From Gemmatimonadaceae bacterium (GTDB lineage Bacteria > Gemmatimonadota > Gemmatimonadetes > Gemmatimonadales > Gemmatimonadaceae), in assembly GCA_036273715.1 (NCBI GenBank), contig DASUHB010000063.1, positions 1 to 64,000 of the forward strand: a DNA stretch of 64,000 nt, given 5' to 3'. Both the position numbers and the translations under genes were made by a program. The stretch's first letter is position 1. Every line of letters begins with the position of its first letter. The notes beneath the pieces are model-generated. The model had not been told where the DNA came from and ran no database searches. It saw only the letters and a program-made list of their open reading frames with translations. This document shows, piece by piece, positions 1-64,000 of the stretch.

Positions 1-777
1 CACGAGCTCGAGGCCGCGCTCGCGCAGGACAAAGTCGACTGCTGCGTGCACTCGCTCAAGGACCTGCCCACCGATTCGCCCCCAGGCCTAACGATCGCCG
101 CTGTGCTCGAGCGCGAAGATCCGCGCGACGTCCTCGTCGTCAACGAGAGCATCGCCGCCGAGTCGCTGGCCGAGTTGCCGCGCGGCAGCCGCGTCGGCAC
201 ATCGAGCTTGCGCCGCCGCGCGCAACTGCGCGCCGCCCGGCCCGACCTCGACGTGGTCGATCTGCGCGGCAACGTCCCCACACGCGTGCGCAAAGTGGAT
301 GAAGGCCAGGTGCACGCCGCGATCCTCGCCGCCGCCGGCCTCCGCCGCCTCGACGCGCACGGCCGCATCTCGGCGTGGCTCGAACCGCCCGAGTGGCTGC
401 CGGCGCCGGGACAGGGGGCGATCGCCGTCACGGCGCGCGCCGACGACGCGGCCACGTTAGGCATCCTCGCGCGGCTCGATCACGCGCCGACGGCCATGGC
501 CGTTGCCGCCGAGCGCGCGTTCCTCGCCGCGCTCGAAGGGGGATGCCAGGTGCCCATTGGCGCGCTGGTCATGGCGGAAGCGTCGGGTCTCGTGCTCCAT
601 GGGCTCATCGCCGACGTCGATGGTCGCCGCGTCCTGCGCGGCAGCGCCTCCGTCGATGCCGGCGATCCGGCATCGTCGGGCGCGCGCCTCGCCGCCGATC
701 TCATCCGCCGGGGCGCGGCCGAAATCCTCGCCGCGCTGCGCGGCCTCGAGGCCGTGCCGGCGCCGCAGCCCGAATGA
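1..777 (+). CDS. hemC: Porphobilinogen deaminase (hydroxymethylbilane synthase), 5' end outside window
   Basis: Cytosolic tetrapyrrole-pathway enzyme that condenses four porphobilinogens into hydroxymethylbilane. The frame is open from base 1, and the text before the GTG at 46 still reads as HemC, so the start lies upstream of the window. Visible family marks are VHSLKDLPT near the left edge (active-site region), GTSSLRRRAQ and LRGNVPTR (substrate and cofactor binding), and the cofactor-attachment cysteine in EGGCQVPIGA (codon 544-546). The protein ends at GAA TGA (777). It lies 36 nt before hemB, so the two consecutive pathway steps are probably co-transcribed. Two copies of the dispersed GTTAGGC word lie inside it (86, 455). 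Confidence 0.95.
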   Translation, partial: HELEAALAQDKVDCCVHSLKDLPTDSPPGLTIAAVLEREDPRDVLVVNESIAAESLAELPRGSRVGTSSLRRRAQLRAARPDLDVVDLRGNVPTRVRKVDEGQVHAAILAAAGLRRLDAHGRISAWLEPPEWLPAPGQGAIAVTARADDAATLGILARLDHAPTAMAVAAERAFLAALEGGCQVPIGALVMAEASGLVLHGLIADVDGRRVLRGSASVDAGDPASSGARLAADLIRRGAAEILAALRGLEAVPAPQPE

Positions 778-813
778 TGCCGCCCCCGCCGTCCCGCTCC
801 TTCCGTTAGGCAC

Positions 814-1785
814 ATGGCATTCCCGATTCAACGCCCTCGCCGGTTGCGCCGCACCGAATCGCTGCGCCGCCTCGTCCGCGAAACCCACCTCGTGCCCGAG
901 CAGCTCATCCTCCCGCTGTTCGTGCGCGCCGGCACCGGCGTACGCCGGACCATCGACGCGATGCCCGGCGTGGCCCAAACGTCGGTCGACGAACTGCTGC
1001 GCGACGCCGAGCGCGCGGCCAAGGCCGGCGTGGGCGGCGTGCTCTTGTTCGGCATCCCGGAACACAAAGATGCGACGGGCACCGAGTCCTGGGCCGACGA
1101 CGGGCCCGTGCAACGCGCCGTGCGCGCGCTCAAACGCGAGCTGCCTAACTTGGTCGTGATCACCGACGTGTGCCTCTGCGAGTACACCGACCACGGCCAC
1201 TGCGGCATGCTCGTGGACGGCGACGTCGACAACGATGCGACGCTCGAGCTCCTCGCGCGCGAAGCCGTGTCGCACGCGCACGCCGGCGCGGACATCGTCG
1301 CGCCGAGCGACATGATGGATGGCCGCGTCGCTGCGATTCGCCGCGCACTCGATGGCGCGCAGTACGCGCACACGCCCATCCTGTCGTACGCCGCCAAATT
1401 CGCCTCCGTGTTTTACGGCCCGTTCCGTGAGGCGGCGGAATCCACGCCCAAGACCGGCGATCGACGCGGTTATCAAATGGACCCAGCGAACGCGCGCGAA
1501 GCGCTGCGCGAAGTGAAGCTCGACCTCGACGAGGGCGCGGATGCCGTGATGGTGAAGCCCGCCGGCCCGTACCTCGACGTCATCGCGCGCGTGCGGCGCA
1601 CGACCGCGGTCCCCCTCGCCGCCTATCAGGTGAGCGGCGAATTTGCTATGATTAAAGCAGCCGCCGAGCGCGGGTGGCTCGACGGCGACCGAGCGATGAT
1701 GGAGTCGCTCACTGCCATTCGCCGCGCCGGCGCGGACATCATCATCACGTATTGTGCGGTCGACGCGGCTGCTCGACTCCGTTAG
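814..1785 (+). CDS. hemB: Delta-aminolevulinic acid dehydratase (porphobilinogen synthase), zinc type
   Basis: Joins two 5-aminolevulinates into porphobilinogen, the step before HemC. It is 323 aa, normal for the family. Schiff-base lysines are K195 (SYAAKFAS) and K248 ([10 protein letters not shown]). C120, C122 and C130 in [13 protein letters not shown] match the metal-site cysteines of the zinc-dependent enzymes (known from the E. coli protein), so a catalytic zinc is likely. The start is ATG 814; no strong Shine-Dalgarno is visible, only an AGG inside a GTTAGGC copy three bases before the ATG. The stop codon TAG is itself made by a GTTAGGC copy (1780-1787). Operon with hemC. Confidence 0.97.
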
Positions 1786-1829
1786 GCTTTGGAGCGAGGG
1801 CCGCCCTGGCGCGCGTTAGGAGCGGCACC

Positions 1830-2900
1830 ATGCACCATCGCGAATTCCCCGGCACCGGCGTCTCGGTGAGCGAGGTCGGCTTCGGCCTCTGGACCCTCTC
1901 CACCGGATGGTGGGGCGAAAAAACCGACGACGAAGCCGTCGCCATGCTCCGAGAGGCGTACGACACGCACGGCGTCACCTTCTTCGATGCCGCCGATGCC
2001 TATGGCAACGGGCGAAGTGAACGCCAGCTCGCCACCGCGTTCGGCACCATGCGCGATCGCGTCGTGTACGGCACCAAAATCGGCTACGACATCTACGACG
2101 CCGCGGCGCAGTCCGCCCGCCGCGGCCAGAGCGAGCTGCCCCAGCGCTTCGAGCCGGCCTTCATGCGCCACGCGGTCGAACAGTGCCTGCGCCGTCTGAA
2201 CACCGACTACATCGACGTGCTCCAGCTGCACAACGTGAAGATGCAGCACGTCCGCGATCCGTTAGTCTGGGAGACGATGCGCGCCCTCACGCGCGAAGGG
2301 AAAATCCGGGCCTGGGGCGCCGCGTTCGGCCCCGCCATCGGCTGGCTGTACGAAGCGGTGGAGCTCGTCGAACGCGAACCGGACATCAACACCATCCAGA
2401 TGATCTGGAACATCCTCGAGCAGCACCCCGGCACGGCCATGCTCGAGGCGGCGCGGGCCCACGCGCCTAACTGTGTGTTCAACATCCGCGTCACCCACGC
2501 GTCGGGCATGCTCGAGGGCAAGTACAGCGAAGACACGGTGTTCCCCGAGCACGACCACCGCCGCCACCGGCCCCGGTCGTGGCTCGTCAACGGCGTCCGC
2601 AAAGTCAAGACGCTCGACTTCCTCACCACGCGGGCGACGTTAGGCCAGGCGTCCCTCCAGTGGCTCCTCGCCGAGCCGCGCGTCGTCACCACGCTGCCCA
2701 ACATTTACGACCGCGAGCAGCTCGCCGAATTCGCCGCCGCATCAGATGCGCCGCCGCTCACGCCCGAACAAATGCGGCGCGTCGCCGAGCTCGCGCGGCA
2801 GAATTTCGGCGTCGTCGAGGAGCCGATGACCTACAAGGGCACGATGCACCGGCCGTCCGACGCCGACGCCGCCCGCGCGCCGCAACCCGCGGCCCCGTGA
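1830..2900 (+). CDS. Aldo/keto reductase
   Basis: NAD(P)H-dependent oxidoreductase of the AKR superfamily, 356 aa, substrate unknown. The start is the ATG at 1830, chosen because AGGAG (1818-1822) sits 7 nt upstream; a longer frame reaching back into hemB has no such support. The AKR tetrad is visible: Asp and Tyr in FFDAADAYGNG, Lys in VYGTKIGYD, His in DVLQLHN. The barrel continues through RAWGAAFGPAIG and the cofactor-binding end ASLQWLLAEPRVVTTLPN. It lies 44 nt after hemB and overlaps the next gene by 4 nt (GTGA), so it belongs to the same transcription unit. A role in heme metabolism is not shown by the sequence. Confidence 0.9.
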   Translation: MHHREFPGTGVSVSEVGFGLWTLSTGWWGEKTDDEAVAMLREAYDTHGVTFFDAADAYGNGRSERQLATAFGTMRDRVVYGTKIGYDIYDAAAQSARRGQSELPQRFEPAFMRHAVEQCLRRLNTDYIDVLQLHNVKMQHVRDPLVWETMRALTREGKIRAWGAAFGPAIGWLYEAVELVEREPDINTIQMIWNILEQHPGTAMLEAARAHAPNCVFNIRVTHASGMLEGKYSEDTVFPEHDHRRHRPRSWLVNGVRKVKTLDFLTTRATLGQASLQWLLAEPRVVTTLPNIYDREQLAEFAAASDAPPLTPEQMRRVAELARQNFGVVEEPMTYKGTMHRPSDADAARAPQPAAP

Positions 2901-3442
2901 TCCACCCCTGGCACGACCTGCCGCCCGGACCGCATCCGCCGGACGAGGTCACGACCGTCGTCGAGATCCCGAGCGGCAGCAAGAACAAATACGAGCTGGA
3001 CAAGCGATCGGGCCTCTTTCGCCTCGATCGCGTGCTGTTCTCGGCTGTCCACTACCCGGGCGACTACGGCTTCATCCCGCGTACGCTCGCCGAGGACCAC
3101 GACCCGTGCGACGTCCTCGTGCTCCTCAACGAGCCGACCTTCCCGGGCTGCCAGATCGATACCCGACCCATCGGCGTGCTGCGGATGCTGGACCGCGGCG
3201 AGCTCGACTACAAGATTCTTGGCGTGCCCAGCCATGATCCCTTCTACGCCGAGTTCTTCGACATCGCCGACATCCCGCAGCACTATCTCAAGGAAGTCGA
3301 GCACTTCTTCCACATCTACAAGGACCTTGAAGGCAAACGTGTCCAGACGGTCGGATGGGAGAAGAGCGACATCGCCTTGCGCGTGATCGACGACGCCATC
3401 CGGCGATACGACGAACAGTTCGTAGTGGCATCCGGTCCGTGA
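2897..3442 (+). CDS. ppa: Inorganic pyrophosphatase, family I
   Basis: Hydrolyses pyrophosphate to phosphate and so pulls biosynthetic reactions forward; soluble, Mg-dependent. The family I signature is present in EDHDPCDVLVL (Asp ligands), together with EIPSGSKNKYELDK (substrate-binding Glu and Lys) and HYPGDYGFIPRT. It is 181 aa, the usual length. The start is GTG 2897, which overlaps the reductase stop as GTGA. It ends overlapping the DHH gene as GTGA, so the three genes are translationally coupled. Pairing with a DHH phosphoesterase fits a nucleotide or phosphate housekeeping role. Confidence 0.95.
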   Translation: MIHPWHDLPPGPHPPDEVTTVVEIPSGSKNKYELDKRSGLFRLDRVLFSAVHYPGDYGFIPRTLAEDHDPCDVLVLLNEPTFPGCQIDTRPIGVLRMLDRGELDYKILGVPSHDPFYAEFFDIADIPQHYLKEVEHFFHIYKDLEGKRVQTVGWEKSDIALRVIDDAIRRYDEQFVVASGP

Positions 3443-4914
3443 ACGATCGCATGACGCCCATGCAATCGTCGTCACAGTCCAAGGTCGGCGTGCTGTTCGT
3501 GTCGGACCAGCCGGGGCGGTTGCAGGCGCTGCGGCAAAGTGCGCTCGCCGGTCGCGAAGTGTTTCTCTGGACTGACGATCACGAACGCGTTCCCGATTGG
3601 TCCGTTCCGCTGCACGGCGATCCATCGAAATCTGAGACGTTCGCGCCGCTGGAGGGGCGCGACGCCATCGCGGTCATCGACCTCGCCGACGAATCGCGGG
3701 CGCGCCGCGTGGCGCGCGCCGTGCGCGCCGCGTTCCCGCCGGGGTCGATTCTGGTCATCGACCACTGGCGCAGCGCACACCATGGACCGGCACGCGATGG
3801 CCTTCGCTGGTTGGACGAGGGCGAGCTGCTCGCCGACGCGATCGAGCTCGTGGTGCGCCGCGTGGCATCGCACAAGCGCCTGCGCGGCCTGCGCCGCGCG
3901 CTACGCGGGAGCCGGACGTGCGCGTTCCTGGTGCAGAACGACCCGGACCCCGATGCGATTGCCTCGGCCCTCGCGCTGCGTCGCGCGTTAGGCCTGAGGC
4001 CCGAGCGCTCGCCGATCATCACGTTAGGCTACGTCACGCGCCCCGAAAATCGCCGCCTCATCGAGGAGCTGGGCATCCTCGTCAAGCACGTCACGCGCCG
4101 CCAGCTCGCCGACTGGGTGCCGCTCGTGCTCGTCGACGTGCAGCCGCCGTACTTCACGGTGCCGCTGCCCGAAGTGGCGGCCGTGCTGGATCACCATCCC
4201 ACGAGCGGCCCCTACCGCGCCAGCTACCGCGACGTGCGCACGTGGTTCGGCGCGAGCGCGACGATGGCCGCCGAGTATCTGCTCGCATCGACCGACGAAG
4301 AAATCGCGACGCCGCTGGCGACCGCGCTGCTCTACGGCATCGTCACCGACACAAAGTCGCTGTCGCGGTCGGCCAGCGACGACGACCTGCAGATGTTCGC
4401 GTATCTGTTCCCGCGCGCCGATCAGGCGATGCTGCGCCGCATCCAGCATCCGTCGTACGGCACGCTGGCGCTCAAGCGGTTCGGCGAAGCGTTGCAGCGG
4501 CCGCGCGTCCACGGCGGACTGGCGTACGTGCACCTGGGCCGTCTGCCCGAGGATCAGGAACACATCGTCGCGCAGCTGGCCGAATTCTGCCTCGGCATGG
4601 CCGGCGCGTCGGTGTCCGCGGTCTCGGGCGTGTTCGGCGAGAATCTGGTGATGAGCACGCGCGCGCTGTCGCCCGAGGCAAAGTTAGGCGATCGGCTGCG
4701 CGCGGCGTTCAAGCGCTATGGCAGCGCGGGCGGCCACCCGGTGATGGCGAAGGCGGTCATGGGCCTCGACCAATGGCGGCGCGACCACCCGTTCCGCGAC
4801 ACACGCTCCCTCGAGCGCACCGTGCAGCAGGCCTTACGCAAAGCGCTCGCCGTGTCCTCGAACGGGACACGGCCCGTCGTCAGCTCGCCTTCCGGAGCAC
4901 GAGCGCGGCATTGA
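3439..4914 (+). CDS. DHH/DHHA1 family phosphoesterase with an extra N-terminal domain
   Basis: Probable metal-dependent phosphoesterase of the NrnA/RecJ-like DHH superfamily, 491 aa. The first ~140 residues begin KVGVLFVSDQPGR and look like a separate Rossmann-type (RCK/TrkA-N-like) domain; this is an inference from the pattern. Motif I is QNDPDPDAIAS, the DHH motif is VLDHHPTSG, DTKSLSRSAS supplies the next metal ligand, and the DHHA1 glycine motif near the end is GSAGGHPVMA. The true substrate (nanoRNA, pAp, cyclic dinucleotide) cannot be told from sequence. Start GTG 3439 overlaps the pyrophosphatase stop; ATG 3451 is an alternative. The 3' end overlaps the convergent ketosynthase gene by 35 nt. 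Confidence 0.88.
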   Translation: MNDRMTPMQSSSQSKVGVLFVSDQPGRLQALRQSALAGREVFLWTDDHERVPDWSVPLHGDPSKSETFAPLEGRDAIAVIDLADESRARRVARAVRAAFPPGSILVIDHWRSAHHGPARDGLRWLDEGELLADAIELVVRRVASHKRLRGLRRALRGSRTCAFLVQNDPDPDAIASALALRRALGLRPERSPIITLGYVTRPENRRLIEELGILVKHVTRRQLADWVPLVLVDVQPPYFTVPLPEVAAVLDHHPTSGPYRASYRDVRTWFGASATMAAEYLLASTDEEIATPLATALLYGIVTDTKSLSRSASDDDLQMFAYLFPRADQAMLRRIQHPSYGTLALKRFGEALQRPRVHGGLAYVHLGRLPEDQEHIVAQLAEFCLGMAGASVSAVSGVFGENLVMSTRALSPEAKLGDRLRAAFKRYGSAGGHPVMAKAVMGLDQWRRDHPFRDTRSLERTVQQALRKALAVSSNGTRPVVSSPSGARARH

Positions 4915-6118
4915 TCCCGCCGAAGCCGAACGAGTTCGACAACAGCAGCTCGGGTTGCGCGGCGCGGCCGATCCGCGGGATGTAGTCCAGGTCGCAGCCG
5001 TCGCCGGGCGTGGCCAGGTTCACGGTGGGCGGCAGCCAGTCGCGCGTCATGGCGAGCGCGCAGATGGCGGCTTCGATCGCCCCGCTCGCGCCTAACGCAT
5101 GCCCGTAGTAGCCCTTGGTGCCGCTCACCTGCATCCGGTAGGCGTGGTCGCCGAACACGTGCTTGATGGCCAGCGTCTCCGTAGCGTCGTTGAGCGGCGT
5201 CGAGCTCCCGTGCGCATTGACGTAGTCGATCTCGTCCGGGCGCACGTGCGCATCGTCCAACGCGCGCCGCATCGACCGCGCGGCCTGCGAGCCATCGGGG
5301 CGCGGCGCGGTCATGTGGTAGGCGTCGTTGGACATCCCGAAGCCCAGCACTTCGCCGTAGATCGGCGCGCCGCGTGCAATCGCCCGTTCGCGCTCTTCGA
5401 GCACCAGCACCGAGGCCGCCTCGGCCATCACGAACCCATCGCGGTCGCGATCGAATGGGCGGCTCGCGCTCGACGGGTCGTCGTTGCGGGTGGACATCGC
5501 GCGGATGATCGCGAACGCGCCGAAGCAGAGCGGCCAGAGCGGCGCTTCGGCGCCGCCGCAGATCATCACGTCGGCGTAGTCGTCGCGGATCTGGCGGAAG
5601 CCGTCGCCGATCGCAATCGTGCCCGAGGCGCAGCTCATCGCGTTCGTGCTGTTGGGCCCCTGGACGCCGAACTCGATGGCGATGTTGCAGCTCGCGGCGC
5701 CGCCGAACACCATCAGCGCGAGCGCCGGATCCACGTCGCGCAGGCCGCCCTGGTAGTAGACGCCGCACTGCTCCTCGGCGTAGCCCACGCCGCCTAACGC
5801 AGTGCCCATCATGGTGCCCACGCGCTCCTTGTCCTCGACGGCGAGGTCGAGGTGCGCATCCTCGATCGCCATGCGCGCCGCGGCCACCGAGAACTGCCCG
5901 AACCGGTCCAGCCGGCGGGCGCGCTTCTTCTCGAGGAAGTCGTTAGGCTCGAAGTCCCGTACTTCGCCCGCCAGGTGGCTGCGGAACGGCGACGGATCGA
6001 ACCGCGACACCTCGGTCACAGCCGATCGCTGCGCCTGAAGCCCGCACCAGAGACCATCGACACTGATGCCGATCGGGGTGATGCAGCCGATACCGGTGAT
6101 CACTACGCGACGAGACAT
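4880..6118 (-). CDS. Beta-ketoacyl-ACP synthase II-like ketosynthase (FabF family)
   Basis: Condensing enzyme of 412 aa. The catalytic triad falls exactly on E. coli FabF numbering: C163 (AMSCASG), H303 (NAHGSSTP) and H340 (KGYYGHALGAS). The glycine-rich end SFGFGGINAALVL is intact. It is the last gene of a six-gene minus-strand operon with cyclase-like, methyltransferase, flavin and radical SAM genes. There is no acyl carrier protein, FabG or chain-length factor beside it, unlike a housekeeping fab cluster. I therefore think it serves a specialised lipid or polyketide pathway, but a main-pathway FabF cannot be excluded. ATG 6118 is chosen because MSRRVVITG is the normal N-terminus; the gap to the upstream gene is 40 nt. 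Confidence 0.9.
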   Translation of the reverse strand: MSRRVVITGIGCITPIGISVDGLWCGLQAQRSAVTEVSRFDPSPFRSHLAGEVRDFEPNDFLEKKRARRLDRFGQFSVAAARMAIEDAHLDLAVEDKERVGTMMGTALGGVGYAEEQCGVYYQGGLRDVDPALALMVFGGAASCNIAIEFGVQGPNSTNAMSCASGTIAIGDGFRQIRDDYADVMICGGAEAPLWPLCFGAFAIIRAMSTRNDDPSSASRPFDRDRDGFVMAEAASVLVLEERERAIARGAPIYGEVLGFGMSNDAYHMTAPRPDGSQAARSMRRALDDAHVRPDEIDYVNAHGSSTPLNDATETLAIKHVFGDHAYRMQVSGTKGYYGHALGASGAIEAAICALAMTRDWLPPTVNLATPGDGCDLDYIPRIGRAAQPELLLSNSFGFGGINAALVLRKAS

Positions 6119-6158
6119 ATTCACGCCAAGCGTTCGAGGATCCCATGTGGGCGCGCCG

Positions 6159-6680
6159 TCACCGGCGCTCTGCAACCGCGGCCAACCCTGCCAGCGTTCG
6201 GCTCGCGATGCCGTGAATGAACACCGGCCCGATCACGTGTCGAGCCGCTGTCACACCAATCATCGGCCACCGCGGCCCGTTCCACGAATGTACGATGCGT
6301 ACGAGCACACCGTCGTGATGCTCCTCGAACGACCACTCCACTTCCATCCCGCGCGTGATGCCGCGCACGTGCCGAAATCGTATCGCCGGCCGCGCCTCAT
6401 CGATCGCCATTTCCGACGTCCACCACGTGGGCCACGACACTGGCCCGAACGGACGCGACGCTGACATCGCCACGAGCCCGCCGCCCACCGCGTCGCGCGC
6501 CTCGAATCGTACCCATCGATAGTGCGCGAGGTGTTCCGGCCATCGATCGACGTCGCGTGCCAGCGCAAACATCGTGCGGATGGGTGCTCGAACCACGCGT
6601 TCGTCGGTGACGTTCATTGCCCATCCCGCCGGCATCGGCGGAAGGCGCACGGCGTCGCGCATCGTGCCCGCCGCCGTCAT
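6159..6680 (-). CDS. SRPBCC / polyketide cyclase-dehydrase-like protein
   Basis: A 173-aa protein with the START/SRPBCC layout: a strand reading VRAPIRTMFALARDVDRWPEHLAHYRWVR is followed by a beta sheet (MEVEWSFEEHHDGVLVRIVHSW) and a long C-terminal helix. This fold binds hydrophobic ligands and includes aromatase/cyclases of type II polyketide pathways and coenzyme Q-binding proteins. The start ATG 6680 overlaps the methyltransferase stop as ATGA, so it is translated as part of the operon. The neighbours (ketosynthase downstream, methyltransferase and oxidoreductases upstream) make a cyclase or ligand-chaperone role reasonable; this is inferred from context. Confidence 0.8.
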   Translation of the reverse strand: MTAAGTMRDAVRLPPMPAGWAMNVTDERVVRAPIRTMFALARDVDRWPEHLAHYRWVRFEARDAVGGGLVAMSASRPFGPVSWPTWWTSEMAIDEARPAIRFRHVRGITRGMEVEWSFEEHHDGVLVRIVHSWNGPRWPMIGVTAARHVIGPVFIHGIASRTLAGLAAVAERR

Positions 6681-7378
6681 GCTGGTGCCGGCGTCCACGA
6701 CGCCGTCACGCGAAAACCCAGCCGATAGCGGACGTCGGCACGCTGCCCAACGGCCTGCTCGATCAACTCGCCCAACTCGCGGCGCGTGAATCCACGCAGC
6801 ACGGAGACTACGCCGTCGTGCCTGCTCACCGGGTGGAAGCGCAGCGGAAACGACGCGAGCCAGATGCCGCCGGCGGCGAGCCAGCTGCGATGCAGGTCGC
6901 TCACGATTACCCGTGTTCGCGCCACGCGGTCGAGCTCGCGCAACACCGCGGCTGCATCGGCGCGCTCGAAGTGGTGCAGCACCTGCGAGCACATGGCGAC
7001 GTCCACGCTGTCGTCGGCGAGCGGCAGGTGCAGCGCGTCGGCCGACATCACCATGGTGCGCTCGGCTGCAATGCGCGCCAGCGACTCCGATCGCTCGATG
7101 CCGATCGTGTCGAGTTGGATGCCGCGGCGGTGCCCCCACTCGGTGGCGGCCGCCGGGATGTCGCCCCGGCCCGTGCCGACGTCGAGCAGCGTGAGCGGCT
7201 CGTCCGCAGCGGCGTCCACGGCGCGGCGCAGCTCGGCGATCACGGCGCGCGTGCCGCCGAACAACGTGTTGGCGCGCGCCACGTCGCCTAACGAGCGGCG
7301 GACGACGCGCGCGTCCATCCGCTCGGCGTCGTCCAGGAACTCGCGCCCGCGCCGCGGGCGCGGCGTGACGGCGATCAC
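6677..7378 (-). CDS. Class I SAM-dependent methyltransferase
   Basis: A 233-aa Rossmann methyltransferase. Motif I is TLLDVGTGRGD, the acidic end of the second strand is IGIERSE, and DVAMCSQVLHHFERADAAAVLRELDRV is the typical UbiE/Methyltransf_11 post-motif region. The LHHF pattern resembles quinone and polyketide C- or O-methyltransferases, but the acceptor is unknown. The start is taken as GTG 7378, which overlaps the flavin reductase stop as GTGA; the end overlaps the cyclase-like gene as ATGA. Both couplings place it firmly in the minus-strand biosynthetic operon. Confidence 0.87.
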   Translation of the reverse strand: MIAVTPRPRRGREFLDDAERMDARVVRRSLGDVARANTLFGGTRAVIAELRRAVDAAADEPLTLLDVGTGRGDIPAAATEWGHRRGIQLDTIGIERSESLARIAAERTMVMSADALHLPLADDSVDVAMCSQVLHHFERADAAAVLRELDRVARTRVIVSDLHRSWLAAGGIWLASFPLRFHPVSRHDGVVSVLRGFTRRELGELIEQAVGQRADVRYRLGFRVTASWTPAPA

Positions 7379-7848
7379 CGCTCCATCTGCGCGTAGCCGC
7401 CGCGATAATACAGCAGCGGACGGCCATCCGCCGCGCCGGCCGCGATCACATCGCCTAACACGATCATGTGGTCGCCGCCATCGAATCGCGACGCGACGCT
7501 GCACTCCAGATACGCGAGAATGTCGTCGAGCAGCACGCATCCGGTGACGCCGCGCGTGTAGCCCAACCCGTCGAACCGGTCGTCGCGTTCCTCGGCGAAA
7601 CGGCGCGAGATCGCTTCCTGCGCCGTGGTGAGGATGTTGACGGCGAACTGCGATGCGCCCGCGATGACCGGATACATGTCCGCGCTGCGTTCCACGCAGC
7701 ACAGGACGCGCGGCGGATCGAGACTCACGGAACAGAACGCGCTCACGGTCATACCGTGGTCGCGGCCCGATGTATCTCGAGCGGTGACGACGGTGACCCC
7801 GGTCGCGAACCGGCCAAGCGTGCTGCGAAACGTCGGTGCATCGATCAT
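7375..7848 (-). CDS. Flavin reductase-like, FMN-binding split-barrel protein
   Basis: A 157-aa member of the DIM6/NTAB flavin reductase family: FRSTLGRFATGVTVVTA at the N-terminus, MTVSAFCSVSLDPPRVLCCV (flavin contacts) and HMIVLGDV (conserved late His). Such proteins use NAD(P)H to supply reduced flavin to a partner monooxygenase, or act as small FMN oxidoreductases. The adjacent FAD-dependent oxidoreductase is the obvious candidate partner, although that enzyme looks more like the geranylgeranyl-reductase family than a two-component monooxygenase. ATG 7848 lies 17 nt after the upstream stop. Confidence 0.87.
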   Translation of the reverse strand: MIDAPTFRSTLGRFATGVTVVTARDTSGRDHGMTVSAFCSVSLDPPRVLCCVERSADMYPVIAGASQFAVNILTTAQEAISRRFAEERDDRFDGLGYTRGVTGCVLLDDILAYLECSVASRFDGGDHMIVLGDVIAAGAADGRPLLYYRGGYAQMER

Positions 7849-7865
7849 GGCGTCCGGAATCTCCG

Positions 7866-9092
7866 TCAGGTCGCGAGCAGGCGGAGAAGATAGCGCAGCG
7901 ACAGAATTTCGCTCGGCGGGACGAAGTCGCCGGCGACGCCGACGAACAGATCGGCCATGTCCTTGCGTTGGCCGAGGGTCCGCGCGGCGCGGTTCATGAG
8001 GGCAGGGACGGCAACGGCGAGCGACACCAGGCGCTCGACGCGCCACTTGCCGCGAAACGTGCGACGGCGCTCGGCGTCGTACGCGGCGAGTGCAGCGTCG
8101 GCATCGGTTGGGGAGCGTGCTTCGAGCGCGTTCGCGATGTGCGGCGCGACCAGCTCGCCGCCGCGCAGCGCCGCATAGATGCCTTCGCCGGTGAACGGAT
8201 CGTAGAAGTCTGCCGCGTCGCCCACCAGCGCCGCGCCGCGCGCCCACGCGCGGCGCGCGTGGTGGGCGAACGGCCCCGTGGCTCGGACCGCATCCACACG
8301 TTCGGCGCGCGCCAAGCGCGCGCCTAAGTGTGGATGCGCTCGGAGCCACCCGTCGAAGAAGGCCGCCGCCGCCCCCGCGGCGCGCTTGACGCGCGCCGCG
8401 GGTGCGACGACGGCCACGTTAGTCAGCCCACCGCCCACGTCCGCAATCCCCGCATAGCCGTCGCGCTCCACGTGCATCTCGCCGTACGCTCCCATGCCGT
8501 CGACCCCGCGATAGTGCGCGATCATCGCGATGCGCCTGGGCAGCCGTCGCGCGCGCGACAATCCGAGCCGCCGCGCCACCACGGAGCGCAGGCCGTCCGC
8601 GCCGACAACGATGTCGGAACGCCGCACTGCGGACTGGCCGCGTGCGTCGAGCACCTCCACGCCGGCCACCGCGCCTCGTGCGTTCCGCACGAGACCCGTC
8701 ACCCGTTCTTCTTCCACCACCCGCGCGCCTGCGATCCGCGCCCGTTCGAGCAGGATGGCGTCGAGCAGCGACCGCCGGAGCGCCAGCCCGCGATCGCGGA
8801 ATCCCCGGAATCCGTGCGCGGCGGCGAAGTCGCCCCGCAACAGGGCTCCGTTAGGCGACCGGACCATCATGCCCGCCAGCTGCGCCGCCCCCGCGCGCTC
8901 GCACGCGCCTAACGCACCCATCGCGTCCAGCAGGCGCGAGGCTTCTGGACTCAGGTACTCGGCGCAGGGCTTCTCCCGCGGAAACCGCGCCCGGTCCAGC
9001 ACCAGGACGTCGATGCCGCGCCGGGCCAGGTGCCACGCCGTCGAACTCCCCGCCGGCCCGGCGCCCACCACGATCACGCGCGCGTGTGCCAC
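7866..9092 (-). CDS. FAD-dependent oxidoreductase, geranylgeranyl-reductase/FixC-like
   Basis: A 408-aa flavoprotein. The dinucleotide-binding motif is at the N-terminus (VIVVGAGPAGSSTAWHLARRG), followed by LDRARFPREKPCAEYLSPEA, typical of the geranylgeranyl reductase/halogenase branch. The second FAD motif is GAALVGDAADFYDPFTGEG. Such enzymes reduce isoprenoid double bonds or hydroxylate and oxidise aromatic and polyketide rings; the sequence alone does not decide. GTG 9092 begins directly after the radical SAM stop with no gap, so the two are coupled. In bacterial type III polyketide clusters a similar oxidoreductase and methyltransferase pair is known, but here a FabF-type ketosynthase takes the condensing role. 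Confidence 0.85.
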   Translation of the reverse strand: MAHARVIVVGAGPAGSSTAWHLARRGIDVLVLDRARFPREKPCAEYLSPEASRLLDAMGALGACERAGAAQLAGMMVRSPNGALLRGDFAAAHGFRGFRDRGLALRRSLLDAILLERARIAGARVVEEERVTGLVRNARGAVAGVEVLDARGQSAVRRSDIVVGADGLRSVVARRLGLSRARRLPRRIAMIAHYRGVDGMGAYGEMHVERDGYAGIADVGGGLTNVAVVAPAARVKRAAGAAAAFFDGWLRAHPHLGARLARAERVDAVRATGPFAHHARRAWARGAALVGDAADFYDPFTGEGIYAALRGGELVAPHIANALEARSPTDADAALAAYDAERRRTFRGKWRVERLVSLAVAVPALMNRAARTLGQRKDMADLFVGVAGDFVPPSEILSLRYLLRLLAT

Positions 9093-10643
9093 TCAGCCCG
9101 CGCGAACCCGGTCGCCTAACCGCGCGACCCGCCGGAACACACCCATGTACCGCCAGTGCGGCCGCGGCAGGCGCAGCAGCGACGCCAGCCGCGTCAAGTA
9201 CGGCAGGATCGCCGAGCGGGAGTCGGCCGAGAACATGAACCGCGGATGACGCGCCGCCACCTGGCGCAGCCGCGCCACCGTCGCCTCGATCGACATCGCA
9301 CTCGAGAAGTAGAACCGCGGCACCAGCAGCGCGTCGCCGTGCTCCACCACGCCCTCGTCGAGCGCGATGCGATGCAGCGTCGTCCCCGGATACACGCGCA
9401 GCCCGACGGTGACGTACACGGCGTCGCCCCGCTCGAGCCGCTCCGTGGCGAACGCCAGCGTTTCGTTGAGCGTCTGCATCGTCTCGCCCGGACCGCCCAC
9501 GAGAAAAATCCAGAGGACGCCGATGCCGGCGCGCTCCACCTGGCCCGCGACCTCTCGCACGCGCGCCGCGTCGAAGCCCTTCTCCAGGCGCTCGAGCACG
9601 CGATCGCTCGCGCTCTCGGCCGTGATGCCTAACCAGCGGAATCCCGCCGTATGCATCGTACCGAGCAGGTACGGCGGCACCGCGGCCGGCGTGAAGTTGG
9701 TCGTGTCGAGCCGCACCTTGAGCGGCCGCCGCGTGATCGCTTCGCAGATCGCCGCCGCGTGGCGGGGCGGGGCATTGAACGTCGAATCCACGAACTCGAA
9801 ATGATGCACGCCCGCGTCGCGAACCAGCTCGTCCATTTCATCCACGACGTGCTCGGGATCGCGCAGGCGATAGCCCCACCCCTCCACGTTGAGGTACGTG
9901 CAGTAGATGCACTTGAACACGCACCCGCGCTTGGTCTGGATGGGCACCGTCCCGCCGCGCCGCTCGTACTTCGCGAGGTCGAGCCACCGATGCATGCGAG
10001 CGGCGGGGAAGGCATCGACGTCGGGATCGCCACCCGGCGGCGTGACGATCGTCGCCGACTGGTCGCGGTGCACGACGCCAGGAATCCCCGCCGGATCGCG
10101 GCCGGCCGAGAGCGCGTCGAGCAATGCCGTCGTGGCGCGCTCACCGTCGCCGGCCACCGCGTAGTCCACGCCTAACTCATCGAACAGCGACGCCGGTGCG
10201 ACGCCGAACGCGGCGCCGCCGGCGATGATCCGGGCCCCGGGCGCGGCCTCGCGCAACGTGCGCAGCACGGCCGCCGCCTCGGGCGTGTAGTGCTCGAGCG
10301 CGATCAGGTCGCTGTTGTCGATGTTGCGGACCGAGACGCCGATGACATCCGGCTGGAACGTCGTGGCGGCGGCGCGGGCGGCGGCATGGGGATCGGAGGC
10401 AAAACAAAGATCCGCCACCCGCACCGTGTATCCTGCCTGGTCCAACGCCGACGCCACACACGCCACACCGTTAGGCACGACGGGCATCGGCTGCCGCTCG
10501 CGGTTGGTGCTCACGAGGAGCACCCTCGGACGCGTGGCCGGCGAAGCCGCCGGCCGTCGGTCGCGCGCTACCGGCGCGGACGAGGGAGCGTCGTCACCCT
10601 GTTCGCACGAACTCCGTTTGGCCGAGTAAGAGTGTGCTGCCAT
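9093..10643 (-). CDS. B12-binding-domain radical SAM protein
   Basis: Up to 516 aa. The N-terminal half has a cobalamin-binding-like Rossmann domain (PRVLLVSTNRE, GVACVASALDQAGYTVRVADL, ARIIAGGAAFGVAP). The radical SAM core carries the cluster motif CxxxCxxC in KRGCVFKCIYC, and the SAM-binding stretch follows as HFEFVDSTFN and LGITAESASDRVLERLEKG. BchE, HpnP-type methylases and many natural-product methylases or cyclases share this layout. The start is uncertain: ATG 10643 adds about 40 unconserved residues and overlaps the upstream lipoprotein gene by 50 nt, while GTG 10523 starts right at VLLVSTN. It is the first gene of the coupled operon running down to 4880. Confidence 0.88.
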   Translation of the reverse strand: MAAHSYSAKRSSCEQGDDAPSSAPVARDRRPAASPATRPRVLLVSTNRERQPMPVVPNGVACVASALDQAGYTVRVADLCFASDPHAAARAAATTFQPDVIGVSVRNIDNSDLIALEHYTPEAAAVLRTLREAAPGARIIAGGAAFGVAPASLFDELGVDYAVAGDGERATTALLDALSAGRDPAGIPGVVHRDQSATIVTPPGGDPDVDAFPAARMHRWLDLAKYERRGGTVPIQTKRGCVFKCIYCTYLNVEGWGYRLRDPEHVVDEMDELVRDAGVHHFEFVDSTFNAPPRHAAAICEAITRRPLKVRLDTTNFTPAAVPPYLLGTMHTAGFRWLGITAESASDRVLERLEKGFDAARVREVAGQVERAGIGVLWIFLVGGPGETMQTLNETLAFATERLERGDAVYVTVGLRVYPGTTLHRIALDEGVVEHGDALLVPRFYFSSAMSIEATVARLRQVAARHPRFMFSADSRSAILPYLTRLASLLRLPRPHWRYMGVFRRVARLGDRVRAG

Positions 10644-11115
10644 TGATGACGTACGTGAACTGCTCCGTGCCCGGGTTCGGCGCCTGGAACGTGATCGACA
10701 CCGTGCTGCCGTCGGCCGTCCACGTGCCGTTCGAGATCGTCGTGTCCGACACGCTCGTCGTGATGTCGAACGTTATCACCGTCCGCGATGCCGTGCCGTC
10801 TGCGTTGAATTGCCAGATCGTCTGCTGGTTGGTCGGATCGCCGGCCACCGTGTCGACGATCGTCTCCGACCACGACCCGACAAGGTTGCTGTCGAGCTGT
10901 CCGCCGCCACCGCCGCCGCCGCCCACCCCGTTGTTGAAGCCGCCGTTGTTGAAATACTGCGGCGTAGTCGTGTCGATGCACGCCACCGCCACCACCGCCA
11001 GCGCGACGACCGCGGCTCGCGCGAACGCCGCCCTTATCGAGCGCCGGCCAGGACCAGCGCCACCGCCGCTCCCGTTAGACCCGCCAGCAGATTCACCCCG
11101 TCGTTGTCCAACCAT
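10594..11115 (-). CDS. Putative lipoprotein, lipocalin-like, glycine-rich linker
   Basis: A secreted small protein of unknown role. A hydrophobic stretch AAVVALAVVAVAC ends in a lipobox cysteine (ACID), then comes an asparagine/glycine-rich linker with a run of eight glycines (about 10908-10925). The C-terminal domain (LVGSWSETIVDT, WQFNADGTASRTV, NGTWTADGSTVSITF, FTYVINGSTLLLGQTEF) is built from short strands and resembles lipocalin-like DUF4488/DUF5004 proteins. No good start codon lies just before the signal: the nearest in-frame ATG is 11115, which gives a long N-region and overlaps DUF92. The start is therefore doubtful. The 3' end overlaps the longest form of the radical SAM gene. Confidence 0.6.
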   Translation of the reverse strand: MVGQRRGESAGGSNGSGGGAGPGRRSIRAAFARAAVVALAVVAVACIDTTTPQYFNNGGFNNGVGGGGGGGGQLDSNLVGSWSETIVDTVAGDPTNQQTIWQFNADGTASRTVITFDITTSVSDTTISNGTWTADGSTVSITFQAPNPGTEQFTYVINGSTLLLGQTEFVRTG

Positions 11116-11822
11116 GGAATGCCTCCGATCCGTTGCGTGGCGTCGCCGCAGGTGTGCACAGGCCGTTCGGTGAGCACGCCGCATCGCGTGCATCTCCGTC
11201 GAGACTGCAGGGCAGCGCCGGCGAGCGAATCCGCCAACGCACCCGCTATTCCGCCTGCGGCCGCGGCGACCGCAACGTGTGGTGGCCAGTGCACGAGCCA
11301 CGCCATGACCCCGACGAATACCCCCCCGGCGACGCTTGCGAGGAGGCCGACGATCGTGACGCCGCCGGAAGTTCCAGCAGCGACCCGCCGCCACGTCGTG
11401 ATCAATCGTGGGGATCGGGACGAAAGTGTTCCCACCTCCGTACCCCATGTATCCGCCGAAGCGGCTGCAAGTGCCCCACCACCGATCGCCATCCAGGCCA
11501 TGACCGGAACCACGAGGTAGGCAAGCGCTGCAAGGGCGAACAGCCCCCCGTTGGCCAGCACCTGCACCGCGTCCCGAGTTCCGCCTTTGGCGACGACGGA
11601 TTCAGTGCGGCGCAACGTGTTTTCGCGTTGGGCGCGCGAAAGCGCGGTGCCGGTCACAAAGAAAGCAAAAAGAAGGACCCCCCACGACCAACCGGCGGCG
11701 AGCGCTGCCGTTCCGACGATCGCACCCGCGACCGCGCCACTCGGCGACAGAGCACGCACGCGCCACGCGATCAGCGAGATCGCGCACGCCAGTGCGAATC
11801 CGATCAGCGCGCGTGCAATCAC
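11034..11822 (-). CDS. DUF92 family membrane protein
   Basis: A 262-aa integral membrane protein with about six hydrophobic segments. Characteristic DUF92/TMEM19 features are GAVAGAIVGTAALAAGWSWGVLLFAFFVTGTALSR near the start, ASADTWGTEVG (conserved acidic motif), TSGGVT and GALADSLAGAALQ. A cysteine pair (RRRCTRCG) and a later HTC may form a small metal or disulfide site. Some family members are linked to phytol/farnesol kinase activity in chloroplasts, but in bacteria the function is not settled. GTG 11822 overlaps the stop of the zinc-finger gene as GTGA. Confidence 0.85.
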   Translation of the reverse strand: MIARALIGFALACAISLIAWRVRALSPSGAVAGAIVGTAALAAGWSWGVLLFAFFVTGTALSRAQRENTLRRTESVVAKGGTRDAVQVLANGGLFALAALAYLVVPVMAWMAIGGGALAAASADTWGTEVGTLSSRSPRLITTWRRVAAGTSGGVTIVGLLASVAGGVFVGVMAWLVHWPPHVAVAAAAGGIAGALADSLAGAALQSRRRCTRCGVLTERPVHTCGDATQRIGGIPWLDNDGVNLLAGLTGAAVALVLAGAR

Positions 11823-12100
11823 TCCAACGGGCGCGACGCTTCCTCGTCGATCAGCATTTGCATGATGCGGCGCCGCAGGGCGGGAGGTGCCTTCGCAATC
11901 GTGGCGCGCCGTTCCATGAAGCGAAGAAAAACCTGCTCGTGACGGAAATGCGGAAAGCACTTGCGGCAAAACGCCAAGTGGTCGCGAATCTGCAACTCGA
12001 CTTCCGTCGTCAGCTCACCGTCGAGGTACTCGTAGATTCGCTCGAGAACCTCGGTACAGGTCATATGAGACCGATCGTCTGCGTGTGGGTTGGTGCTCAT
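11819..12100 (-). CDS. Anti-sigma factor-like zinc-finger (zf-HC2/ZAS) protein
   Basis: A 93-aa soluble protein with an N-terminal cysteine (MTCTEVLERIYEYLDGELT) and the HxxxCxxC site in HLAFCRKCF. This is the pattern of RsrA/ChrR-type anti-sigma zinc domains, which bind an ECF sigma factor and may sense oxidation or ligands. There is no membrane segment and no sigma-factor gene next to it, so it is an orphan in this window. It is followed by the DUF92 gene with a 4-nt overlap. The start at ATG 12100 is supported by similarity from the first cysteine onward. Two stem-loops lie just upstream. Confidence 0.82.
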   Translation of the reverse strand: MSTNPHADDRSHMTCTEVLERIYEYLDGELTTEVELQIRDHLAFCRKCFPHFRHEQVFLRFMERRATIAKAPPALRRRIMQMLIDEEASRPLE

Positions 12101-12131
12101 GCCGCTCTCGATTATAGGACCCCAGGCCCTC

Positions 12132-12185
12132 GTTGGTGAGTACTGTGCACCAACGCCTGGCGTTGCGCTCGAGCGGCGCAACGCC
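12132..12185. promoter_or_regulatory. Two tandem stem-loops in the divergent intergenic region 12101-12336
   Basis: The 236-nt gap between the divergent zinc-finger gene and the V4R gene holds two adjacent inverted repeats. The first pairs GTTGGTG (12132-12138) with CACCAAC (12148-12154), the second pairs GGCGTTGCG (12159-12167) with CGCAACGCC (12177-12185); each has a 9-nt loop. They could be operators or a structured leader of the zinc-finger gene. There is no T-run, so they are not good terminators. The rest of the gap contains a TTGAAC hexamer near 12274 that could be part of the plus-strand promoter; nothing else is clear. Confidence 0.4.
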
Positions 12186-12336
12186 CCGCTTCGCGACGTG
12201 TGTGCGTCGGACGCAATCCGATCGATCGTTCCGATGTTGAAGCATTCGACGGCGAGATCGGTTCCCAAAAAATCTTGAACCCCCCTCTCGCGCCGGTTAC
12301 CTTGGGTGCTGCCTTTCAGCGTTCCCGCCCCTGCAA

Positions 12337-12990
12337 ATGCCTACAACGGTCGACGCGCTTCTCCCGCTGAGCTTTCTCGAGGCGGTCCGCAGCGTGGACA
12401 GCCCCGACGACGATCTCGACGCGGAGCTCGTCCCCGAACTTCGAAATAAACGCCTCGGCTTGAGTGAAACCGTGTACGCGCAGATCCAGCGCTTCACGGA
12501 CGCCGCAAAAAAGCACCAGCGCACCGAATACGATGAGACGGTGGGTATCGCCAAGCTGCTTGGCCGGAGGCCGGACGCCGAAGCGGTATTTCGAGCGGCC
12601 GGCCGCTATCTGGCCGCCCAGACGTATCAGTCGATCGCGTCGCCGTCTCGTTCACTCATTGCCTCGCTGCCGTCGTTGCTCGCGCGACCGATCGCGCTGC
12701 GACAGACGCAGCGCATTGCAGGGAAGTACCTCAATGGTTCGGTGCGGCGTCACGGCTCGTTTCTGATGCTCGAGGTGCCGAAGTCGGCGACCGTCGACGT
12801 GCCGCCGCGCGGCGTCGGATGTGCATACTACGAATCGTTCTTTCACGAGCTGCTCCGCCTCCTGGGCGCGAGCGGCGGGTCGGTGGATCACGTCCGGTGC
12901 GCGGCGCGCGGCGAAGGCACGTGCGAGTGGCGGGCCGAATGGCGCTCGATTCACCGCGACGACGCCGCCACCAACGCCGGTGCCGCGTGA
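12337..12990 (+). CDS. V4R (4-vinyl reductase) domain protein
   Basis: A 217-aa protein. The N-terminal half is helical and charged. The C-terminal half matches the V4R small-ligand-binding domain: GCAYYESFFHELLRLLGA followed by CAARGEGTCEWRAEWRS, where the two cysteines in the C-x6-C arrangement are typical. V4R domains bind small hydrocarbons or regulators and often sit in signalling proteins. It has no attached output domain here. It lies alone on the plus strand, divergent from the anti-sigma-like gene and 32 nt before an M24 peptidase. The N-terminal half is unrecognised. A GTTAGGC copy lies in the short gap after it (12999). Confidence 0.65.
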   Translation: MPTTVDALLPLSFLEAVRSVDSPDDDLDAELVPELRNKRLGLSETVYAQIQRFTDAAKKHQRTEYDETVGIAKLLGRRPDAEAVFRAAGRYLAAQTYQSIASPSRSLIASLPSLLARPIALRQTQRIAGKYLNGSVRRHGSFLMLEVPKSATVDVPPRGVGCAYYESFFHELLRLLGASGGSVDHVRCAARGEGTCEWRAEWRSIHRDDAATNAGAA

Positions 12991-13022
12991 CGCGGTCCGC
13001 CTAACTCTCAAACGACGACATC

Positions 13023-14201
13023 ATGCTGACGAAGGAGACGCTGCCCGATGTGCAACGGGCGCTCAAGGACGCCGGAGTGGATGGTTGGCTGTTGTTCGAT
13101 TTTCAGGGCATGAACCCGGTCGCCGGCGGCGTTCTCGGACTCAAGGGCATGATGACGCGCCGCATCTTCGCGTACATCCCGCGTGACGGCAATCCGGTCG
13201 CGGTCACCCACGCGATAGAGCAAGGGCCGTGGCGGGACTGGCCCGCCGAGTGGGGTCGCGAGCGATACAGCTCGTGGCGCTCGCTCGAACAGGCGATCGC
13301 GTCGCTCGTCCGCGGCAAACGCGTCGCGATGGAGTATTCGCCGGGCGACGCGGTGCCGTATGTCGACCGCGTTCCGGCGGGCGTGCTCGACCTCGTGCGC
13401 GCGGCGGGCGGCGATGTGGTGCCGTCGGCCGAGCTGGTCACGCGCTTCTACGCGTTGTGGACGCCGGAACAACTGCAATCGCACGAGCGCGCGGCCGAGA
13501 TCGTGGCGACGGTGGGACGCAATGCCATCGCCGAGGCCGGCCGCCGCATCGGCGCCGGACAGGCGATCACCGAGCACGAGCTGCAGCGCTGGATCGTCGA
13601 GCAGTTCCAGCGCGCCCACCTGGAGTTCGACCATCCGGCCATCGTGGCGGCCGGGCCTAACGCGGCCAATCCACACTATGCGCCGTCGGCCAGCCGGCCG
13701 CGCACCATCCGGCCTGGCGAGCTGGTGCTGGTGGACCTCTGGGCCAGGGAGCGCGGCGGCATCTTCGCCGACCAGACGTGGATGGGGGCCATCGGCGCGC
13801 CGAGCACGCGCGCGGTCACTGTATGGGAAGCGGTGCGCGACGCGCGCGACGCGGCGATCGCGATCGTGCGGGAGCGCGCGTTAGGCGGCGAACCGATTCG
13901 CGGCGCCGATGTGGACGACGCGGCGCGGGGCGTGATCACCGCGCGCGGGTTCGGCCAGTACTTCACCCACCGCACGGGACATTCGATCGACGCGATCCAG
14001 CTGCACGGCTCGGGGCCGCACATCGACAACTTCGAGACACGCGAGGAGCGGCGGCTCATTCCGGGCGTGGCGTTCTCGATCGAGCCCGGTATCTACATCG
14101 CCGGCGAAATCGGCGTGCGCAGCGAAGTCAACGCGCACATCGGCGACACGGCAGTGACGATCACGCCGCGCGAGTACCAACGCGACCTGATCGTCGTCTG
14201 A
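13023..14201 (+). CDS. Xaa-Pro aminopeptidase-like M24 metallopeptidase
   Basis: A 392-aa cytosolic creatinase/prolidase-fold peptidase. An N-terminal creatinase domain (about residues 1-150) precedes the pita-bread domain with the five metal ligands in the usual order: two Asp in LVDLWARERGGIFADQTW, His in HRTGHSID, Glu in FSIEPGIYI and Glu in VRSEVNAHIGD. The family cleaves N-terminal residues next to proline; the exact substrate is open. It has no signal peptide, unlike the second M24 enzyme at 52351. Start ATG 13023. The stop codon region touches the next permease gene. Confidence 0.92.
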   Translation: MLTKETLPDVQRALKDAGVDGWLLFDFQGMNPVAGGVLGLKGMMTRRIFAYIPRDGNPVAVTHAIEQGPWRDWPAEWGRERYSSWRSLEQAIASLVRGKRVAMEYSPGDAVPYVDRVPAGVLDLVRAAGGDVVPSAELVTRFYALWTPEQLQSHERAAEIVATVGRNAIAEAGRRIGAGQAITEHELQRWIVEQFQRAHLEFDHPAIVAAGPNAANPHYAPSASRPRTIRPGELVLVDLWARERGGIFADQTWMGAIGAPSTRAVTVWEAVRDARDAAIAIVRERALGGEPIRGADVDDAARGVITARGFGQYFTHRTGHSIDAIQLHGSGPHIDNFETREERRLIPGVAFSIEPGIYIAGEIGVRSEVNAHIGDTAVTITPREYQRDLIVV

Positions 14202-15547
14202 GGCCGGCCGCGTCCAGCCCGGCGGACGTCGCGGCGTCCGGGCTGCGGCGGGAGCTCGGCGTCTTCTCGGCCGCGATGCTGGTCGTCGGCGGCATCATCG
14301 GCAGCGGCATTTTCTTCACGCCGTCCGAGACGGCCAAGGAGCTGCCGACGGCGGGATGGGTGCTGCTGGTGTGGGCGTTAGGCGGAGTCGTCGCCTTCGC
14401 CGGCGCGCTCACCTACGCCGAGCTCGGGGCGCTGATCCCGGACGCCGGCGGCGCCTACGTCTACATCCGCGAGGCATTCGGCGCGCTGCCGGCGTTTCTC
14501 TACGGCTGGATGTCGCTGCTGCTCATCGCATCGGGCGCCATTGCCGCGGTGGCCGTCGGATTCGCGGGGTACGTGGCGCACTTCACTCCGCTGGACGCGG
14601 GCGCGCAGTTAGGCGTGGCCGGCGTCACGATCGCCGGCCTGGCGGCGGTCAACTATCTGGGCGTGAAGCCCGGCGCCGTCGTGCAGAACGTGATGACCGT
14701 CGCCAAGATCGGTGCGTTGGGCATCCTCATCGTGGGCGGCGCGCTGCTCTGGGGGCGGCTCGGATCGCCGCCGCCGGTGGCGCATCCGCCCCCGCCGCGC
14801 TCCACCATCGTGGCCGGACTCGCCGCGGCGTTCGTGCCCGTGCTGTTCACCATCGGCGGATGGCAGCAGATGAATATGGTAGCGGGCGAGATTCGCGATC
14901 CGGGACGGAACATTCCCCGAGCGCTGGCTATCGGGATCGCCATCGTCGTCGTCTGTTACCTGGGCGCCAACGCCGCATACCTGCGCGCGCTCGGTCGGGA
15001 TGGTCTGGCGGCGTCGACAGCCGTCGCCGCGGACACCGCGACGCGCATGTTCGGCCCAGCGGGCGCGACGTTCATCGCCCTCGCGGCAATGATCTCGATC
15101 TTCGGCTTCGTCAACGTCACCATTCTCGCCAATTCGCGCATCGTGTTCGCCATGGCTCGGGACGGATTATTCATCGACGCGGCGGCGCGCGTGCATCCGC
15201 GATTCGGATCGCCGCACGTGGCGATCGTCGTGATGGCCGTGTGGTCGATCGCGCTGCTGGGGTTGAGCGGCGGCAACCTGGGCGCGCTGTTGAGCGGCGT
15301 CGTGTTCGCCGACTGGATCTTTTTCGGGCTCGGCGCGGCGAGCGTGTTCGCGCTGCGGCGCTCGATGCCTGACGCTGAGCGGCCGTATCGGACGCTCGGC
15401 TACCCCGCGGTGCCGGCGTTCTTCGTGCTCGCGGCGGTGGCCGGCATCGTGAGCTCGTTCTACAAGTCGCTGCGGATGTCGCTCCTCGGGAGCGCGCTGG
15501 TGGCCGCGGGGATCGTCGTGTTTTTGGTGCTGCGGAGGCGGCGGTGA
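14198..15547 (+). CDS. APC-family amino acid permease, non-AUG start
   Basis: An inner-membrane transporter of about 449 aa with some 12 hydrophobic segments. The TM1 unwound motif is VVGGIIGSGIFFTPSE, followed by ELGALIPDAGGAYVYIREAFG and the later RIVFAMARDGLF, all diagnostic of the LAT/cationic branch of APC transporters. The start is a problem: the first in-frame ATG (14276) would cut into TM1. The likely start is CTG 14198, which overlaps the peptidase stop as CTGA and gives a leader of about 25 residues, but this is inferred. Two other APC permeases follow at 20822 and 22233, so amino-acid uptake is a theme here. Confidence 0.85.
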   Translation: MRPAASSPADVAASGLRRELGVFSAAMLVVGGIIGSGIFFTPSETAKELPTAGWVLLVWALGGVVAFAGALTYAELGALIPDAGGAYVYIREAFGALPAFLYGWMSLLLIASGAIAAVAVGFAGYVAHFTPLDAGAQLGVAGVTIAGLAAVNYLGVKPGAVVQNVMTVAKIGALGILIVGGALLWGRLGSPPPVAHPPPPRSTIVAGLAAAFVPVLFTIGGWQQMNMVAGEIRDPGRNIPRALAIGIAIVVVCYLGANAAYLRALGRDGLAASTAVAADTATRMFGPAGATFIALAAMISIFGFVNVTILANSRIVFAMARDGLFIDAAARVHPRFGSPHVAIVVMAVWSIALLGLSGGNLGALLSGVVFADWIFFGLGAASVFALRRSMPDAERPYRTLGYPAVPAFFVLAAVAGIVSSFYKSLRMSLLGSALVAAGIVVFLVLRRRR

Positions 15548-16332
15548 GGCGGCCGCTGGCGGTGTGCCTGGCCGTGTGCGTTGCGTTAGGATGCGACGCC
15601 GAGGGGCAGCGCGCGCCGCACGCGATGCCCGCGCCGGGCGTGCGAGCGGCGTCGGCGCCGCCGCAGGAGGACTCCGCGTATCGCGTGGCGCCGGTCGCCG
15701 ACGGCGGACGCATCGCCGGCCGCGTGCTGGTGCGCGGCCGCGTGCGGCGCGACAGCACGATCGCGACGGTGCCGGACACCGGCTGGTGTCGCGCCTCTCG
15801 CCGCGTGACGTTGGTCGAAGGCAGCGGCGATCGCGTCGCCGGGGCGGTGGTCTGGCTCGAGAACGTCCACGCCGGGAAGCCGCTCCCGGTCCTCCGGCGC
15901 TACGATCTCAGCACCCGGCACTGCGAGGCGCGCCCGATGACACAGGCCGCGATCGCGGGCGGCATGCTCGACGTGCAGAGTCTCGATCCGCTCGGGCACC
16001 GGACGCGGTTCACGCGCGCGGGGAGCACGATCGACATCGTCGACGAGAGCGATGCCGGCCAGGTGGTGCCGACGGCGGCGGTGCTGGCGCACCCGGGCCT
16101 GGTGACCGTGCGCTGCGACGTGCACCCGGGCACGCGCGCGTGGATCCGCGTGTTCGACCACCCGTATTTCACGGTGACGTCGCGCGACGGCGGATTCACG
16201 ATCGACTCGGTGCCGCCCGGCACCTACACGCTGGCGGTGTGGCAGCCGTCGTTAGGCGAGCGGGACACGACCATCCGCGTTGCGCCGCGCCAGGCGGTCG
16301 CGGCCGCCATCGCGTTCCCCGCGGCGCCGTAA
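15544..16332 (+). CDS. Secreted lipoprotein with carboxypeptidase-regulatory-like C-terminal domain
   Basis: A 262-aa exported protein. The signal ends in a lipobox-like VALGC. The body includes VRCDVHPGTRAWIRVFDHPYF, similar to cupredoxin/plastocyanin-like proteins that follow copper or methylamine genes, and the C-terminus GGFTIDSVPPGTYTLAVW is a typical carboxypeptidase-D regulatory-like beta sandwich. No catalytic motif is seen, so it is probably a binding or structural protein of the cell surface. GTG 15544 overlaps the permease stop as GTGA. A GTTAGGC copy is near the end (16250). Precise function unknown. Confidence 0.75.
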   Translation: MRRPLAVCLAVCVALGCDAEGQRAPHAMPAPGVRAASAPPQEDSAYRVAPVADGGRIAGRVLVRGRVRRDSTIATVPDTGWCRASRRVTLVEGSGDRVAGAVVWLENVHAGKPLPVLRRYDLSTRHCEARPMTQAAIAGGMLDVQSLDPLGHRTRFTRAGSTIDIVDESDAGQVVPTAAVLAHPGLVTVRCDVHPGTRAWIRVFDHPYFTVTSRDGGFTIDSVPPGTYTLAVWQPSLGERDTTIRVAPRQAVAAAIAFPAAP

Positions 16333-16359
16333 TTTGCCGGTAGGCGCGGCCCCGCGGCG

Positions 16360-18186
16360 TTACGTCGCCGTGGCCGCGGCTTCCGGATACTGCACGGTGT
16401 AAAGGCGCGCGTACACGCCGCGTCCCGCCAGGAGCTCGGCGTGCGAGCCCTCTTCCACGATCCGGCCGCCATCCAGCACCAGCAGCCGGTCCGCGCGGCG
16501 CACGGTGCTCAGCCGGTGCGCGATGATCAGCGTCGAACGGCCCGTCAACAGCTTCTCCATTGCGCTGTTCACCAATCGCTCGCTCTCGCTGTCCAGGCTC
16601 GAAGTCGCCTCGTCGAGCACCACGACGGCGGGGTCCTTGAGGAACACGCGCGCGATCGCGATGCGCTGGCGCTGGCCGCCCGACAACTTCACGCCGCGCT
16701 CTCCCACCCGCGTCTCGAGACCGTCGGGCAGACGCTCGATGAATTCCCACGCGTGCGCGGCCCGCGCCGCCGCAAGCACGTCCGCATCGCCGGCCTCGGG
16801 CCGCGCATACGCGATGTTGTCGCGCACCGTTCCGCTGAACAGCGCCGGCTCCTGCGGCACCAGCCCCACCGCGCCGCGCAGCTCGAGCAGCGACAAGCGG
16901 CGGATGTCGACGCCGTCCAGCGCCACCACTCCGTTAGGCACGTCCCAGAAGCGCGTGATCAGCGACGCCACCGTCGTCTTCCCCGCGCCCGACGGCCCCA
17001 CCAGCGCCACCACCTCGCCCGGTGCGATGTGGAAGCTCACGTCGTGCAACACCGTCGGCAGCTCGGGTCCGTAGCTGAACGTCACGTGCTCGAACCGCAC
17101 GTCGCCGCGCACCGGCCGCGGCAGCGCAACCGGAGCGGGTGGATCGACGACCGTCGGCTTCGTGTCCAACAGCTCGAACACCCGGTGTGCCGCGCCAACG
17201 GCTTCCTGGTAGTTGCCGAACAGCGACGCGAGCGACCCGACGGCCGCCGCGACGAAGAACGCGTAGAACAGGAACTCGACTAACGCACCGGGCGTGAGCT
17301 CGCGCGCCAGCACGAGCCGCCCGCCCTGCCAGAGCACGATCACCACGCCGCCGAATGCGCAGAAGGTGATCACGCCGAAAAACGCGCCGCGAATCTTGGC
17401 GCGCCGGACGGCGGCAGTGACCACATCGCGGAGCTGCGTGCTGAACCGGCGCGCCTCCACCGTCTCGCGCGTGAAGCTCTGCACCGTCCTGATCTGCGAG
17501 AAGGCTTCATCGGCGCTGCCCATCGCATCGGCCACTCGATCCTGCACGCCCGTGCTCGCCTTCTTGAGCGCGCGTCCGAACACCCACGCCGTTCCGACGA
17601 TCACCGGCACCACGGCCAGCGTCGTGACCGTGAGCTGCGGATGCGTGAGCGTCAGCATGATCACGCCGCCGACGAGAAACAGCACCTGACGCGACAGCTC
17701 GGTGGCCTGATACGTCATCACCGACTGCAGCAGGGTGACGTCGGTCGCCAGACGGCTCGTGAGCTCGCCGGACCTGCGCTCGGTGAAAAAACCGGGAGAC
17801 AACCGCACGAGATGCGCGAACAGATCGTCGCGCAGCTTCGCGATGATGCGCTCGGCGGCAGCCGTTAGGACCCAGACCTGGCCGAAGTTGAGCAGGCCCT
17901 GCGCCGCAAAGAGGCCGACCAGAATGAGTGCGATGCGATTGAGTGCCGGCGCGTTCGCCCGCACGAAGGCCGCGTCCAGCAGGTATCGGACGACGAGCGG
18001 AAACGCGAGCGTGATGCCCGCGCTGACGAGCAGCGCGACCGACGCCAGCGCGATCTGCATGCGATACGGCCGCATGCGCAGGAGCAGCGGGCGCAGCGCG
18101 CGCGGCGATGGCACCTTGCGTGCGCCCGACGCGATCGGCGCGCCGGGCGCGATCGTGCCGGGTGTCAGCGCCGGCCGGCGAGCCAT
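16360..18186 (-). CDS. MsbA-like ABC exporter (fused membrane and ATPase domains)
   Basis: A 608-aa half-transporter that should work as a homodimer in the inner membrane. Residues ~40-330 hold six hydrophobic helices. The ATPase has the Walker A GPSGAGKTT, Q-loop LVPQEPALFSGTVRDN, signature LSGGQRQR, Walker B VVVLDEATSSLD and the switch His in IIAHRLSTV. Exporters of this type move lipid A, lipids or drugs; the substrate is not evident. ATG 18186 lies inside the end of the upstream 91-aa gene (22-nt overlap), so it is in one operon with ctaA and ctaB. A frame extending to 18315 is not supported. Confidence 0.92.
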   Translation of the reverse strand: MARRPALTPGTIAPGAPIASGARKVPSPRALRPLLLRMRPYRMQIALASVALLVSAGITLAFPLVVRYLLDAAFVRANAPALNRIALILVGLFAAQGLLNFGQVWVLTAAAERIIAKLRDDLFAHLVRLSPGFFTERRSGELTSRLATDVTLLQSVMTYQATELSRQVLFLVGGVIMLTLTHPQLTVTTLAVVPVIVGTAWVFGRALKKASTGVQDRVADAMGSADEAFSQIRTVQSFTRETVEARRFSTQLRDVVTAAVRRAKIRGAFFGVITFCAFGGVVIVLWQGGRLVLARELTPGALVEFLFYAFFVAAAVGSLASLFGNYQEAVGAAHRVFELLDTKPTVVDPPAPVALPRPVRGDVRFEHVTFSYGPELPTVLHDVSFHIAPGEVVALVGPSGAGKTTVASLITRFWDVPNGVVALDGVDIRRLSLLELRGAVGLVPQEPALFSGTVRDNIAYARPEAGDADVLAAARAAHAWEFIERLPDGLETRVGERGVKLSGGQRQRIAIARVFLKDPAVVVLDEATSSLDSESERLVNSAMEKLLTGRSTLIIAHRLSTVRRADRLLVLDGGRIVEEGSHAELLAGRGVYARLYTVQYPEAAATAT

Positions 18187-18440
18187 GCGCGAATCTCCGG
18201 AAATCCGGCGCTCATGCGCCGGCGCGCGTCGTAGGCGCGCTGAAACACCGCGAGTGCGTCGGCCACCGCGTCGTCGCGCTCGTCCGCGGGCCCGGCCCAG
18301 TTGTGTGAGGACCACTCACGGATGTGGACGCGTCCACCGTGTGGGGTGCCGAGCATCAACAGCCGCTCTGGCTCGCCGTCGCCGGCGGCGACCAGCACGC
18401 CGAGCTCATCGGGTCGGGCGGCGCGATCGTCGATCGCCAT
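18165..18440 (-). CDS. Small conserved-context hypothetical protein, 91 aa
   Basis: I do not recognise this family. It is an acidic-to-neutral soluble protein starting [20 protein letters not shown], with an Arg/Trp/His-containing centre (VHIREWSSHNW) and a C-terminus FPEIRAWLAGRR. No signal peptide or membrane segment. The reading is supported by context: ATG 18440 overlaps the ctaB stop as ATGA, and its end overlaps the start of the ABC exporter, so it fills the gap in a coupled operon exactly. It is easy to miss because the same frame stays open far upstream through ctaB. Confidence 0.65.
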   Translation of the reverse strand: MAIDDRAARPDELGVLVAAGDGEPERLLMLGTPHGGRVHIREWSSHNWAGPADERDDAVADALAVFQRAYDARRRMSAGFPEIRAWLAGRR

Positions 18441-19333
18441 CAGCGCGCCACGCCGCGGTCCACCGCCATGGCGACGAACAGCAGCGCGAGATACAGCAGC
18501 GAGTACTTGTAGACGCTCCACGCCGCGGCCGTCCACGGCCGCACGCGCATCACCCGCACCACGCCGGCCAACAGCAGCCCGCCTAACACAGCCGCCGAGA
18601 TTGTGTAGATGATGCCGAAGGCGCCGAATGCGGCGGGTAAGAGCGTGATCGGCACGAGCAGGACCGTATACCAGAGCATCTGCCGCATCGTCTCGCGTTC
18701 GCCCCACACGAGCGGCGCCATGGGCACGCCGGCGCGTCCGTAGTCGTGCTGCTTGAGCAGGGCGAGCGCCCAGAAATGCGGCGGCGTCCAGTAAAACACG
18801 ATGAGAAAGAGATAGATGGCGGCGAGGTCGATACGTCCCGTCACTGCCGCCCAGCCGACCAGCGGAGGGAATGCCCCCGCGGCGCCGCCGATCACGATGT
18901 TCTGCGGCGTGCGCCGCTTGAGCCACCGCGTGTACACGAACACGTAGAAGTAGAACCCGGCCAGCGCGAGGGCCGCGCTCAGCACGTTGACGGTGAACGC
19001 GAACAGCGCCGTCGCGGCGGTGGCCAGCGCAAGCCCGAACGCCAGCACGGCGCGGGGATGCATCCGGCCGCTCGGCAGCGGACGCAGCCGCGTGCGTGCC
19101 ATGCGGTCGTCGATGTCGCGGTCCAGATACATGTTGACCGCATTGGCGCCGCCGGCCATGAGGTAGCCGCCTAACGCAACGACGAGCACCAGCACCAGAG
19201 TCGGCGACCCGGCCACGTACATCGGCGCGATCGTCGTGACCAGAAGCAGCGAGATGATGCGCGGCTTGGTGAGCATCACCAGGTCGCGGCCGAGCGATAT
19301 CGTCCGCTCCTTTGCGACGACTGCGCCCGTCAT
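18440..19333 (-). CDS. ctaB: Protoheme IX farnesyltransferase (heme O synthase)
   Basis: A membrane prenyltransferase of 297 aa that adds farnesyl to heme b, making heme O for terminal oxidases. The first prenyl-diphosphate motif is [12 protein letters not shown], and the second aspartate-rich region is replaced by the usual [12 protein letters not shown] motif of CyoE/CtaB. About eight or nine hydrophobic helices are visible. ATG 19333 overlaps the ctaA stop as ATGA, so CtaA and CtaB act in sequence from one transcript. The oxidase structural genes are not in the window apart from a possible small neighbour at 20336. Confidence 0.96.
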
Positions 19334-20325
19334 CGTGCAGCCTCCGCCGTCGCATGCACGCCGCGTGCGGGCGGCGCGCTCGCGATGGCGCCTCGTTCGG
19401 CCATCGCCTCCTCGCTGCGCGACGCCATGCGCGCCAGATACGCCGCCGAGAAGAGCGTCAGCCAGATGAGCGCACCGACACTCTGGTGCAACGACCGCAG
19501 CACCGGAGGCAGCTCGAGACCGATCATCGCAGCCGCGATCCCGATCTGCGCCAGGATCAGCGCGCCGGCGATGCCCACCGCGCGCACGACGACGATCGCT
19601 TCACGTCGGCGGACCACGCCCCACAACAGCCCGAACACGTGCAGCGTGAGCAGGAGCGCCAGAACGCGGTGCGTCATCTGGATGGTGCGACCGATGGGCA
19701 TGACCGCCGATGCGATGCCGGCGCCGCAAAGCGGAAATCCGGAGCAGGCCACGTTCGCGCCTGGAAAGGTCGCCGTCATGCCGCCCAAGAAGATCGTGAC
19801 TAGCGCAATGCCCGCGCCCGCGACCGCTCCGCGCGCCGTGCGCGGCGACGCGCGCTCCCGCCGCGCGCAGGCGCCGCCTAACCCACCAGCCCGCATCACC
19901 GCCGCCGCCAGCGCGGCGAGCAGCGTCGCGGCCAGCAGCCAGTGCGACGCAATCGTGTACCACACGTTGCCGAGCCACACCGTGATGCCGCCGAGCAAGG
20001 CTTGCGCCGGCCACATGGCGAGCGCCAGCACGCTGGCGCGCAGCACGCCGCCGCGTCCGCCCACACCGAGCGCGCGCCGCTGGGCGTAAGCGGCAGCCGT
20101 GAGAGCCACCAGCGCGACGAGCAGCGCGGCGGCAATGAGCCGGTGCGTCCACTCGATGACCAGAGTAGGCTGGTCCAACGGCGGAAACCACCGACCGTAG
20201 CACTTGGGCCAATGGTCGCCGCATCCCATTCCAGATCCGCTGATGCGTACGATGGCGCCGAACACGATCTGCGCGACGGCCACGACCAGCGCGACGTACG
20301 ACAGCCGCCGCAACGCTACCTTCAT
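19330..20325 (-). CDS. ctaA: Heme A synthase
   Basis: Oxidises the C8 methyl of heme O to the formyl group of heme A. It is a 331-aa polytopic membrane protein with two four-helix halves. Conserved histidines are seen in EWTHRLIAA, SHWLLAA, MTHRVLAL and LHQSVGA. The extracellular loop cysteine pair typical of the Bacillus-type enzyme is present as CGDHWPKC (C-x6-C), with a second pair CSGFPLC. ATG 20325; the stop overlaps ctaB. The upstream small gene is 10 nt away, so the operon probably begins at 20629. Confidence 0.95.
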   Translation of the reverse strand: MKVALRRLSYVALVVAVAQIVFGAIVRISGSGMGCGDHWPKCYGRWFPPLDQPTLVIEWTHRLIAAALLVALVALTAAAYAQRRALGVGGRGGVLRASVLALAMWPAQALLGGITVWLGNVWYTIASHWLLAATLLAALAAAVMRAGGLGGACARRERASPRTARGAVAGAGIALVTIFLGGMTATFPGANVACSGFPLCGAGIASAVMPIGRTIQMTHRVLALLLTLHVFGLLWGVVRRREAIVVVRAVGIAGALILAQIGIAAAMIGLELPPVLRSLHQSVGALIWLTLFSAAYLARMASRSEEAMAERGAIASAPPARGVHATAEAAR

Positions 20326-20335
20326 CGATTGGTGC

Positions 20336-20629
20336 TCACGAGGGGTGCTCGACGATCACCGACGTTTGAGGCGCGGGCCCGAGCGACGCCGTGGCCCGAT
20401 GCGATGCGATCGCATGCCACGTGAACGCGAGCACCACTGCCAACCCAACCGCCGGAACGAGTGTCCACAGGACCTCGCTCCACCGTGAGGGCGTGGGCAC
20501 CGAGCTATTGCTCGCGCGTGCCGTCTTGAGCGCGAAGCGCAGAATCTCGAACTGCGCAACCACGCAGCACGCGACCGCGAGCCAGAATAAGTTGAGACGC
20601 AACGGGATTGAACTTTGGAGTCGAAACAC
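20336..20629 (-). CDS. Small two-helix membrane protein, possibly cytochrome-oxidase related
   Basis: A 97-aa protein starting with GTG 20629. Two hydrophobic segments (NLFWLAVACCVVAQFEILRF and VLWTLVPAVGLAVVLAFTWHA) flank a short loop. The second, preceded by SRWSEV, resembles the transmembrane hairpin of cytochrome c oxidase subunit II, and the gene is 10 nt upstream of ctaA, so an assembly or subunit role is plausible but inferred. No copper site is present. The 192-nt region upstream (20630-20821) to the divergent permease carries no feature I can name beyond a GCGCGCGC run. Confidence 0.55.
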   Translation of the reverse strand: MFRLQSSIPLRLNLFWLAVACCVVAQFEILRFALKTARASNSSVPTPSRWSEVLWTLVPAVGLAVVLAFTWHAIASHRATASLGPAPQTSVIVEHPS

Positions 20630-20821
20630 CGTAAAATCGCCCTAGCGAACGGCGGAAGCAACCCGCGGACCAGACCTGTGTAAGAGCGTGTGATTGCGCG
20701 CGCGCACTGCGCGTCGTACTCCCGCAGGCCGGTTTGAGCAGGTAGAAGTCCCCGATGTCCGTGCAGCGCTCGGGCGCTGGCCGAGTCGCGGCCACGCGAT
20801 GCGTCCCATTTCCTTGGCTCC

Positions 20822-22174
20822 ATGGCTCTTCGACGACAGCTCGGACTGCTCAGTACCGTCGCCGTTCTCGTGGGCTCCACGATCGGCTCGGGCATCTTTC
20901 GCTCGCCGGCGGGAATTGCGCAAAAGCTTCCGGGCCCGCTGCCACTCATTCTCGTCTGGGTGGCCGGCGGCTGCTTCGCACTCTGCGGCGCTCTCACACT
21001 GGCAGAGATCGCCGGCGCCTTCCCGGACACGGGTGGGATCTACGTTTTTCTGCGCGAAGCGTGGGGCCGTCTCCCGGCCTTTCTGTTCGGTTGGGCGGAG
21101 CTGGCCATCATTCGTGCGGCCGCGCTCGGCGCCATCTCGACGACGTTCGCCGAGTATTTGCTGCGGGTGCTCGGACACAACCCGGCGGTCGCGCCGTACG
21201 ACGCGTACGTGCACTACATCGCCGCGGTATCCATCGCGCTCACGGCGACCTTCAATTACGTCGGGCTGCGCTGGGGTTCGCTGGTGCAGAACATCACGAC
21301 GCTCGCGAAGTACGGCGGCTTGCTGTTCATCGTGCTGCTTGCGTTGGCGCTCGGGCTTCCGCACACCGGCGGACACTTCACGCCCGCCGTTCCCGCCGGC
21401 AGCATCAGCGTCTCGGCCTTCGGACTCGCGCTCGTCTCCGTGCTCTGGGCGTACGACGGCTGGGAGGATGTGACATTCGTCGCCGGCGAAGTGAAAGATC
21501 CGCGCCGCAACATGCCGCGGGGCATCATCATCGGGACGCTCGCGGTGATTTTCATCTATGCGCTGGCGAATCTCGCCTATCTCGCCGTGCTGCCGGTGGG
21601 CCAGATCGCGAGCTCTCCGTTAGTCGCCGCCGACGTCGCGGCGCGCGTCGTCGGACCGGCCGGCGTGGTGTTCGTGGCCGTCACCGTGATGCTCTCGGCG
21701 TTCGGGACGCTCAACGGATCGATCCTCACCGCGCCGCGCATCTTTTTCGCCATGGCGGATGACGGATTGTTCGTGCGCAAGGTGGCGAGCGTGCATCCGC
21801 GGTATCACACGCCCTACGTGTCGATCGCGTTGTGCGCGGTCCTCGGCATCATCTTCGTGCTGATCCGCGATTTTCAGCAGCTCGCCGACGCGTTCGTGAT
21901 CGCCATCGTGCCGTTCCTTGCGTTAGGCGTAGGCGCGGTGTTCGTCCTGCGCCGGCGGCCGGACTACGATCCGCCGTTCCGCGTCCCGGGCTACCCCGTG
22001 GTGCCGGGGCTGTTCATTCTTGCCACCGTGTACCTGCTGGTGAATTCGGTGGCGTCGCCCGACAGCCGGTGGTCCACCGTGGCGGTCCTGGGCGGCGTGG
22101 TCATCGGCATCCCGATCTACTATGCAACGGTTGGGCGTCGGCGCGCCGTGGCGCGCGCGCCGGCCGAACCGTGA
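20822..22174 (+). CDS. APC-family amino acid permease
   Basis: A 450-aa inner-membrane transporter. TM1 carries VLVGSTIGSGIFRSPAG, and the following EIAGAFPDTGGIYVFLREAWG and RIFFAMADDGLFVRKVASVHPRY are classical marks of the L-type amino acid transporter branch. About 12 hydrophobic segments run to the end, with the family PDYDPPFRVPGYPVVP near the C-terminus. Start ATG 20822, with the conserved LRRQLGLLSTVAV just after it. It is followed after 58 nt by a more distant APC permease. The transported amino acid is not predictable from sequence. Confidence 0.92.
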   Translation: MALRRQLGLLSTVAVLVGSTIGSGIFRSPAGIAQKLPGPLPLILVWVAGGCFALCGALTLAEIAGAFPDTGGIYVFLREAWGRLPAFLFGWAELAIIRAAALGAISTTFAEYLLRVLGHNPAVAPYDAYVHYIAAVSIALTATFNYVGLRWGSLVQNITTLAKYGGLLFIVLLALALGLPHTGGHFTPAVPAGSISVSAFGLALVSVLWAYDGWEDVTFVAGEVKDPRRNMPRGIIIGTLAVIFIYALANLAYLAVLPVGQIASSPLVAADVAARVVGPAGVVFVAVTVMLSAFGTLNGSILTAPRIFFAMADDGLFVRKVASVHPRYHTPYVSIALCAVLGIIFVLIRDFQQLADAFVIAIVPFLALGVGAVFVLRRRPDYDPPFRVPGYPVVPGLFILATVYLLVNSVASPDSRWSTVAVLGGVVIGIPIYYATVGRRRAVARAPAEP

Positions 22175-22232
22175 CCACCGCGTCCCGGCGCCCGCGCCAG
22201 GCCGCGCCGCCGCCGACCGTAGCCGCTCGCGT

Positions 22233-23666
22233 GTGAGCCGATCCCTCGCCAAGGTCGAGGAGCAGAGCGCGGCGCTCCGCCGTCCGCTCGCGCTCCGCGA
22301 TCTCGTTCTCACGCAGCTGCTCTACGTCGTCGGCTCCTCGTGGGTCGGCGTCGCGGCGCGGTTGGGCAAATCGCAGAGCGCCTTCTGGCTTCTCGCCATT
22401 CTGTTGTTCTATCTGCCGCAGGCCGCGGTCGTGATCTATCTCAGCCGCCGGCTGCCGCTCGAAGGCGGACTCTACCAATGGACCAAAGTCGGCTTCGGCG
22501 AGTTCTGGGGATTTCTCACCGCGTGGAATTTGTGGGTGTACACGCTGGTGCTGCTGGCGGCGACGAGCCTCGCCGTATCGAGCACGCTCGCGTACGCAAT
22601 AGGACCGCGTGCGACGGCGGTCGCCGGTACGGAACGATTTCAGCTGATCGTCGGCGTTGCGCTCATCGCGATGATGGTCGTCGTGTCGGTGTTCGGGCTG
22701 CGGGTGGGGAAGTGGGTGCACAACTTCGGCGGGCTCGCCCAACTGGTCGCGTTCACCGCGCTCATCATCGCGCCTGTCGTGGCGGCGGCGCGCGGCGTCC
22801 ACGTTACCTATCGGCCGCTCGCCACCGGCGTCCCGCACGTGTCGCTCTTCAGCGCCAACGTGCTGGGCAAGTTAGGCATGGGCGCGTTGAGCGGCTTCGA
22901 GTGGGTCGCCATCATGGCCGGCGAATCGCGCGACCCCGGTCGCAGCATTTCGCGCTCCGTGCTCGTCGCCACGCCGATCATCGCGGTCATGTTCATCCTC
23001 GGGACGAGCGCCACGTACTCGCTGGTCCAGGGCAGTGCGATCGACCTCGTGGCGCCGATTCCGCAGTCGCTGCGGTTGGCCTACGGGTCGTCGGGCATCC
23101 TCGGCATCGTCGCCCCGCTCCTCGTGATGCTGCTCTTCGTACGCGCCGTTGCCAATGCGAACTTGTTGTTCACCGGTAATACGCGTCTGCCCATGGTGGC
23201 CGGCTGGGATGGGTTGCTCCCGTCGTGGTTCACCACGCTGCATCCCAGGTGGCGGACGCCGGTCAACTCGATCGCGTTCGTTGCCGCGATCACGTTCGCG
23301 ATTCTGTTGTTCGGCGTCACCGGCGTCGGTTTGCAGGAAGCCTTCCAGATGCTCGACACGGCGTCGGGCGTGTTCTACGCGCTCACCTATTTGGCGATGT
23401 TCGCGCTGCCCGTGCTGGCCGCATCTCGGTTAGGCGGACGCGCCCCGCGCGGCCTCGTGATCGCGGCGATCTCCGGCTTCCTCATGACCCTGCTGTACAT
23501 CGTGTTGTCGGTCGTGCCGATCGTCGGCGTCGTCAGCCGATGGGCCTTTGCCGCCCGCATCGTGTTCACGATCGGCATTGCCAACCTCATCGGCGCGGGG
23601 TTGTTCACGGTCGCCGCGAGGCGGCGCGCCGCGCGCCTCGCGCCGTCGAACGCCGATGCGGCGTAG
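22233..23666 (+). CDS. APC-superfamily permease, second type
   Basis: A 477-aa transporter with around 12 hydrophobic segments. It differs from its neighbours: TM1 reads VVGSSWVGVAARLG instead of the GSGIF motif, then RLPLEGGLYQWTKVGFGEFWGFLTAWNLW, and MAGESRDPGRSISRSV, as in the glutamate/GABA-antiporter-like and DUF-type APC proteins. The missing GSGIF motif means substrate contacts in TM1 differ. Start GTG 22233, giving the leader VSRSLAKVEEQ; frames extending upstream overlap the end of the previous permease and are not convincing. Closely followed (30 nt) by an FMN reductase. Confidence 0.87.
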   Translation: MSRSLAKVEEQSAALRRPLALRDLVLTQLLYVVGSSWVGVAARLGKSQSAFWLLAILLFYLPQAAVVIYLSRRLPLEGGLYQWTKVGFGEFWGFLTAWNLWVYTLVLLAATSLAVSSTLAYAIGPRATAVAGTERFQLIVGVALIAMMVVVSVFGLRVGKWVHNFGGLAQLVAFTALIIAPVVAAARGVHVTYRPLATGVPHVSLFSANVLGKLGMGALSGFEWVAIMAGESRDPGRSISRSVLVATPIIAVMFILGTSATYSLVQGSAIDLVAPIPQSLRLAYGSSGILGIVAPLLVMLLFVRAVANANLLFTGNTRLPMVAGWDGLLPSWFTTLHPRWRTPVNSIAFVAAITFAILLFGVTGVGLQEAFQMLDTASGVFYALTYLAMFALPVLAASRLGGRAPRGLVIAAISGFLMTLLYIVLSVVPIVGVVSRWAFAARIVFTIGIANLIGAGLFTVAARRRAARLAPSNADAA

Positions 23667-23696
23667 ATTTCCCGCACCTCCACGCATCGCAACACC

Positions 23697-24269
23697 GTGA
23701 CGACTCCGCTCCGCATCCTCGGCGTATCCGGCAGTTTGCGCACCGGCTCGTACAATCGGGCATTGCTGCGGGCCGCGATCGAGTTGATGCCGCCGGACAT
23801 GACCATCGAGGAATTCAACGGAATCGGCGACCTGCCGCTGTACAACCCCGACATCGACGTCGAGGGCGGACCGGCACCCGCGGCCGCATGGCGCACGGCC
23901 GTCCACGCCGCGGACGCGCTGCTCATCGTGACACCCGAATACAACTTCGGGCCGAGTGCCGCGCTCAAGAACGCGATCGACTGGGCGTCGCGTCCGCCTC
24001 AGACCTCGGTGCTGCACGCCAAGCCCGTCGCGCTCATGGGCGCGTCGACCGGGATGTCGGGCACGACGCGCGCGCAATTGGCGCTGCGCCAGTCGTTCGT
24101 GTTCACGCAATCGCCGGTGCTGCCCGGGCCCGAGGTGCTGGTGCCATACGCCGCGACGCGTTTCGACGCCGACCTTCGCCTTACCGACGCCGCCACCCGC
24201 GACTTCATCCACCGCCACCTGGTCCGGTTCGCGGAGTTCGCGCGCCGCCTCGCGCCTAAAACACCTTGA
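23697..24269 (+). CDS. NAD(P)H-dependent FMN reductase (flavodoxin-like fold)
   Basis: A 190-aa member of the NADPH-dependent FMN reductase/ChrR/azoreductase family. The flavin phosphate loop is GVSGSLRTGSYNRALLR, the isoalloxazine contacts are VTPEYNFGPSAALKNAIDW, and VALMGASTGMSGTTRAQLALRQ is the late family motif. The likely role is NAD(P)H-driven reduction of FMN, quinones or oxyanions in the cytosol. GTG 23697 is used because it directly precedes the flavodoxin strand. The 3' end overlaps the convergent MlaD gene by 14 nt. Confidence 0.92.
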   Translation: MTTPLRILGVSGSLRTGSYNRALLRAAIELMPPDMTIEEFNGIGDLPLYNPDIDVEGGPAPAAAWRTAVHAADALLIVTPEYNFGPSAALKNAIDWASRPPQTSVLHAKPVALMGASTGMSGTTRAQLALRQSFVFTQSPVLPGPEVLVPYAATRFDADLRLTDAATRDFIHRHLVRFAEFARRLAPKTP

Positions 24270-25209
24270 CGTTGAAGTATTTTTTCGGATTGGCCTTTAC
24301 ATCCGCCGTCAAAGAATCCATGCGCGCCAGGAGCGTGCGGAGCTCGTTGTACACGCCCGGATCGTTCAGCAGCTTGCTCACCGTTCCGTCGCCGTGTTGG
24401 ACCTGCCCGATTACAGAATCCAGTCGCGACGAGGTCTTCTGAAGCTCGGCCGTCATTGCCTGGAGGTTGCGCGTCGTCGCCGCAACGTTGTGCACGGTCG
24501 TGTCCAGCGCCGCGCTGTCCAACGCTGCCGCGCTCCGGCGAATCGACGCCAGCGTCATCGACAGCGCCTGCGATTGTTGGGCCGCCACCTGGTGCAGCTC
24601 CACCAACAGCGCGTTGGTCGACAGAATGGTCTTGTGGAGGTCCTGCACGCCGTTCTTCTGCACCAGCTCCACCTGCAGCGAGTGGATGATCAACGACATC
24701 TGTCCGCTCACCGAATCCACGCGCATGAGCAGGTCATCCATGCTCGGCGCCGCCTTGCCGGTGGGAATCGTGTCTCCCGGCGGCAGGAATGCGTTAGGCC
24801 TGCACACCGGCGTGGAGTCCTTGACTGCCGACACCGGCCCCGCGCCTTCCGCGCCCACCGTGGGCTGCGGCCGCCGGCACGGATGCAGCGCGATCGATTT
24901 GTCGCCAAAGAACCCTTCGTTCTGCACCGTCGCCGAGGTGCCTTCCGGGATCTTCCATTGTTTGTCGATGGACATGGTCACGTCGAGATAGCCGGCGAGA
25001 TTCAGCTTGACCTGATCCACAGAGCCGATTTGCACGCCTGCCAACTCGACCGGCTGCCCGGTCTTGAGATTGCTGCCCCAGTCGAACTGGGCATACATCG
25101 GATACGATTTGCTGAATCCGCGACGCGCCAGCCAGAGTGTGCCGACGACGCCGACCACGATGGCCACGGTCACGAACACACCAACGATCACTTCGTCACG
25201 TCGCTTCAT
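24256..25209 (-). CDS. MlaD/MCE-domain lipid-transport protein
   Basis: A 317-aa periplasmic-facing protein anchored by one N-terminal helix (VIVGVFVTVAIVVGVVGTLWLA). The MCE domain follows (YAQFDWGSNLKTGQPVELAGVQIGSVDQVKL). A proline/glycine-rich insert with several cysteines (LHPCRRPQP, TPVCRPN) precedes a long helical, coiled-coil-like C-terminus. MCE proteins form hexameric rings that carry phospholipids between membranes. The stop codon TAG lies in a relaxed form of the dispersed word (TTTAGGC). It overlaps mlaE by 4 nt. No MlaF ATPase gene is present next to it, which is unusual. Confidence 0.87.
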   Translation of the reverse strand: MKRRDEVIVGVFVTVAIVVGVVGTLWLARRGFSKSYPMYAQFDWGSNLKTGQPVELAGVQIGSVDQVKLNLAGYLDVTMSIDKQWKIPEGTSATVQNEGFFGDKSIALHPCRRPQPTVGAEGAGPVSAVKDSTPVCRPNAFLPPGDTIPTGKAAPSMDDLLMRVDSVSGQMSLIIHSLQVELVQKNGVQDLHKTILSTNALLVELHQVAAQQSQALSMTLASIRRSAAALDSAALDTTVHNVAATTRNLQAMTAELQKTSSRLDSVIGQVQHGDGTVSKLLNDPGVYNELRTLLARMDSLTADVKANPKKYFNVKVF

Positions 25210-26066
25210 GGCGCGAGGGCAGGGGCGAGGTAGAGGGCGGTGAGCGCGTCCAACAATAGGATGACCACCGAGGAAATGACCACGGCCCGCGCCGTCGACC
25301 GGCCCACGCCTTCGGCGCCGGTCTCCGTCACGTAGCCTTCGTACGAGCAGATGAGCGCAATGGACGTACCGAACAGCGTCGCCTTGATGAGGGCGTAGTA
25401 GACCTGAAACGGAATGAACGTGAGGCGCAGGCCGGTCGTGTAATCCGTTAGGCGCACCTTGGTCGCCACGATCACCGTCAGACCCCCGAACACGATGCCG
25501 ATCGCGATCGCCAGAATCGTCAACAGCGGCACCATTGTCAGGCCGGCCACGGTCCGGGGTATCACGAGGTACGCGATGGGATCGTAGGCCAGTGTCTCGA
25601 GGGCGTCGATCTGCTCGGTGACGCGCATCGTGCCGATCTCCGCCGTCATGCGCGCGCCCACGCGCCCGGCCAGCACCAGCGCCGTGAGCAGCGGCCCGAG
25701 CTCGAGCACGACGCTCTGCCTAACGATCCACCCTACGGCCGACAGCTGCACCCCCGGGAAGAGCTGGTACACCGTCTGATACGCCGTCACAGCCCCGATG
25801 AACGCGGCCACGATGCCCGCCAGCGGCAGCGAGTCCACGCCGATGTTCTTCATCTGCTTGATCGTCAGCGGCAGCCAGGTCCGCGGCTCGCCCACCGCAC
25901 GCATGATCTCGCGCAGAAAGTGGACCCGCCACCCCACCTCGAGAAAAATCCCGATCGTGATCTGTGCGACGCGCCGGAAGAACTTGATCGCCGCCCGCTG
26001 CGGCACCGGAAACGAGTCGGTCGGCCGGTGGCCGCCGCCGTGCCTCGGGTAGACGCTCGCGCTCAC
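25206..26066 (-). CDS. MlaE/YrbE-type ABC permease
   Basis: A 286-aa integral membrane protein of the MlaE family, the permease of the MCE lipid transport complex. Typical stretches are LPLAGIVAAFIGAVTAYQTVYQLF, ELGPLLTALVLAGRVGARMTAEIGTMRVTEQIDALETL (the conserved EIGxMxVxEQIDAL motif) and the final helices VISSVVILLLDALTALYL. GTG 26066 is chosen as the first start after the LptG stop (17 nt away), giving a plausible amphipathic leader; it could be shorter. It works with MlaD downstream. The ATPase partner must come from elsewhere in the genome. Confidence 0.88.
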   Translation of the reverse strand: MSASVYPRHGGGHRPTDSFPVPQRAAIKFFRRVAQITIGIFLEVGWRVHFLREIMRAVGEPRTWLPLTIKQMKNIGVDSLPLAGIVAAFIGAVTAYQTVYQLFPGVQLSAVGWIVRQSVVLELGPLLTALVLAGRVGARMTAEIGTMRVTEQIDALETLAYDPIAYLVIPRTVAGLTMVPLLTILAIAIGIVFGGLTVIVATKVRLTDYTTGLRLTFIPFQVYYALIKATLFGTSIALICSYEGYVTETGAEGVGRSTARAVVISSVVILLLDALTALYLAPALAP

Positions 26067-26082
26067 GCGCCGACCCGACGGA

Positions 26083-27171
26083 TCACGTGCGCACCCGCGC
26101 CAGCAGCACGAGCCCGATGGCGGCGAACAGAATGTTAGGCAGCCACGCCGCCAGCTCGGGCGGCACCACCCCGCCTTGCCCAACGGCCTTCGTGAGCTGG
26201 ATCAGCATGAGAAAGATCATCGTCGTCGCGAGACTGATGCCGATGCCGAACGCCGCGCCGCCCCGCTGCGCGCTCGTCGCCAACGGCGCGCCGAAAATCG
26301 CAATGATGATGCACGTCACCGGAATCGCGATCTTGAGCGCCAGCTCCACTTTGAGCTCGTTCGTGTCCGCACCCGACCGCTCGAGCGCGCCGATGAATCG
26401 CCGCAACTCCAGATACCGCATCTCATCGGGACTCGGCGGCGTCGCCGTGAGATCGGCCGGACCCTCCGTGAACGCGTTGTCGCGCAGCGAGTCGAAGTGA
26501 ATCGAGATCGTCTGCAGCGAATCCGGAATCACGTGCAGCTCGCCCTTGTGCAGCATCCACACGTGGTGCGTCGTGTCCCACCGCGCCGATTGCGCCGCCA
26601 CGAGATACGTCGGATACGTTGGGCCGCTGCCTTTCCGCTCGATGGTCACGTGGTCGATCGCTCTCCGGTCCACGTTCAACGACGAAATCTGGTACACGCG
26701 TCCGCGCTGCGCTTCGTACGCGAAGTTGAACCGGTCGCTCACACCGGTGAACTTCCGCTCCTCGAGAATGTCGTTCCGCTTGCGGTCGGTCACCGGAACG
26801 AGCTCGCCCAAAAATAGCGTGAACAGCGCCGTGACGACGGACGCGAGCAGGATGGGCGCGATGAGCCGGTGAAAGCTAATCCCCGAGGCCTTCGCCGCCG
26901 TCACCTCGGAATGCCGCGTGAATGCGCCGATCGAGAAAACCGCCGCGAAGAGCACGGCGGCCGGCAGCACCATGAACATCGAGTCCGGCACCCAATACAG
27001 ATAGCTGAGGGCGATCTGTCCCCAGCCCAGGTTTCGGCTGAGATACTTCTGCAGGTGGTCTGTCGCATCGATGACGATCGCCAGGAGCGGGAAGCCCAGC
27101 GCGGCGGCGATCAGAATCTTGCTGAACTCCGCAAGGACATATCGGTCCAGCGGATGCATCAGCCGCTTCAT
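26083..27171 (-). CDS. lptG: LPS export permease LptG (YjgQ family)
   Basis: A 362-aa permease of the LptB2FG complex that extracts lipopolysaccharide from the inner membrane. It has the family plan: N-terminal helices (LDRYVLAEFSKILIAAALGFPLLAIV), a periplasmic beta-jellyroll in the middle (EAQRGRVYQISSLNVDRRAIDHVTIERK) and three C-terminal helices (AIPVTCIIIAIFGAPLATSAQRGGAAFGIGIS). ATG 27171 overlaps the LptF stop as ATGA. LptF and LptG together imply an LPS-bearing outer membrane. The assignment to G rather than F rests on its second position and normal length. Confidence 0.88.
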   Translation of the reverse strand: MKRLMHPLDRYVLAEFSKILIAAALGFPLLAIVIDATDHLQKYLSRNLGWGQIALSYLYWVPDSMFMVLPAAVLFAAVFSIGAFTRHSEVTAAKASGISFHRLIAPILLASVVTALFTLFLGELVPVTDRKRNDILEERKFTGVSDRFNFAYEAQRGRVYQISSLNVDRRAIDHVTIERKGSGPTYPTYLVAAQSARWDTTHHVWMLHKGELHVIPDSLQTISIHFDSLRDNAFTEGPADLTATPPSPDEMRYLELRRFIGALERSGADTNELKVELALKIAIPVTCIIIAIFGAPLATSAQRGGAAFGIGISLATTMIFLMLIQLTKAVGQGGVVPPELAAWLPNILFAAIGLVLLARVRT

Positions 27172-28826
27172 GCGGCCCTCCGCCCAACGCGAACGCCGAT
27201 GCGCCCGAGCTGGCGCGCGGCCCACACGCGCGCGCGCTCGATGAGCTCCGAGGTGTCGCGCGTCGCCGCCGTGGCGCCGACGCGCTGCGAGCGCACCAGC
27301 ATCACCGCGCCGATCACGCCGAAAATCGCGTTCGCGGCCCACATCGACCAGAAGGGACTGAGCAGGAGCTTGTCGGCCAGCGCTTCGCCGCCAATGAGGC
27401 ACACGTAATAGATTCCGAACGCGACCACACTGACGACGATGACGACGCCCACGCCGCCGCGCGGGAATCGCAGCGCGATCGGCGCTCCGAAGAGCACGAA
27501 CACGACGCACGCCGCGGCCAGCGCGAATTTTTTCTGGATCTCCACTTGATAGCGCGCCATGGTGATGCGCGCATCGGTCATGCGCGACTCGATCACCGCG
27601 ATCTGCGCCGGCGTCACGAAGGGGATCGGCTCCATGCCTAACTGTGGGCGCACCGGGACGGGCGCCGCGCGGCCCGGCGTGCTCACCAGCGGATGCAGGT
27701 TGCCTAACGTGGTGGCCGGCGGCTTCGCCGGCGCCGCCCCGCGCGCGGCCGCCCCGTGCTGCCGAGCCGCCGCCTTCGCATCCCGCCTGGCCGGCACGCC
27801 TTGCTGCGCCTGCGGCACCACGGCGGCATCCGCCGACGGCACGCCCACGGCGCCGAGTGCGCTGCGGACCAGATCGCAGTAGAGCTCGCCCGAGGTCCGC
27901 TTGTCCCGCCGCGCCGGCAGCGCCCCCGGCTCCGGACGACGCCCCGTCGCCGCGTAGCTCGCCGTGTTGCCGAGGTTCGCCGCCAGCTCGCTCCGGGCAA
28001 GCGCGAGCTGATACGCGCCCGTCTGATATTCCTGATTCATCTGGCAGACGGTCATCTCGCGCTCGCCGCGATAGTCGTCCTTCTCCGTTTTCTCGAATTT
28101 GTTGGTCACGCCCCGCACCCGCACGACATCGGTCGTGAAATACAAGCGCTGCAGCGATGCCGGGTCGTCGTTAGGCGTCTGCAGCACGAAGCCGTGGTGC
28201 AGCGTCATCTCGAGCGTGCTCTCGTCCGTCGTCAGCCCCATCACGCCGCTGTCGGCGTAGATCGTCTTGCGATGCGCCGGATCCTCGAAATTGTAAATGA
28301 AGACCTCCCGCATCCGGTTGGTCGCGTTGTCGATGTGCCCGGCCTTGAGGAAAATGCGCCCGGGAATCACCTCGTTGATCACCTGCTCGCGCAGCGCGAA
28401 CGTCGGCTTCTTTCGCGCGATATCCGTTTGCAGCGTGCGCAGCCGGTGATTCGCCCGCGGCAACACCTGATCGTTGAACAGCAGCATGAGCAGCGCCAAC
28501 ACTACCCCGCCTGCCATCACCGGCGCCACGATGCGGTTCACGCTCACCCCGGACGCGCGGAGCGCCGTCACCTCGTTCTCCGCCACCAACCTGCTGAACC
28601 CGTACAGCACCGCGACCAGGACCGCCATCGGCAGCGTCATCGCCACGATGAACGGAATCGACAACAAAAAGAATTCGCCGATGATCGCCCACGACAATCC
28701 CTTGCCCACCAGCTGGCCGAATTGCTTCGCCACCTGGTTCAGCAGCAGCAGGATCGTCAGCGCCGACAACGAGAAAATGAGCGGCCCAACGTGCTCGCGG
28801 ATAATGTACCGCGGAAGAATCTTCAC
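27168..28826 (-). CDS. lptF: LPS export permease LptF (YjgP family) with a large insert
   Basis: A 552-aa permease, well above the usual 360-400 aa. The N-terminus (ILPRYIIREHVGPLIFSLSAL) and the VAENEVTALRASGVSVNRIVAPV coupling-helix region are typical, and the C-terminal helices are intact (AAACVVFVLFGAPIALRF). The extra length is an Ala/Pro/Arg-rich stretch of about 110-120 residues between the periplasmic jellyroll and the last helices (about 27600-27970), with low complexity. The frame stays open throughout, so it is an insertion, not a frameshift. It heads a lptF-lptG-mlaE-mlaD operon. The start ATG 28826 is preceded by a 155-nt divergent promoter region. Confidence 0.87.
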   Translation of the reverse strand: MKILPRYIIREHVGPLIFSLSALTILLLLNQVAKQFGQLVGKGLSWAIIGEFFLLSIPFIVAMTLPMAVLVAVLYGFSRLVAENEVTALRASGVSVNRIVAPVMAGGVVLALLMLLFNDQVLPRANHRLRTLQTDIARKKPTFALREQVINEVIPGRIFLKAGHIDNATNRMREVFIYNFEDPAHRKTIYADSGVMGLTTDESTLEMTLHHGFVLQTPNDDPASLQRLYFTTDVVRVRGVTNKFEKTEKDDYRGEREMTVCQMNQEYQTGAYQLALARSELAANLGNTASYAATGRRPEPGALPARRDKRTSGELYCDLVRSALGAVGVPSADAAVVPQAQQGVPARRDAKAAARQHGAAARGAAPAKPPATTLGNLHPLVSTPGRAAPVPVRPQLGMEPIPFVTPAQIAVIESRMTDARITMARYQVEIQKKFALAAACVVFVLFGAPIALRFPRGGVGVVIVVSVVAFGIYYVCLIGGEALADKLLLSPFWSMWAANAIFGVIGAVMLVRSQRVGATAATRDTSELIERARVWAARQLGRIGVRVGRRAA

Positions 28827-28981
28827 CGATGTGAGCTCGCGTTCGCTTTCCGCGACGAGGGATTCACGCCAAATCTAAGACGAGCGGCACCGCCGCGAAG
28901 GCGCCCCCCGCTTCCCGATGGACCGCCGACACGCACACCTGCTACTATTCCCACGACGACCTCTCGACTCCGGAGCAGTCT

Positions 28982-29902
28982 TTGCGCACCCGATTTTGGA
29001 TGTTGTGTCTGTTTTCGCTCGGCATCACCGCATGCTCGCACGAAGGCCCGAAAACCTCCTTCAACGGTGAGGAGGCCCTCGGCTTCGTCAAGACGCAGCT
29101 CGACTTCGGACCACGGATTCCCGGATCGCCCGCCCACCGCAAGACGGGCGACTGGATCGTCGCCCAGATGAAGCGGCGCGCCGATACGGTCATCGAGCAG
29201 CGATGGACCCACGTCACCGTGCACGGCGACACGCTGCCGCTCCGGAACATCATTGCACGGTTCAAGCCCGCCGCCGCCCAACGCATTCTGTATCTCACCC
29301 ACTGGGATACGCGCCCGATCTCCGACGGCGCCAAGGACCCCGCCCAACGGACGCTTCCCATGCCGGGCGCCAACGACGGCGCCTCCGGCGTCGCGTTGTT
29401 TATTGCGTTAGGCGACGCCCTGCGCAAGACCCCGCCCACCGTCGGCGTCGACCTCGTGTTCGTCGACGGCGAAGACTACGGCGACTTCGATGACGGCGAC
29501 CTCGCCAAGAGCACCGACGTCCTCCTCGGCTCGACGTACTTCGCCCAACACCTGCCCTCGCCTAACTATAAACCCCTGTACGGCGTCCTCTGGGACATGA
29601 TCGGCGACCGCGACCTCGATATTTATCAGGAAGGACACTCCCTCCAACAAGCGCCCGAAGTCGTCTCCCTCGTCTGGAACACCGCCGCCGACCTGGGCTA
29701 CTCACGATACTTCATTCCCGCTCCCGGCCAGATCATTACCGACGACCACGTCCCCCTGCTCAACGCCGGAATGCACGTGATCGACGTCATCGACTATGAC
29801 TATCCCTGGCACCATACCCCCCAGGATACCTTCGACAAAGTCTCCGCCCAGAGCCTCCAGATCGTCGGTGACGTTGCCACCAAACTCCTAACGACGCAGT
29901 AA
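28982..29902 (+). CDS. M28-family glutaminyl-peptide cyclotransferase-like lipoprotein
   Basis: A 306-aa exported zinc enzyme. A short signal ends in a lipobox-like GITAC. The M28 ligands are visible in order: His and Asp in LTHWDTRP, Asp in GANDGASGVA, Glu in VFVDGEDYGD, Asp in LWDMIGDRD and the late His in YPWHHTPQD. The DGEDYGDF and HTPQDTFDK motifs fit the glutaminyl cyclase branch, which cyclises N-terminal Gln to pyroglutamate; an aminopeptidase role is the alternative. The start is TTG 28982, backed by GGAG a few bases upstream (near 28973). It is divergent from lptF. Confidence 0.88.
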   Translation: MRTRFWMLCLFSLGITACSHEGPKTSFNGEEALGFVKTQLDFGPRIPGSPAHRKTGDWIVAQMKRRADTVIEQRWTHVTVHGDTLPLRNIIARFKPAAAQRILYLTHWDTRPISDGAKDPAQRTLPMPGANDGASGVALFIALGDALRKTPPTVGVDLVFVDGEDYGDFDDGDLAKSTDVLLGSTYFAQHLPSPNYKPLYGVLWDMIGDRDLDIYQEGHSLQQAPEVVSLVWNTAADLGYSRYFIPAPGQIITDDHVPLLNAGMHVIDVIDYDYPWHHTPQDTFDKVSAQSLQIVGDVATKLLTTQ

Positions 29903-29995
29903 CCGCTCGTCCGCACGACCCCGCAACAATTCGCGCCGCACCCAAAATGTTTCGATGACGCCGCCCGCACCGATCCATCCTATCGTGCGGCCACG

Positions 29996-30631
29996 ATGCC
30001 AACACCCGCCGAACGCCGCGCCCTCTTCTTCCTCTCGGCACTCCTCGTGCTCGGCGGCGCCGTCCGGGCCTACGCAGCCCTGGCCGGCCACGCCCAGCCC
30101 TCTGCCTTCGAAGCCGCAGATCTCGACCGCCAAATCCAAGACGTCGATTCGGCCAGAGCCCGCACACGCAAACCGGTTCGAAAAACTCGGCGCGGCTCGA
30201 TTGTTCACGACACCATAGGCGAGGTCAACGTTCCAGCAGGCTCGGCGTCCGCGCAGAGCGGCGCGACCACGGAGCCCCCATCCCTGCTGGTCAGGCTCCC
30301 GCGCCGTTCACGCAAACGGGACTCTTCCACTACAGCCACCAACGTCCGGGTGGACATGGACGTCGCCACACCAGCCGAAATCGAACGCCTTCCACGCATC
30401 GGGCCAACGCTCGCCCGACGCATCGTTGCCAATCGCGATTCACTCGGTCCGTTCGGCAATCTCGACGAATTGAAACGCGTCCGCGGAGTCGGTCCGGCGC
30501 TCGCGCGCATCCTCGCGCCACATGTGACTTTCTCCCTCCAACCGCGTCCTCACCCTGTGGATCGACCGGACGGACGAGGGGCCGCCCGAAAGCCACGCCG
30601 CAGCCGCGCCCGCGTGTCAGATCCTCCCTAA
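29996..30631 (+). CDS. ComEA-like helix-hairpin-helix DNA-binding protein
   Basis: A 211-aa protein anchored by one N-terminal hydrophobic helix (ALFFLSALLVLGGAVRAYAAL). After a basic, disordered linker, a ComEA-type double helix-hairpin-helix domain occupies about residues 115-180: VDMDVATPAEIERLPRIGPTLARRIVANR, then FGNLDELKRVRGVGPALARIL. ComEA binds incoming double-stranded DNA in the periplasm during natural transformation. The position right before pilB, pilT and pilC, whose pilus machine pulls in DNA, agrees with that. The basic C-terminal tail (KPRRSRARVSDPP) is not conserved in the family. Competence is inferred, not shown. Confidence 0.8.
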   Translation: MPTPAERRALFFLSALLVLGGAVRAYAALAGHAQPSAFEAADLDRQIQDVDSARARTRKPVRKTRRGSIVHDTIGEVNVPAGSASAQSGATTEPPSLLVRLPRRSRKRDSSTTATNVRVDMDVATPAEIERLPRIGPTLARRIVANRDSLGPFGNLDELKRVRGVGPALARILAPHVTFSLQPRPHPVDRPDGRGAARKPRRSRARVSDPP

Positions 30632-30732
30632 GCTCACCGACAAGCGACGACGCATCCGCCGCCGGCACACGCTTACGCCGCGCCCTCCAATCGACTCGAT
30701 CAACGACGCGAAATAACCCGACCCGGGCGAAC

Positions 30733-32559
30733 ATGGCTGCACCCGTAGCTGCATCTGGCGAGCGCATCGGCGAGCTCCTCATCCGGGAAGGGCTCATCAC
30801 GCGCGAAGCGCTCGAAAAAGCGCTTCAAGAGCAGAAAAACACGGGCATGCGCGTCGGCTACAACCTCGTCAAGCTCGGCTTCATCGATGAAGTCGATCTC
30901 ACGAGGATGCTCGCCCGCCAGTATCGCATGCCCGCTGTCGACCTCAGCAATTTCGAGGTCGATGCTCGCATCGCCAAGCTGATCCCGGCCGAACTGGCGC
31001 AGCGCCACCTCGTGCTTCCCCTCAAGCGCGAAGGACGCACCCTCACCGTCGCGATGGCCGACCCCTCCGACCTCGGCGTCATCGACGACCTGAAGTTCAT
31101 CACGCGGTACGACATCTTCCCGGTCATCGCCGGCGAATACACGCTCCGCAACGCCATCGAGCGGCACTACGGCGAGACGCCGGACGACGCGCTGCAAAAC
31201 CTCCTCGCCGACATCGGCGACGATGGCGACGTTGAAGTTGTCGAAGACCGCGAAGAAGAAGTCAACGCCACAGCGCTCGCTGCGGCCATCGACGACGCAC
31301 CCGTCGTCAAGTTGATCAACGGCCTCCTCACCGACGCCGTCAAACGCGGCGCTTCAGACATCCACTTCGAGTGCTACGAACACGAGATGCGCGTCCGCTA
31401 TCGCATCGACGGCGCTCTCCAGGAAGTCATGAAGCCCCCCATGAAACTCAAGGCCGCCCTGATCTCGCGCTTCAAGATCATGGCGAACCTCAACATCGCC
31501 GAACGCCGCGTGCCCCAAGACGGCCGCATCAAACTCAAAATCGGCAAGAAGGTGATCGACTACCGCGTGTCGACACTGCCGACCCTGTTCGGCGAGAAAG
31601 TGGTTCTCCGTATTCTCGACAAAGGCAACCTCACGCTCGACCTCGAAAAGTTCGGCATCGAGCCGCGCGCCGAACACGATCTCATGGAGGCCGTCTCCAA
31701 TCCGTACGGCATGGTGCTCGTCACCGGCCCAACGGGATCCGGCAAAACGACGACGCTCTATTCGGCGCTCTCCAAGGTCAACAACATCGATGTCAACATC
31801 ATGACCGCCGAAGATCCCGTCGAATACAACTTGTACGGGATCAATCAGGTGCTCGTCCGCACGGACATCGGACTCTCGTTCGCCGCAGCCCTCAAAGCGT
31901 TCCTACGGCAAGACCCGAACATCATCATGATCGGCGAGATCCGCGACCTCGAGACCGGTGGCATCGCTATCAAGGCTGCCCTCACCGGTCACCTCGTCAT
32001 GTCCACCCTCCACACCAACTCGGCTCCCGAAACGGTGACGCGACTCCTCGACATGGGCCTCGAGCCGTTCAATGTCGCCTCCGCGCTCAACCTGGTCCTC
32101 GCCCAACGACTGGTGCGACGCATCTGCAATCGATGCCGGGAGCGCTACGAGTGGAGCGATGACGAGTACCGCGCCACCAAACTCTCCCCCGAGATGACCC
32201 TGGGCGACATGCACTACACAGATGAGGCCGTCCAGAACATGAAACGCGGCGCCGTCGCCGACGCCCAACCAATCGTCGCCGACTTCGACCTCAACACGAA
32301 AATCGAGCAGCTTCCGCTCTGGCGCGGACGCGGATGCGATGCCTGCGCCGGGTCCGGCCTAAAAGGACGTCAAGGATTGTACGAGGTAATGGCCATGACA
32401 CCGCGCGTTCGAAAACTGATTCTCCAAAACGTCGGCGCCGTGGAGATCCGCGAGGCCGCCATCTCCGACGGCATGCTCACCCTGCGCATGGATGGGCTGC
32501 TCAAAGTGATGAAAGGAATAACGACGCTCGAGCAAGTCATTCGCGAGACAGCCGCCTGA
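30733..32559 (+). CDS. pilB: Type IV pilus assembly ATPase PilB
   Basis: A 608-aa cytoplasmic motor that drives pilus extension. The N-terminal MshEN (GSPII_E_N) domain (GERIGELLIREGLITREALEKALQEQ) is followed by the GspE core: Asp box region, Walker A GPTGSGKTTTLY, Walker B MIGEIRDLET and the His box GHLVMSTLHTNSAPETVTRL. The zinc cysteines are CNRC and CDAC, the latter in CDACAGSGLKGRQGLYEV. The first gene of pilB-pilT-pilC; the 138-nt gap to pilT contains no recognisable site. The pilin, secretin and PilMNOPQ genes are outside the window. The canonical GTTAGGC word is absent from this gene. Confidence 0.96.
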   Translation: MAAPVAASGERIGELLIREGLITREALEKALQEQKNTGMRVGYNLVKLGFIDEVDLTRMLARQYRMPAVDLSNFEVDARIAKLIPAELAQRHLVLPLKREGRTLTVAMADPSDLGVIDDLKFITRYDIFPVIAGEYTLRNAIERHYGETPDDALQNLLADIGDDGDVEVVEDREEEVNATALAAAIDDAPVVKLINGLLTDAVKRGASDIHFECYEHEMRVRYRIDGALQEVMKPPMKLKAALISRFKIMANLNIAERRVPQDGRIKLKIGKKVIDYRVSTLPTLFGEKVVLRILDKGNLTLDLEKFGIEPRAEHDLMEAVSNPYGMVLVTGPTGSGKTTTLYSALSKVNNIDVNIMTAEDPVEYNLYGINQVLVRTDIGLSFAAALKAFLRQDPNIIMIGEIRDLETGGIAIKAALTGHLVMSTLHTNSAPETVTRLLDMGLEPFNVASALNLVLAQRLVRRICNRCRERYEWSDDEYRATKLSPEMTLGDMHYTDEAVQNMKRGAVADAQPIVADFDLNTKIEQLPLWRGRGCDACAGSGLKGRQGLYEVMAMTPRVRKLILQNVGAVEIREAAISDGMLTLRMDGLLKVMKGITTLEQVIRETAA

Positions 32560-32697
32560 CGCCGGATCAGAACCTCCGGAGCTCCAGGCACGCGAGGCGA
32601 TCACATCGGTTCCCCACGGCTGCGGCAGTGTTTTACCACGGTCGCGGCTTGCAAGTCTATCGTGTAACGCACAGCTGACTCTCACTCGATACAGGCC

Positions 32698-33867
32698 ATG
32701 ACGTCTCCCGCGCCAGCCCCCTCGCCGGTCAACCTCCGCTCGCTCCTCGAAGAGATGATCGAGCGCGATGCGTCCGACCTGCACATCACAGCGGGCGACA
32801 AACCGAAGCTGCGCATCGACGGCGACATACAGAACGCCAACGTCGAGACGGTGCTCTCGCCAAAAGACACCATGCAGTTGGCCTACTCGATTCTCACCGA
32901 AAATCAGAAAAAGCGGTTCGAAACCGAGGATGAGCTCGACTTCTCCTTCGGCATTCAGAACCTCGCGCGCTTCCGCGGCAACTGCTTCAAACAGCGCGGC
33001 TGCGTGTCGCTCGTCATCCGCCAGATCCCGTTCAACGTCCGCACGTTCGAGGAGCTCGGTCTTCCCGCGGCCGTCGCCCGCATGGCCGAAAAGCCGCGCG
33101 GCCTGGTTCTCGTCACCGGCCCAACGGGTTCCGGCAAGAGCACCACCCTCGCGGCGATGATCGACAAGATCAACCGCGAACGCAAAGGACACATCATCAC
33201 GGTGGAAGACCCAATCGAGTTCATCCACCGCCACCAGACCTGCATCGTCAACCAGCGCGAAGTCGGCACCGACACCAAGAGCTTCGCCACCGCGCTCAAG
33301 TACGCGTTGCGCGAAGACCCCGACACGATCCTCGTCGGCGAAATGCGCGATCTCGAAACCATCCAGGCAGCGCTCACCATCGCCGAAACCGGTCACCTCT
33401 GCCTCGCCACCCTTCACACCAACTCGGCGGCCGAAGCGATCAATCGCGTGATCGACGTGTTCCCGTCACACCAGCAGGAACAGGTGCGCGCCCAGTTGGC
33501 CTTCACGCTCGAAGGCATCATCACGCAAACGCTGCTGCCGCGCGCAAAGGGGCGCGGACGCGCCATGGCCGCGGAGATCCTCGTCGTCACCCCGGCCATC
33601 CGCGCGCTCATCCGCGATGCGAAGGTGCACCAGATCTATTCGTTGATGCAGGGCGGAAAAAAGTACGGCATGCAGACGCTCAACGACGCGCTCTACCAGT
33701 TGTATGTCGCGCGCGAAGTCGAAATGGACGAGTGCCTGCGTGTGTCGTCGGACCCGAATGAATTCATGCGCATGATCGGCGAAGCGCCACTCACCGCCGA
33801 TGCCGCCGACCTGATGAAGAGCGGCAACAAGCCGTCCAAGGTTGCGTCCATCGCGGGGAAGCGTTAG
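32698..33867 (+). CDS. pilT: Type IV pilus retraction ATPase PilT
   Basis: A 389-aa retraction motor that depolymerises pili, needed for twitching and DNA uptake. Marks are LLEEMIERDASDLHITAGDKPKLRIDG at the N-terminus, Walker A GPTGSGKSTTLA, the Asp box ITVEDPIEFIH, Walker B ILVGEMRDLET, the His box GHLCLATLHTNSA and the PilT-specific FPSHQQEQVRAQLA. It is slightly longer than typical (about 350-370 aa) because of the C-terminal tail. ATG 32698; the stop TAG is in a relaxed copy of the dispersed word (CGTTAGCC). It lies 22 nt before pilC. Confidence 0.97.
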   Translation: MTSPAPAPSPVNLRSLLEEMIERDASDLHITAGDKPKLRIDGDIQNANVETVLSPKDTMQLAYSILTENQKKRFETEDELDFSFGIQNLARFRGNCFKQRGCVSLVIRQIPFNVRTFEELGLPAAVARMAEKPRGLVLVTGPTGSGKSTTLAAMIDKINRERKGHIITVEDPIEFIHRHQTCIVNQREVGTDTKSFATALKYALREDPDTILVGEMRDLETIQAALTIAETGHLCLATLHTNSAAEAINRVIDVFPSHQQEQVRAQLAFTLEGIITQTLLPRAKGRGRAMAAEILVVTPAIRALIRDAKVHQIYSLMQGGKKYGMQTLNDALYQLYVAREVEMDECLRVSSDPNEFMRMIGEAPLTADAADLMKSGNKPSKVASIAGKR

Positions 33868-33889
33868 CCCGCCAGCCAGAGACTGATCC

Positions 33890-35080
33890 ATGCCTACTTT
33901 CGCCTACACTGCGCGCACGCTCGGCGGTGAGCTCAAGACCGCCACCATGGATGCCGCGTCGCGCGACGAAGTCGTCGCGCAGCTGCGCCGCCAGAAACTG
34001 ATCGTCGTCAAGATCGACGAAGAGAAGGCCAAGAAGCGCCAGGGCCGCATCAAGACGCGCGACATCGTCATCTTCACGCGACAGTTCGCGACGATGATCA
34101 ACGCCGGCCTTCCGTTAGTCCAGGCCCTCGACATCCTGTCGCGGCAGAGCGAGAACAAGGCGCTGCAGGACGTAACGCGCCAGGTGGTGTACGACGTGGA
34201 GTCCGGCCACACGGTGGCCGATGCGCTTCGCCGGCACCCCAAGGCGTTCACCGATCTGTACGTGAACATGGTTGCCGCCGGTGAAGCCGGCGGTATTCTC
34301 GACACCATTCTGCTCCGCCTCGCCACCTTCCTCGAGAAGAACGACGCCCTCGTCGGCAAGGTGAAGAGCGCGATGATCTATCCGGCCGTGATCATGAGCG
34401 TGGCCGTCGTTGCCATCGTCGTGCTGCTCATTTTCGTGATCCCGGTCTTCCAGAACATGTTCGCCAGCGTCAACCTGTCGCTGCCGCTGCCGACGCGCGT
34501 CGTCATCGGGCTGTCGTCGTTCCTCAAGCACTATTGGTGGTTGCTGGGCGGCGCCATCTGGGGCGGCATCTTCATGCTCCGCCAGTTCTATCGCACGCCC
34601 ACCGGAAAGCTCCGCGTCGACAGCTTCTTGCTCCGCGTGCCGGTGTTGGGCAGCCTGCTCCGCAAGAGCGCCGTGTCGCGCTTCACCCGCACGTTAGGCA
34701 CGCTCATCAGCTCCGGCGTAAGCATCCTCGACGGCCTCGAGATCACGGCCAAGACCGCGGGCAACCAGGTCATTCACAACGCCATCATGGAGTCGCGCGC
34801 GTCCATCGCCGGCGGCGACACCATCAGCGCGCCGTTGCAGAAGAGCAACGTCTTTCCGCCCATGGTGATCTCCATGATCGCCGTCGGCGAGCAGACCGGC
34901 GGACTCGACGAGATGCTCACCAAGATCGCCGACTTCTACGACACCGAAGTCGACACGGCCGTGAGCGGATTGCTCAGCCTGATGGAGCCCATCATGATCG
35001 TGTTCCTCGGCGTCGTCGTCGGCGGCATGGTGGTCGCCATGTACCTCCCGATCTTCGACATGATCAACGCCGTGCAGTAA
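33890..35080 (+). CDS. pilC: Type IV pilus inner-membrane platform protein PilC
   Basis: A 396-aa member of the GspF family that links the PilB/PilT motors to the growing pilus. Two GspF domains are visible (FTRQFATMINAGLPLVQALDILSRQ and FTRTLGTLISSGVSILDGLEIT), each followed by the characteristic AGEAGGILDTIL and VGEQTGGLDEML motifs. Three transmembrane segments are at about residues 165-190, 210-230 and 370-392. ATG 33890, 22 nt after pilT. The gene is closed by a strong stem-loop terminator, so the pilus operon ends here. Confidence 0.96.
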   Translation: MPTFAYTARTLGGELKTATMDAASRDEVVAQLRRQKLIVVKIDEEKAKKRQGRIKTRDIVIFTRQFATMINAGLPLVQALDILSRQSENKALQDVTRQVVYDVESGHTVADALRRHPKAFTDLYVNMVAAGEAGGILDTILLRLATFLEKNDALVGKVKSAMIYPAVIMSVAVVAIVVLLIFVIPVFQNMFASVNLSLPLPTRVVIGLSSFLKHYWWLLGGAIWGGIFMLRQFYRTPTGKLRVDSFLLRVPVLGSLLRKSAVSRFTRTLGTLISSGVSILDGLEITAKTAGNQVIHNAIMESRASIAGGDTISAPLQKSNVFPPMVISMIAVGEQTGGLDEMLTKIADFYDTEVDTAVSGLLSLMEPIMIVFLGVVVGGMVVAMYLPIFDMINAVQ

Positions 35081-35103
35081 GCAACGCGGACGAGGCAGTG
35101 CAC

Positions 35104-35134
35104 ACGCCCCGCTGAGATTCCGGCGGGGCGTTTT
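35104..35134 (+). terminator. Rho-independent terminator after pilC
   Basis: The arms CGCCCCGC (35105-35112) and GCGGGGCG (35123-35130) form an 8-bp stem, extended by an A-T pair, with a 10-nt loop and followed directly by TTTT. It starts 24 nt after the pilC stop and is the clearest terminator in the window, marking the end of the pil operon. Confidence 0.85.
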
Positions 35135-35237
35135 CCATCTCGGCCGCGGTGTCGCGTTTGACAGCCGTGCACCGGCTCGCGATTGTGAGCAGCATGCGCC
35201 GTCTCCCGCGGCGCGTTCCATTCGTGCACCGAGACCC

Positions 35238-35744
35238 ATGACCGCCGAACCGGACTACGCGACACATCTCCGCGACACGGTCGACCGCGCGGCCGCCGAC
35301 CTCCGCACGATCCCCGAGGACGTTGCGTCCTACCAGCCGGCGCCGGGGAAGTGGTCGATCAAGGAAATCATCGGACACCTGATCGACTCGGCCTCGCACA
35401 ATCATCAGCGATTCGTGCGCGTGCGATGGCAGGACGATCTCGTGTTCCAGGGCTATCAACAGGATGACTGGGTAGCGGCCCAACAGTACCGGTCGGTGCC
35501 CTGGGACGAGCTCGTGACGCTCTGGCACACGTACAACCGCCATGTGGCCCGCGTCATGGCGCTGGTGCCGGACGACGTCGCCCACCGCGAGCATCGCCGC
35601 CACAATCTCGATCAGATCGCGTGGCAAACGGTGCCGGCGGATCGGCCCGCAACGCTCGCGTATTTCATGCGCGACTACGTTGGGCATCTCGAGCACCACC
35701 TGCGCCAGGTGGACGAGCGCCGGGCGAGCGCCGCGCTGCGTTAG
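35238..35744 (+). CDS. DinB-family putative metal-dependent protein
   Basis: A 168-aa four-helix-bundle protein of the DinB/YfiT group, which includes bacillithiol-dependent transferases. The presumed metal-binding histidines lie in IIGHLIDSASHN and YVGHLEHHLRQV, and the N-terminal PGKWSIKEI is the normal entry to the fold. The specific thiol or substrate is not predictable. ATG 35238. Its stop codon TAG and the TAA stop of the convergent citrate synthase gene both come from the same CGTTAGG copy (35739-35746). Confidence 0.87.
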   Translation: MTAEPDYATHLRDTVDRAAADLRTIPEDVASYQPAPGKWSIKEIIGHLIDSASHNHQRFVRVRWQDDLVFQGYQQDDWVAAQQYRSVPWDELVTLWHTYNRHVARVMALVPDDVAHREHRRHNLDQIAWQTVPADRPATLAYFMRDYVGHLEHHLRQVDERRASAALR

Positions 35745-36952
35745 GACGGCGTCTGTGCCTCGCGGCCCGGCGCTTCGCCGACGTACCGGGCGCGCGGCCG
35801 GATGATCCGATCGAGCGCATATTGCTCGACCGCATGGCCCAACCAGCCGATGGTCCGGCCGATCGCGAACAGCGTGAGCCCCGACGATGCAGGCAAGCCG
35901 AGCACGCGGGAGACGGACGCGAGGGCAAGGTCTACGTTAGGCGCGTCGCCGGCGAGCGCCCCGCCGGCGCGCGCGTAGTCGCGAACGAAGCGCATCTCGG
36001 CCGATCGACCGAAATGGTCGCCGAGGAGCGCGAGTAGCATCGCCGCGCGCGGATCGCCGTTCGGGTAGAGCGGATGTCCGAACCCCTCGATGCGCGAGCC
36101 TTGTCGAAGCCGCTCGGCGATCGCCGCCCGCAGCGAGCGCGTGCGGCGAAGCGCGGCCAGCTGCGATTCGACCCGCGCCGTGCTGCCGCCGTGCTTCACG
36201 CCCTCGATCGCGGCGAGCCCGCCGCCGACCACCGCGTACGGAGACGATCCCGCCGACGCAATGCACCGCGCGGTGAACGCAGAAACGTTGAGCTCGTGGT
36301 CGGCGACGAGGATGAGGGCGGCGCGAATGACATCCTGGCCCGCGCCGGACACCCGCCACCCGTGCGCGAGCGCGCCGTCGATCGTGCCGCCGGCCGCACG
36401 CGGCGCCGCCACGCGCACGAGCAGATCGAGGATGCGCCAGCCGATGCGCACGACGTTCGGCGCGCGGAGATCGAAGGCCCGGGCGTCGCCGGCAGCGGAA
36501 TGGGCAAGCGCGGCCTGCGCACGCGACGGGAAGGGGAGACGAGCCCACCGCGTGCCTAACGACGGCTGCCGCTCGGCCAATGCCGGACGCGCGCCGTCCC
36601 GACGACCGGTCCAGATGAGCGACGCCACCTCCGCGACCGATGCCTCGCGCGCGAGCTCGAGCACATCGTGGCCGCGATAGAACAGTGCGTCGCCGGAGAT
36701 CAACGTGATCGACGACTCGAGCACCGGCACCCCCCACTGCAACGCGTTCGCCGCGACCTTGTCCGGATCGCGGCGCTCCTCCGACCGGCACCGGAGACGC
36801 TCGACATCCTCGCGGGCGTAGCGCCGAGCGCGGCTCGGACGCGGGCCGGGCTGGGAGCGGATCAGCCCGCGGCTCACGTACGCGTACAGCGTGGGACGCG
36901 CGACGCCGAGGGCGCGCGCAGCCTCGGCGGCGGAGAGCGTCGCCTCTGTCAT
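35741..36952 (-). CDS. Citrate synthase-like protein fused to an N-terminal MerR-type HTH
   Basis: A 403-aa protein. Residues 1-55 form a MerR/excisionase-like winged helix (LSAAEAARALGVARPTLYAYVSRGLI, ending in RARRYAREDVERL). The rest is a citrate synthase fold with GGGLAAIEGVKHGGSTARV and GFGHPLYPNGDPRA. Such HTH-fused enzymes occur next to a second citrate synthase in several phyla and may act as regulators or (methyl)citrate synthases. Some active-site positions look less canonical than in the partner at 37008, so catalysis is uncertain. The gene starts right beside a perfect palindrome, suggesting self-regulation. Confidence 0.88.
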   Translation of the reverse strand: MTEATLSAAEAARALGVARPTLYAYVSRGLIRSQPGPRPSRARRYAREDVERLRCRSEERRDPDKVAANALQWGVPVLESSITLISGDALFYRGHDVLELAREASVAEVASLIWTGRRDGARPALAERQPSLGTRWARLPFPSRAQAALAHSAAGDARAFDLRAPNVVRIGWRILDLLVRVAAPRAAGGTIDGALAHGWRVSGAGQDVIRAALILVADHELNVSAFTARCIASAGSSPYAVVGGGLAAIEGVKHGGSTARVESQLAALRRTRSLRAAIAERLRQGSRIEGFGHPLYPNGDPRAAMLLALLGDHFGRSAEMRFVRDYARAGGALAGDAPNVDLALASVSRVLGLPASSGLTLFAIGRTIGWLGHAVEQYALDRIIRPRARYVGEAPGREAQTPS

Positions 36953-36953
36953 A

Positions 36954-36981
36954 TTGATTGATCAATCAACATTGACTCAAT
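36954..36981. promoter_or_regulatory. Palindromic operator between the divergent citrate synthase genes
   Basis: TTGATTGATCAATCAA (36954-36969) is a perfect 16-bp palindrome in an AT-rich island one base from the start codon of the HTH-fused gene. A second, shorter site TTGACTCAA (36973-36981) follows. The TTGACT there could also serve as the -35 element of the plus-strand citrate synthase, whose ATG at 37008 would then be close to the transcription start. The fused HTH domain is the natural candidate for binding; this is inferred. Confidence 0.65.
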
Positions 36982-37007
36982 CATGCACGCTTTTCTAGGT
37001 TTGCGCC

Positions 37008-38159
37008 ATGACGTCCAATACGCTGATTCCTCCGGGCCTCGAAGGCGTCGTCGCGGCCACGACGCGCCTCAGCCACGTCGACGGCGAGGCCGGCGAGTTG
37101 ACCATCGCGGGCTTCCCCGTTGGCGAGCTCGCCGCCAACGCGACCTTCGAAGAAACCACCTGGCTACTCTGGCACGGCGCGCTTCCCACCCGCGCCGAGC
37201 TCGATGGGTTCCGCGAGAGTCTTGCCGCTGAGCGCGCGCTTCCGTCGCCGACCCTCGAGATCCTGCGCGCGTGTGCCGCCGAGCGGGTCGACTCCATGGA
37301 TGCCCTGCGCATCGCGATCGGTACGGTATCGCTCGTGTCGTGCGGCGCGGAGGCGATCCTGGCGCTCGCGCCGACGATCGTTACCGCGTATGCGCGGCTC
37401 GCGGCGGCGAAGGCGCCGATTGCGCCGCGACCTGATCTGGGCCACGCCGCGAACTACCTCTACATGCTCGACGGTGTCGAGCCCGACCCGGAGCGCGTGC
37501 GGGCGCTCGAGACGTACTTGAACACCGTCGTCGACCACGGTCTCAACGCCTCGACGTTCACCTGTCGCGTCATCATTTCGACCGGATCCGATCTCGTGTC
37601 GGCGGTAGCGGGGGCTGTGGGCGCGCTCAAAGGTCCGCTGCATGGCGGCGCGCCCGGACCGGCGCTCGAGACGGTGTTCGAGATCGGCGATGCGTCGCGC
37701 GCGGAAACGGTGCTGCGGGCCAAGATCGAGGCTGGCGAGCGACTGATGGGTTTCGGGCACCGCGTGTACAAGGTGCGAGACCCGCGCGCCGACGTCCTGG
37801 CTGCCGCGGCCGAGCGATTGTTCACGAGAGCGGGAGACATGCAGTTGTACACGCTGGCGCGTCACGTCGAGCGCACCGCTGTTGCGCTGCTCGAGGAGTA
37901 CAAGCCAGGGCGTCGGCTCCAGACGAACGTGGAGTTCTACACGGCATTGGTGCTGCACGGGCTCGGGCTTGGGGTCGGGCTCTTCACGCCGACGTTCGCG
38001 ATCAGCCGTGTCAGTGGATGGATCGCACACGCGATCGAGCAGCGCGCGGCGAATCGCCTCATTCGTCCCACGTCGGAATACGTGGGTCCGCGCGGCCGGC
38101 GCTGGCCGCGGCGCGGGGGTGCGGCGCCCGAAGCCGATGGCGCGACTGCTCCCCGTTAG
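37008..38159 (+). CDS. Citrate synthase / 2-methylcitrate synthase family enzyme
   Basis: A 383-aa catalytic-type member that condenses acetyl-CoA (or propionyl-CoA) with oxaloacetate. N-terminal ISHVDGEAGELTIAGFP-like residues, the active-site region GPLHGGAPGPALETVFEIG and GFGHRVYKVRDPRADVL, and the Asp/Arg end region NVEFYTALVLHGLGLGVGLFTPTFAISRVSGWIAHAIEQ are intact. Citrate and methylcitrate synthases cannot be separated by eye. It is divergent from the HTH-fused paralogue and shares its palindromic control region. The stop TAG is part of a GTTAGGC copy (38154-38161). Confidence 0.92.
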   Translation: MTSNTLIPPGLEGVVAATTRLSHVDGEAGELTIAGFPVGELAANATFEETTWLLWHGALPTRAELDGFRESLAAERALPSPTLEILRACAAERVDSMDALRIAIGTVSLVSCGAEAILALAPTIVTAYARLAAAKAPIAPRPDLGHAANYLYMLDGVEPDPERVRALETYLNTVVDHGLNASTFTCRVIISTGSDLVSAVAGAVGALKGPLHGGAPGPALETVFEIGDASRAETVLRAKIEAGERLMGFGHRVYKVRDPRADVLAAAAERLFTRAGDMQLYTLARHVERTAVALLEEYKPGRRLQTNVEFYTALVLHGLGLGVGLFTPTFAISRVSGWIAHAIEQRAANRLIRPTSEYVGPRGRRWPRRGGAAPEADGATAPR

Positions 38160-38164
38160 GCGAG

Positions 38165-38368
38165 CGCGCCGCGCGGGGACGGCTCGTCGTGCACGAACCG
38201 CCAGGGACGCGTCATGGCGCAATCGCCTCGCGTCTCGCGCACTACCTCACCGATTTCGTCTATCGCAATCGGCTCGGCGTTGTGTTCGCGCACGACACCG
38301 GTGCCGGTGAGGACGTGCTGCCTGGGTTTTCCTGCGCGGTCGAGGATCTCCTCGTCGAGCACGTTTAG
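38165..38368 (+). pseudogene. Remnant of a Uma2-family (DUF820) nuclease-like gene
   Basis: The frame just after citrate synthase reads RLVVHEPPGTRHGAIASRLAHYL, then TDFVYRNRLGVVFAHDTG, which resembles the N-terminal half of Uma2/DUF820 PD-(D/E)XK-like proteins. It then jumps to GEDVLPGFSCAVEDLL, which resembles their extreme C-terminus. The central part with the catalytic PDV motif is missing and there is no start codon, so it looks like an internally deleted, dead gene. These genes are usually multicopy and mobile in occurrence. A relaxed motif copy (TTTAGGC) forms its stop. Confidence 0.55.
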
Positions 38369-38426
38369 GCGAGCGCCGGCCGAGCGAACCGATGCGGCCG
38401 GAGGCACGGCGTCGTTGCGTTAGGCA

Positions 38427-38774
38427 TCAGGCCGGCGCCGGAGAGGTGGCCCGGAGCGCCCGCCCCGCGAGCTCGACGAATCGGTGCCACGACGAACTTC
38501 CGATCGCCAGCCGGCGTCGTCCTGCCGGGCTCAGGCGGTAAAACTTGGCGCTCCGGTTGTTCTCCGACACGCCCCATTCGGCTTCCACCAAACGTTGGCG
38601 CTCGAGGCGGTGCAGCGCGGGATACAGCGTGCCTTCGCCTACGAGCAGCGTTGCTTCCGTGGCCTGCCCGATCCATTCGGCGACGGCGTAGCCGTGTCGC
38701 GGCCCCCACGTCAGGGCCTTGAGAATGAGCAGGTCGAGCGTACCGCGCATGAGGTTGATGTCGAGGTCGTTCAT
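38427..38774 (-). CDS. PadR-family transcriptional regulator
   Basis: A 115-aa winged-helix regulator. The N-terminal GTLDLLILKALTWGPRHGYAVAEWI, the recognition region EGTLYPALHRLERQRLVEAEWG and the wing NNRSAKFYRLSPAGRRRL are diagnostic of PadR. In Gemmatimonadota and Acidobacteria such genes usually precede ADOP-type permeases; here no permease follows directly, unlike the PadR at 44215. ATG 38774. The 254-nt gap upstream (38775-39028) has one GTTAGGC copy (38888) and no gene that I can support. Confidence 0.9.
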   Translation of the reverse strand: MNDLDINLMRGTLDLLILKALTWGPRHGYAVAEWIGQATEATLLVGEGTLYPALHRLERQRLVEAEWGVSENNRSAKFYRLSPAGRRRLAIGSSSWHRFVELAGRALRATSPAPA

Positions 38775-39028
38775 CGGCGCACTGTGATCGGAGAGGGAGG
38801 ATCGAGGCTCAAGCCTATCCTATCGCGTCTCCCCTTGTGACGCAATGGGTCGCCGGCGGCGCGCCCCGCGCGCGGCCGGGCGGTCTCCGTTAGGCGGCCG
38901 CGGTGCTTGCGGAGGCCCGACCCGGCGGCCATTGTTGCTGCGCCTGCCCGCCGGGGGCCGGTCGGTCAGGAACCCGGCGCCCCCGGCCGCGATTGGTGAC
39001 CGGCCAACGTCCATCGGAGATCCCGCAC

Positions 39029-40855
39029 GTGAATTCGCGTCGTCGATTCCTCATTCGCGCGCCAATCGGCCTCCTCGGCGTGGCCGTGGCGTGCCGCGAG
39101 CGCGCCGCCACACCGACGCCTAACGCAAGCGGCGACACGGCCGGCGCATCGCCATCCACGCCCGGCGCCCCGCCGACGTTCGCCAGCGCGCCGGCGGTCG
39201 GTCCTGCCGTGACGACGGCGACCTTTGCCGAAGCCGAAAAGCTCGCGCAGGTGACGATGACCGAGGCGCAGCGCAAGCAAGCCGCCGACAACTGGCCGAA
39301 AGCAATGGCGCCCTACTACGAGCGGCGCACCGGTCCGCGCAAGCTGCCGCTCGAAGCCACGCTGGCGCCTGCCACGGTGTGGAACCCGGTGCTCGGTGGC
39401 GCGCATCCCGGGCCGTCGCACGACCGCTTCGTGCGCTCGACCGATGCGCCGGGCGCGCTGCCCGAAACCGACGCCGAGATTGCGTTCGCGCCGGTCACCA
39501 GGCTGTCGCGCTGGATCCAGTCGCGCGCGCTCACCTCCGAGCGCCTAACGAACATCTATCTCGCGCGCCTGCAACAGTACGATCCGAAGCTCCGCTGTGT
39601 AATCACCCTCACGCGCGACCTGGCGCTGTCGCAAGCCAAACAGGCCGACGCCGAAATCGCCGCAGGGCATTATCGCGGACCGCTGCACGGCATTCCGTTC
39701 GGCGTGAAGGACCTGCTCGATACGGCCGGCATCGCCACGACCTACGGCGCGGAGCCGTTTCGAAACCGCGTCCCGCGAGCGGACGCGGCGGTGGTGGCGC
39801 GGTTGTATCAGGCAGGCGCGGTGTTGGTGGCAAAGTTGAGCATGGGCGCGCTCGCGCTCAACGACATCTGGTTCGGCGGCCAGACGATGAATCCGTGGCT
39901 GCTCGAGGAAGGCGCATCGGGCTCGAGCGCCGGACCAGGTGCGGCCACGGCCGCCGGCCTCGTCGGGTTCTCGATCGGCAGCGAAACCGAGGGCAGCATC
40001 GTGAGTCCGAGCTTGCGCTGCGGCGTGAATGGGCTTCGCCCAACGTATGGCCGCGTGCCGCGCACGGGCGCGATGACGCTGTGTTGGTCGCTCGACAAGC
40101 TCGGTCCGATGGCGCGGAGCGTCGAGGACACGATGCTCGTGTTGCACGCGATCACGGGGCCCGACGCAGGCGACGTGGCGAGCGTGCCGAGCCACCTCGA
40201 CTTTGACGCCGGCGCGGGCGTGAAGGGACTCCGCATCGGTTACGTGCCGGAGTGGATGAAAGAGGCGCCGGCCACCGACGTCGACCGCGCTGCACTGGAT
40301 ACGGCGGCAAAGTTAGGCATGGTGCCCACCGCGGTCACGTTCCCCAACTGGCCGGTCGATTCACTCAACGTGGTGCTGTTCGCCGAAGCCGCGGCGGCAT
40401 TCGAGGAGCTGACGCTCAGCCACCAGGACGACTCGCTCAAGATGCAGACGGCAGACGCGTGGCCGAATCTCTTCCGCAGCGCGCGGTTTCTCTCGGCGGT
40501 CGACTTCGTGCAAACCGACCGCTTGCGTCGAAAGCTGGCGCAGGAGATGGACCGGATCATGTCGGGCGTCGACGTGCTCCTCGTCCCAACGCTGCGCGAT
40601 GAAACGCTAACGACGACCAACTTCACCGGCCAGCCGTCGCTCACGATGCGCGCCGGGTTCGTCCAGGTGTCGGAAGCGCGGAGCGATTGGGCGCCTGACC
40701 CGTCGCATCCGCTGCCGAAATTCAATCCGCCCCGGCGCGTGCCCCAGGCGGTCACGCTCATCGGCACGTTGTTCGACGAAGGGACGGTGGTGCGCGTCGG
40801 TCTCGCGCTCGAACGTGCGTTAGGCGTGCAGCACGAGACGCCGCCGGGGTTCTAG
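39029..40855 (+). CDS. Exported amidase (amidase signature family)
   Basis: A 608-aa Ser-Ser-Lys hydrolase. The N-terminus NSRRRFLIRAPIGLLGVAVAC has a twin-arginine signal that may end as a lipoprotein, so the protein is probably folded before export. The catalytic Lys is in PFGVKDLLDT, the cis-Ser in GASGSSAGPGAA and the nucleophile Ser in GSETEGSIVSP. The family hydrolyses amides such as glutaminyl, aryl or acylamides; the substrate is open. Start GTG 39029, with GGAGA (39016-39020) 8 nt upstream. The 3' end overlaps the convergent DUF2911 gene by 4 nt. Confidence 0.9.
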   Translation: MNSRRRFLIRAPIGLLGVAVACRERAATPTPNASGDTAGASPSTPGAPPTFASAPAVGPAVTTATFAEAEKLAQVTMTEAQRKQAADNWPKAMAPYYERRTGPRKLPLEATLAPATVWNPVLGGAHPGPSHDRFVRSTDAPGALPETDAEIAFAPVTRLSRWIQSRALTSERLTNIYLARLQQYDPKLRCVITLTRDLALSQAKQADAEIAAGHYRGPLHGIPFGVKDLLDTAGIATTYGAEPFRNRVPRADAAVVARLYQAGAVLVAKLSMGALALNDIWFGGQTMNPWLLEEGASGSSAGPGAATAAGLVGFSIGSETEGSIVSPSLRCGVNGLRPTYGRVPRTGAMTLCWSLDKLGPMARSVEDTMLVLHAITGPDAGDVASVPSHLDFDAGAGVKGLRIGYVPEWMKEAPATDVDRAALDTAAKLGMVPTAVTFPNWPVDSLNVVLFAEAAAAFEELTLSHQDDSLKMQTADAWPNLFRSARFLSAVDFVQTDRLRRKLAQEMDRIMSGVDVLLVPTLRDETLTTTNFTGQPSLTMRAGFVQVSEARSDWAPDPSHPLPKFNPPRRVPQAVTLIGTLFDEGTVVRVGLALERALGVQHETPPGF

Positions 40856-41409
40856 GCCGGATCCGGCGGGGCGGGTGCGTTGGATGGGGGCACCTCGATG
40901 TGCAACGGGACTGCGGTCGTTCCCCACTGGAACACGAGCGTCGTGGCATCGGGCTCGACGGCGGGGAACGAGAACGTCAGCACGTCCACCATCGTCGTGC
41001 TGTCCGGCTTCACGGTGAACTTCACCTGCGGCGCCGAGGGATCCGGGCCCTGGACATGAAACCGCTTCCACACCGTACTGAAGATTACCGTCCAATCACC
41101 GTGCTGCGGCACCATCCAGATCGAGTACTTGCCTTTCGCGAGCGGGTGGCCGTCGATCTTCACGTCGTGGTCGACCGCGATGGTGGTCGCCCAGTTGGCG
41201 CCCGGGGTCCAGGTGCTGCCCCATTTGACGACGCCGCCGAACAGATTGTCGCGGCCGCGGCGCTGCGGGCGGTAGTACTCGATGGTGATCGTCGTCCCGT
41301 CCACCCGCTGCTGCACCATGCCGTGCTCGCTCGCCATCACCTGTGCCTGCGTGCGGACAGGGAGGGCAGTGACTAACGCAACGGCTGCGGCGAGAACGAG
41401 GCGATGCAT
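40852..41409 (-). CDS. Secreted DUF2911 family protein
   Basis: A 185-aa exported protein of unknown function, common in Bacteroidota, Gemmatimonadota and relatives. The signal peptide is MHRLVLAAAVALVTALPVRTQAQ. The DUF2911 pattern is visible in ITIEYYRPQRRGRDNLFGGVVKWGSTWTPGANWATTI and GKYSIWMVPQHGDWTVIFS. ATG 41409 is chosen because the signal begins there, and longer frames are unsupported. The 224-nt region upstream of it to the next gene (41410-41633) contains nothing I can name. Confidence 0.87.
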   Translation of the reverse strand: MHRLVLAAAVALVTALPVRTQAQVMASEHGMVQQRVDGTTITIEYYRPQRRGRDNLFGGVVKWGSTWTPGANWATTIAVDHDVKIDGHPLAKGKYSIWMVPQHGDWTVIFSTVWKRFHVQGPDPSAPQVKFTVKPDSTTMVDVLTFSFPAVEPDATTLVFQWGTTAVPLHIEVPPSNAPAPPDPA

Positions 41410-41633
41410 CGAAGGCTCCGGCGGAAAGTGAGCGGTGAACGAGTCGATCCGGGCATCCAAAGAATCCGTGCGGACGAGGCGCGGTTCCGGCGGCAACGTT
41501 CGGCGTGCTCGAGCTGCGTCTCAGTTTGCGACGGCGCTGACGGAAAGGGAAGCGCTCGCCGCGCGTGTGACCCGATTGGAGCCCGGCGAGTTAAGCATGC
41601 AACCGTTCCTGCCGTTGTGCGCGGGGCACTGCA

Positions 41634-44117
41634 ATGCACTCCACTGGTTTATCGGACACGTGGCGAGGTATTGCCCGGGACCTCCATCATGCGGCGCGAT
41701 CGCTGCGCCGCGCGCCGGGGTTCAGCGGGATTGCTGTTGCAACGCTGGCGCTCGGAATTGCGAGCGCGACGGCGGCATTCAGCGTGCTCGATACGATCGT
41801 GTTGCGCGGGATGCCGTATCGCGATGCGGATCAACTGCGCACGGTCGTCGAGCACGCGGACAACGGCAACGCGCGGACGCCGTCGTATCCGACGTTCCTC
41901 GATTGGCAGGCGCAGACGGCGGGGTCGCCGATCATCGACGGCCTGGCCTTCGTGCGCGGCGACCAGGTCTCGCTGCCCGGCGCACCGAACGACCGCCAGA
42001 TCGCGGCCTACGTGTCGCCGGGGTTTTTCCATCTCATGGGCGGCGTTCCTCTGTTAGGCAGGACGTTTTCGCCGGACGAAGAACGGGCTGGGGCGGCGCG
42101 CGTGGCGATTCTGTCGTACGACCTCTTCGTCGACCGGTTCGGCGGCGAGCCGTCCATCGTTGGGCGGGTGGTGGATCTGGACAGCATTCCGACGACGATC
42201 ATCGGCGTCATGCCGCGGAGCTTTGCGTACCCGAACTTCGGCGGCGGCGGCGCGGGTTGGGCGCCGCCAAAGCTCTGGCAGCCGATCGCCGTGTTCGGCG
42301 CCACCCATCCCGGCGTGTTGACGCGGCGCGAGCTCCACGTCGACAGCCAAACGCTGGTGCGACTCCGGTCGGGCGTCGATTCGGCGCAGGCGGTAAGCGC
42401 GATGGCGACGATCGAGCGCCGTCTCGCCGCCAGCTATCCGGCGGATCAGGCGCATTGGACGTCGGTCGATCTGCAGTCGATGTCCAACGCGCTGTACGGG
42501 GACGTGCCGCGGCTCCTCGCGCTCGTGACGGGCGCGGTGGCGCTGGTCATGCTGCTGGCCTGCGCCAACGTGGCCACGCTGTTGCTGATCCGGGCGGGTG
42601 GACGGGCGCGCGACACCGCCGTGCGCAGTGCGTTAGGCGCATCGCGGTGGCAGGTGGCGCGCCCGCCGGTGTTCGAGGCCGGCCTCGTCGCCGGCCTCGC
42701 GGGCATCATCGGCCTCGGCGCCGCGGCGGCGCTGGTCGGATTCATCCGGCACTCGCTCGCCGGCCTGCTGCCGTTCGGCGGCGAACTGCATCTGGATGCG
42801 CGCGCCGTGGTGTTCGCCATCGCCGCTTCAGTGGCGACGGCCGTGCTGGTGGGCTTGGCGCCGGCGCTCCAGACGTCGGCGGTGCAGGGCATGCGCCTGG
42901 TGCGCAGCGGCGCCACGGCGGCGGTGGGCGGGCGACGGGAACGTCAGGCGCGCGACCTGCTCGTAGTCGTGCAGTTCGCGCTCGCCTTGTCGCTGCTGTT
43001 GGGAGCCGGACTGCTCGTGCAGAGCTTCCGCCGGCTGCTCGCCGTTCCGTTAGGCTACGACCCGCGCGGTCTGATCTCCTTCGCCATCGCGCCGATGACG
43101 CACGCGTACGACGCGCCGGCGAACGCGGCGAACCTGTGGACGCGCGTCGTCGAAGCCGAGCGCGCCGTGCCGGGAGTGCAGGACGCGGCCGTTGCGGGCG
43201 GCGCGCTGCTGCAGACGTCGGTCGTGCCCGAGGGCGCGCCATCGAGCGGGCAGCCGATCCTCCAGGCGCTCTACCACCTCGTGTCCAGCGATTACCTGCG
43301 CACCATGCGCATCCCGCTCGTGGCCGGCCGCTGGTTCAGCGATGCGGACATGCGCGCCCCGATGAGCGGCGGGCTCGTGGTGGATGCGACGCTGGCTCGT
43401 CGGTTAGGCGGCAACCCCATCGGGCGGCGCATCACCATCCGCCGGCAGTCGCAGGCGCGCGCGGACGTCGGCCAGCCGATCACACTCCCGATCATCGGCG
43501 TCGCGGGGGATGTGCTCGAGTTCGGGCCTGGACAAACGACCGGCGGCGAAGTGTACCTGCCCTACACGTTGGAAGTGTGGCCATGGATGACGTTCGCCGT
43601 GCGGTCGGCGCATGCGGCGAGCGCGGAGCACGCGGTGCAACTCGCGGTGCGGCGCGTCGAGCCGGCGATCCGGTTCGTGTTCGGCCCCACGATCAGCACG
43701 AGCGGCCAGCGTGTCGGGGGGCAGCGGCGCTTTGTGACCACGGTATTGAGCGGTTTTGCGGGTCTCGCGCTGCTGCTCGCGGCGCTCAGCCTCTACGGTG
43801 TCGTCGCCTATGGCGCTGCCCAACGGACGCGCGAGATCGGGGTCCGCATGGCGCTCGGCGCCACCGAACGGCGCGTCGTCGCGCTGGTGGTTCGCGAGGC
43901 GATCGTGCTCGTCGCGACAGGCATCGTCGCCGGTTCGCTGCTCGCGTGGGGGTCGACGCGCGTGATCCGAGCGATGCTCTTCGACACGACGGCGGCCGAC
44001 CCGGCGACGCTGGTCACGGTGGCGATCCTGTTGGGCGCGGTGGCGCTGGCCGCCGTCTACGGACCGGCGCGTCGCTCGGCGCGCATCGATCCGGCGATCG
44101 CGATTCGCGGCGACTGA
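41634..44117 (+). CDS. ADOP-type FtsX/MacB-like ABC permease
   Basis: An 827-aa membrane protein of the duplicated-orphan-permease type seen in Acidobacteria and Gemmatimonadota. It has two FtsX units: TM near residue 35 ([33 protein letters not shown]), a large MacB-like periplasmic domain (PSYPTFLDWQAQT, DEERAGAARVAILSYDLFVDRFGG), three helices near 290-420 and a second set at the end (LALLLAALSLYGVVAYGAAQRTREIGVRMALGA). No ATPase gene lies nearby, which is normal for the group. Only the second ADOP gene, at 44568, has a PadR gene immediately upstream. The substrate is unknown. It carries four sense-oriented GTTAGGC copies. Confidence 0.88.
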   Translation: MHSTGLSDTWRGIARDLHHAARSLRRAPGFSGIAVATLALGIASATAAFSVLDTIVLRGMPYRDADQLRTVVEHADNGNARTPSYPTFLDWQAQTAGSPIIDGLAFVRGDQVSLPGAPNDRQIAAYVSPGFFHLMGGVPLLGRTFSPDEERAGAARVAILSYDLFVDRFGGEPSIVGRVVDLDSIPTTIIGVMPRSFAYPNFGGGGAGWAPPKLWQPIAVFGATHPGVLTRRELHVDSQTLVRLRSGVDSAQAVSAMATIERRLAASYPADQAHWTSVDLQSMSNALYGDVPRLLALVTGAVALVMLLACANVATLLLIRAGGRARDTAVRSALGASRWQVARPPVFEAGLVAGLAGIIGLGAAAALVGFIRHSLAGLLPFGGELHLDARAVVFAIAASVATAVLVGLAPALQTSAVQGMRLVRSGATAAVGGRRERQARDLLVVVQFALALSLLLGAGLLVQSFRRLLAVPLGYDPRGLISFAIAPMTHAYDAPANAANLWTRVVEAERAVPGVQDAAVAGGALLQTSVVPEGAPSSGQPILQALYHLVSSDYLRTMRIPLVAGRWFSDADMRAPMSGGLVVDATLARRLGGNPIGRRITIRRQSQARADVGQPITLPIIGVAGDVLEFGPGQTTGGEVYLPYTLEVWPWMTFAVRSAHAASAEHAVQLAVRRVEPAIRFVFGPTISTSGQRVGGQRRFVTTVLSGFAGLALLLAALSLYGVVAYGAAQRTREIGVRMALGATERRVVALVVREAIVLVATGIVAGSLLAWGSTRVIRAMLFDTTAADPATLVTVAILLGAVALAAVYGPARRSARIDPAIAIRGD

Positions 44118-44214
44118 TCGCGCCGGCGCACGATCCGGCGCCGCCGCTCCCGTCCCCTTGACGGTCGAAAGAAGAGCGCGTATTCTCCCTTCGACCCCCG
44201 AGAGGAGGACCGGC

Positions 44215-44553
44215 GTGGCCGACGCGCGCAACGACTTGCTGCAGGGCACCCTCGACATGCTCGTGCTCAAGACCCTCCAGTTGGGCCCGATGCACGGTTG
44301 GGGCATCACCGAGCTGCTGCTGCGCGGATCCGCCAACGTGCTTCAGGTGGGGCAGGGATCGCTCTATCCGGCGCTCTATCGTCTCGAGCGCCAGCGGTTC
44401 ATCAAATCGTCCTGGCAGACCACGGAGAACAACCGGCGGGCGCGGTACTACGCGCTCACGGCCCGCGGCCGCCAGCGGTTGGCGGCGGAGCGCGCGAACT
44501 GGACGCGGATGTCGCAGGCCATCGAGATGATCCTCGACCTCTCACCTGCCTGA
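44215..44553 (+). CDS. PadR-family regulator paired with an ADOP permease
   Basis: A 112-aa winged-helix protein: [49 protein letters not shown] and [18 protein letters not shown]. The GTG at 44215 is taken as start because AGAGGAGG (44201-44208) lies 6 nt before it; the ATG at 44158 would put the ribosome site inside the gene. It is followed after 14 nt by the second ADOP permease and likely controls that operon. PadR proteins repress and are released by small aromatic or drug-like ligands. Confidence 0.92.
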
Positions 44554-44567
44554 CGGGCGCGGGTCGC

Positions 44568-47219
44568 ATGACGATCTTCGACTCAGTTCTCGAGATGGCG
44601 GCGCGAGCGCGGGGCGTGCTCGGCCGGCGCGGGCGCGAGTCCCGCCTAACGGACGAGATGCGGTTCCACCTCGACATGCAGACGGAGGCCTTCGCGCGGG
44701 CCGGCACGGACGCCGGAGAAGCGCGGCGGCGTGCGCTGGTCGCGTTCGGCGGCCGCGAGCGGTGGCGCGACGCGGCACGCGACGAATACCGCGGCCAGGT
44801 CTTCGACCGGCTTGGCCAGGATGTGCGCTACGGATTCCGCTCGCTGCGTCACGCGCGCGTGTTCACCGCGGCGTCGGTGGCGACGCTCGCGTTGGGCATC
44901 GGCGCCACGACGGCAATTTTCTCGGTCGTCGATGCGGTGCTGCTGCGGCCGCTGCCGTACGCCGATCCCAACGGGCTCGTGATGCTGTGGGAGCATCACG
45001 TCTCGTTTGGGGACGCGCACAACGTGGTCGGTCCCGCGAACTTCCTCGACTGGCGCGACGAGGCGCGGTCGTTCTCAGCCATGGCCGCATTCTTTACCAC
45101 GCGGGTGACGATCCGCGGCGCCGACGGCGACGCCGTGTCCGAGCAGACGCGCTATGCGAACGCCGAGCTCTTGCCGATGTTAGGCGTCAAGCCGGTCGTT
45201 GGCCGATTGTACACCAAGGCCGAGGACCAACCCGCCGCCGCGCGCGTGGCGGTGCTCGGCTACGGGCTGTGGCAGCGCCGATTCGGCGGTCGCCGCGACG
45301 TGGTGGGAACGACGGTGCAGATCAACGGCAACGACGTGACGATCGTGGGCGTGTTGCCCGAGGGCTTCGCGTTCTTCGGGCCGGCGGCGATCTGGATGCC
45401 CGTGCGGTTCAGCGACGCGGACCGCACGGTTGGCGGCCGGTTTATTCGAGTCGTGGCGCGACTCAAGCCCGGCGTGTCGTGGGAGCAAGCGGATCTGGAG
45501 ATGAAAGCCATCGCGAGGCGCCGGGCGTTCGCGATGCCGCAGCTCGATGCGGACTGGACGGCGCTCGCCAGTCCACTGCGGCAGGATCTGGTGGGCACGT
45601 CGCGGACGCCGCTCCTGGTGCTGTTGGGCGCGGTGGGCTGCCTGCTGCTCATTGCGTGCGCCAACGTCGCGAGCCTGATGCTGGCGCGGGCGGGCGACCG
45701 GCGGCGCGAGATGGCGGTGCGCGTGGCGCTGGGGGCGGCGCCGCGGCGCATCGCGTACCAGGTGCTCACGGAGAGCGTGATGCTCGCCGTGGCCGGCGCT
45801 GCGTTAGGCGTGGCCGGCGCCTGGGCCGGGACGCGGCTCCTGCGCACCATGGCGCCGGAGCAGCTGGGGGTAGCGGCGGTGAGCGGGATCAGCCTCGACG
45901 CGCGGGTCCTGGCGTTCGCCGTGTGCGTAGCAATGGCGACCGGGATTGCATTCGGGCTCGCCCCGGCGTTGCAGAGTGCGCGGCGCGATCCCAAGGACGC
46001 GCTGAGCGAGGCCGGGCGCGGCGGCTCGGAGGGCCGGCGGGCGGGCCGCCTACGGGCGCTGCTCGTCGTCTTCGAGATCGCGATGGCGGTGGTGCTGCTG
46101 GCGGGCGCCGGCCTCATGGTGCGCACGCTCGCCGACCTCCGCCGCGTTCCGTTAGGCTTCGACACGCAACACCTCCTGACGGCCGACGTCGCGCTGCACG
46201 GCCACGCCTACGACAGCGATACCACCGCGGTCTCGTATTTCGAGGACGCGGAGCGCCGCCTCGCGTCGCTGCCCGGGGTGCGCGCCGTGGGCGCGATCAG
46301 CTGGCTGCCGCTGTCCGGGAACCGGTCGGCGAGCAGTTTCACCGTAGTCGGGGAGCCGGCGCCGCCGTTAGGCCAGGAGCCCGTGGGCGACTTTCGCGCC
46401 GTCACCCCCGGATATTTCGGCGCGATGCGGATTCCGATCGAGGATGGGCGGGGCATCGAGTCGACCGATCGCCGCGGGGGAAGCGAAGTGGTGGTGGTGA
46501 GCCACACGCTGGCGCGGAGGTTCTGGCCGAACGGATCGGCCGTTGGGCACGAGCTCAAGTACGAGTGGGACGCCTGGCACGTGGCGCGCATCGTCGGCGT
46601 GGCCGGCGATGTCCATCACGATGGGCCGCGCACCGAGCCGTACATGGAGATGTATCTGCCGCTGGAGCAGTTCCCATACACCCGCATGACGTTCGTGCTG
46701 CGGACGGTGGGCAATCCGCTCGCCGTGGCGGCGCCGATGCGTGCGGTGCTGGCGCAGATCGATCCAGCGCAGGCGGTTGCCGATGTCGCGCCGATGACCG
46801 ATCTCGCGCGAGCGTCGGTGGGCGACACGAGGCTCGAGACGGTGTTATTCGCCATGTTCGGGATCATCGGCCTCGTGCTGGCCATGATCGGTATCTACGG
46901 ACTCGGCGCGTTCACGGTGCAGCAGCGGCGGCACGAATTCGGCATCCGGATGGCGTTAGGCGCGCAGCGATCCGCGGTTCTCTCGATGGCCATCGGGCGC
47001 GGACTGGTGCTGGCGGCGGTGGGGCTCGTGGCGGGTGTGTTGGGCGCGCTCGGCCTCACGCACCTCATGGGCGCGCTGCTGTTCGGCGTGACGCCGAACG
47101 ATCCGGTAACGTTCCTGTGGGTGGCGGCCGTGTTGGCCGCGATCGCCGCGCTCTCGGCGTGGGTGCCGGCGCGGCGCGCAACGCGGCTCGATCCTGTGGC
47201 CGCGCTGCGCAGCGACTGA
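44568..47219 (+). CDS. ADOP-type FtsX/MacB-like ABC permease with N-terminal helical domain
   Basis: An 883-aa permease. In contrast to the first one it has the typical ADOP N-terminal domain ([38 protein letters not shown]). FtsX units follow from [47 protein letters not shown] onward, with a MacB periplasmic core ([18 protein letters not shown]) and the second set beginning [42 protein letters not shown] 44568 directly follows the PadR gene. Transport of peptides or lipids is only a guess. The protein is rich in sense GTTAGGC copies encoding Leu-Gly. Confidence 0.9.
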
Positions 47220-47225
47220 CGAGCC

Positions 47226-47843
47226 TTATTTGTGCTTCGCGGCTTCGGCTGCCTTCTGGAACATCGGCAGATACTTGCCGTAGCCTTCCGCGACGAGCGA
47301 ATCGACCGGCACGAAGCGCATGGCCGCCGAATTCATGCAGTAGCGCAGCCCGGTCGGCTTCGGCCCGTCGTCGAAGACGTGGCCCAAGTGGGAGTTGGCG
47401 TGCTTCGAGCGCACTTCGGTGCGCACCATGAAGTCCGACCGGTCGGTGTCGGTCTTGATGTTCTTGTCATCGAGCGGCTTGGTGAAGCTCGGCCAGCCGG
47501 TACCGGAATCGAACTTGTCGAGGGAGCTGAAGAGCGGCTCGCCGGACACGATGTCCACATAGATACCGGCGGCGTGATTGTCCCAGTACGCGTTGTGGAA
47601 CGGGGTTTCGGTGAACGCGTGCTGTGTCACCTCGAACTCGAGCGGCGTCAGGTCCTTCTTGAGCTGGTCCTCGCTCGGCTTCTTGTAATGGTCCATGGCG
47701 TGATCTCCCGGATACGGCGCGACGGCTGCCGGCGGCGTCGCGGCCGACTCGTTAGGCGCCTGCGCGCCGGCCGTGTGTGAGGCGGCAAGGGCGAAGACGA
47801 TCGCGCCGGCGGCGCCGGCGAAGCTGACCGCGTGTATGCGCAT
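47226..47843 (-). CDS. msrB: Peptide-methionine (R)-S-oxide reductase, exported, single-cysteine type
   Basis: Repairs the R form of methionine sulfoxide. It is 205 aa including a signal peptide ([26 protein letters not shown]) and a linker, so it should act in the periplasm. The core has [40 protein letters not shown] and the catalytic Cys in [11 protein letters not shown]. The recycling Cys that sits in SGCGWPSF in many MsrBs is Thr here, and the zinc CxxC pairs are absent, so regeneration must use another route. It is convergent with the ADOP operon, 6 nt away. The 224-nt gap before the next gene shows nothing clear. Confidence 0.93.
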
Positions 47844-48067
47844 GTGTCCTCGTGAAGCTGGAGTCGTGTTCGGCTGCGCTGAGTGGTGTGGCGCCGCTGC
47901 GTGCCATCGAGCCTACCCAGAAAAATAGTCGTTCCGACGGGTCTTTGTTCCGCATCCTGGCGGGCTCTGCCGGGGGTGGCGCCAGGGTTTCCCCTCTGCG
48001 GTCGCGCGGATATGCTTGAAAATTGACGGGCGCCATGGCTGGGCTCCCTGCCTTCCGGAGATCTTCG

Positions 48068-48337
48068 ATGTGCCGAAACATCAAGACGTTGGCCAACTTT
48101 GCGCCGCCGGCCACTGAAGACGAGGTTCGTGCGTCGGCGCTGCAGTTCGTGCGCAAGTTGAGCGGCAGCACCCATCCCTCGCGTGCTAACGAGGAAGCGT
48201 TCCATCGCGCGGTGGAAGAAGTAACGGCGTCGGCGCGGCGACTCATCGATTCGCTCGAGGCGCGGACGCCGCCCAGGAATCGCGAAGAGGAAGCGCGGAA
48301 AGCGAAGGAGCGGTCGCGGCGGCGCTTCGCGTCGTAA
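48068..48337 (+). CDS. DUF2277 family small protein
   Basis: An 89-aa cytosolic protein. The family signature is strong from the start: MCRNIKTLANFAPPATEDEVRASALQFVRKLSG, then ANEEAFHRAVEEVTASARRLIDSL. The tail (about 20 residues) is Arg/Glu-rich and disordered. Function is not known; the conserved CRNIK cysteine hints at a metal or redox role but this is speculation. ATG 48068 is chosen on the family N-terminus and a GGAG nine bases upstream; an ATG at 48023 would add unconserved residues. Confidence 0.85.
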   Translation: MCRNIKTLANFAPPATEDEVRASALQFVRKLSGSTHPSRANEEAFHRAVEEVTASARRLIDSLEARTPPRNREEEARKAKERSRRRFAS

Positions 48338-48418
48338 GGGCGGCGGGCCGGTGGAACGACACGCCGGGAGCGGTGATTGGTCGGTCGACCTCGAGGGCCT
48401 TCGTTTTTGGAGTTTCGC

Positions 48419-49213
48419 ATGCGCATCGCGTGGTGCTGTGTCGCCGCCCTGTTCGCGGCGTCGCCGTCGATGGCACAGACCATAGTACCGGGGAGCCCGC
48501 TGCTCAGGCTTGATCGGGTCCATCCGTACGCGGACACCATCAGCCTGGTCGTGATCCCGAAGGATAGTGCCCAACGGATTGCCGGTACGCTGGTGCGGCG
48601 GGTCGCGCCGGGGCGGGACAGCGGTGTTGCCGTGTTTCGCGAGACGCAGGATTACACGTTCGCATCCGGCCATATGGAGGTCGATACGCTCGAGGTGTCG
48701 GCGGAGACACTCGAGCCCATGCGCGTGGTGCAGGTGACGGACACGAGCGGGCAGGATCTGCGGTTCCACGATGGGCGGCTGACGGGCGCGGCGTGGTCGG
48801 TCGATTCGGGGCGCACGGCCGTCGACGTTCCGTTAGGCGCGGCGTTCTTTCACCGCCTGATGATGGAATCGTTTCTGGCGGCGTTGCCGCTGGCGGCGGA
48901 CAGCACGCTGCGCGTACCGGTGTCCGGCACGCCCGACGTCTCGGTGCGCATGGCGGCACTGCGCGTGACCGGGACGACGACGCTGCGGACGGCGGGCGGG
49001 GCGGTGGAGTGCCTGGTGGTGCAGGAATCGCCGACGACGACCGCGTGGGTGTCGAAGGCGACCGGGCGGCTGGTGCGGCTGCACCGGCTGTTGCCTAACG
49101 GGACGGTGGTCTGGAAGCTGCCGGCGCGCGACGTGCCGTTTCTCGATCGCCAGAACGTCGTCACCGCCGCCGCCGGGCGCGGGCCGGTGCGGGCATCGCC
49201 CAGGGCCTCGTGA
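48419..49213 (+). CDS. Secreted DUF3108-like hypothetical protein
   Basis: A 264-aa exported protein of unknown role. The signal is MRIAWCCVAALFAASPSMAQ, then a beta-rich domain with alternating strands (QDYTFASGHMEVDTLEVSAETLEPMRVVQV, GGAVECLVVQESPTTTAWVSKATGRLVRLHRLLPNG). The last segment, where a reporter-like strand reads modified-to-carrier residues, recalls DUF3108 outer-membrane or periplasmic proteins. No catalytic residues are recognised. ATG 48419 with GGAG (48409-48412) 6 nt upstream. It stands alone between DUF2277 and a VOC protein. Confidence 0.65.
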   Translation: MRIAWCCVAALFAASPSMAQTIVPGSPLLRLDRVHPYADTISLVVIPKDSAQRIAGTLVRRVAPGRDSGVAVFRETQDYTFASGHMEVDTLEVSAETLEPMRVVQVTDTSGQDLRFHDGRLTGAAWSVDSGRTAVDVPLGAAFFHRLMMESFLAALPLAADSTLRVPVSGTPDVSVRMAALRVTGTTTLRTAGGAVECLVVQESPTTTAWVSKATGRLVRLHRLLPNGTVVWKLPARDVPFLDRQNVVTAAAGRGPVRASPRAS

Positions 49214-49284
49214 CGGGTCGGCGTTCGCCGGCCGGTTGAGCGTTAGGCCGCTAGGACTCGATCCACTGCACACCGGAGGTCGGC

Positions 49285-49671
49285 ATGAAGCGCGTCACCG
49301 GCATCGGGGGCGTCTTTTTCAAGGCCAAGGACGCACCTGCGCTGCAGGCGTGGTACAAGACGCATCTGGGCATCGATGTCCAGGCGTGGGGCGGGGCGTC
49401 ATTCGAGTGGGCCGACTCGGATGGCAAGCCGATCGGCGGGACGACGGCGTGGTTGGTCGCTCCGGCGGACAGCAACCAGTTCGCTCCCGGCAGCGCCTCG
49501 TTCATGGTGAACTACCGCGTCGCAGACCTGCACGCGCTGATCGCGGCGCTCAGAGCCGAGGGCTGCAACGTCCTCGACAAGATCGACGACTCGGAGTACG
49601 GCATCTTCGGCTGGGTCATCGATCCCGAGGGAAACAAAGTCGAATTGTGGCAACCGCCTGCCGGTCAGTGA
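49285..49671 (+). CDS. VOC-family (glyoxalase/dioxygenase-fold) protein
   Basis: A 128-aa two-module beta-alpha-beta-beta-beta protein: VTGIGGVFFKAKDAPALQAWYKTHLGID and FMVNYRVADLHALIAALRAEGC, then DSEYGIFGWVIDPEGNKVELWQPP with the late metal-ligand Glu. VOC members include glyoxalase I, antibiotic-binding proteins and dioxygenases; nothing here fixes the substrate. ATG 49285 with GGAGG about 5 nt upstream. A GTTAGGC copy sits on each side of the gene, in the short gaps (49241, 49693). Confidence 0.88.
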   Translation: MKRVTGIGGVFFKAKDAPALQAWYKTHLGIDVQAWGGASFEWADSDGKPIGGTTAWLVAPADSNQFAPGSASFMVNYRVADLHALIAALRAEGCNVLDKIDDSEYGIFGWVIDPEGNKVELWQPPAGQ

Positions 49672-49782
49672 CGCGCGCCGGGCGTCTACGCCGCCTAACG
49701 GATAGGTGCAGCACGTGACCGAGAACCGAGCCAGTGGCGGTGCGCATCCGGACATCCAGCGGCCGCACCGAGCCTGACGAGC

Positions 49783-50205
49783 GTGACGGAGTTCCATCGT
49801 CCCGAGGATGCGCCGGCGGCGTTTCAGTCCGCATGGAATGCGCACGACGTGACCGCATTCGGCGCTCTCTTCCATCACGATGCGACATTCCTGAACCGGT
49901 TCGCCCACTATGTGCGGGGCGTCGACGCGATTGTCGCCTTGCACGAGCCGATCCATGCGACGATCTATCGGGATTCGACGCTGGAGAACGAGCTGATCGA
50001 CGTCGCGCCGATAGGTGAGCACGCGGCAGTTGTTCACTTCTGGTCGCGCCTCCATCTCGGGCCTGCCCACCCTGCGGGCGCGCACGACATCGATACGTTG
50101 ATTCTCGCGGTGATCACGCGACGGAACGGCGCCTGGCGCATCCAGGCGCTCGAAAACGTCACGTTGGCAAACCCGCGAACGGGCGAAGCCGTCCTTCGCA
50201 GTTAG
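49783..50205 (+). CDS. SgcJ/EcaC-type NTF2-like protein
   Basis: A 140-aa cone-shaped NTF2/SnoaL-like protein: APAAFQSAWNAHDVTAFGALFHHDATFLNRF at the N-terminus, then AAVVHFWSRLHL and the final ITRRNGAWRIQALENVTL. Members act as small-molecule isomerases, cyclases or unknown binding proteins and are common as single genes. GTG 49783 is used because MTEFHRPED-type N-termini are usual. The TAG stop is provided by an AGTTAGGC copy (50200-50207). Confidence 0.82.
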   Translation: MTEFHRPEDAPAAFQSAWNAHDVTAFGALFHHDATFLNRFAHYVRGVDAIVALHEPIHATIYRDSTLENELIDVAPIGEHAAVVHFWSRLHLGPAHPAGAHDIDTLILAVITRRNGAWRIQALENVTLANPRTGEAVLRS

Positions 50206-50239
50206 GCTCGCGCGGCAGCTTGCTCTCGCGGACCACCGG

Positions 50240-51649
50240 TTAGTGTATGCCGCCCATGAGCGACTTGACGGGCTTGATCATCAGGAACGCCACGAACGAT
50301 GCGATGAGGCACACCGCCGCCACGGTGCCGAAGAGGTCCGGGAGCGGCGCCGAGGAGATGAATCCGGCTGCGTACCCGGCGATCTTGTTTCCTACAGAAT
50401 CTGCAAGGAACCACACGCCGAGCATGAGCCCGACAATCTTGACCGGCGACAACTTCGTGAACACCGAGAGCCCCACCGGCGACAACGACAGCTCGCCTAA
50501 CTCCTGGATGAAGTAGCACCCGATCAGCCAGAACGGACTCACGCGGATGCCCGGCGATGCCTGCAGGTGGCGCGCCGGAATCATGAGCAGCAGAAACGAG
50601 CATCCGGTAAAAAGCAGGCCGATGGCGAATTTCGTCGGCGTCGAGGGCTCGAGCCGCCCGAGCTTGATCCAGAGCCACGCGAATGCCGGCGCCAGAATGA
50701 TCACGAACATGGCCTGCACCGACACGAACCAGCTCGACGGGAACGTGAATCCGAGAATCGTCGTGTTGCTGTACCGATCGCCGAACAGGTTCAGCGTCGA
50801 GCCGGCCTGCTCGTACGCGCCCCAGAACACGGCCGCGAACACGAAGAACACACCCATCGCGGCGAGGCGCTTCCATTCGACTTTCGTGAATCCCCAGAAC
50901 GTCGCCTCCGTTGGGCGCGCGTCGACGTCCATCTGCTTTCGCTCGCGCGCGGCCGCATGCGACTCGCGGCGCTGGCGCTCGAGTCGTTCCACGGCGGGCT
51001 TGAGCCGATCGCGTCCGAGAATGTATTGCACGACGCCGAACGTCATCCCGATCCCCGCGCAGGCGAAGCCGAGATGCCAGTCGACTTTCTGCGCCAGATA
51101 CCCGGCGATCAGCGGTCCGATGAACGCGCCGAGGTTGATGCCCATGTAGAAAATTGAGAAGCCGGCATCGCGGCGTGCGTCGTTGGGCTCGTACAGCGAG
51201 CCAACGATTCCGCTCACGTTGGGCTTGAGCAACCCCGTACCGATGACAATGAGCGCCAGCCCGGCGTAGAAGAACGAAAGCGCGTGAAACGCCAGCGTGA
51301 AGTGACCGAGCGCGATGATGATTCCACCATAGAGCACACTTCGATATTGTCCGAGCCATCGGTCTGCGATGATGCCGCCGACAATCGCCGCCGCCCACGC
51401 GCTGGCCGTGTAGGTGCCGTACACCGAGCCTGCGTGCTTGTCGTTGAAGCCGAGCGCGTGCACCATGTACAGGATTAAAAACGCGCGCATCCCGTAGTAG
51501 CTGAAGCGCTCCCACATCTCCGTGAAGAACAGCGTCGACAAACCACGCGGATGCCCGAAGAACCCGTGGCTCGTGCCGCCGTAGCCGGAGTCGCCCGGCA
51601 GCGCATCGGTAAACGGCGAGGCTCCGCTCTCGCGGCTCGTTGTCGTCAT
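50240..51649 (-). CDS. POT-family proton-dependent oligopeptide transporter
   Basis: A 469-aa MFS transporter with about 12-14 helices. The POT proton-coupling motif ExxERFxYY appears as FTEMWERFSYYGMRAFL in TM1. The PTR2 signatures are GGIIADRWLGQYRSVLYGGIII and GAFIGPLIAGYLAQ with FSIFYMGINLGAF. It imports di- or tripeptides with protons at the inner membrane. ATG 51649. The C-terminus MIKPVKSLMGGIH is charged as usual. Together with two M24 peptidases in the window it suggests peptide use. Confidence 0.94.
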   Translation of the reverse strand: MTTTSRESGASPFTDALPGDSGYGGTSHGFFGHPRGLSTLFFTEMWERFSYYGMRAFLILYMVHALGFNDKHAGSVYGTYTASAWAAAIVGGIIADRWLGQYRSVLYGGIIIALGHFTLAFHALSFFYAGLALIVIGTGLLKPNVSGIVGSLYEPNDARRDAGFSIFYMGINLGAFIGPLIAGYLAQKVDWHLGFACAGIGMTFGVVQYILGRDRLKPAVERLERQRRESHAAARERKQMDVDARPTEATFWGFTKVEWKRLAAMGVFFVFAAVFWGAYEQAGSTLNLFGDRYSNTTILGFTFPSSWFVSVQAMFVIILAPAFAWLWIKLGRLEPSTPTKFAIGLLFTGCSFLLLMIPARHLQASPGIRVSPFWLIGCYFIQELGELSLSPVGLSVFTKLSPVKIVGLMLGVWFLADSVGNKIAGYAAGFISSAPLPDLFGTVAAVCLIASFVAFLMIKPVKSLMGGIH

Positions 51650-51735
51650 GGAGACTCCGGGGACAGGAGGTGCTGGCGGGCGGCACTCGGACTCACGACA
51701 CCATTCTCATCCCGCGACCGTCCAAGGGCAAGCAC

Positions 51736-52239
51736 ATGATCACGATTCCCACGCTCACGACCGACCGTCTCATTCTGCGTGCGTTCGAGCAACGGGACCT
51801 CGAGCAGTATGCGCCGATCGTCGGCGATCCCGAGGTGACGAAGCACCTCGGCGACGGACACGCCTTGTCGCGCGAGGAAGCGTGGCGGCAGATGGCGGTC
51901 ATCCTCGGTCATTGGATGCTGTTCGGCTATGGGCTGTGGGCGGTCGAGGAGCGAGCGACCGGTGCGCTCATCGGCCGCATCGGCTGCCAGCAGCCCGAAG
52001 GCTGGCCGGGCTTCGAGATCGCGTACACGCTCGGCAGATCATATTGGGCACGCGGCTACGCGCGGGAAGGCGCCGCTGCGGCGCTCGCGTTCGCGCGCGA
52101 GGTTCTGGGGCGCACGAGCATCATCAGCGTGATCCGGCCGGGAAACGCGGGTTCGATTCGCGTCGCGCAATCCCTCGGCGCCACGTTAGACGGCGAGATG
52201 GAATTCTTCGGCGGACCGGCGCTGATCTATCGGTATTGA
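51736..52239 (+). CDS. GNAT N-acetyltransferase, RimJ/RimL-like
   Basis: A 167-aa acetyl-CoA-dependent acetyltransferase. The RimL pattern is LTTDRLILRAFEQRDLEQYAPIVGDPEVTKHLG, the central strand is GLWAVEERATGALIGRIGC, the CoA pyrophosphate loop is YWARGYAREGAAAALAFA, and the closing helix is VIRPGNAGSIRVAQSLGAT. The acceptor (ribosomal protein, amino acid or sugar amine) is not predictable. ATG 51736 is chosen because the family begins TLTTDRL; it is divergent from the POT gene. Confidence 0.92.
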   Translation: MITIPTLTTDRLILRAFEQRDLEQYAPIVGDPEVTKHLGDGHALSREEAWRQMAVILGHWMLFGYGLWAVEERATGALIGRIGCQQPEGWPGFEIAYTLGRSYWARGYAREGAAAALAFAREVLGRTSIISVIRPGNAGSIRVAQSLGATLDGEMEFFGGPALIYRY

Positions 52240-52350
52240 AGGTTCGTCGCGGGGATTACCGCTTGTCCGGCGCCACGCTATAGTCCTGACCACTTGTTGG
52301 CCATTGCTCGCGGACCGAGCGACTTCTTCATCGAGGATTACGTGCGTCCC

Positions 52351-53826
52351 ATGATGCGTTTCGTCCAACGTCGTGCCTTAGCGCTCGCGGTGGCGTTGCC
52401 GGCCGGCGTCCCCGTTTCCGCGCAGATCACGCAACACGAGTACGCTGCGCGGCGCGATGCGCTCGCGGCGCGTCTCGACAGCGGCATCGTCATCGCCTTC
52501 GGCGCACGCACGCCGGTCACGGATTTCGGGCCGTTTTATCAGCTTGCATCCTTCCGCTACCTGACGGGGTTCCAGCAGCCGGATGCGGCGTTCGTGATGG
52601 TGATCCGGGACGGACGGCAAACGACCACGCTCTTCACGACGCCCGTGAGCGCGCACTTGGCGTTCTACTATGGGTTTCGGCCCGATTCGGCGACGATCGC
52701 GCGCGAGGATGGCCTAACGGCGAGGCCGCTCGCGGCGCTCCGATCGGTGACGGATTCGCTCGCCGCGACCGGACTCCCCGTGTACGCGATCCGCGACGTT
52801 GCCGACGACGATTTCGCCGCCCAGGACAGCCTCACGCGCGGGCAGCAGTTCATGAAGTCGTTCGCCGCCGCGCATTCGTCGCTGGCGGTGAAGGATGCGG
52901 AGCCGATCGTCGACCAGCTCCGCGCGCGCAAGTCGCCGGCGGAGATGGCGCTGCTGCGTAAGGCGGCGGCGATCAGCGCGGCGGGCCATCGCGCGATGAT
53001 GCAGTCGCCGGAGCCGCACCACGAATACGACTGGCAGGCCGTCGCCGAGTACACGTTCAAGCGGTTAGGCGGCGACCGCCCTGCGTACGGGTCCATCGTC
53101 GGGGCGGGGCTCAACAGCACACAGTTGCACTACATGCAGGACACGTCGGTCGCTCGGCCCGGCGACGTCGTGGTGATCGATGCCGCCACGCAGTACGAGG
53201 GATATGCGGCGGACATCACGCGCACGCTGCCGGTGAGCGGTGTGTTCACGGCGGCGCAGCGCACCATCTATCAGCTGGTACGCGATGCGCAGGCGGCAGC
53301 CGAGCGCGTGGCGAAGCCGGGTGCGAGCGCGCAAGCGGCGCAGGATTCGTCGGTTGCGGTGCGCGCGCGGGGGCTCGCCATGCTCGGCCTCATCGACAGC
53401 GTGAATGCGCAGCTGGATCCGCCGGGAGGCGCCGACTGTGCGAAGGTGCCGCGCGCGTGCTCACAGGCCGGCATCTGGATGATTCACGGCATCAGCCACG
53501 GACTCGGCCTCGCGGTGCACGACCCGGCGCAATTCTACTACGGCGACGGGACCTACCGCGTGGGCGACGCGTTCACGCTCGAACCCGGCATCTACATCAC
53601 GACGCGCACACTCGACGCGCTGCCCGACACGCCGCGCAACCGCGCGTTCATCGCGCGCGTTAGGCCGGCGGTGGAACGCTATCAGAACATCGGCGTGCGT
53701 ATCGAAGACGACTACCTCATGACGGCGACCGGGCCCGAGCGCATCTCGAGCGGCGTGCCTCGCGAGATCGCCGAGGTCGAAGCCCTGATGAAGAAGCGGC
53801 TGGCCGCGGCAACGCTCGATCCCTAA
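52351..53826 (+). CDS. Exported M24 (Xaa-Pro aminopeptidase P-like) peptidase
   Basis: A 491-aa secreted metallopeptidase. A signal peptide (RRALALAVALPAGVPVSAQ) precedes an N-terminal creatinase-like domain (FGARTPVTDFGPFYQLASFRYLTGFQQPDAAFVMV) and the pita-bread domain. Ligands: Asp in VVVIDAATQYEGYAADITRT (two Asp), His in HGISHGLGLAVHDP, Glu in FTLEPGIYI and Glu in IGVRIEDDYLMT. The start is uncertain between ATG 52351, ATG 52354 and GTG 52342 (GAGGA 4 nt before the GTG). The TAA stop overlaps the stop of the convergent TetR gene in a CCCTAACG site. Confidence 0.92.
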   Translation: MMRFVQRRALALAVALPAGVPVSAQITQHEYAARRDALAARLDSGIVIAFGARTPVTDFGPFYQLASFRYLTGFQQPDAAFVMVIRDGRQTTTLFTTPVSAHLAFYYGFRPDSATIAREDGLTARPLAALRSVTDSLAATGLPVYAIRDVADDDFAAQDSLTRGQQFMKSFAAAHSSLAVKDAEPIVDQLRARKSPAEMALLRKAAAISAAGHRAMMQSPEPHHEYDWQAVAEYTFKRLGGDRPAYGSIVGAGLNSTQLHYMQDTSVARPGDVVVIDAATQYEGYAADITRTLPVSGVFTAAQRTIYQLVRDAQAAAERVAKPGASAQAAQDSSVAVRARGLAMLGLIDSVNAQLDPPGGADCAKVPRACSQAGIWMIHGISHGLGLAVHDPAQFYYGDGTYRVGDAFTLEPGIYITTRTLDALPDTPRNRAFIARVRPAVERYQNIGVRIEDDYLMTATGPERISSGVPREIAEVEALMKKRLAAATLDP

Positions 53827-54482
53827 CGTTGCTTGGCGATCCGCTCGATCCCGGCGAGCGAAAACTCGACGATGTGCGCCGCCACCGCGGCGAGCTCCGC
53901 ATCGGAGAGCGGCCAGCCCTTGAACGCCGCTGCCCGGAACCGATCAGGCCGATAGAACAGGCACTGGGCCTGCACGCTGATCACGCAGCGAGCCACGCGC
54001 CTGTCGTTAGGCTTGCAGTCGAGCAGCTGCACCACCACGCCCGCCAGATATTCGATCCGCGGCAAAATCCCGTGCGCCGCGATCCACGGAGCGAGCGGTG
54101 TGGGCTCCGACATTTCGTGCCGCATGAGATCGTGAATCCACGCGGTGCGATCGTCGCTCGACGCGATGCGAGGCAGGTAGCCCATGACGTACGTCCGCAA
54201 CTGCTCCTCGGGCGAGGCGTCGCGCGCCGCGGTGAGGAACGCGTCGTCCCCGGCGCGCATCGCTTCAACGGCAGCGCGCACGACGGCGCGATAGAGGCCG
54301 AGCTTGCCGTCGAAATGGTAGTTCACCGCGGCCACGTTCGCGCGCGCGGCGCGCGCGATGTCGCGCACGCTCACCGCATGGAAGCCGCGTTGGGCGAAAA
54401 GACGCGTGGCCTCCGCCAGCAGCCGGTCCCGCGTCGCCGCATCCGGCCGGCGTGCGCGAGGCGGCGCAGTGCGCGTCCTCAC
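53823..54482 (-). CDS. TetR-family regulator, CecR-like
   Basis: A 219-aa repressor. The DNA-binding part is TRDRLLAEATRLFAQRGFHAVSVRDIARAARANVAAVNYHFDGKLGLYRAVV, and the C-terminal half (YVMGYLPRI, MRHEMSEPTPLAPWI, VISVQAQCLFYRPDRF) matches the CerR/DUF1956 ligand domain of E. coli CecR (YbiH). GTG 54482 overlaps the permease stop as GTGA, so it is the last gene of the efflux operon and probably controls it through the inverted repeat at 57699-57731. In E. coli CecR regulates ybhGFSR, the same kind of operon. Confidence 0.9.
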   Translation of the reverse strand: MRTRTAPPRARRPDAATRDRLLAEATRLFAQRGFHAVSVRDIARAARANVAAVNYHFDGKLGLYRAVVRAAVEAMRAGDDAFLTAARDASPEEQLRTYVMGYLPRIASSDDRTAWIHDLMRHEMSEPTPLAPWIAAHGILPRIEYLAGVVVQLLDCKPNDRRVARCVISVQAQCLFYRPDRFRAAAFKGWPLSDAELAAVAAHIVEFSLAGIERIAKQR

Positions 54483-55597
54483 GACAGCGTCCGCTTGAAC
54501 AGCAGGGTGGCCGCAATCATCGTCAGCACCGAGAACACCGCGAGATACACCAGGTCGAACCAGATCGCCGAGAAGCCGGTGTTCTTGAGCAGCAAACTCT
54601 TGAGCGCGTGTACCGCGTAGGTGAACGGATCCACCGTGGCGAGAACGCGCATCCATTTCGGAAAGGCCTGCTGCGGATAGATCGCGCCGCTCGGGAACCA
54701 GAGCAGCGTGTTCAGCACGCCGAACAGCGCGCGCGGCAGCAGCGGATCGTTCATGCGCACCATGAGCAGGAACATCATGCTCACGAGCGCCACCGAGGCG
54801 ACGGCGATCACGATGAAAAGGCGGATCAGGCGCACGGGCGCGAACGGATCGGGAATGCCGGCGATGAGCGAGCCGATGGTCATGAGCACCGAACCGGCGA
54901 TGATCGCCTTGATCGCGCCCGCAATGTTGAACCCGAAGATGAGCTCGAGCCGGGTGATGGGCGTGACGAGATAGCCCTCGTGCAGCCCGCGCGCCTTGTC
55001 ATCGATGTAAATGATCCCGCCGCCGATCATCACCATCATGAAGATCGACATCACGATCGAGCCCGGCAGGAGGTACTGGATGTACGGCACGTACGGGTAG
55101 AGCTCGACGGTCTCGAGCGTCGGATCCTGTGAGACGCGATCCGATGTCGCCGGTGGCCGATTGTACGCGCCTAACAGACTGGTGAACGTGCCGGACAGCG
55201 CGGCCGTAACGAAGTTATCGGTATTGTCCTCGATCAACGCGACACGCGGGTCGTCGCGCGACAACACGCGCCGCGAGAATCCAGGCGGAATGGTGAGCAC
55301 CCCGTTCACGCGGCCGTTGCGGAGGGCGGCGAGCGCCTGTCCGCGGTCGCTGTACGGGATGGTCTCGAACGTCTGTGCGTTTTCGGCAACGGCGTTGGTC
55401 AGCGCGTGGAGCCGCACGGCCGGCACGCCGCCGTCTTCGTCCACCAGGGCGACTTTGAGGTGTTTGACGTTGCCGCCGAACGCGTAGCCCAGCACGACGA
55501 GCTGCACCACGGGCATCAGCAGCGACATGATGATGAGCGCCGGGCTGCGGCGGAAGCGGCGCAGGTCGCGCTCGATGATGGCCCAGGTCCGCTGCAT
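54479..55597 (-). CDS. ABC-2 type permease, YbhS/YbhR-like
   Basis: A 372-aa membrane component of a drug or ion exporter. One N-terminal helix (SPALIIMSLLMPVVQLVVLGYAFGG), an extracytoplasmic domain of about 150 residues and five C-terminal helices (SIVMSIFMMVMIGGGIIYIDDKARGLHEGYLVTPITRLELI onward) follow the DrrB/YhhJ plan, with the coupling motif GLHEGYLVTP. It works with the adjacent ATPase. E. coli has two such permeases (YbhS, YbhR) but only one is present here, so it probably forms a homodimer. Confidence 0.9.
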   Translation of the reverse strand: MQRTWAIIERDLRRFRRSPALIIMSLLMPVVQLVVLGYAFGGNVKHLKVALVDEDGGVPAVRLHALTNAVAENAQTFETIPYSDRGQALAALRNGRVNGVLTIPPGFSRRVLSRDDPRVALIEDNTDNFVTAALSGTFTSLLGAYNRPPATSDRVSQDPTLETVELYPYVPYIQYLLPGSIVMSIFMMVMIGGGIIYIDDKARGLHEGYLVTPITRLELIFGFNIAGAIKAIIAGSVLMTIGSLIAGIPDPFAPVRLIRLFIVIAVASVALVSMMFLLMVRMNDPLLPRALFGVLNTLLWFPSGAIYPQQAFPKWMRVLATVDPFTYAVHALKSLLLKNTGFSAIWFDLVYLAVFSVLTMIAATLLFKRTLS

Positions 55598-55601
55598 CTG
55601 C

Positions 55602-56591
55602 CTAACGCCTCATCATGAAGCGGCTGTCGGTCGGCGCGGGTTCCTGGAGGGCGTCGCGAAGTTGGTGGCCCGTGTAGTGCACGAACACGTCGTCCAACGA
55701 CGTGCTTTGCACCGACAGCGAGCCGATCGTGACGCCGGCGCGCGCGGCCGCCGACATGAGCGCGTTGGTCGTCTCCGGCCCGCTCGTGGACACGAGGCGG
55801 AACACCGGCGGCTCCCCCTCGACCCGCATCACGCCCGGCAGCGCGCCTAACTGCTCCCGCCAATCGGCCGGCGCGCCGGCGAAGCTCGCCTCGAGCGTGT
55901 TCTCGCCGGGGATCGCGGCTTTGAGCTTCATCGGCGAGTCGAGCGCCATAAGGTTGCCGTGGTCCACGATCGCGATGCGGTCGCACAGCTTGTCCGCTTC
56001 GTCCATGTAGTGCGTCGTGAGCAGCACCGTGAGGCGGCGGTCGGCCTTGATTGCGCGCAGCATCTCCCACACCGACGTGCGCGACACAGGGTCCAGGCCC
56101 GTGGTCGGCTCATCGAGAAAGAGAATGCGCGGCTCGTGCACCAAGCCGCGCGCAATCTCCACGCGGCGCCGCATGCCGCCGGAGAGATTCTTCACCGGCT
56201 TGTCCGCCCACTGGCTCAGCTCCACCGCGGCGAGCAGGTCCGCGATGAGCGCCTTGCGGCGCTCGCGCGGCACGCCGTACAGCTTGGCGAAAATCAACAG
56301 GTTTTCTTGGGCGGTGAGATCGAGGTCGCTCGTCAGCGCCTGCGGAATCACACCAATCGCGCGGCGCACGCTATCGGCCTCTTTGACGATGTCGTATCCG
56401 GCGACGAGCGCCGTGCCCGAGGTCGGCAGCAGCAGCGTGGTGAGCATGCGAATGAGCGTCGACTTCCCGGCACCGTTGGGGCCGAGGAGGCCGAACGTCT
56501 CTCCGTCTTCGACGGCGAACGAGATGCCGTCCACCGCCGTGAAGTCGCCGAAGCGTTTCACGATGTCGCGAACGGCGATTGCGATCGTCAC
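55602..56591 (-). CDS. ABC transporter ATP-binding protein of an efflux system
   Basis: A 329-aa nucleotide-binding subunit. Walker A GLLGPNGAGKSTLIRML, Q-loop VIPQALTSDLDLTAQENL, signature LSGGMRRRVEIARGL, Walker B ILFLDEPTTGLDP and the switch His in LLTTHYMDEA are intact. The C-terminal ~80 residues (EGEPPVFRLVSTSGPETTNALMSA) are the regulatory tail of DrrA-like ATPases. The start overlaps the HlyD stop as ATGA; the stop TAG is part of a GTTAGGC copy (55600-55607), 4 nt before the permease start. Confidence 0.95.
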   Translation of the reverse strand: MTIAIAVRDIVKRFGDFTAVDGISFAVEDGETFGLLGPNGAGKSTLIRMLTTLLLPTSGTALVAGYDIVKEADSVRRAIGVIPQALTSDLDLTAQENLLIFAKLYGVPRERRKALIADLLAAVELSQWADKPVKNLSGGMRRRVEIARGLVHEPRILFLDEPTTGLDPVSRTSVWEMLRAIKADRRLTVLLTTHYMDEADKLCDRIAIVDHGNLMALDSPMKLKAAIPGENTLEASFAGAPADWREQLGALPGVMRVEGEPPVFRLVSTSGPETTNALMSAAARAGVTIGSLSVQSTSLDDVFVHYTGHQLRDALQEPAPTDSRFMMRR

Positions 56592-57649
56592 GGCGAATGC
56601 CGTTGGGCGAGCGGGAAGATGACGTAGGCCGTCATGCCGTCGGCGAGGGCGCGGTCATGGTTGTCGACGCGCAGCCGGATTTCGAACGTCTTGATGTCCC
56701 GCTTGGTGCGGCTCACATCCCGCTGCGTGGCAAAATCGGCGTCCACGCCGCGGAAGAACACCGTGCCCTGGCGCTCCTGGCCTGACGGAAGCCGGACAGT
56801 AAGGTGATCGCCTAACCGGACGCGGTCGATGTACGTCTCTTCGACGTCGGCGCGCACCCACAGGCTGTCCGGATTGATGAGCGTGACCACCGGCTGGCCG
56901 GCGGTGACGTATTCGCCGGCGCGCGCGGCGCGGACATCGACGATTCCGGCCATCGGCGCGCGCAGCTCGGTGTAGGCGAGGCGCACGTCGGCTTTGCGCG
57001 TTTGTGCCTGGGCCGCGGCCTGCGCCCGTCGCGCTCCAGTGAGCGCGCTGCGCTTGGCCGCAACCTGGTCCTCGGCGGCGCGAGCCAGCGCCACGGCGGC
57101 ACGCTGCGCTTCCACCTGCCGGGACGACGCCTCGAACCGCGAGAGCGCGACGGTGTATCCCGTTCGAGCGGAGTCGACCTGCTGTGACGACACGGCGCCG
57201 GCGTTGAGCAGCGGGCCGTAGCGATCGTAGACTTGCTTCGCGTTCACCATGGTCGCAGAGTCCATGGTGGCTTGTGCGATCGCCGCGGCGAGCGTCGCTT
57301 CGCTCTGGCGCAGCTGTTGGTCGGCCTGCGTTTCTTGATATTTGAGATCGGAGGCGCTCTGATTGACCTGCGACGCCATCGCCTGCGCGTTCTGCGCGTA
57401 GTAGGTCTGATCGGCGGCGAGCTCGCCGGGTGCGAGCACGGCCAGGAGCTGGTCCTGTGTGACCGAGTCGCCTTCGTTCACGAGGAGTTTGTTGATCTGG
57501 CCGCCCACCTGCGGGCTCACGATGACGTCGTTGGTGGTGACGACGCCGGTGAGCACGAGCGAGGTGGGTGGACGGGTGACGAAATAGCTGATGACGATGG
57601 CGGCGAGGAGGGCGGCGCCTCCTCCGGCGGCCAGCTGCTTTCGGGTCAT
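56588..57649 (-). CDS. HlyD-family membrane fusion protein, YbhG-like
   Basis: A 353-aa periplasmic adaptor. An N-terminal anchor helix (AAGGGAALLAAIVISYFVTR), lipoyl half-motif (NDVIVSPQVGGQINKLLVNEGDSVTQDQLLAVLAP), a long helical hairpin (about residues 85-210, rich in Gln and Ala) and the second lipoyl half (YTELRAPMAGIVDVRAARAGEYVTAGQPVVTLINP), followed by the beta-barrel domain. It links the ABC pump to an outer-membrane channel. First gene of the four-gene operon; promoter and operator lie in 57650-57762. Confidence 0.93.
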   Translation of the reverse strand: MTRKQLAAGGGAALLAAIVISYFVTRPPTSLVLTGVVTTNDVIVSPQVGGQINKLLVNEGDSVTQDQLLAVLAPGELAADQTYYAQNAQAMASQVNQSASDLKYQETQADQQLRQSEATLAAAIAQATMDSATMVNAKQVYDRYGPLLNAGAVSSQQVDSARTGYTVALSRFEASSRQVEAQRAAVALARAAEDQVAAKRSALTGARRAQAAAQAQTRKADVRLAYTELRAPMAGIVDVRAARAGEYVTAGQPVVTLINPDSLWVRADVEETYIDRVRLGDHLTVRLPSGQERQGTVFFRGVDADFATQRDVSRTKRDIKTFEIRLRVDNHDRALADGMTAYVIFPLAQRHSP

Positions 57650-57698
57650 GGTGGTGTCGGGCTCCAGACCGGCAAGTGCGAGTTCGGCCGGACAGCGA

Positions 57699-57731
57699 AT
57701 TCAAACAATTGTATTAAACAGTCGTTTGAAT
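57699..57731. promoter_or_regulatory. Inverted repeat in the divergent promoter region of the efflux operon
   Basis: ATTCAAAC (57699-57706) and GTTTGAAT (57724-57731) form a perfect 8-bp inverted repeat with a 17-nt AT-rich spacer, in a region otherwise GC-rich. It is about 50 nt upstream of the HlyD start and 30 nt before the divergent membrane-protein gene. Size and position fit a TetR operator overlapping a promoter; the CecR-like protein encoded at 53823 is the expected binder. Binding is inferred. Confidence 0.6.
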
Positions 57732-57762
57732 CTCAAGGGGCGTGTTTTCGGCGGAGGCGGGC

Positions 57763-58176
57763 ATGAAGGCATTCTTGGCACGGTGGCGTCCCGCGCACGT
57801 CGTGACGGCGTGGGTGGTCTATTGGATCGGATTGGCCGCCGTCACGTTGACGCCCACGATCCTGGCGATCAGCCGGGCGGCGAGCGCTCCGAAGGACACC
57901 GCGAACGTCTCGGTGTCGATGGCCAACACGGTGTTGAAGATCACCGTCACGATGTCCGGGCGGGTGGCGCACGAGGCCACCGCCTCGCTGGGCCAGATGG
58001 CGCTGTGGATCGGCGTTCCGCCGCTCGCGCTCTATGCGCTCTGGCTGTTCACGCGCCGGCGTCCGGGCGGCGCGCCCACTTCGTTAGGCGAAGGCGATCC
58101 CGATGTACTCCCGCGGCCCGCAGCGCCGGACGCCGCGGACACCTCTCACGTTCACTCGCGAGCTCCCCATGCGTGA
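57763..58176 (+). CDS. Small two-helix membrane protein of unknown function
   Basis: A 137-aa protein. Two hydrophobic segments are visible (VVTAWVVYWIGLAAVTLTPTILAI and MALWIGVPPLALYALWLF) around a short hydrophilic part (SVSMANTVLKITVTMSG), and the C-terminus is disordered. I do not recognise the family. The start is ATG 57763 because GGAGG (57753-57757) lies 5 nt upstream; an in-frame GTG at 57742 lacks a ribosome site. It is divergent from the efflux operon and shares its operator region, so it may be co-regulated by the TetR protein. Confidence 0.7.
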   Translation: MKAFLARWRPAHVVTAWVVYWIGLAAVTLTPTILAISRAASAPKDTANVSVSMANTVLKITVTMSGRVAHEATASLGQMALWIGVPPLALYALWLFTRRRPGGAPTSLGEGDPDVLPRPAAPDAADTSHVHSRAPHA

Positions 58177-58903
58177 CCTTGGCAGGCGTCGTCGCGGTTT
58201 CCTCACGGCAGTCGTCCTGCTCGCGGCCGGGGCGGTCCTGGCGGCCGCTCGACCGGCGTCCCGGCCTGCCGCCGCCGTTAGGCGGGCAGCGGCCGACACG
58301 ACGGAGGCGCCGTGGCGCGCCAAAGTGCGCGCCTTTGCCGAGGCGCACCTGCAGCACACGGCGTGGGGGCCGGCGCACGGCCGCCGCGACTACGAGATGA
58401 CCCTCGCGCTCGCCAGGGCCGAGGGCCTAACGGTGGATGACGACGCCCTCTACGCCGCTGCGTACCTGCACGACATGGGCGGTATCCCGCCGTATGCCGT
58501 GCCCGGCGTCGACCATGGCGACCGCTCGATCCAGCTCGTTGACAGCATCCTGCGCGATGCGGGTTTCCCGATGCAGAAGTCGGCGCTGGTGAAGGAGATC
58601 ATCGATCACCATCAGTATTACCGTCCGCCCGACACGCTCCGGGTGGCGGTGCTGTTTCGCGATGCGGACATCCTCGACTTCATGGGCGCGATCGACGTGG
58701 CGCGCATCATCTCGCTCACCACACGCGAGAAGTTCACGCCGGACCTGGCGCATGCGGTGGCGGTCATCAAGCAGCAGATGACGGAGATGCCCAAGCTGCT
58801 CCAGAGCGACGCGGCCAAGCGTGAAGGCGAGAAGCGCGCGCGCGAGATGCAGCAGTATCTCGATGCGCTGTCGGCCGAGTCAGACTCGCTCACCGTGCTC
58901 TAG
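58169..58903 (+). CDS. Exported HD-domain phosphohydrolase-like protein
   Basis: A 244-aa protein with a signal (GFLTAVVLLAAGAVLAA) and an HD domain. Metal-ligand candidates are His in AEAHLQHTAWGPAHG, the HD pair in AAYLHDMGG, His and Asp in VPGVDHGDRS, HH in IIDHHQYY and Asp in LFRDADILDFMG. HD enzymes hydrolyse phosphomonoesters or nucleotides and are usually cytosolic, so an exported one is uncommon. ATG 58169 overlaps the preceding gene by 8 nt. It ends just before the long repeat region; a (GA)6 tract follows the stop. Confidence 0.82.
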   Translation: MRDLGRRRRGFLTAVVLLAAGAVLAAARPASRPAAAVRRAAADTTEAPWRAKVRAFAEAHLQHTAWGPAHGRRDYEMTLALARAEGLTVDDDALYAAAYLHDMGGIPPYAVPGVDHGDRSIQLVDSILRDAGFPMQKSALVKEIIDHHQYYRPPDTLRVAVLFRDADILDFMGAIDVARIISLTTREKFTPDLAHAVAVIKQQMTEMPKLLQSDAAKREGEKRAREMQQYLDALSAESDSLTVL

Positions 58904-58980
58904 AGAGAGAGAGCTGCGTCTGGACGGGAGGATTGCCGCGGCTCAAAGGAGAGTGTGGTGCCCAGGGCGTAGGGCTGGCT

Positions 58981-59030
58981 GATACGCTCATTTGGACACG
59001 GACACGACCGGACACGACGGACACGACCGG
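58981..59030 (+). repeat. Outer inverted repeat, left core, with GGACACGAC units
   Basis: This 50-bp segment begins GATACGCTCAT and then contains three to four adjacent copies of the 9-bp unit GGACACGAC. Its reverse complement occurs at 59513-59562 with 47 of 50 identical positions by hand alignment. The similarity continues more loosely on both sides. Confidence 0.85.
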
Positions 59031-59220
59031 ATCGTTCGGCCGCAGTGCGTGCCTGATCTCGCGCGGTCCAAGTCTCAGTTTTTTTTTACGGGTCTTCGGG
59101 ATTTCGTGCGGGTGATCTCGAGGTGTGGGAAGGCGTACTGAGCCCTGAGGCGCGAGGGCAGTGACCGGGTGGCGAGGCTCACCCAAACGCCACATGGAGA
59201 CGCCTATGACAAAGGCTCAA

Positions 59221-59334
59221 AAGGATAACGACGAGGATGCAAGAGATGGGGTCGGCGCATCTCCACGCCTAACGACGCGTCGCTGAGGTTGCATATGCAC
59301 CGACCCCATCTCTGGTATCCTCGTAGTTATCCTT
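59221..59334. repeat. Central 40-bp hairpin (REP-like)
   Basis: The arms 59221-59260 and 59295-59334 are reverse complements at 36 of 40 positions, with a 34-nt loop. The inner ends carry GAGATGGGGTCGG / CCGACCCCATCTC, which resembles REP-type words found near IS200-like (RAYT) transposases; no such gene is in the window. The loop carries GCCTAACG (59267-59274), the dispersed word. Possibly a REP/MITE hairpin or a structured RNA. Confidence 0.8.
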
Positions 59335-59512
59335 CACACAGAGCGAAGAAGCTCTCCACACAGGCCTCCAGTTAGTCCTCACGTCGCTCTTCCAGCCGGA
59401 CATAGTGCGCCGACGTGTACCGACCTGCTTTCCCCGAAATTCCCCGAGGACCCTTCTTACAAGAAAACACCGGGTAGTTCACCAGCCCATTGAGAGGATA
59501 CAAACCGCCTCA

Positions 59513-59562
59513 CCTGTCGTGTCCGTCGTGTCCGGTCGTGTCCGTGTCGACATGAGCGTATC
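59513..59562 (-). repeat. Outer inverted repeat, right core
   Basis: The reverse complement of the left core at 58981-59030 (47/50). Differences lie in three positions next to the GATACGCTCAT end and at the other edge; the GACACGACC/GGACACGAC tandem part of 33 bases is unchanged. This conservation inside otherwise diverged arms suggests the tandem is the functional or recently copied part. Confidence 0.85.
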
Positions 59563-59735
59563 GGTCACCCTCCGCGCCTTGGGCAGAGGCAATCTCCTCC
59601 CCGTCCGATCCTTTTCGTATCCTTTGCACCCTCGACAGAGGAGCCGGATTTCCGGCCCCGACATCGCGCACGATTGCCCGCTGTCTCCGACAAGCGCGAA
59701 CGCAATTCAGACGCCGTTCTAAAATGTGGGTCCGC

Positions 59736-60392
59736 CTAACGGCCGTTACCCGCGGCGGCGCGTCGCGGCCGTCGTACTGCGGTCACTTTGCCGCTCGCTC
59801 CGCCGCCGCAGAAAAAACGATCGGCGCCATCTGACTCGAGTCCCGACACGCCGGTGCCGCGAGGCATGTCAATCGTCTCGAGCACGGCACCGGTTCGCGG
59901 ATCGACGCGTCGCACGTCGCTCTCGTCGTTCTCCCAGGTGGCGTGCCACAATTCGCCGTCAACCCATGTGACACCGGTAACGAACCGGTTCGATTCGATG
60001 GTTCGCTTGATTGCGCCCGTCTCCGGATCCACCTCGTAAATTTTCCGCTCCCGATATTGACCCACCCAGAGCGTGCCCTCGGCCCATGCGAGGCCGGCGC
60101 TGCCGTCGTTGGAAGGTGCCGGGATGGTTTTGACAACGCGGCCCGTTTCGGGATCAACTTTGTAAATTTGGTCACCGGCGAGCTGATACAGATGGGTGCC
60201 GTCGAACGCCGTTCCGGCATGTGACGGCACGTCGATCGAACGAATCGGGTCGCCGCTCGCCGGATCGATGGCGTGCAGCTTGTCGCCGGACGCGAGCCAC
60301 ACGTTGCGGCCGTCGTAGGTGACGCCGTTGACGCGTGCGATGCCGGGAAACGGGCCGTATTCCCTCACGATTTCGGCGCGCGATCGAGACAT
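59736..60392 (-). CDS. Beta-propeller protein (virginiamycin B lyase/glutamine cyclotransferase-like)
   Basis: A 218-aa protein composed of repeated propeller blades, e.g. VTYDGRNVWLASGDKLHAIDPASG, AFDGTHLYQLAGDQIYKVDPETG, AWAEGTLWVGQYRERKIYEVDPETG and TWVDGELWHATWEN. About five blades fit, fewer than a full seven-blade propeller, so it may be a partial propeller or a dimer. No signal peptide is seen. A ligand-binding or lyase role is unproven. ATG 60392, 9 nt after the regulator gene, so it is likely co-transcribed with it. The TAG stop lies in a GTTAGGC copy (59734-59741). Confidence 0.75.
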   Translation of the reverse strand: MSRSRAEIVREYGPFPGIARVNGVTYDGRNVWLASGDKLHAIDPASGDPIRSIDVPSHAGTAFDGTHLYQLAGDQIYKVDPETGRVVKTIPAPSNDGSAGLAWAEGTLWVGQYRERKIYEVDPETGAIKRTIESNRFVTGVTWVDGELWHATWENDESDVRRVDPRTGAVLETIDMPRGTGVSGLESDGADRFFCGGGASGKVTAVRRPRRAAAGNGR

Positions 60393-60401
60393 GCGTGGAC
60401 C

Positions 60402-61619
60402 TCACGCAGTGGGAAGTGGTGTCGGCAGCAGCAGGGTCGTCGTGAATCCTACCGCGGGCGGCGTCGACCATCGACGCGCGCGTCCGCGCCCAACGGACTG
60501 CACTTTCCCCGCCGAGGCGAGGCGGTCCAGCTCGCGCTGCACGGTGCGTTGACTCGTCCGGAGTGCCAGTGCGAGCGCCGAGCTCGACCAGGATTCACCA
60601 TCGGCGAGGAACGCGAGCACGGCGGCGGAGTGTCCATCGACAGGCGGTGTGAGCACGACGACGCGCCGCCGCTTCGGCGCCAACGCGAACCCGTCCTCGG
60701 TAGCAGTCACGCCGGCGAGCGGTCTGAGTATTCGCCGCAAGCGCGCGATCTCCACGCGGAGTCGCGCGCGGTGCGATTCGTCCACAAACTTGGCGCCGAA
60801 CGCCCGCGCGAGCAAGTCGCGGCGCGTGGCCCCGCCCGGCCAGGCTTCGCCTAACGCGCGGACGATCGCGAACAGCAGCGGCCGGCCGGCGAGCGACACC
60901 ATCGTTCCCGGATCGCGTACGACGAGTCGGCACGCGTCCACGACGAGCGCGTTGGACGCGAACACGCGTTCCACATCCTCGAGCAGCAGCAGGCGTTCGA
61001 CGCCGTTCGCGATCAGGCGAGCCGCCGGCGCCTCGAGCGCCTCGAATGCGCGCTCGACTTCGGCGGTGAGTCCCGTGATGCCCGCGCGCTCTGCCGCCCG
61101 CGCGGCGCGTGCCAGGGCGGACCGCGCGGCGTTCGAGCGCAGGCGCCGCATCGCGATGCCGGCGACGGCAAGGTAGTGGGAGGTCTGCCAGGCGGGCGGG
61201 AGCGGCCCCGGATCGAGCGCGATCAGCGCCGCCTCGGCGTCGTCGAGGCGTCCGATCAGGAGCATCCGCCTAACGGAAAGGTAGCGCGCGTGCGCGGCGT
61301 TCAACCGGTCGCCGTGGGCGTCGAGCGTGGCGCGCGCGGCCTCCAGCGACCGCGCCGGCCAGCCGAGCTCCCGGGTCGCGAGCGCGATTTCCGCCTCGGC
61401 CACCACGCATCGGGCGCGCGCCACGGCGTCCGTCGGGCGGAACGCACGCTGTGCGCTTCGCAGGAGCGTCCTCGCGCGCGAGAGATCGCCGAGCTGCGCC
61501 ATCGCAATGCCGCGCAACGCCAGCGCCGGCGCATCGTTGCGCAGCGCGATGAGGTTGAGCGCGCCGAGCGCGTCCCCCGCTGTCAGGGCGCGCGCGGCCG
61601 CTGCGATTAGCGAGTCCAT
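60402..61619 (-). CDS. Transcriptional regulator with helical repeats and winged-helix domains
   Basis: A 405-aa protein. The first ~200 residues are Ala-rich helical, TPR-like repeats (LIALRNDAPALALRGIAMAQLGDLSRARTLL). Residues ~225-310 resemble an OmpR-type winged helix (GRPLLFAIVRALGEAWPGGATRRDLLARAFG, with RLRVEIARLRRILRPL). The C-terminal region has a second HTH with an ArsR/DeoR-like look (SSALALALRTSQRTVQRELDRLASAGKV). It probably controls the downstream beta-propeller gene. The 132-nt gap to the divergent DUF899 gene has only weak promoter-like words. Confidence 0.75.
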   Translation of the reverse strand: MDSLIAAAARALTAGDALGALNLIALRNDAPALALRGIAMAQLGDLSRARTLLRSAQRAFRPTDAVARARCVVAEAEIALATRELGWPARSLEAARATLDAHGDRLNAAHARYLSVRRMLLIGRLDDAEAALIALDPGPLPPAWQTSHYLAVAGIAMRRLRSNAARSALARAARAAERAGITGLTAEVERAFEALEAPAARLIANGVERLLLLEDVERVFASNALVVDACRLVVRDPGTMVSLAGRPLLFAIVRALGEAWPGGATRRDLLARAFGAKFVDESHRARLRVEIARLRRILRPLAGVTATEDGFALAPKRRRVVVLTPPVDGHSAAVLAFLADGESWSSSALALALRTSQRTVQRELDRLASAGKVQSVGRGRARRWSTPPAVGFTTTLLLPTPLPTA

Positions 61620-61751
61620 TTATGGAATCGCGACATACGTGTCACTCTCACCCGGGCCACGGTCGGCACTAAACATAGCTCGTGACGGGGATGCACCAAT
61701 CACCCCGATGACCAACACGAGCCCGGGCGATCCGGCACAAGGAGAACGACC

Positions 61752-62456
61752 ATGTCGACACACACCAGCGGGACACGCGAACAATGGCTTGCCGCACGAC
61801 TCGAACTGCTCGAGGAGGAGAAGGAGCTAACGCGACTGAGCGACAAGGTCGCTCGCCGGCGCCAGGAGCTGCCGTGGGTCCCAATGACGAAGGAGTACCG
61901 GTTCGAGACGGAGCAGGGCGCGGCATCGTTGGGCGAGCTGTTCCAGGGCCGCTCGCAACTTCTGGTCTACCATTTCATGCTCGGTCCGCATGACGTCGTC
62001 GGATGCCCCTCGTGCTCGGCGATTGCCGATGGATTCAACGGTATCGCGACGCATCTGGCGAATCACGACGTGATGCTGTGGGCAGTGTCGCGCGCGCCAC
62101 TCGACAAGATCCGGGCGTACCAACGGCGGATGGGATGGACCTTCCCCTGGGCGTCGTCGTTCGGCAGCGATTTCAACTCCGACTTCAACGTGTCGTTCAC
62201 CGAGCAGCAGACGCGCGAGGGCAACATGGAGTACAATTACCGGCGCCTGCAGCCGTCGAAGAACCCGGCTGAGCGCGAGATGCCCGGGATGAGCAGCTTT
62301 GCGCGCGAGGGTGACACCGTGTACCACACGTACTCGACGTACGCGCGCGGGCTCGACGGGTTGTGGGGCATGTACCAGTGGCTGGACCGCGCGCCCAAGG
62401 GGCGGAACGAATCCGGCGCGTGGCTGCGCCGCCGGGACGAATACGGCGCGCGCTGA
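61752..62456 (+). CDS. DUF899 thioredoxin-like family protein
   Basis: A 234-aa cytosolic protein. The pattern is that of DUF899: LELLEEEKELTRLSDKVARRRQELPWV, then LVYHFMLGPHDVVGCPSCSAIADGFNG with a CPSC redox-like pair, and HTYSTYARGLDGLWGMYQWLDRAPKGRNE. It has a thioredoxin-like fold and may act on small molecules or peroxides; the reaction is unknown. ATG 61752 with AAGGAGAA 7 nt upstream. Followed after 7 nt by DUF2182, so the two are one operon. Confidence 0.9.
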   Translation: MSTHTSGTREQWLAARLELLEEEKELTRLSDKVARRRQELPWVPMTKEYRFETEQGAASLGELFQGRSQLLVYHFMLGPHDVVGCPSCSAIADGFNGIATHLANHDVMLWAVSRAPLDKIRAYQRRMGWTFPWASSFGSDFNSDFNVSFTEQQTREGNMEYNYRRLQPSKNPAEREMPGMSSFAREGDTVYHTYSTYARGLDGLWGMYQWLDRAPKGRNESGAWLRRRDEYGAR

Positions 62457-62463
62457 GCACGCT

Positions 62464-63114
62464 ATGCCTAACGTGTCCATGCCGGGAATGCCGCAGCCCG
62501 GCGCGACGTGGCTCTCCGCCGCTCTCTGTTCCATCGGGATGTGGACAGCCATGATGGCGGCGATGATGCTGCCATCGCTCGTGCCGGCGCTCTGGCGCTA
62601 TCGGCGCGCCGCCGCCCGCGCGGGCGCGGCGCGGCCGATGTGGATGGCGGTGCTGGCCGGCGGGGGCTACTGCGCCGTGTGGGCGGCGGCCGGCTTCCTG
62701 GTATGTCCGTTAGGCGCGGCGCTGTCGGCGGCCGGCCGCGGCCGGCCGGTGGCGTCGTCGCTGTTGGGCGGAGTGGTCGTGCTGCTCGCCGGCACGTTCC
62801 AGTTCACCTCGTGGAAGACGCGGCACCTCGCCGCCGCGCGACGGGCGCCGGTGCTCGGCGGTCGGCCGACGAGCGCCGCCGCCTCGTGGCGGCACGGGGT
62901 GCGTCTCGGTCTGCACTGTTGCCGGAGCTGCGCCAACTTGATCGCAGTGTTGGCGGTGGTCGGCCTGATGGATGTCGGCGCGATGGCGGCGCTGACTGCG
63001 GCAGTGACGGTCGAACGCCTCGTGCCCTCGGGTCGCGGTGGGGCACGGGTGGTTGGCACGGCGGTCGTCGTCGCGGGCATGGTGCTCATGGCCCGCGCGG
63101 CGCGGCCGGGCTGA
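62464..63114 (+). CDS. DUF2182 integral membrane protein
   Basis: A 216-aa membrane protein with about five or six helices. The family motif of Met-rich helices is seen in SIGMWTAMMAAMMLPSLVPALWRY, later LHCCRSCANLIAVLAVVGLMDVGAMAALTA. The cysteines in HCCRSC could bind a metal (copper or iron), as the family was once named metal-binding. Pairs with DUF899 are common in genomes (from family knowledge), but the function is unknown. ATG 62464, carrying a GTTAGGC copy on the minus strand over its first codons (62466). Confidence 0.87.
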   Translation: MPNVSMPGMPQPGATWLSAALCSIGMWTAMMAAMMLPSLVPALWRYRRAAARAGAARPMWMAVLAGGGYCAVWAAAGFLVCPLGAALSAAGRGRPVASSLLGGVVVLLAGTFQFTSWKTRHLAAARRAPVLGGRPTSAAASWRHGVRLGLHCCRSCANLIAVLAVVGLMDVGAMAALTAAVTVERLVPSGRGGARVVGTAVVVAGMVLMARAARPG

Positions 63115-63138
63115 CCGCGCCGGCCGGCGGTCAGGCGG

Positions 63139-64000
63139 TCAGGAGCGTCCTTTCAGGTGGCGCAGCAGCGCGCTGTCCGCGACGAACGTGAACGGCTGCT
63201 CGACCACCTGCTGCACTTTCTGCCCCTTGCGCACCGCGGGGACGTAGACCGCCTGCCGCAGCGCCTGCCTAACGGAGTTGGTGAAGTCGGGGTCGGTGGA
63301 CGAGATGGCGCTGAACGTGCCCATCGCCACGGCGCCCGAGGTATCGACGACGAACTCCGCGACGACGCGTCCGCTCTTGCCGCTCATGAACAGGCCTTCG
63401 GGATAGAACGGCTGCACGTGAACGCTCGTGTCCTGGTGCGCGGGCGTGTCGACTTCATCGGCGGTGTAGACCTTGAGCGAGTCGATCATCTTCACGATCT
63501 GATTGGGAGCGGGCGCCGCTTTCGCATACGCGTGCTGGGGCTCGCCCTGCCGCGTCCAGATCACGATCACGCCGCAGGCTTGCACATCCATGGGCGGCTT
63601 GAACTGCAGCGGCACTTCTGATGGACCGCTATAGACCTCGATGGCTTCCACCGACAGCGGGTCGATGGTGTCCAGATCGTACTCGGCCGCCGCCGCGGGT
63701 GCGCCATCCAGCCAGAGCAGCGGGGGACAATCCCGCGCGCCGCGCATCCGCACGGCGTGCTGGATGATGTCGGTCGATGCGAGCTGTACGCCCGGAATTC
63801 GGCGGAACATGTCCGTGAGAAACCGGGGGTTCGCGTCTTCGATCTGCTGCCGCGTGAAAAAGTGGCCCAACCCCTGGCTGCGCCGCTCATAGAATCCCAT
63901 CATGCGCGAGCTATACGCGTGGATGCTGCTGCGCACGGTGATCGGATCCAGGCGGTGGGCGACTTGTACCAACTGCACGGTATCCACCGTCGCGCGGTTC
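63139..64000 (-). CDS. TonB-related protein with plug-like domain, 5' end outside window
   Basis: The 3' part of a gene that runs off the right edge; at least 287 codons are open. A TonB-receptor plug-like part is visible: DANPRFLTDMFRRIPGVQLAS, HAVRMRGARDCPPLLWLDGAP and the domain end VIVIWTR. The C-terminal ~100 residues are a TonB C-terminal-like domain (GRVVAEFVVDTSGAVAMGTFSAISS, FTNSVRQALRQAVYVPAVRKGQKVQQVVEQPFTF). A plug without barrel joined to a TonB-type domain is found in secreted proteins of Gemmatimonadota. Signal and start are not visible; GTG 63987 is unlikely to be the real start. Confidence 0.75.
   Translation of the reverse strand, partial: NRATVDTVQLVQVAHRLDPITVRSSIHAYSSRMMGFYERRSQGLGHFFTRQQIEDANPRFLTDMFRRIPGVQLASTDIIQHAVRMRGARDCPPLLWLDGAPAAAAEYDLDTIDPLSVEAIEVYSGPSEVPLQFKPPMDVQACGVIVIWTRQGEPQHAYAKAAPAPNQIVKMIDSLKVYTADEVDTPAHQDTSVHVQPFYPEGLFMSGKSGRVVAEFVVDTSGAVAMGTFSAISSTDPDFTNSVRQALRQAVYVPAVRKGQKVQQVVEQPFTFVADSALLRHLKGRS

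Follow-up and report, generated by a model that had tools for sequence, protein, structure and literature searches.

Gene-less nested repeats of two kinds, probably mobile, between convergent genes in a draft Gemmatimonadota genome

Insertion sequences of the ISL3 family duplicate 8 bp of their target, and MITEs usually have an autonomous partner in the same genome, which is not strictly required for old copies. Bacterial MITEs are a known kind of element (PMC10969869), and the repeats described here, which like them are gene-less, inverted-repeat, multi-copy and intergenic, are a fresh example. They also resemble the REP/BIME palindromes associated with RAYT transposases (PMC2817692, PMC3733652) in being multi-copy intergenic palindromes; however, the units here are several times longer and no intact RAYT accompanies them, REP palindromes measuring 20-40 bp (PMC3733652). 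The words ISL3 and Gemmatimon- are absent from the MITE review PMC10969869, no paper on Gemmatimonas repeats was found in a literature search, and both repeat families appear to be undescribed in the literature searched.

The locus lies in a 64,000-nucleotide stretch of DNA, the window, on contig C63 of G000, a draft genome of 81 contigs (98.7% complete) whose relatives place it in all likelihood in the phylum Gemmatimonadota. An outer inverted pair and an inner palindrome occupy the interval between a convergent HD-domain gene and a beta-propeller-like gene (Table 1). The whole insert is a composite of nested mobile repeats of two kinds, both of which recur elsewhere in G000. Inspection of open reading frames found no transposase frame within the element, in agreement with the original prediction, made from the sequence alone, that it encloses no gene. 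The insert is very probably a nest of non-autonomous mobile repeats, in which an outer hairpin unit carries an ISL3-type MITE in its interior.

Table 1. Features of the repeat locus and its flanking genes, in window coordinates.
Feature	Position	Strand	Remarks
HD-domain gene	58103..58903	+	3' end faces element
Left arm of outer palindromic hairpin unit (GATACGCTCAT...GGACACGACCGGACACGACGGACACGACCGG)	58959..59030	+	73 nt, 86% inverted match to 59513-59585; matches copies genome-wide
Segment absent (give or take a few bases) from the orthologous locus in G004 (C319)	59012..59549		Locus comparison
T-tract flank left of MITE (TTTTTTTTAC)	59080..59089		Right flank from 59454 is TTCTTACA
Gene-less ISL3-type element (MITE), 364 bp; left end GGGTCTTCGGGATTTCG, right end CGAAATTCCCCGAGGACCC	59090..59453	+	Copies in G000 and sister species; ISL3 insertion sequences with matching ends
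114-nt palindrome inside MITE, 57-nt arms without spacer (GGATAACGACGAGGATG...)	59221..59334		81% complementary
Right arm of outer palindromic hairpin unit	59513..59585	-	Inverted partner of 58959-59030
Beta-propeller-like gene (Glu_cyclase_2/SGL hits)	59736..60392	-	3' end faces element

The predicted arrangement, a separate hairpin enclosed by a pair of inverted arms, is real and far above chance: in self-comparison the outer pair scores 84 bits and the inner palindrome 107 bits, against a mean of 22 and a maximum of 36 bits in 200 dinucleotide shuffles. The arms are shorter than the 190-200 bp first proposed, being alignable over 73 nt with a core of 58 nt at 90%. A gapped alignment lengthens the outer arm to ∼103 nt (58928-59030), and the stretch outside the core hardly beats chance, since 17 of 300 shuffles were equally good. 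The outer unit is a diverged member of the hairpin family CTACGCTCATGAAGACGCGGACA...TGTCCGCGTCTTCATGAGCGTAG, whose copies are usually ∼125 nt long and occur solo or within both MITE types (32 paired units were taken from the fetched loci). At two or fewer mismatches, G000 has 79 hairpin-arm matches and its sister species G004 has 21, compared with 1 and 0 in the controls and 0-5 in the other relatives. The family is thus abundant in G000 and G004 only and at background elsewhere. Together with four further places occupied by the 364-bp unit, these counts confirm the expectation that the repeats are abundant in the genome; the search proposed for further copies found them throughout G000 and in G004. 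The same prediction offered, as one possibility, two units inserted head to head, whereas the outer arms are better explained as belonging to a single palindromic hairpin unit, whose interior houses a different element, the ISL3-type MITE. The outer unit itself probably spreads as a MITE or as part of one. A further type of MITE, bounded by GGTA...CAGTTTGG and measuring 225 and 229 bp (L027 473-697; L055 1438-1666), contains a hairpin family member and is flanked, in comparison with G004, by the 8-bp duplications AGCGGCGT and ACGTGTGC.

The inner hairpin is likewise present as predicted, at a size of 114 nt instead of 40 bp. It makes up most of the interior of the MITE and folds with a minimum free energy of -71.4 kcal/mol (z -10.4), and a related GGATAAC motif occurs 34 times in the genome versus 0 in the control. 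Two GGATAAC...AAAAGGATG hairpin units also lie ∼300 bp apart at G000:C52:19400-21300. The MITE termini form inverted repeats that match imperfectly. The 364-bp unit recurs at 91-93% identity at four other, unrelated G000 sites (C69, C5, C48+C36 and C66+C1), the last two of which are split by contig ends, with their halves on separate contigs. The C48 and C36 halves probably belong together because contig C222 of G004 carries the flanks of both; the C66 and C1 halves are also likely to be a pair, and their G004 counterpart (C301) differs at its ends. The C69, C5 and C1 copies are truncated at one end, and G004 holds further copies, some of them orthologous. In a second subfamily the same left part is combined with a different hairpin (C40 twice, C15, C12, C1 and C55).

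Comparison with the ISL3 family supports the assignment of this element. It shares with ISL3 the ends GGGTCTTCGGG.../GGCTCTTCGGGAA..., an AT-rich target and, at a related copy, an 8-bp duplication, and ISL3 transposases with matching ends occur in the same bacterial family. One of these, a 453-aa frame in G033, adjoins an end that matches the MITE end over 37 bp at 86% (E 3.5e-5), and a 437-aa frame in G013 has ends that likewise match; the transposases G033:C6 and G013:C520 adjoin the ends GGGTCTTCGGGGATTCGTGTGGGTGATTTCGAGG and GGCTCTTCCGGGAATTCCGGGG. The MITE ends therefore resemble the terminal inverted repeats of an ISL3 element, as the G033 and G013 comparison indicates. Unlike an ISL3 insertion sequence, the window element has no transposase and an interior that is largely palindromic, and no intact partner was found in the G000 draft (98.7% complete), which holds a C-terminal relic only. 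Nor was an ISL3 partner found in the five other drafts of the same genus; genes of this kind may drop out at assembly gaps. At G000:C10:3599-4042, a 143-aa frame with an N-terminal part of Y1 (IS200-like) type and a C-terminal part of ISL3 type represents a relic chimera of two transposases.

Evidence of transposition comes from a related 332-bp element on C31, which has ISL3-type ends and is absent in G004. Its target, CGAAAAAA, is single at the empty site in G004 and exactly duplicated (8 bp) around the element, with a boundary ambiguous by one base (A-tract), and lies at an intrinsic-terminator-like hairpin. No clean duplication was found in the other comparisons (C50, C40, C28 and C69:87260). 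For the window copy, the proposed search for ends and target duplications located the ISL3-type ends; the flanks lack an exact 8-bp duplication, TTTTTAC/TTCTTAC matching at 6 of 7 positions. T- or A-tracts are seen beside many ISL3-type ends. With its multiple copies, ISL3-type ends and lack of genes, the element justifies the MITE reading put forward at the outset. It was most likely moved by an ISL3-family transposase, and the window copy itself probably arose by such transposition.

A nesting of this kind could have formed as follows. Between the two genes lies an outer palindromic unit, whose hairpin family is present dozens of times in G000. A T-tract of its interior holds a 364-bp MITE with ISL3-type terminal inverted repeats, which would have been mobilised in trans by a DDE transposase of the ISL3 family that recognises the MITE ends and presumably cuts an AT-rich 8-bp target. 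On this model the MITE would have arrived after the outer unit. Nesting is recurrent: judged by eye, at four of five places (C63, C5, C66 and C69) the MITE is located within hairpin-family arms or immediately next to them. At C48, the ISL3-type element abuts a GGACA-repeat tract. Irregular GGACA/TTGTCCG repeats also adjoin several elements (L007, L009 and L058), and G003 has TTGTCCG words downstream of its HD gene (L078).

The orthologous locus of the sister species retains a compact hairpin, GGCTGGCTGATACGCTC-loop-GAGCGTATCGGCCAGCC (G004:C319). An ancestral empty site was considered and rejected: two complete arms are present in other members of the family and a portion of one survives in G004, so that loss by deletion within the palindrome is likelier. 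A clean empty site for the window copy is thus not available from G004.

A different explanation, unlikely though credible, is that selection maintains the hairpins for a function as bidirectional transcription terminators or as RNA structures at 3' ends, their mobility being incidental. The folds are very stable, and the window locus and several of about a dozen solo places (C18, C20, C5:44597, C67 and probably C37; heuristic gene calls) lie between convergent genes; at the C37-equivalent site, G005 (C106; L159 871-965) has an unrelated long perfect hairpin of -51.7 kcal/mol. However, only 7 of 31 scored places lie between convergent genes, which is no excess (heuristic gene calls), the family is abundant in just two sister species, and compensatory change affects 1 of 28 pairs. 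A terminator role is possible. The large structured RNA suggested initially finds no support, with no Rfam match and, besides the single compensatory pair, a covariation term of +0.69.

Spread of REP/BIME-type repeats by a RAYT (Y1) transposase, which the original prediction had raised for the hairpin, is very improbable. The repeats are indeed palindromic, intergenic and multi-copy, but the unit of ∼125 nt far exceeds the 20-40 of REPs (PMC3733652), and hairpin family members sit inside elements with 8-bp duplications. No intact RAYT gene was found in G000, where all that remains of Y1 is a broken piece joined to an ISL3 fragment. A purely local duplication with one arm inverted would account for arms that are inverted copies of one another and is refuted by the many more copies in G000 and its sister species.

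The nest of an ISL3-type MITE within a hairpin unit provides a concrete case of nested MITEs in the poorly studied phylum Gemmatimonadota, with candidate ISL3 partners, and its recurrent nesting in hairpins is measurable. Such repeats also break draft assemblies, and several G000 contigs start or stop inside copies. A more speculative and rather doubtful idea is that ISL3-type elements prefer the hairpin family as a landing platform, homing to A/T tracts beside strong hairpins (loops, intrinsic terminators). If so, gene-less elements would pile up harmlessly at gene ends and would bring new hairpins, some of them perhaps terminators, to other sites in the genome.
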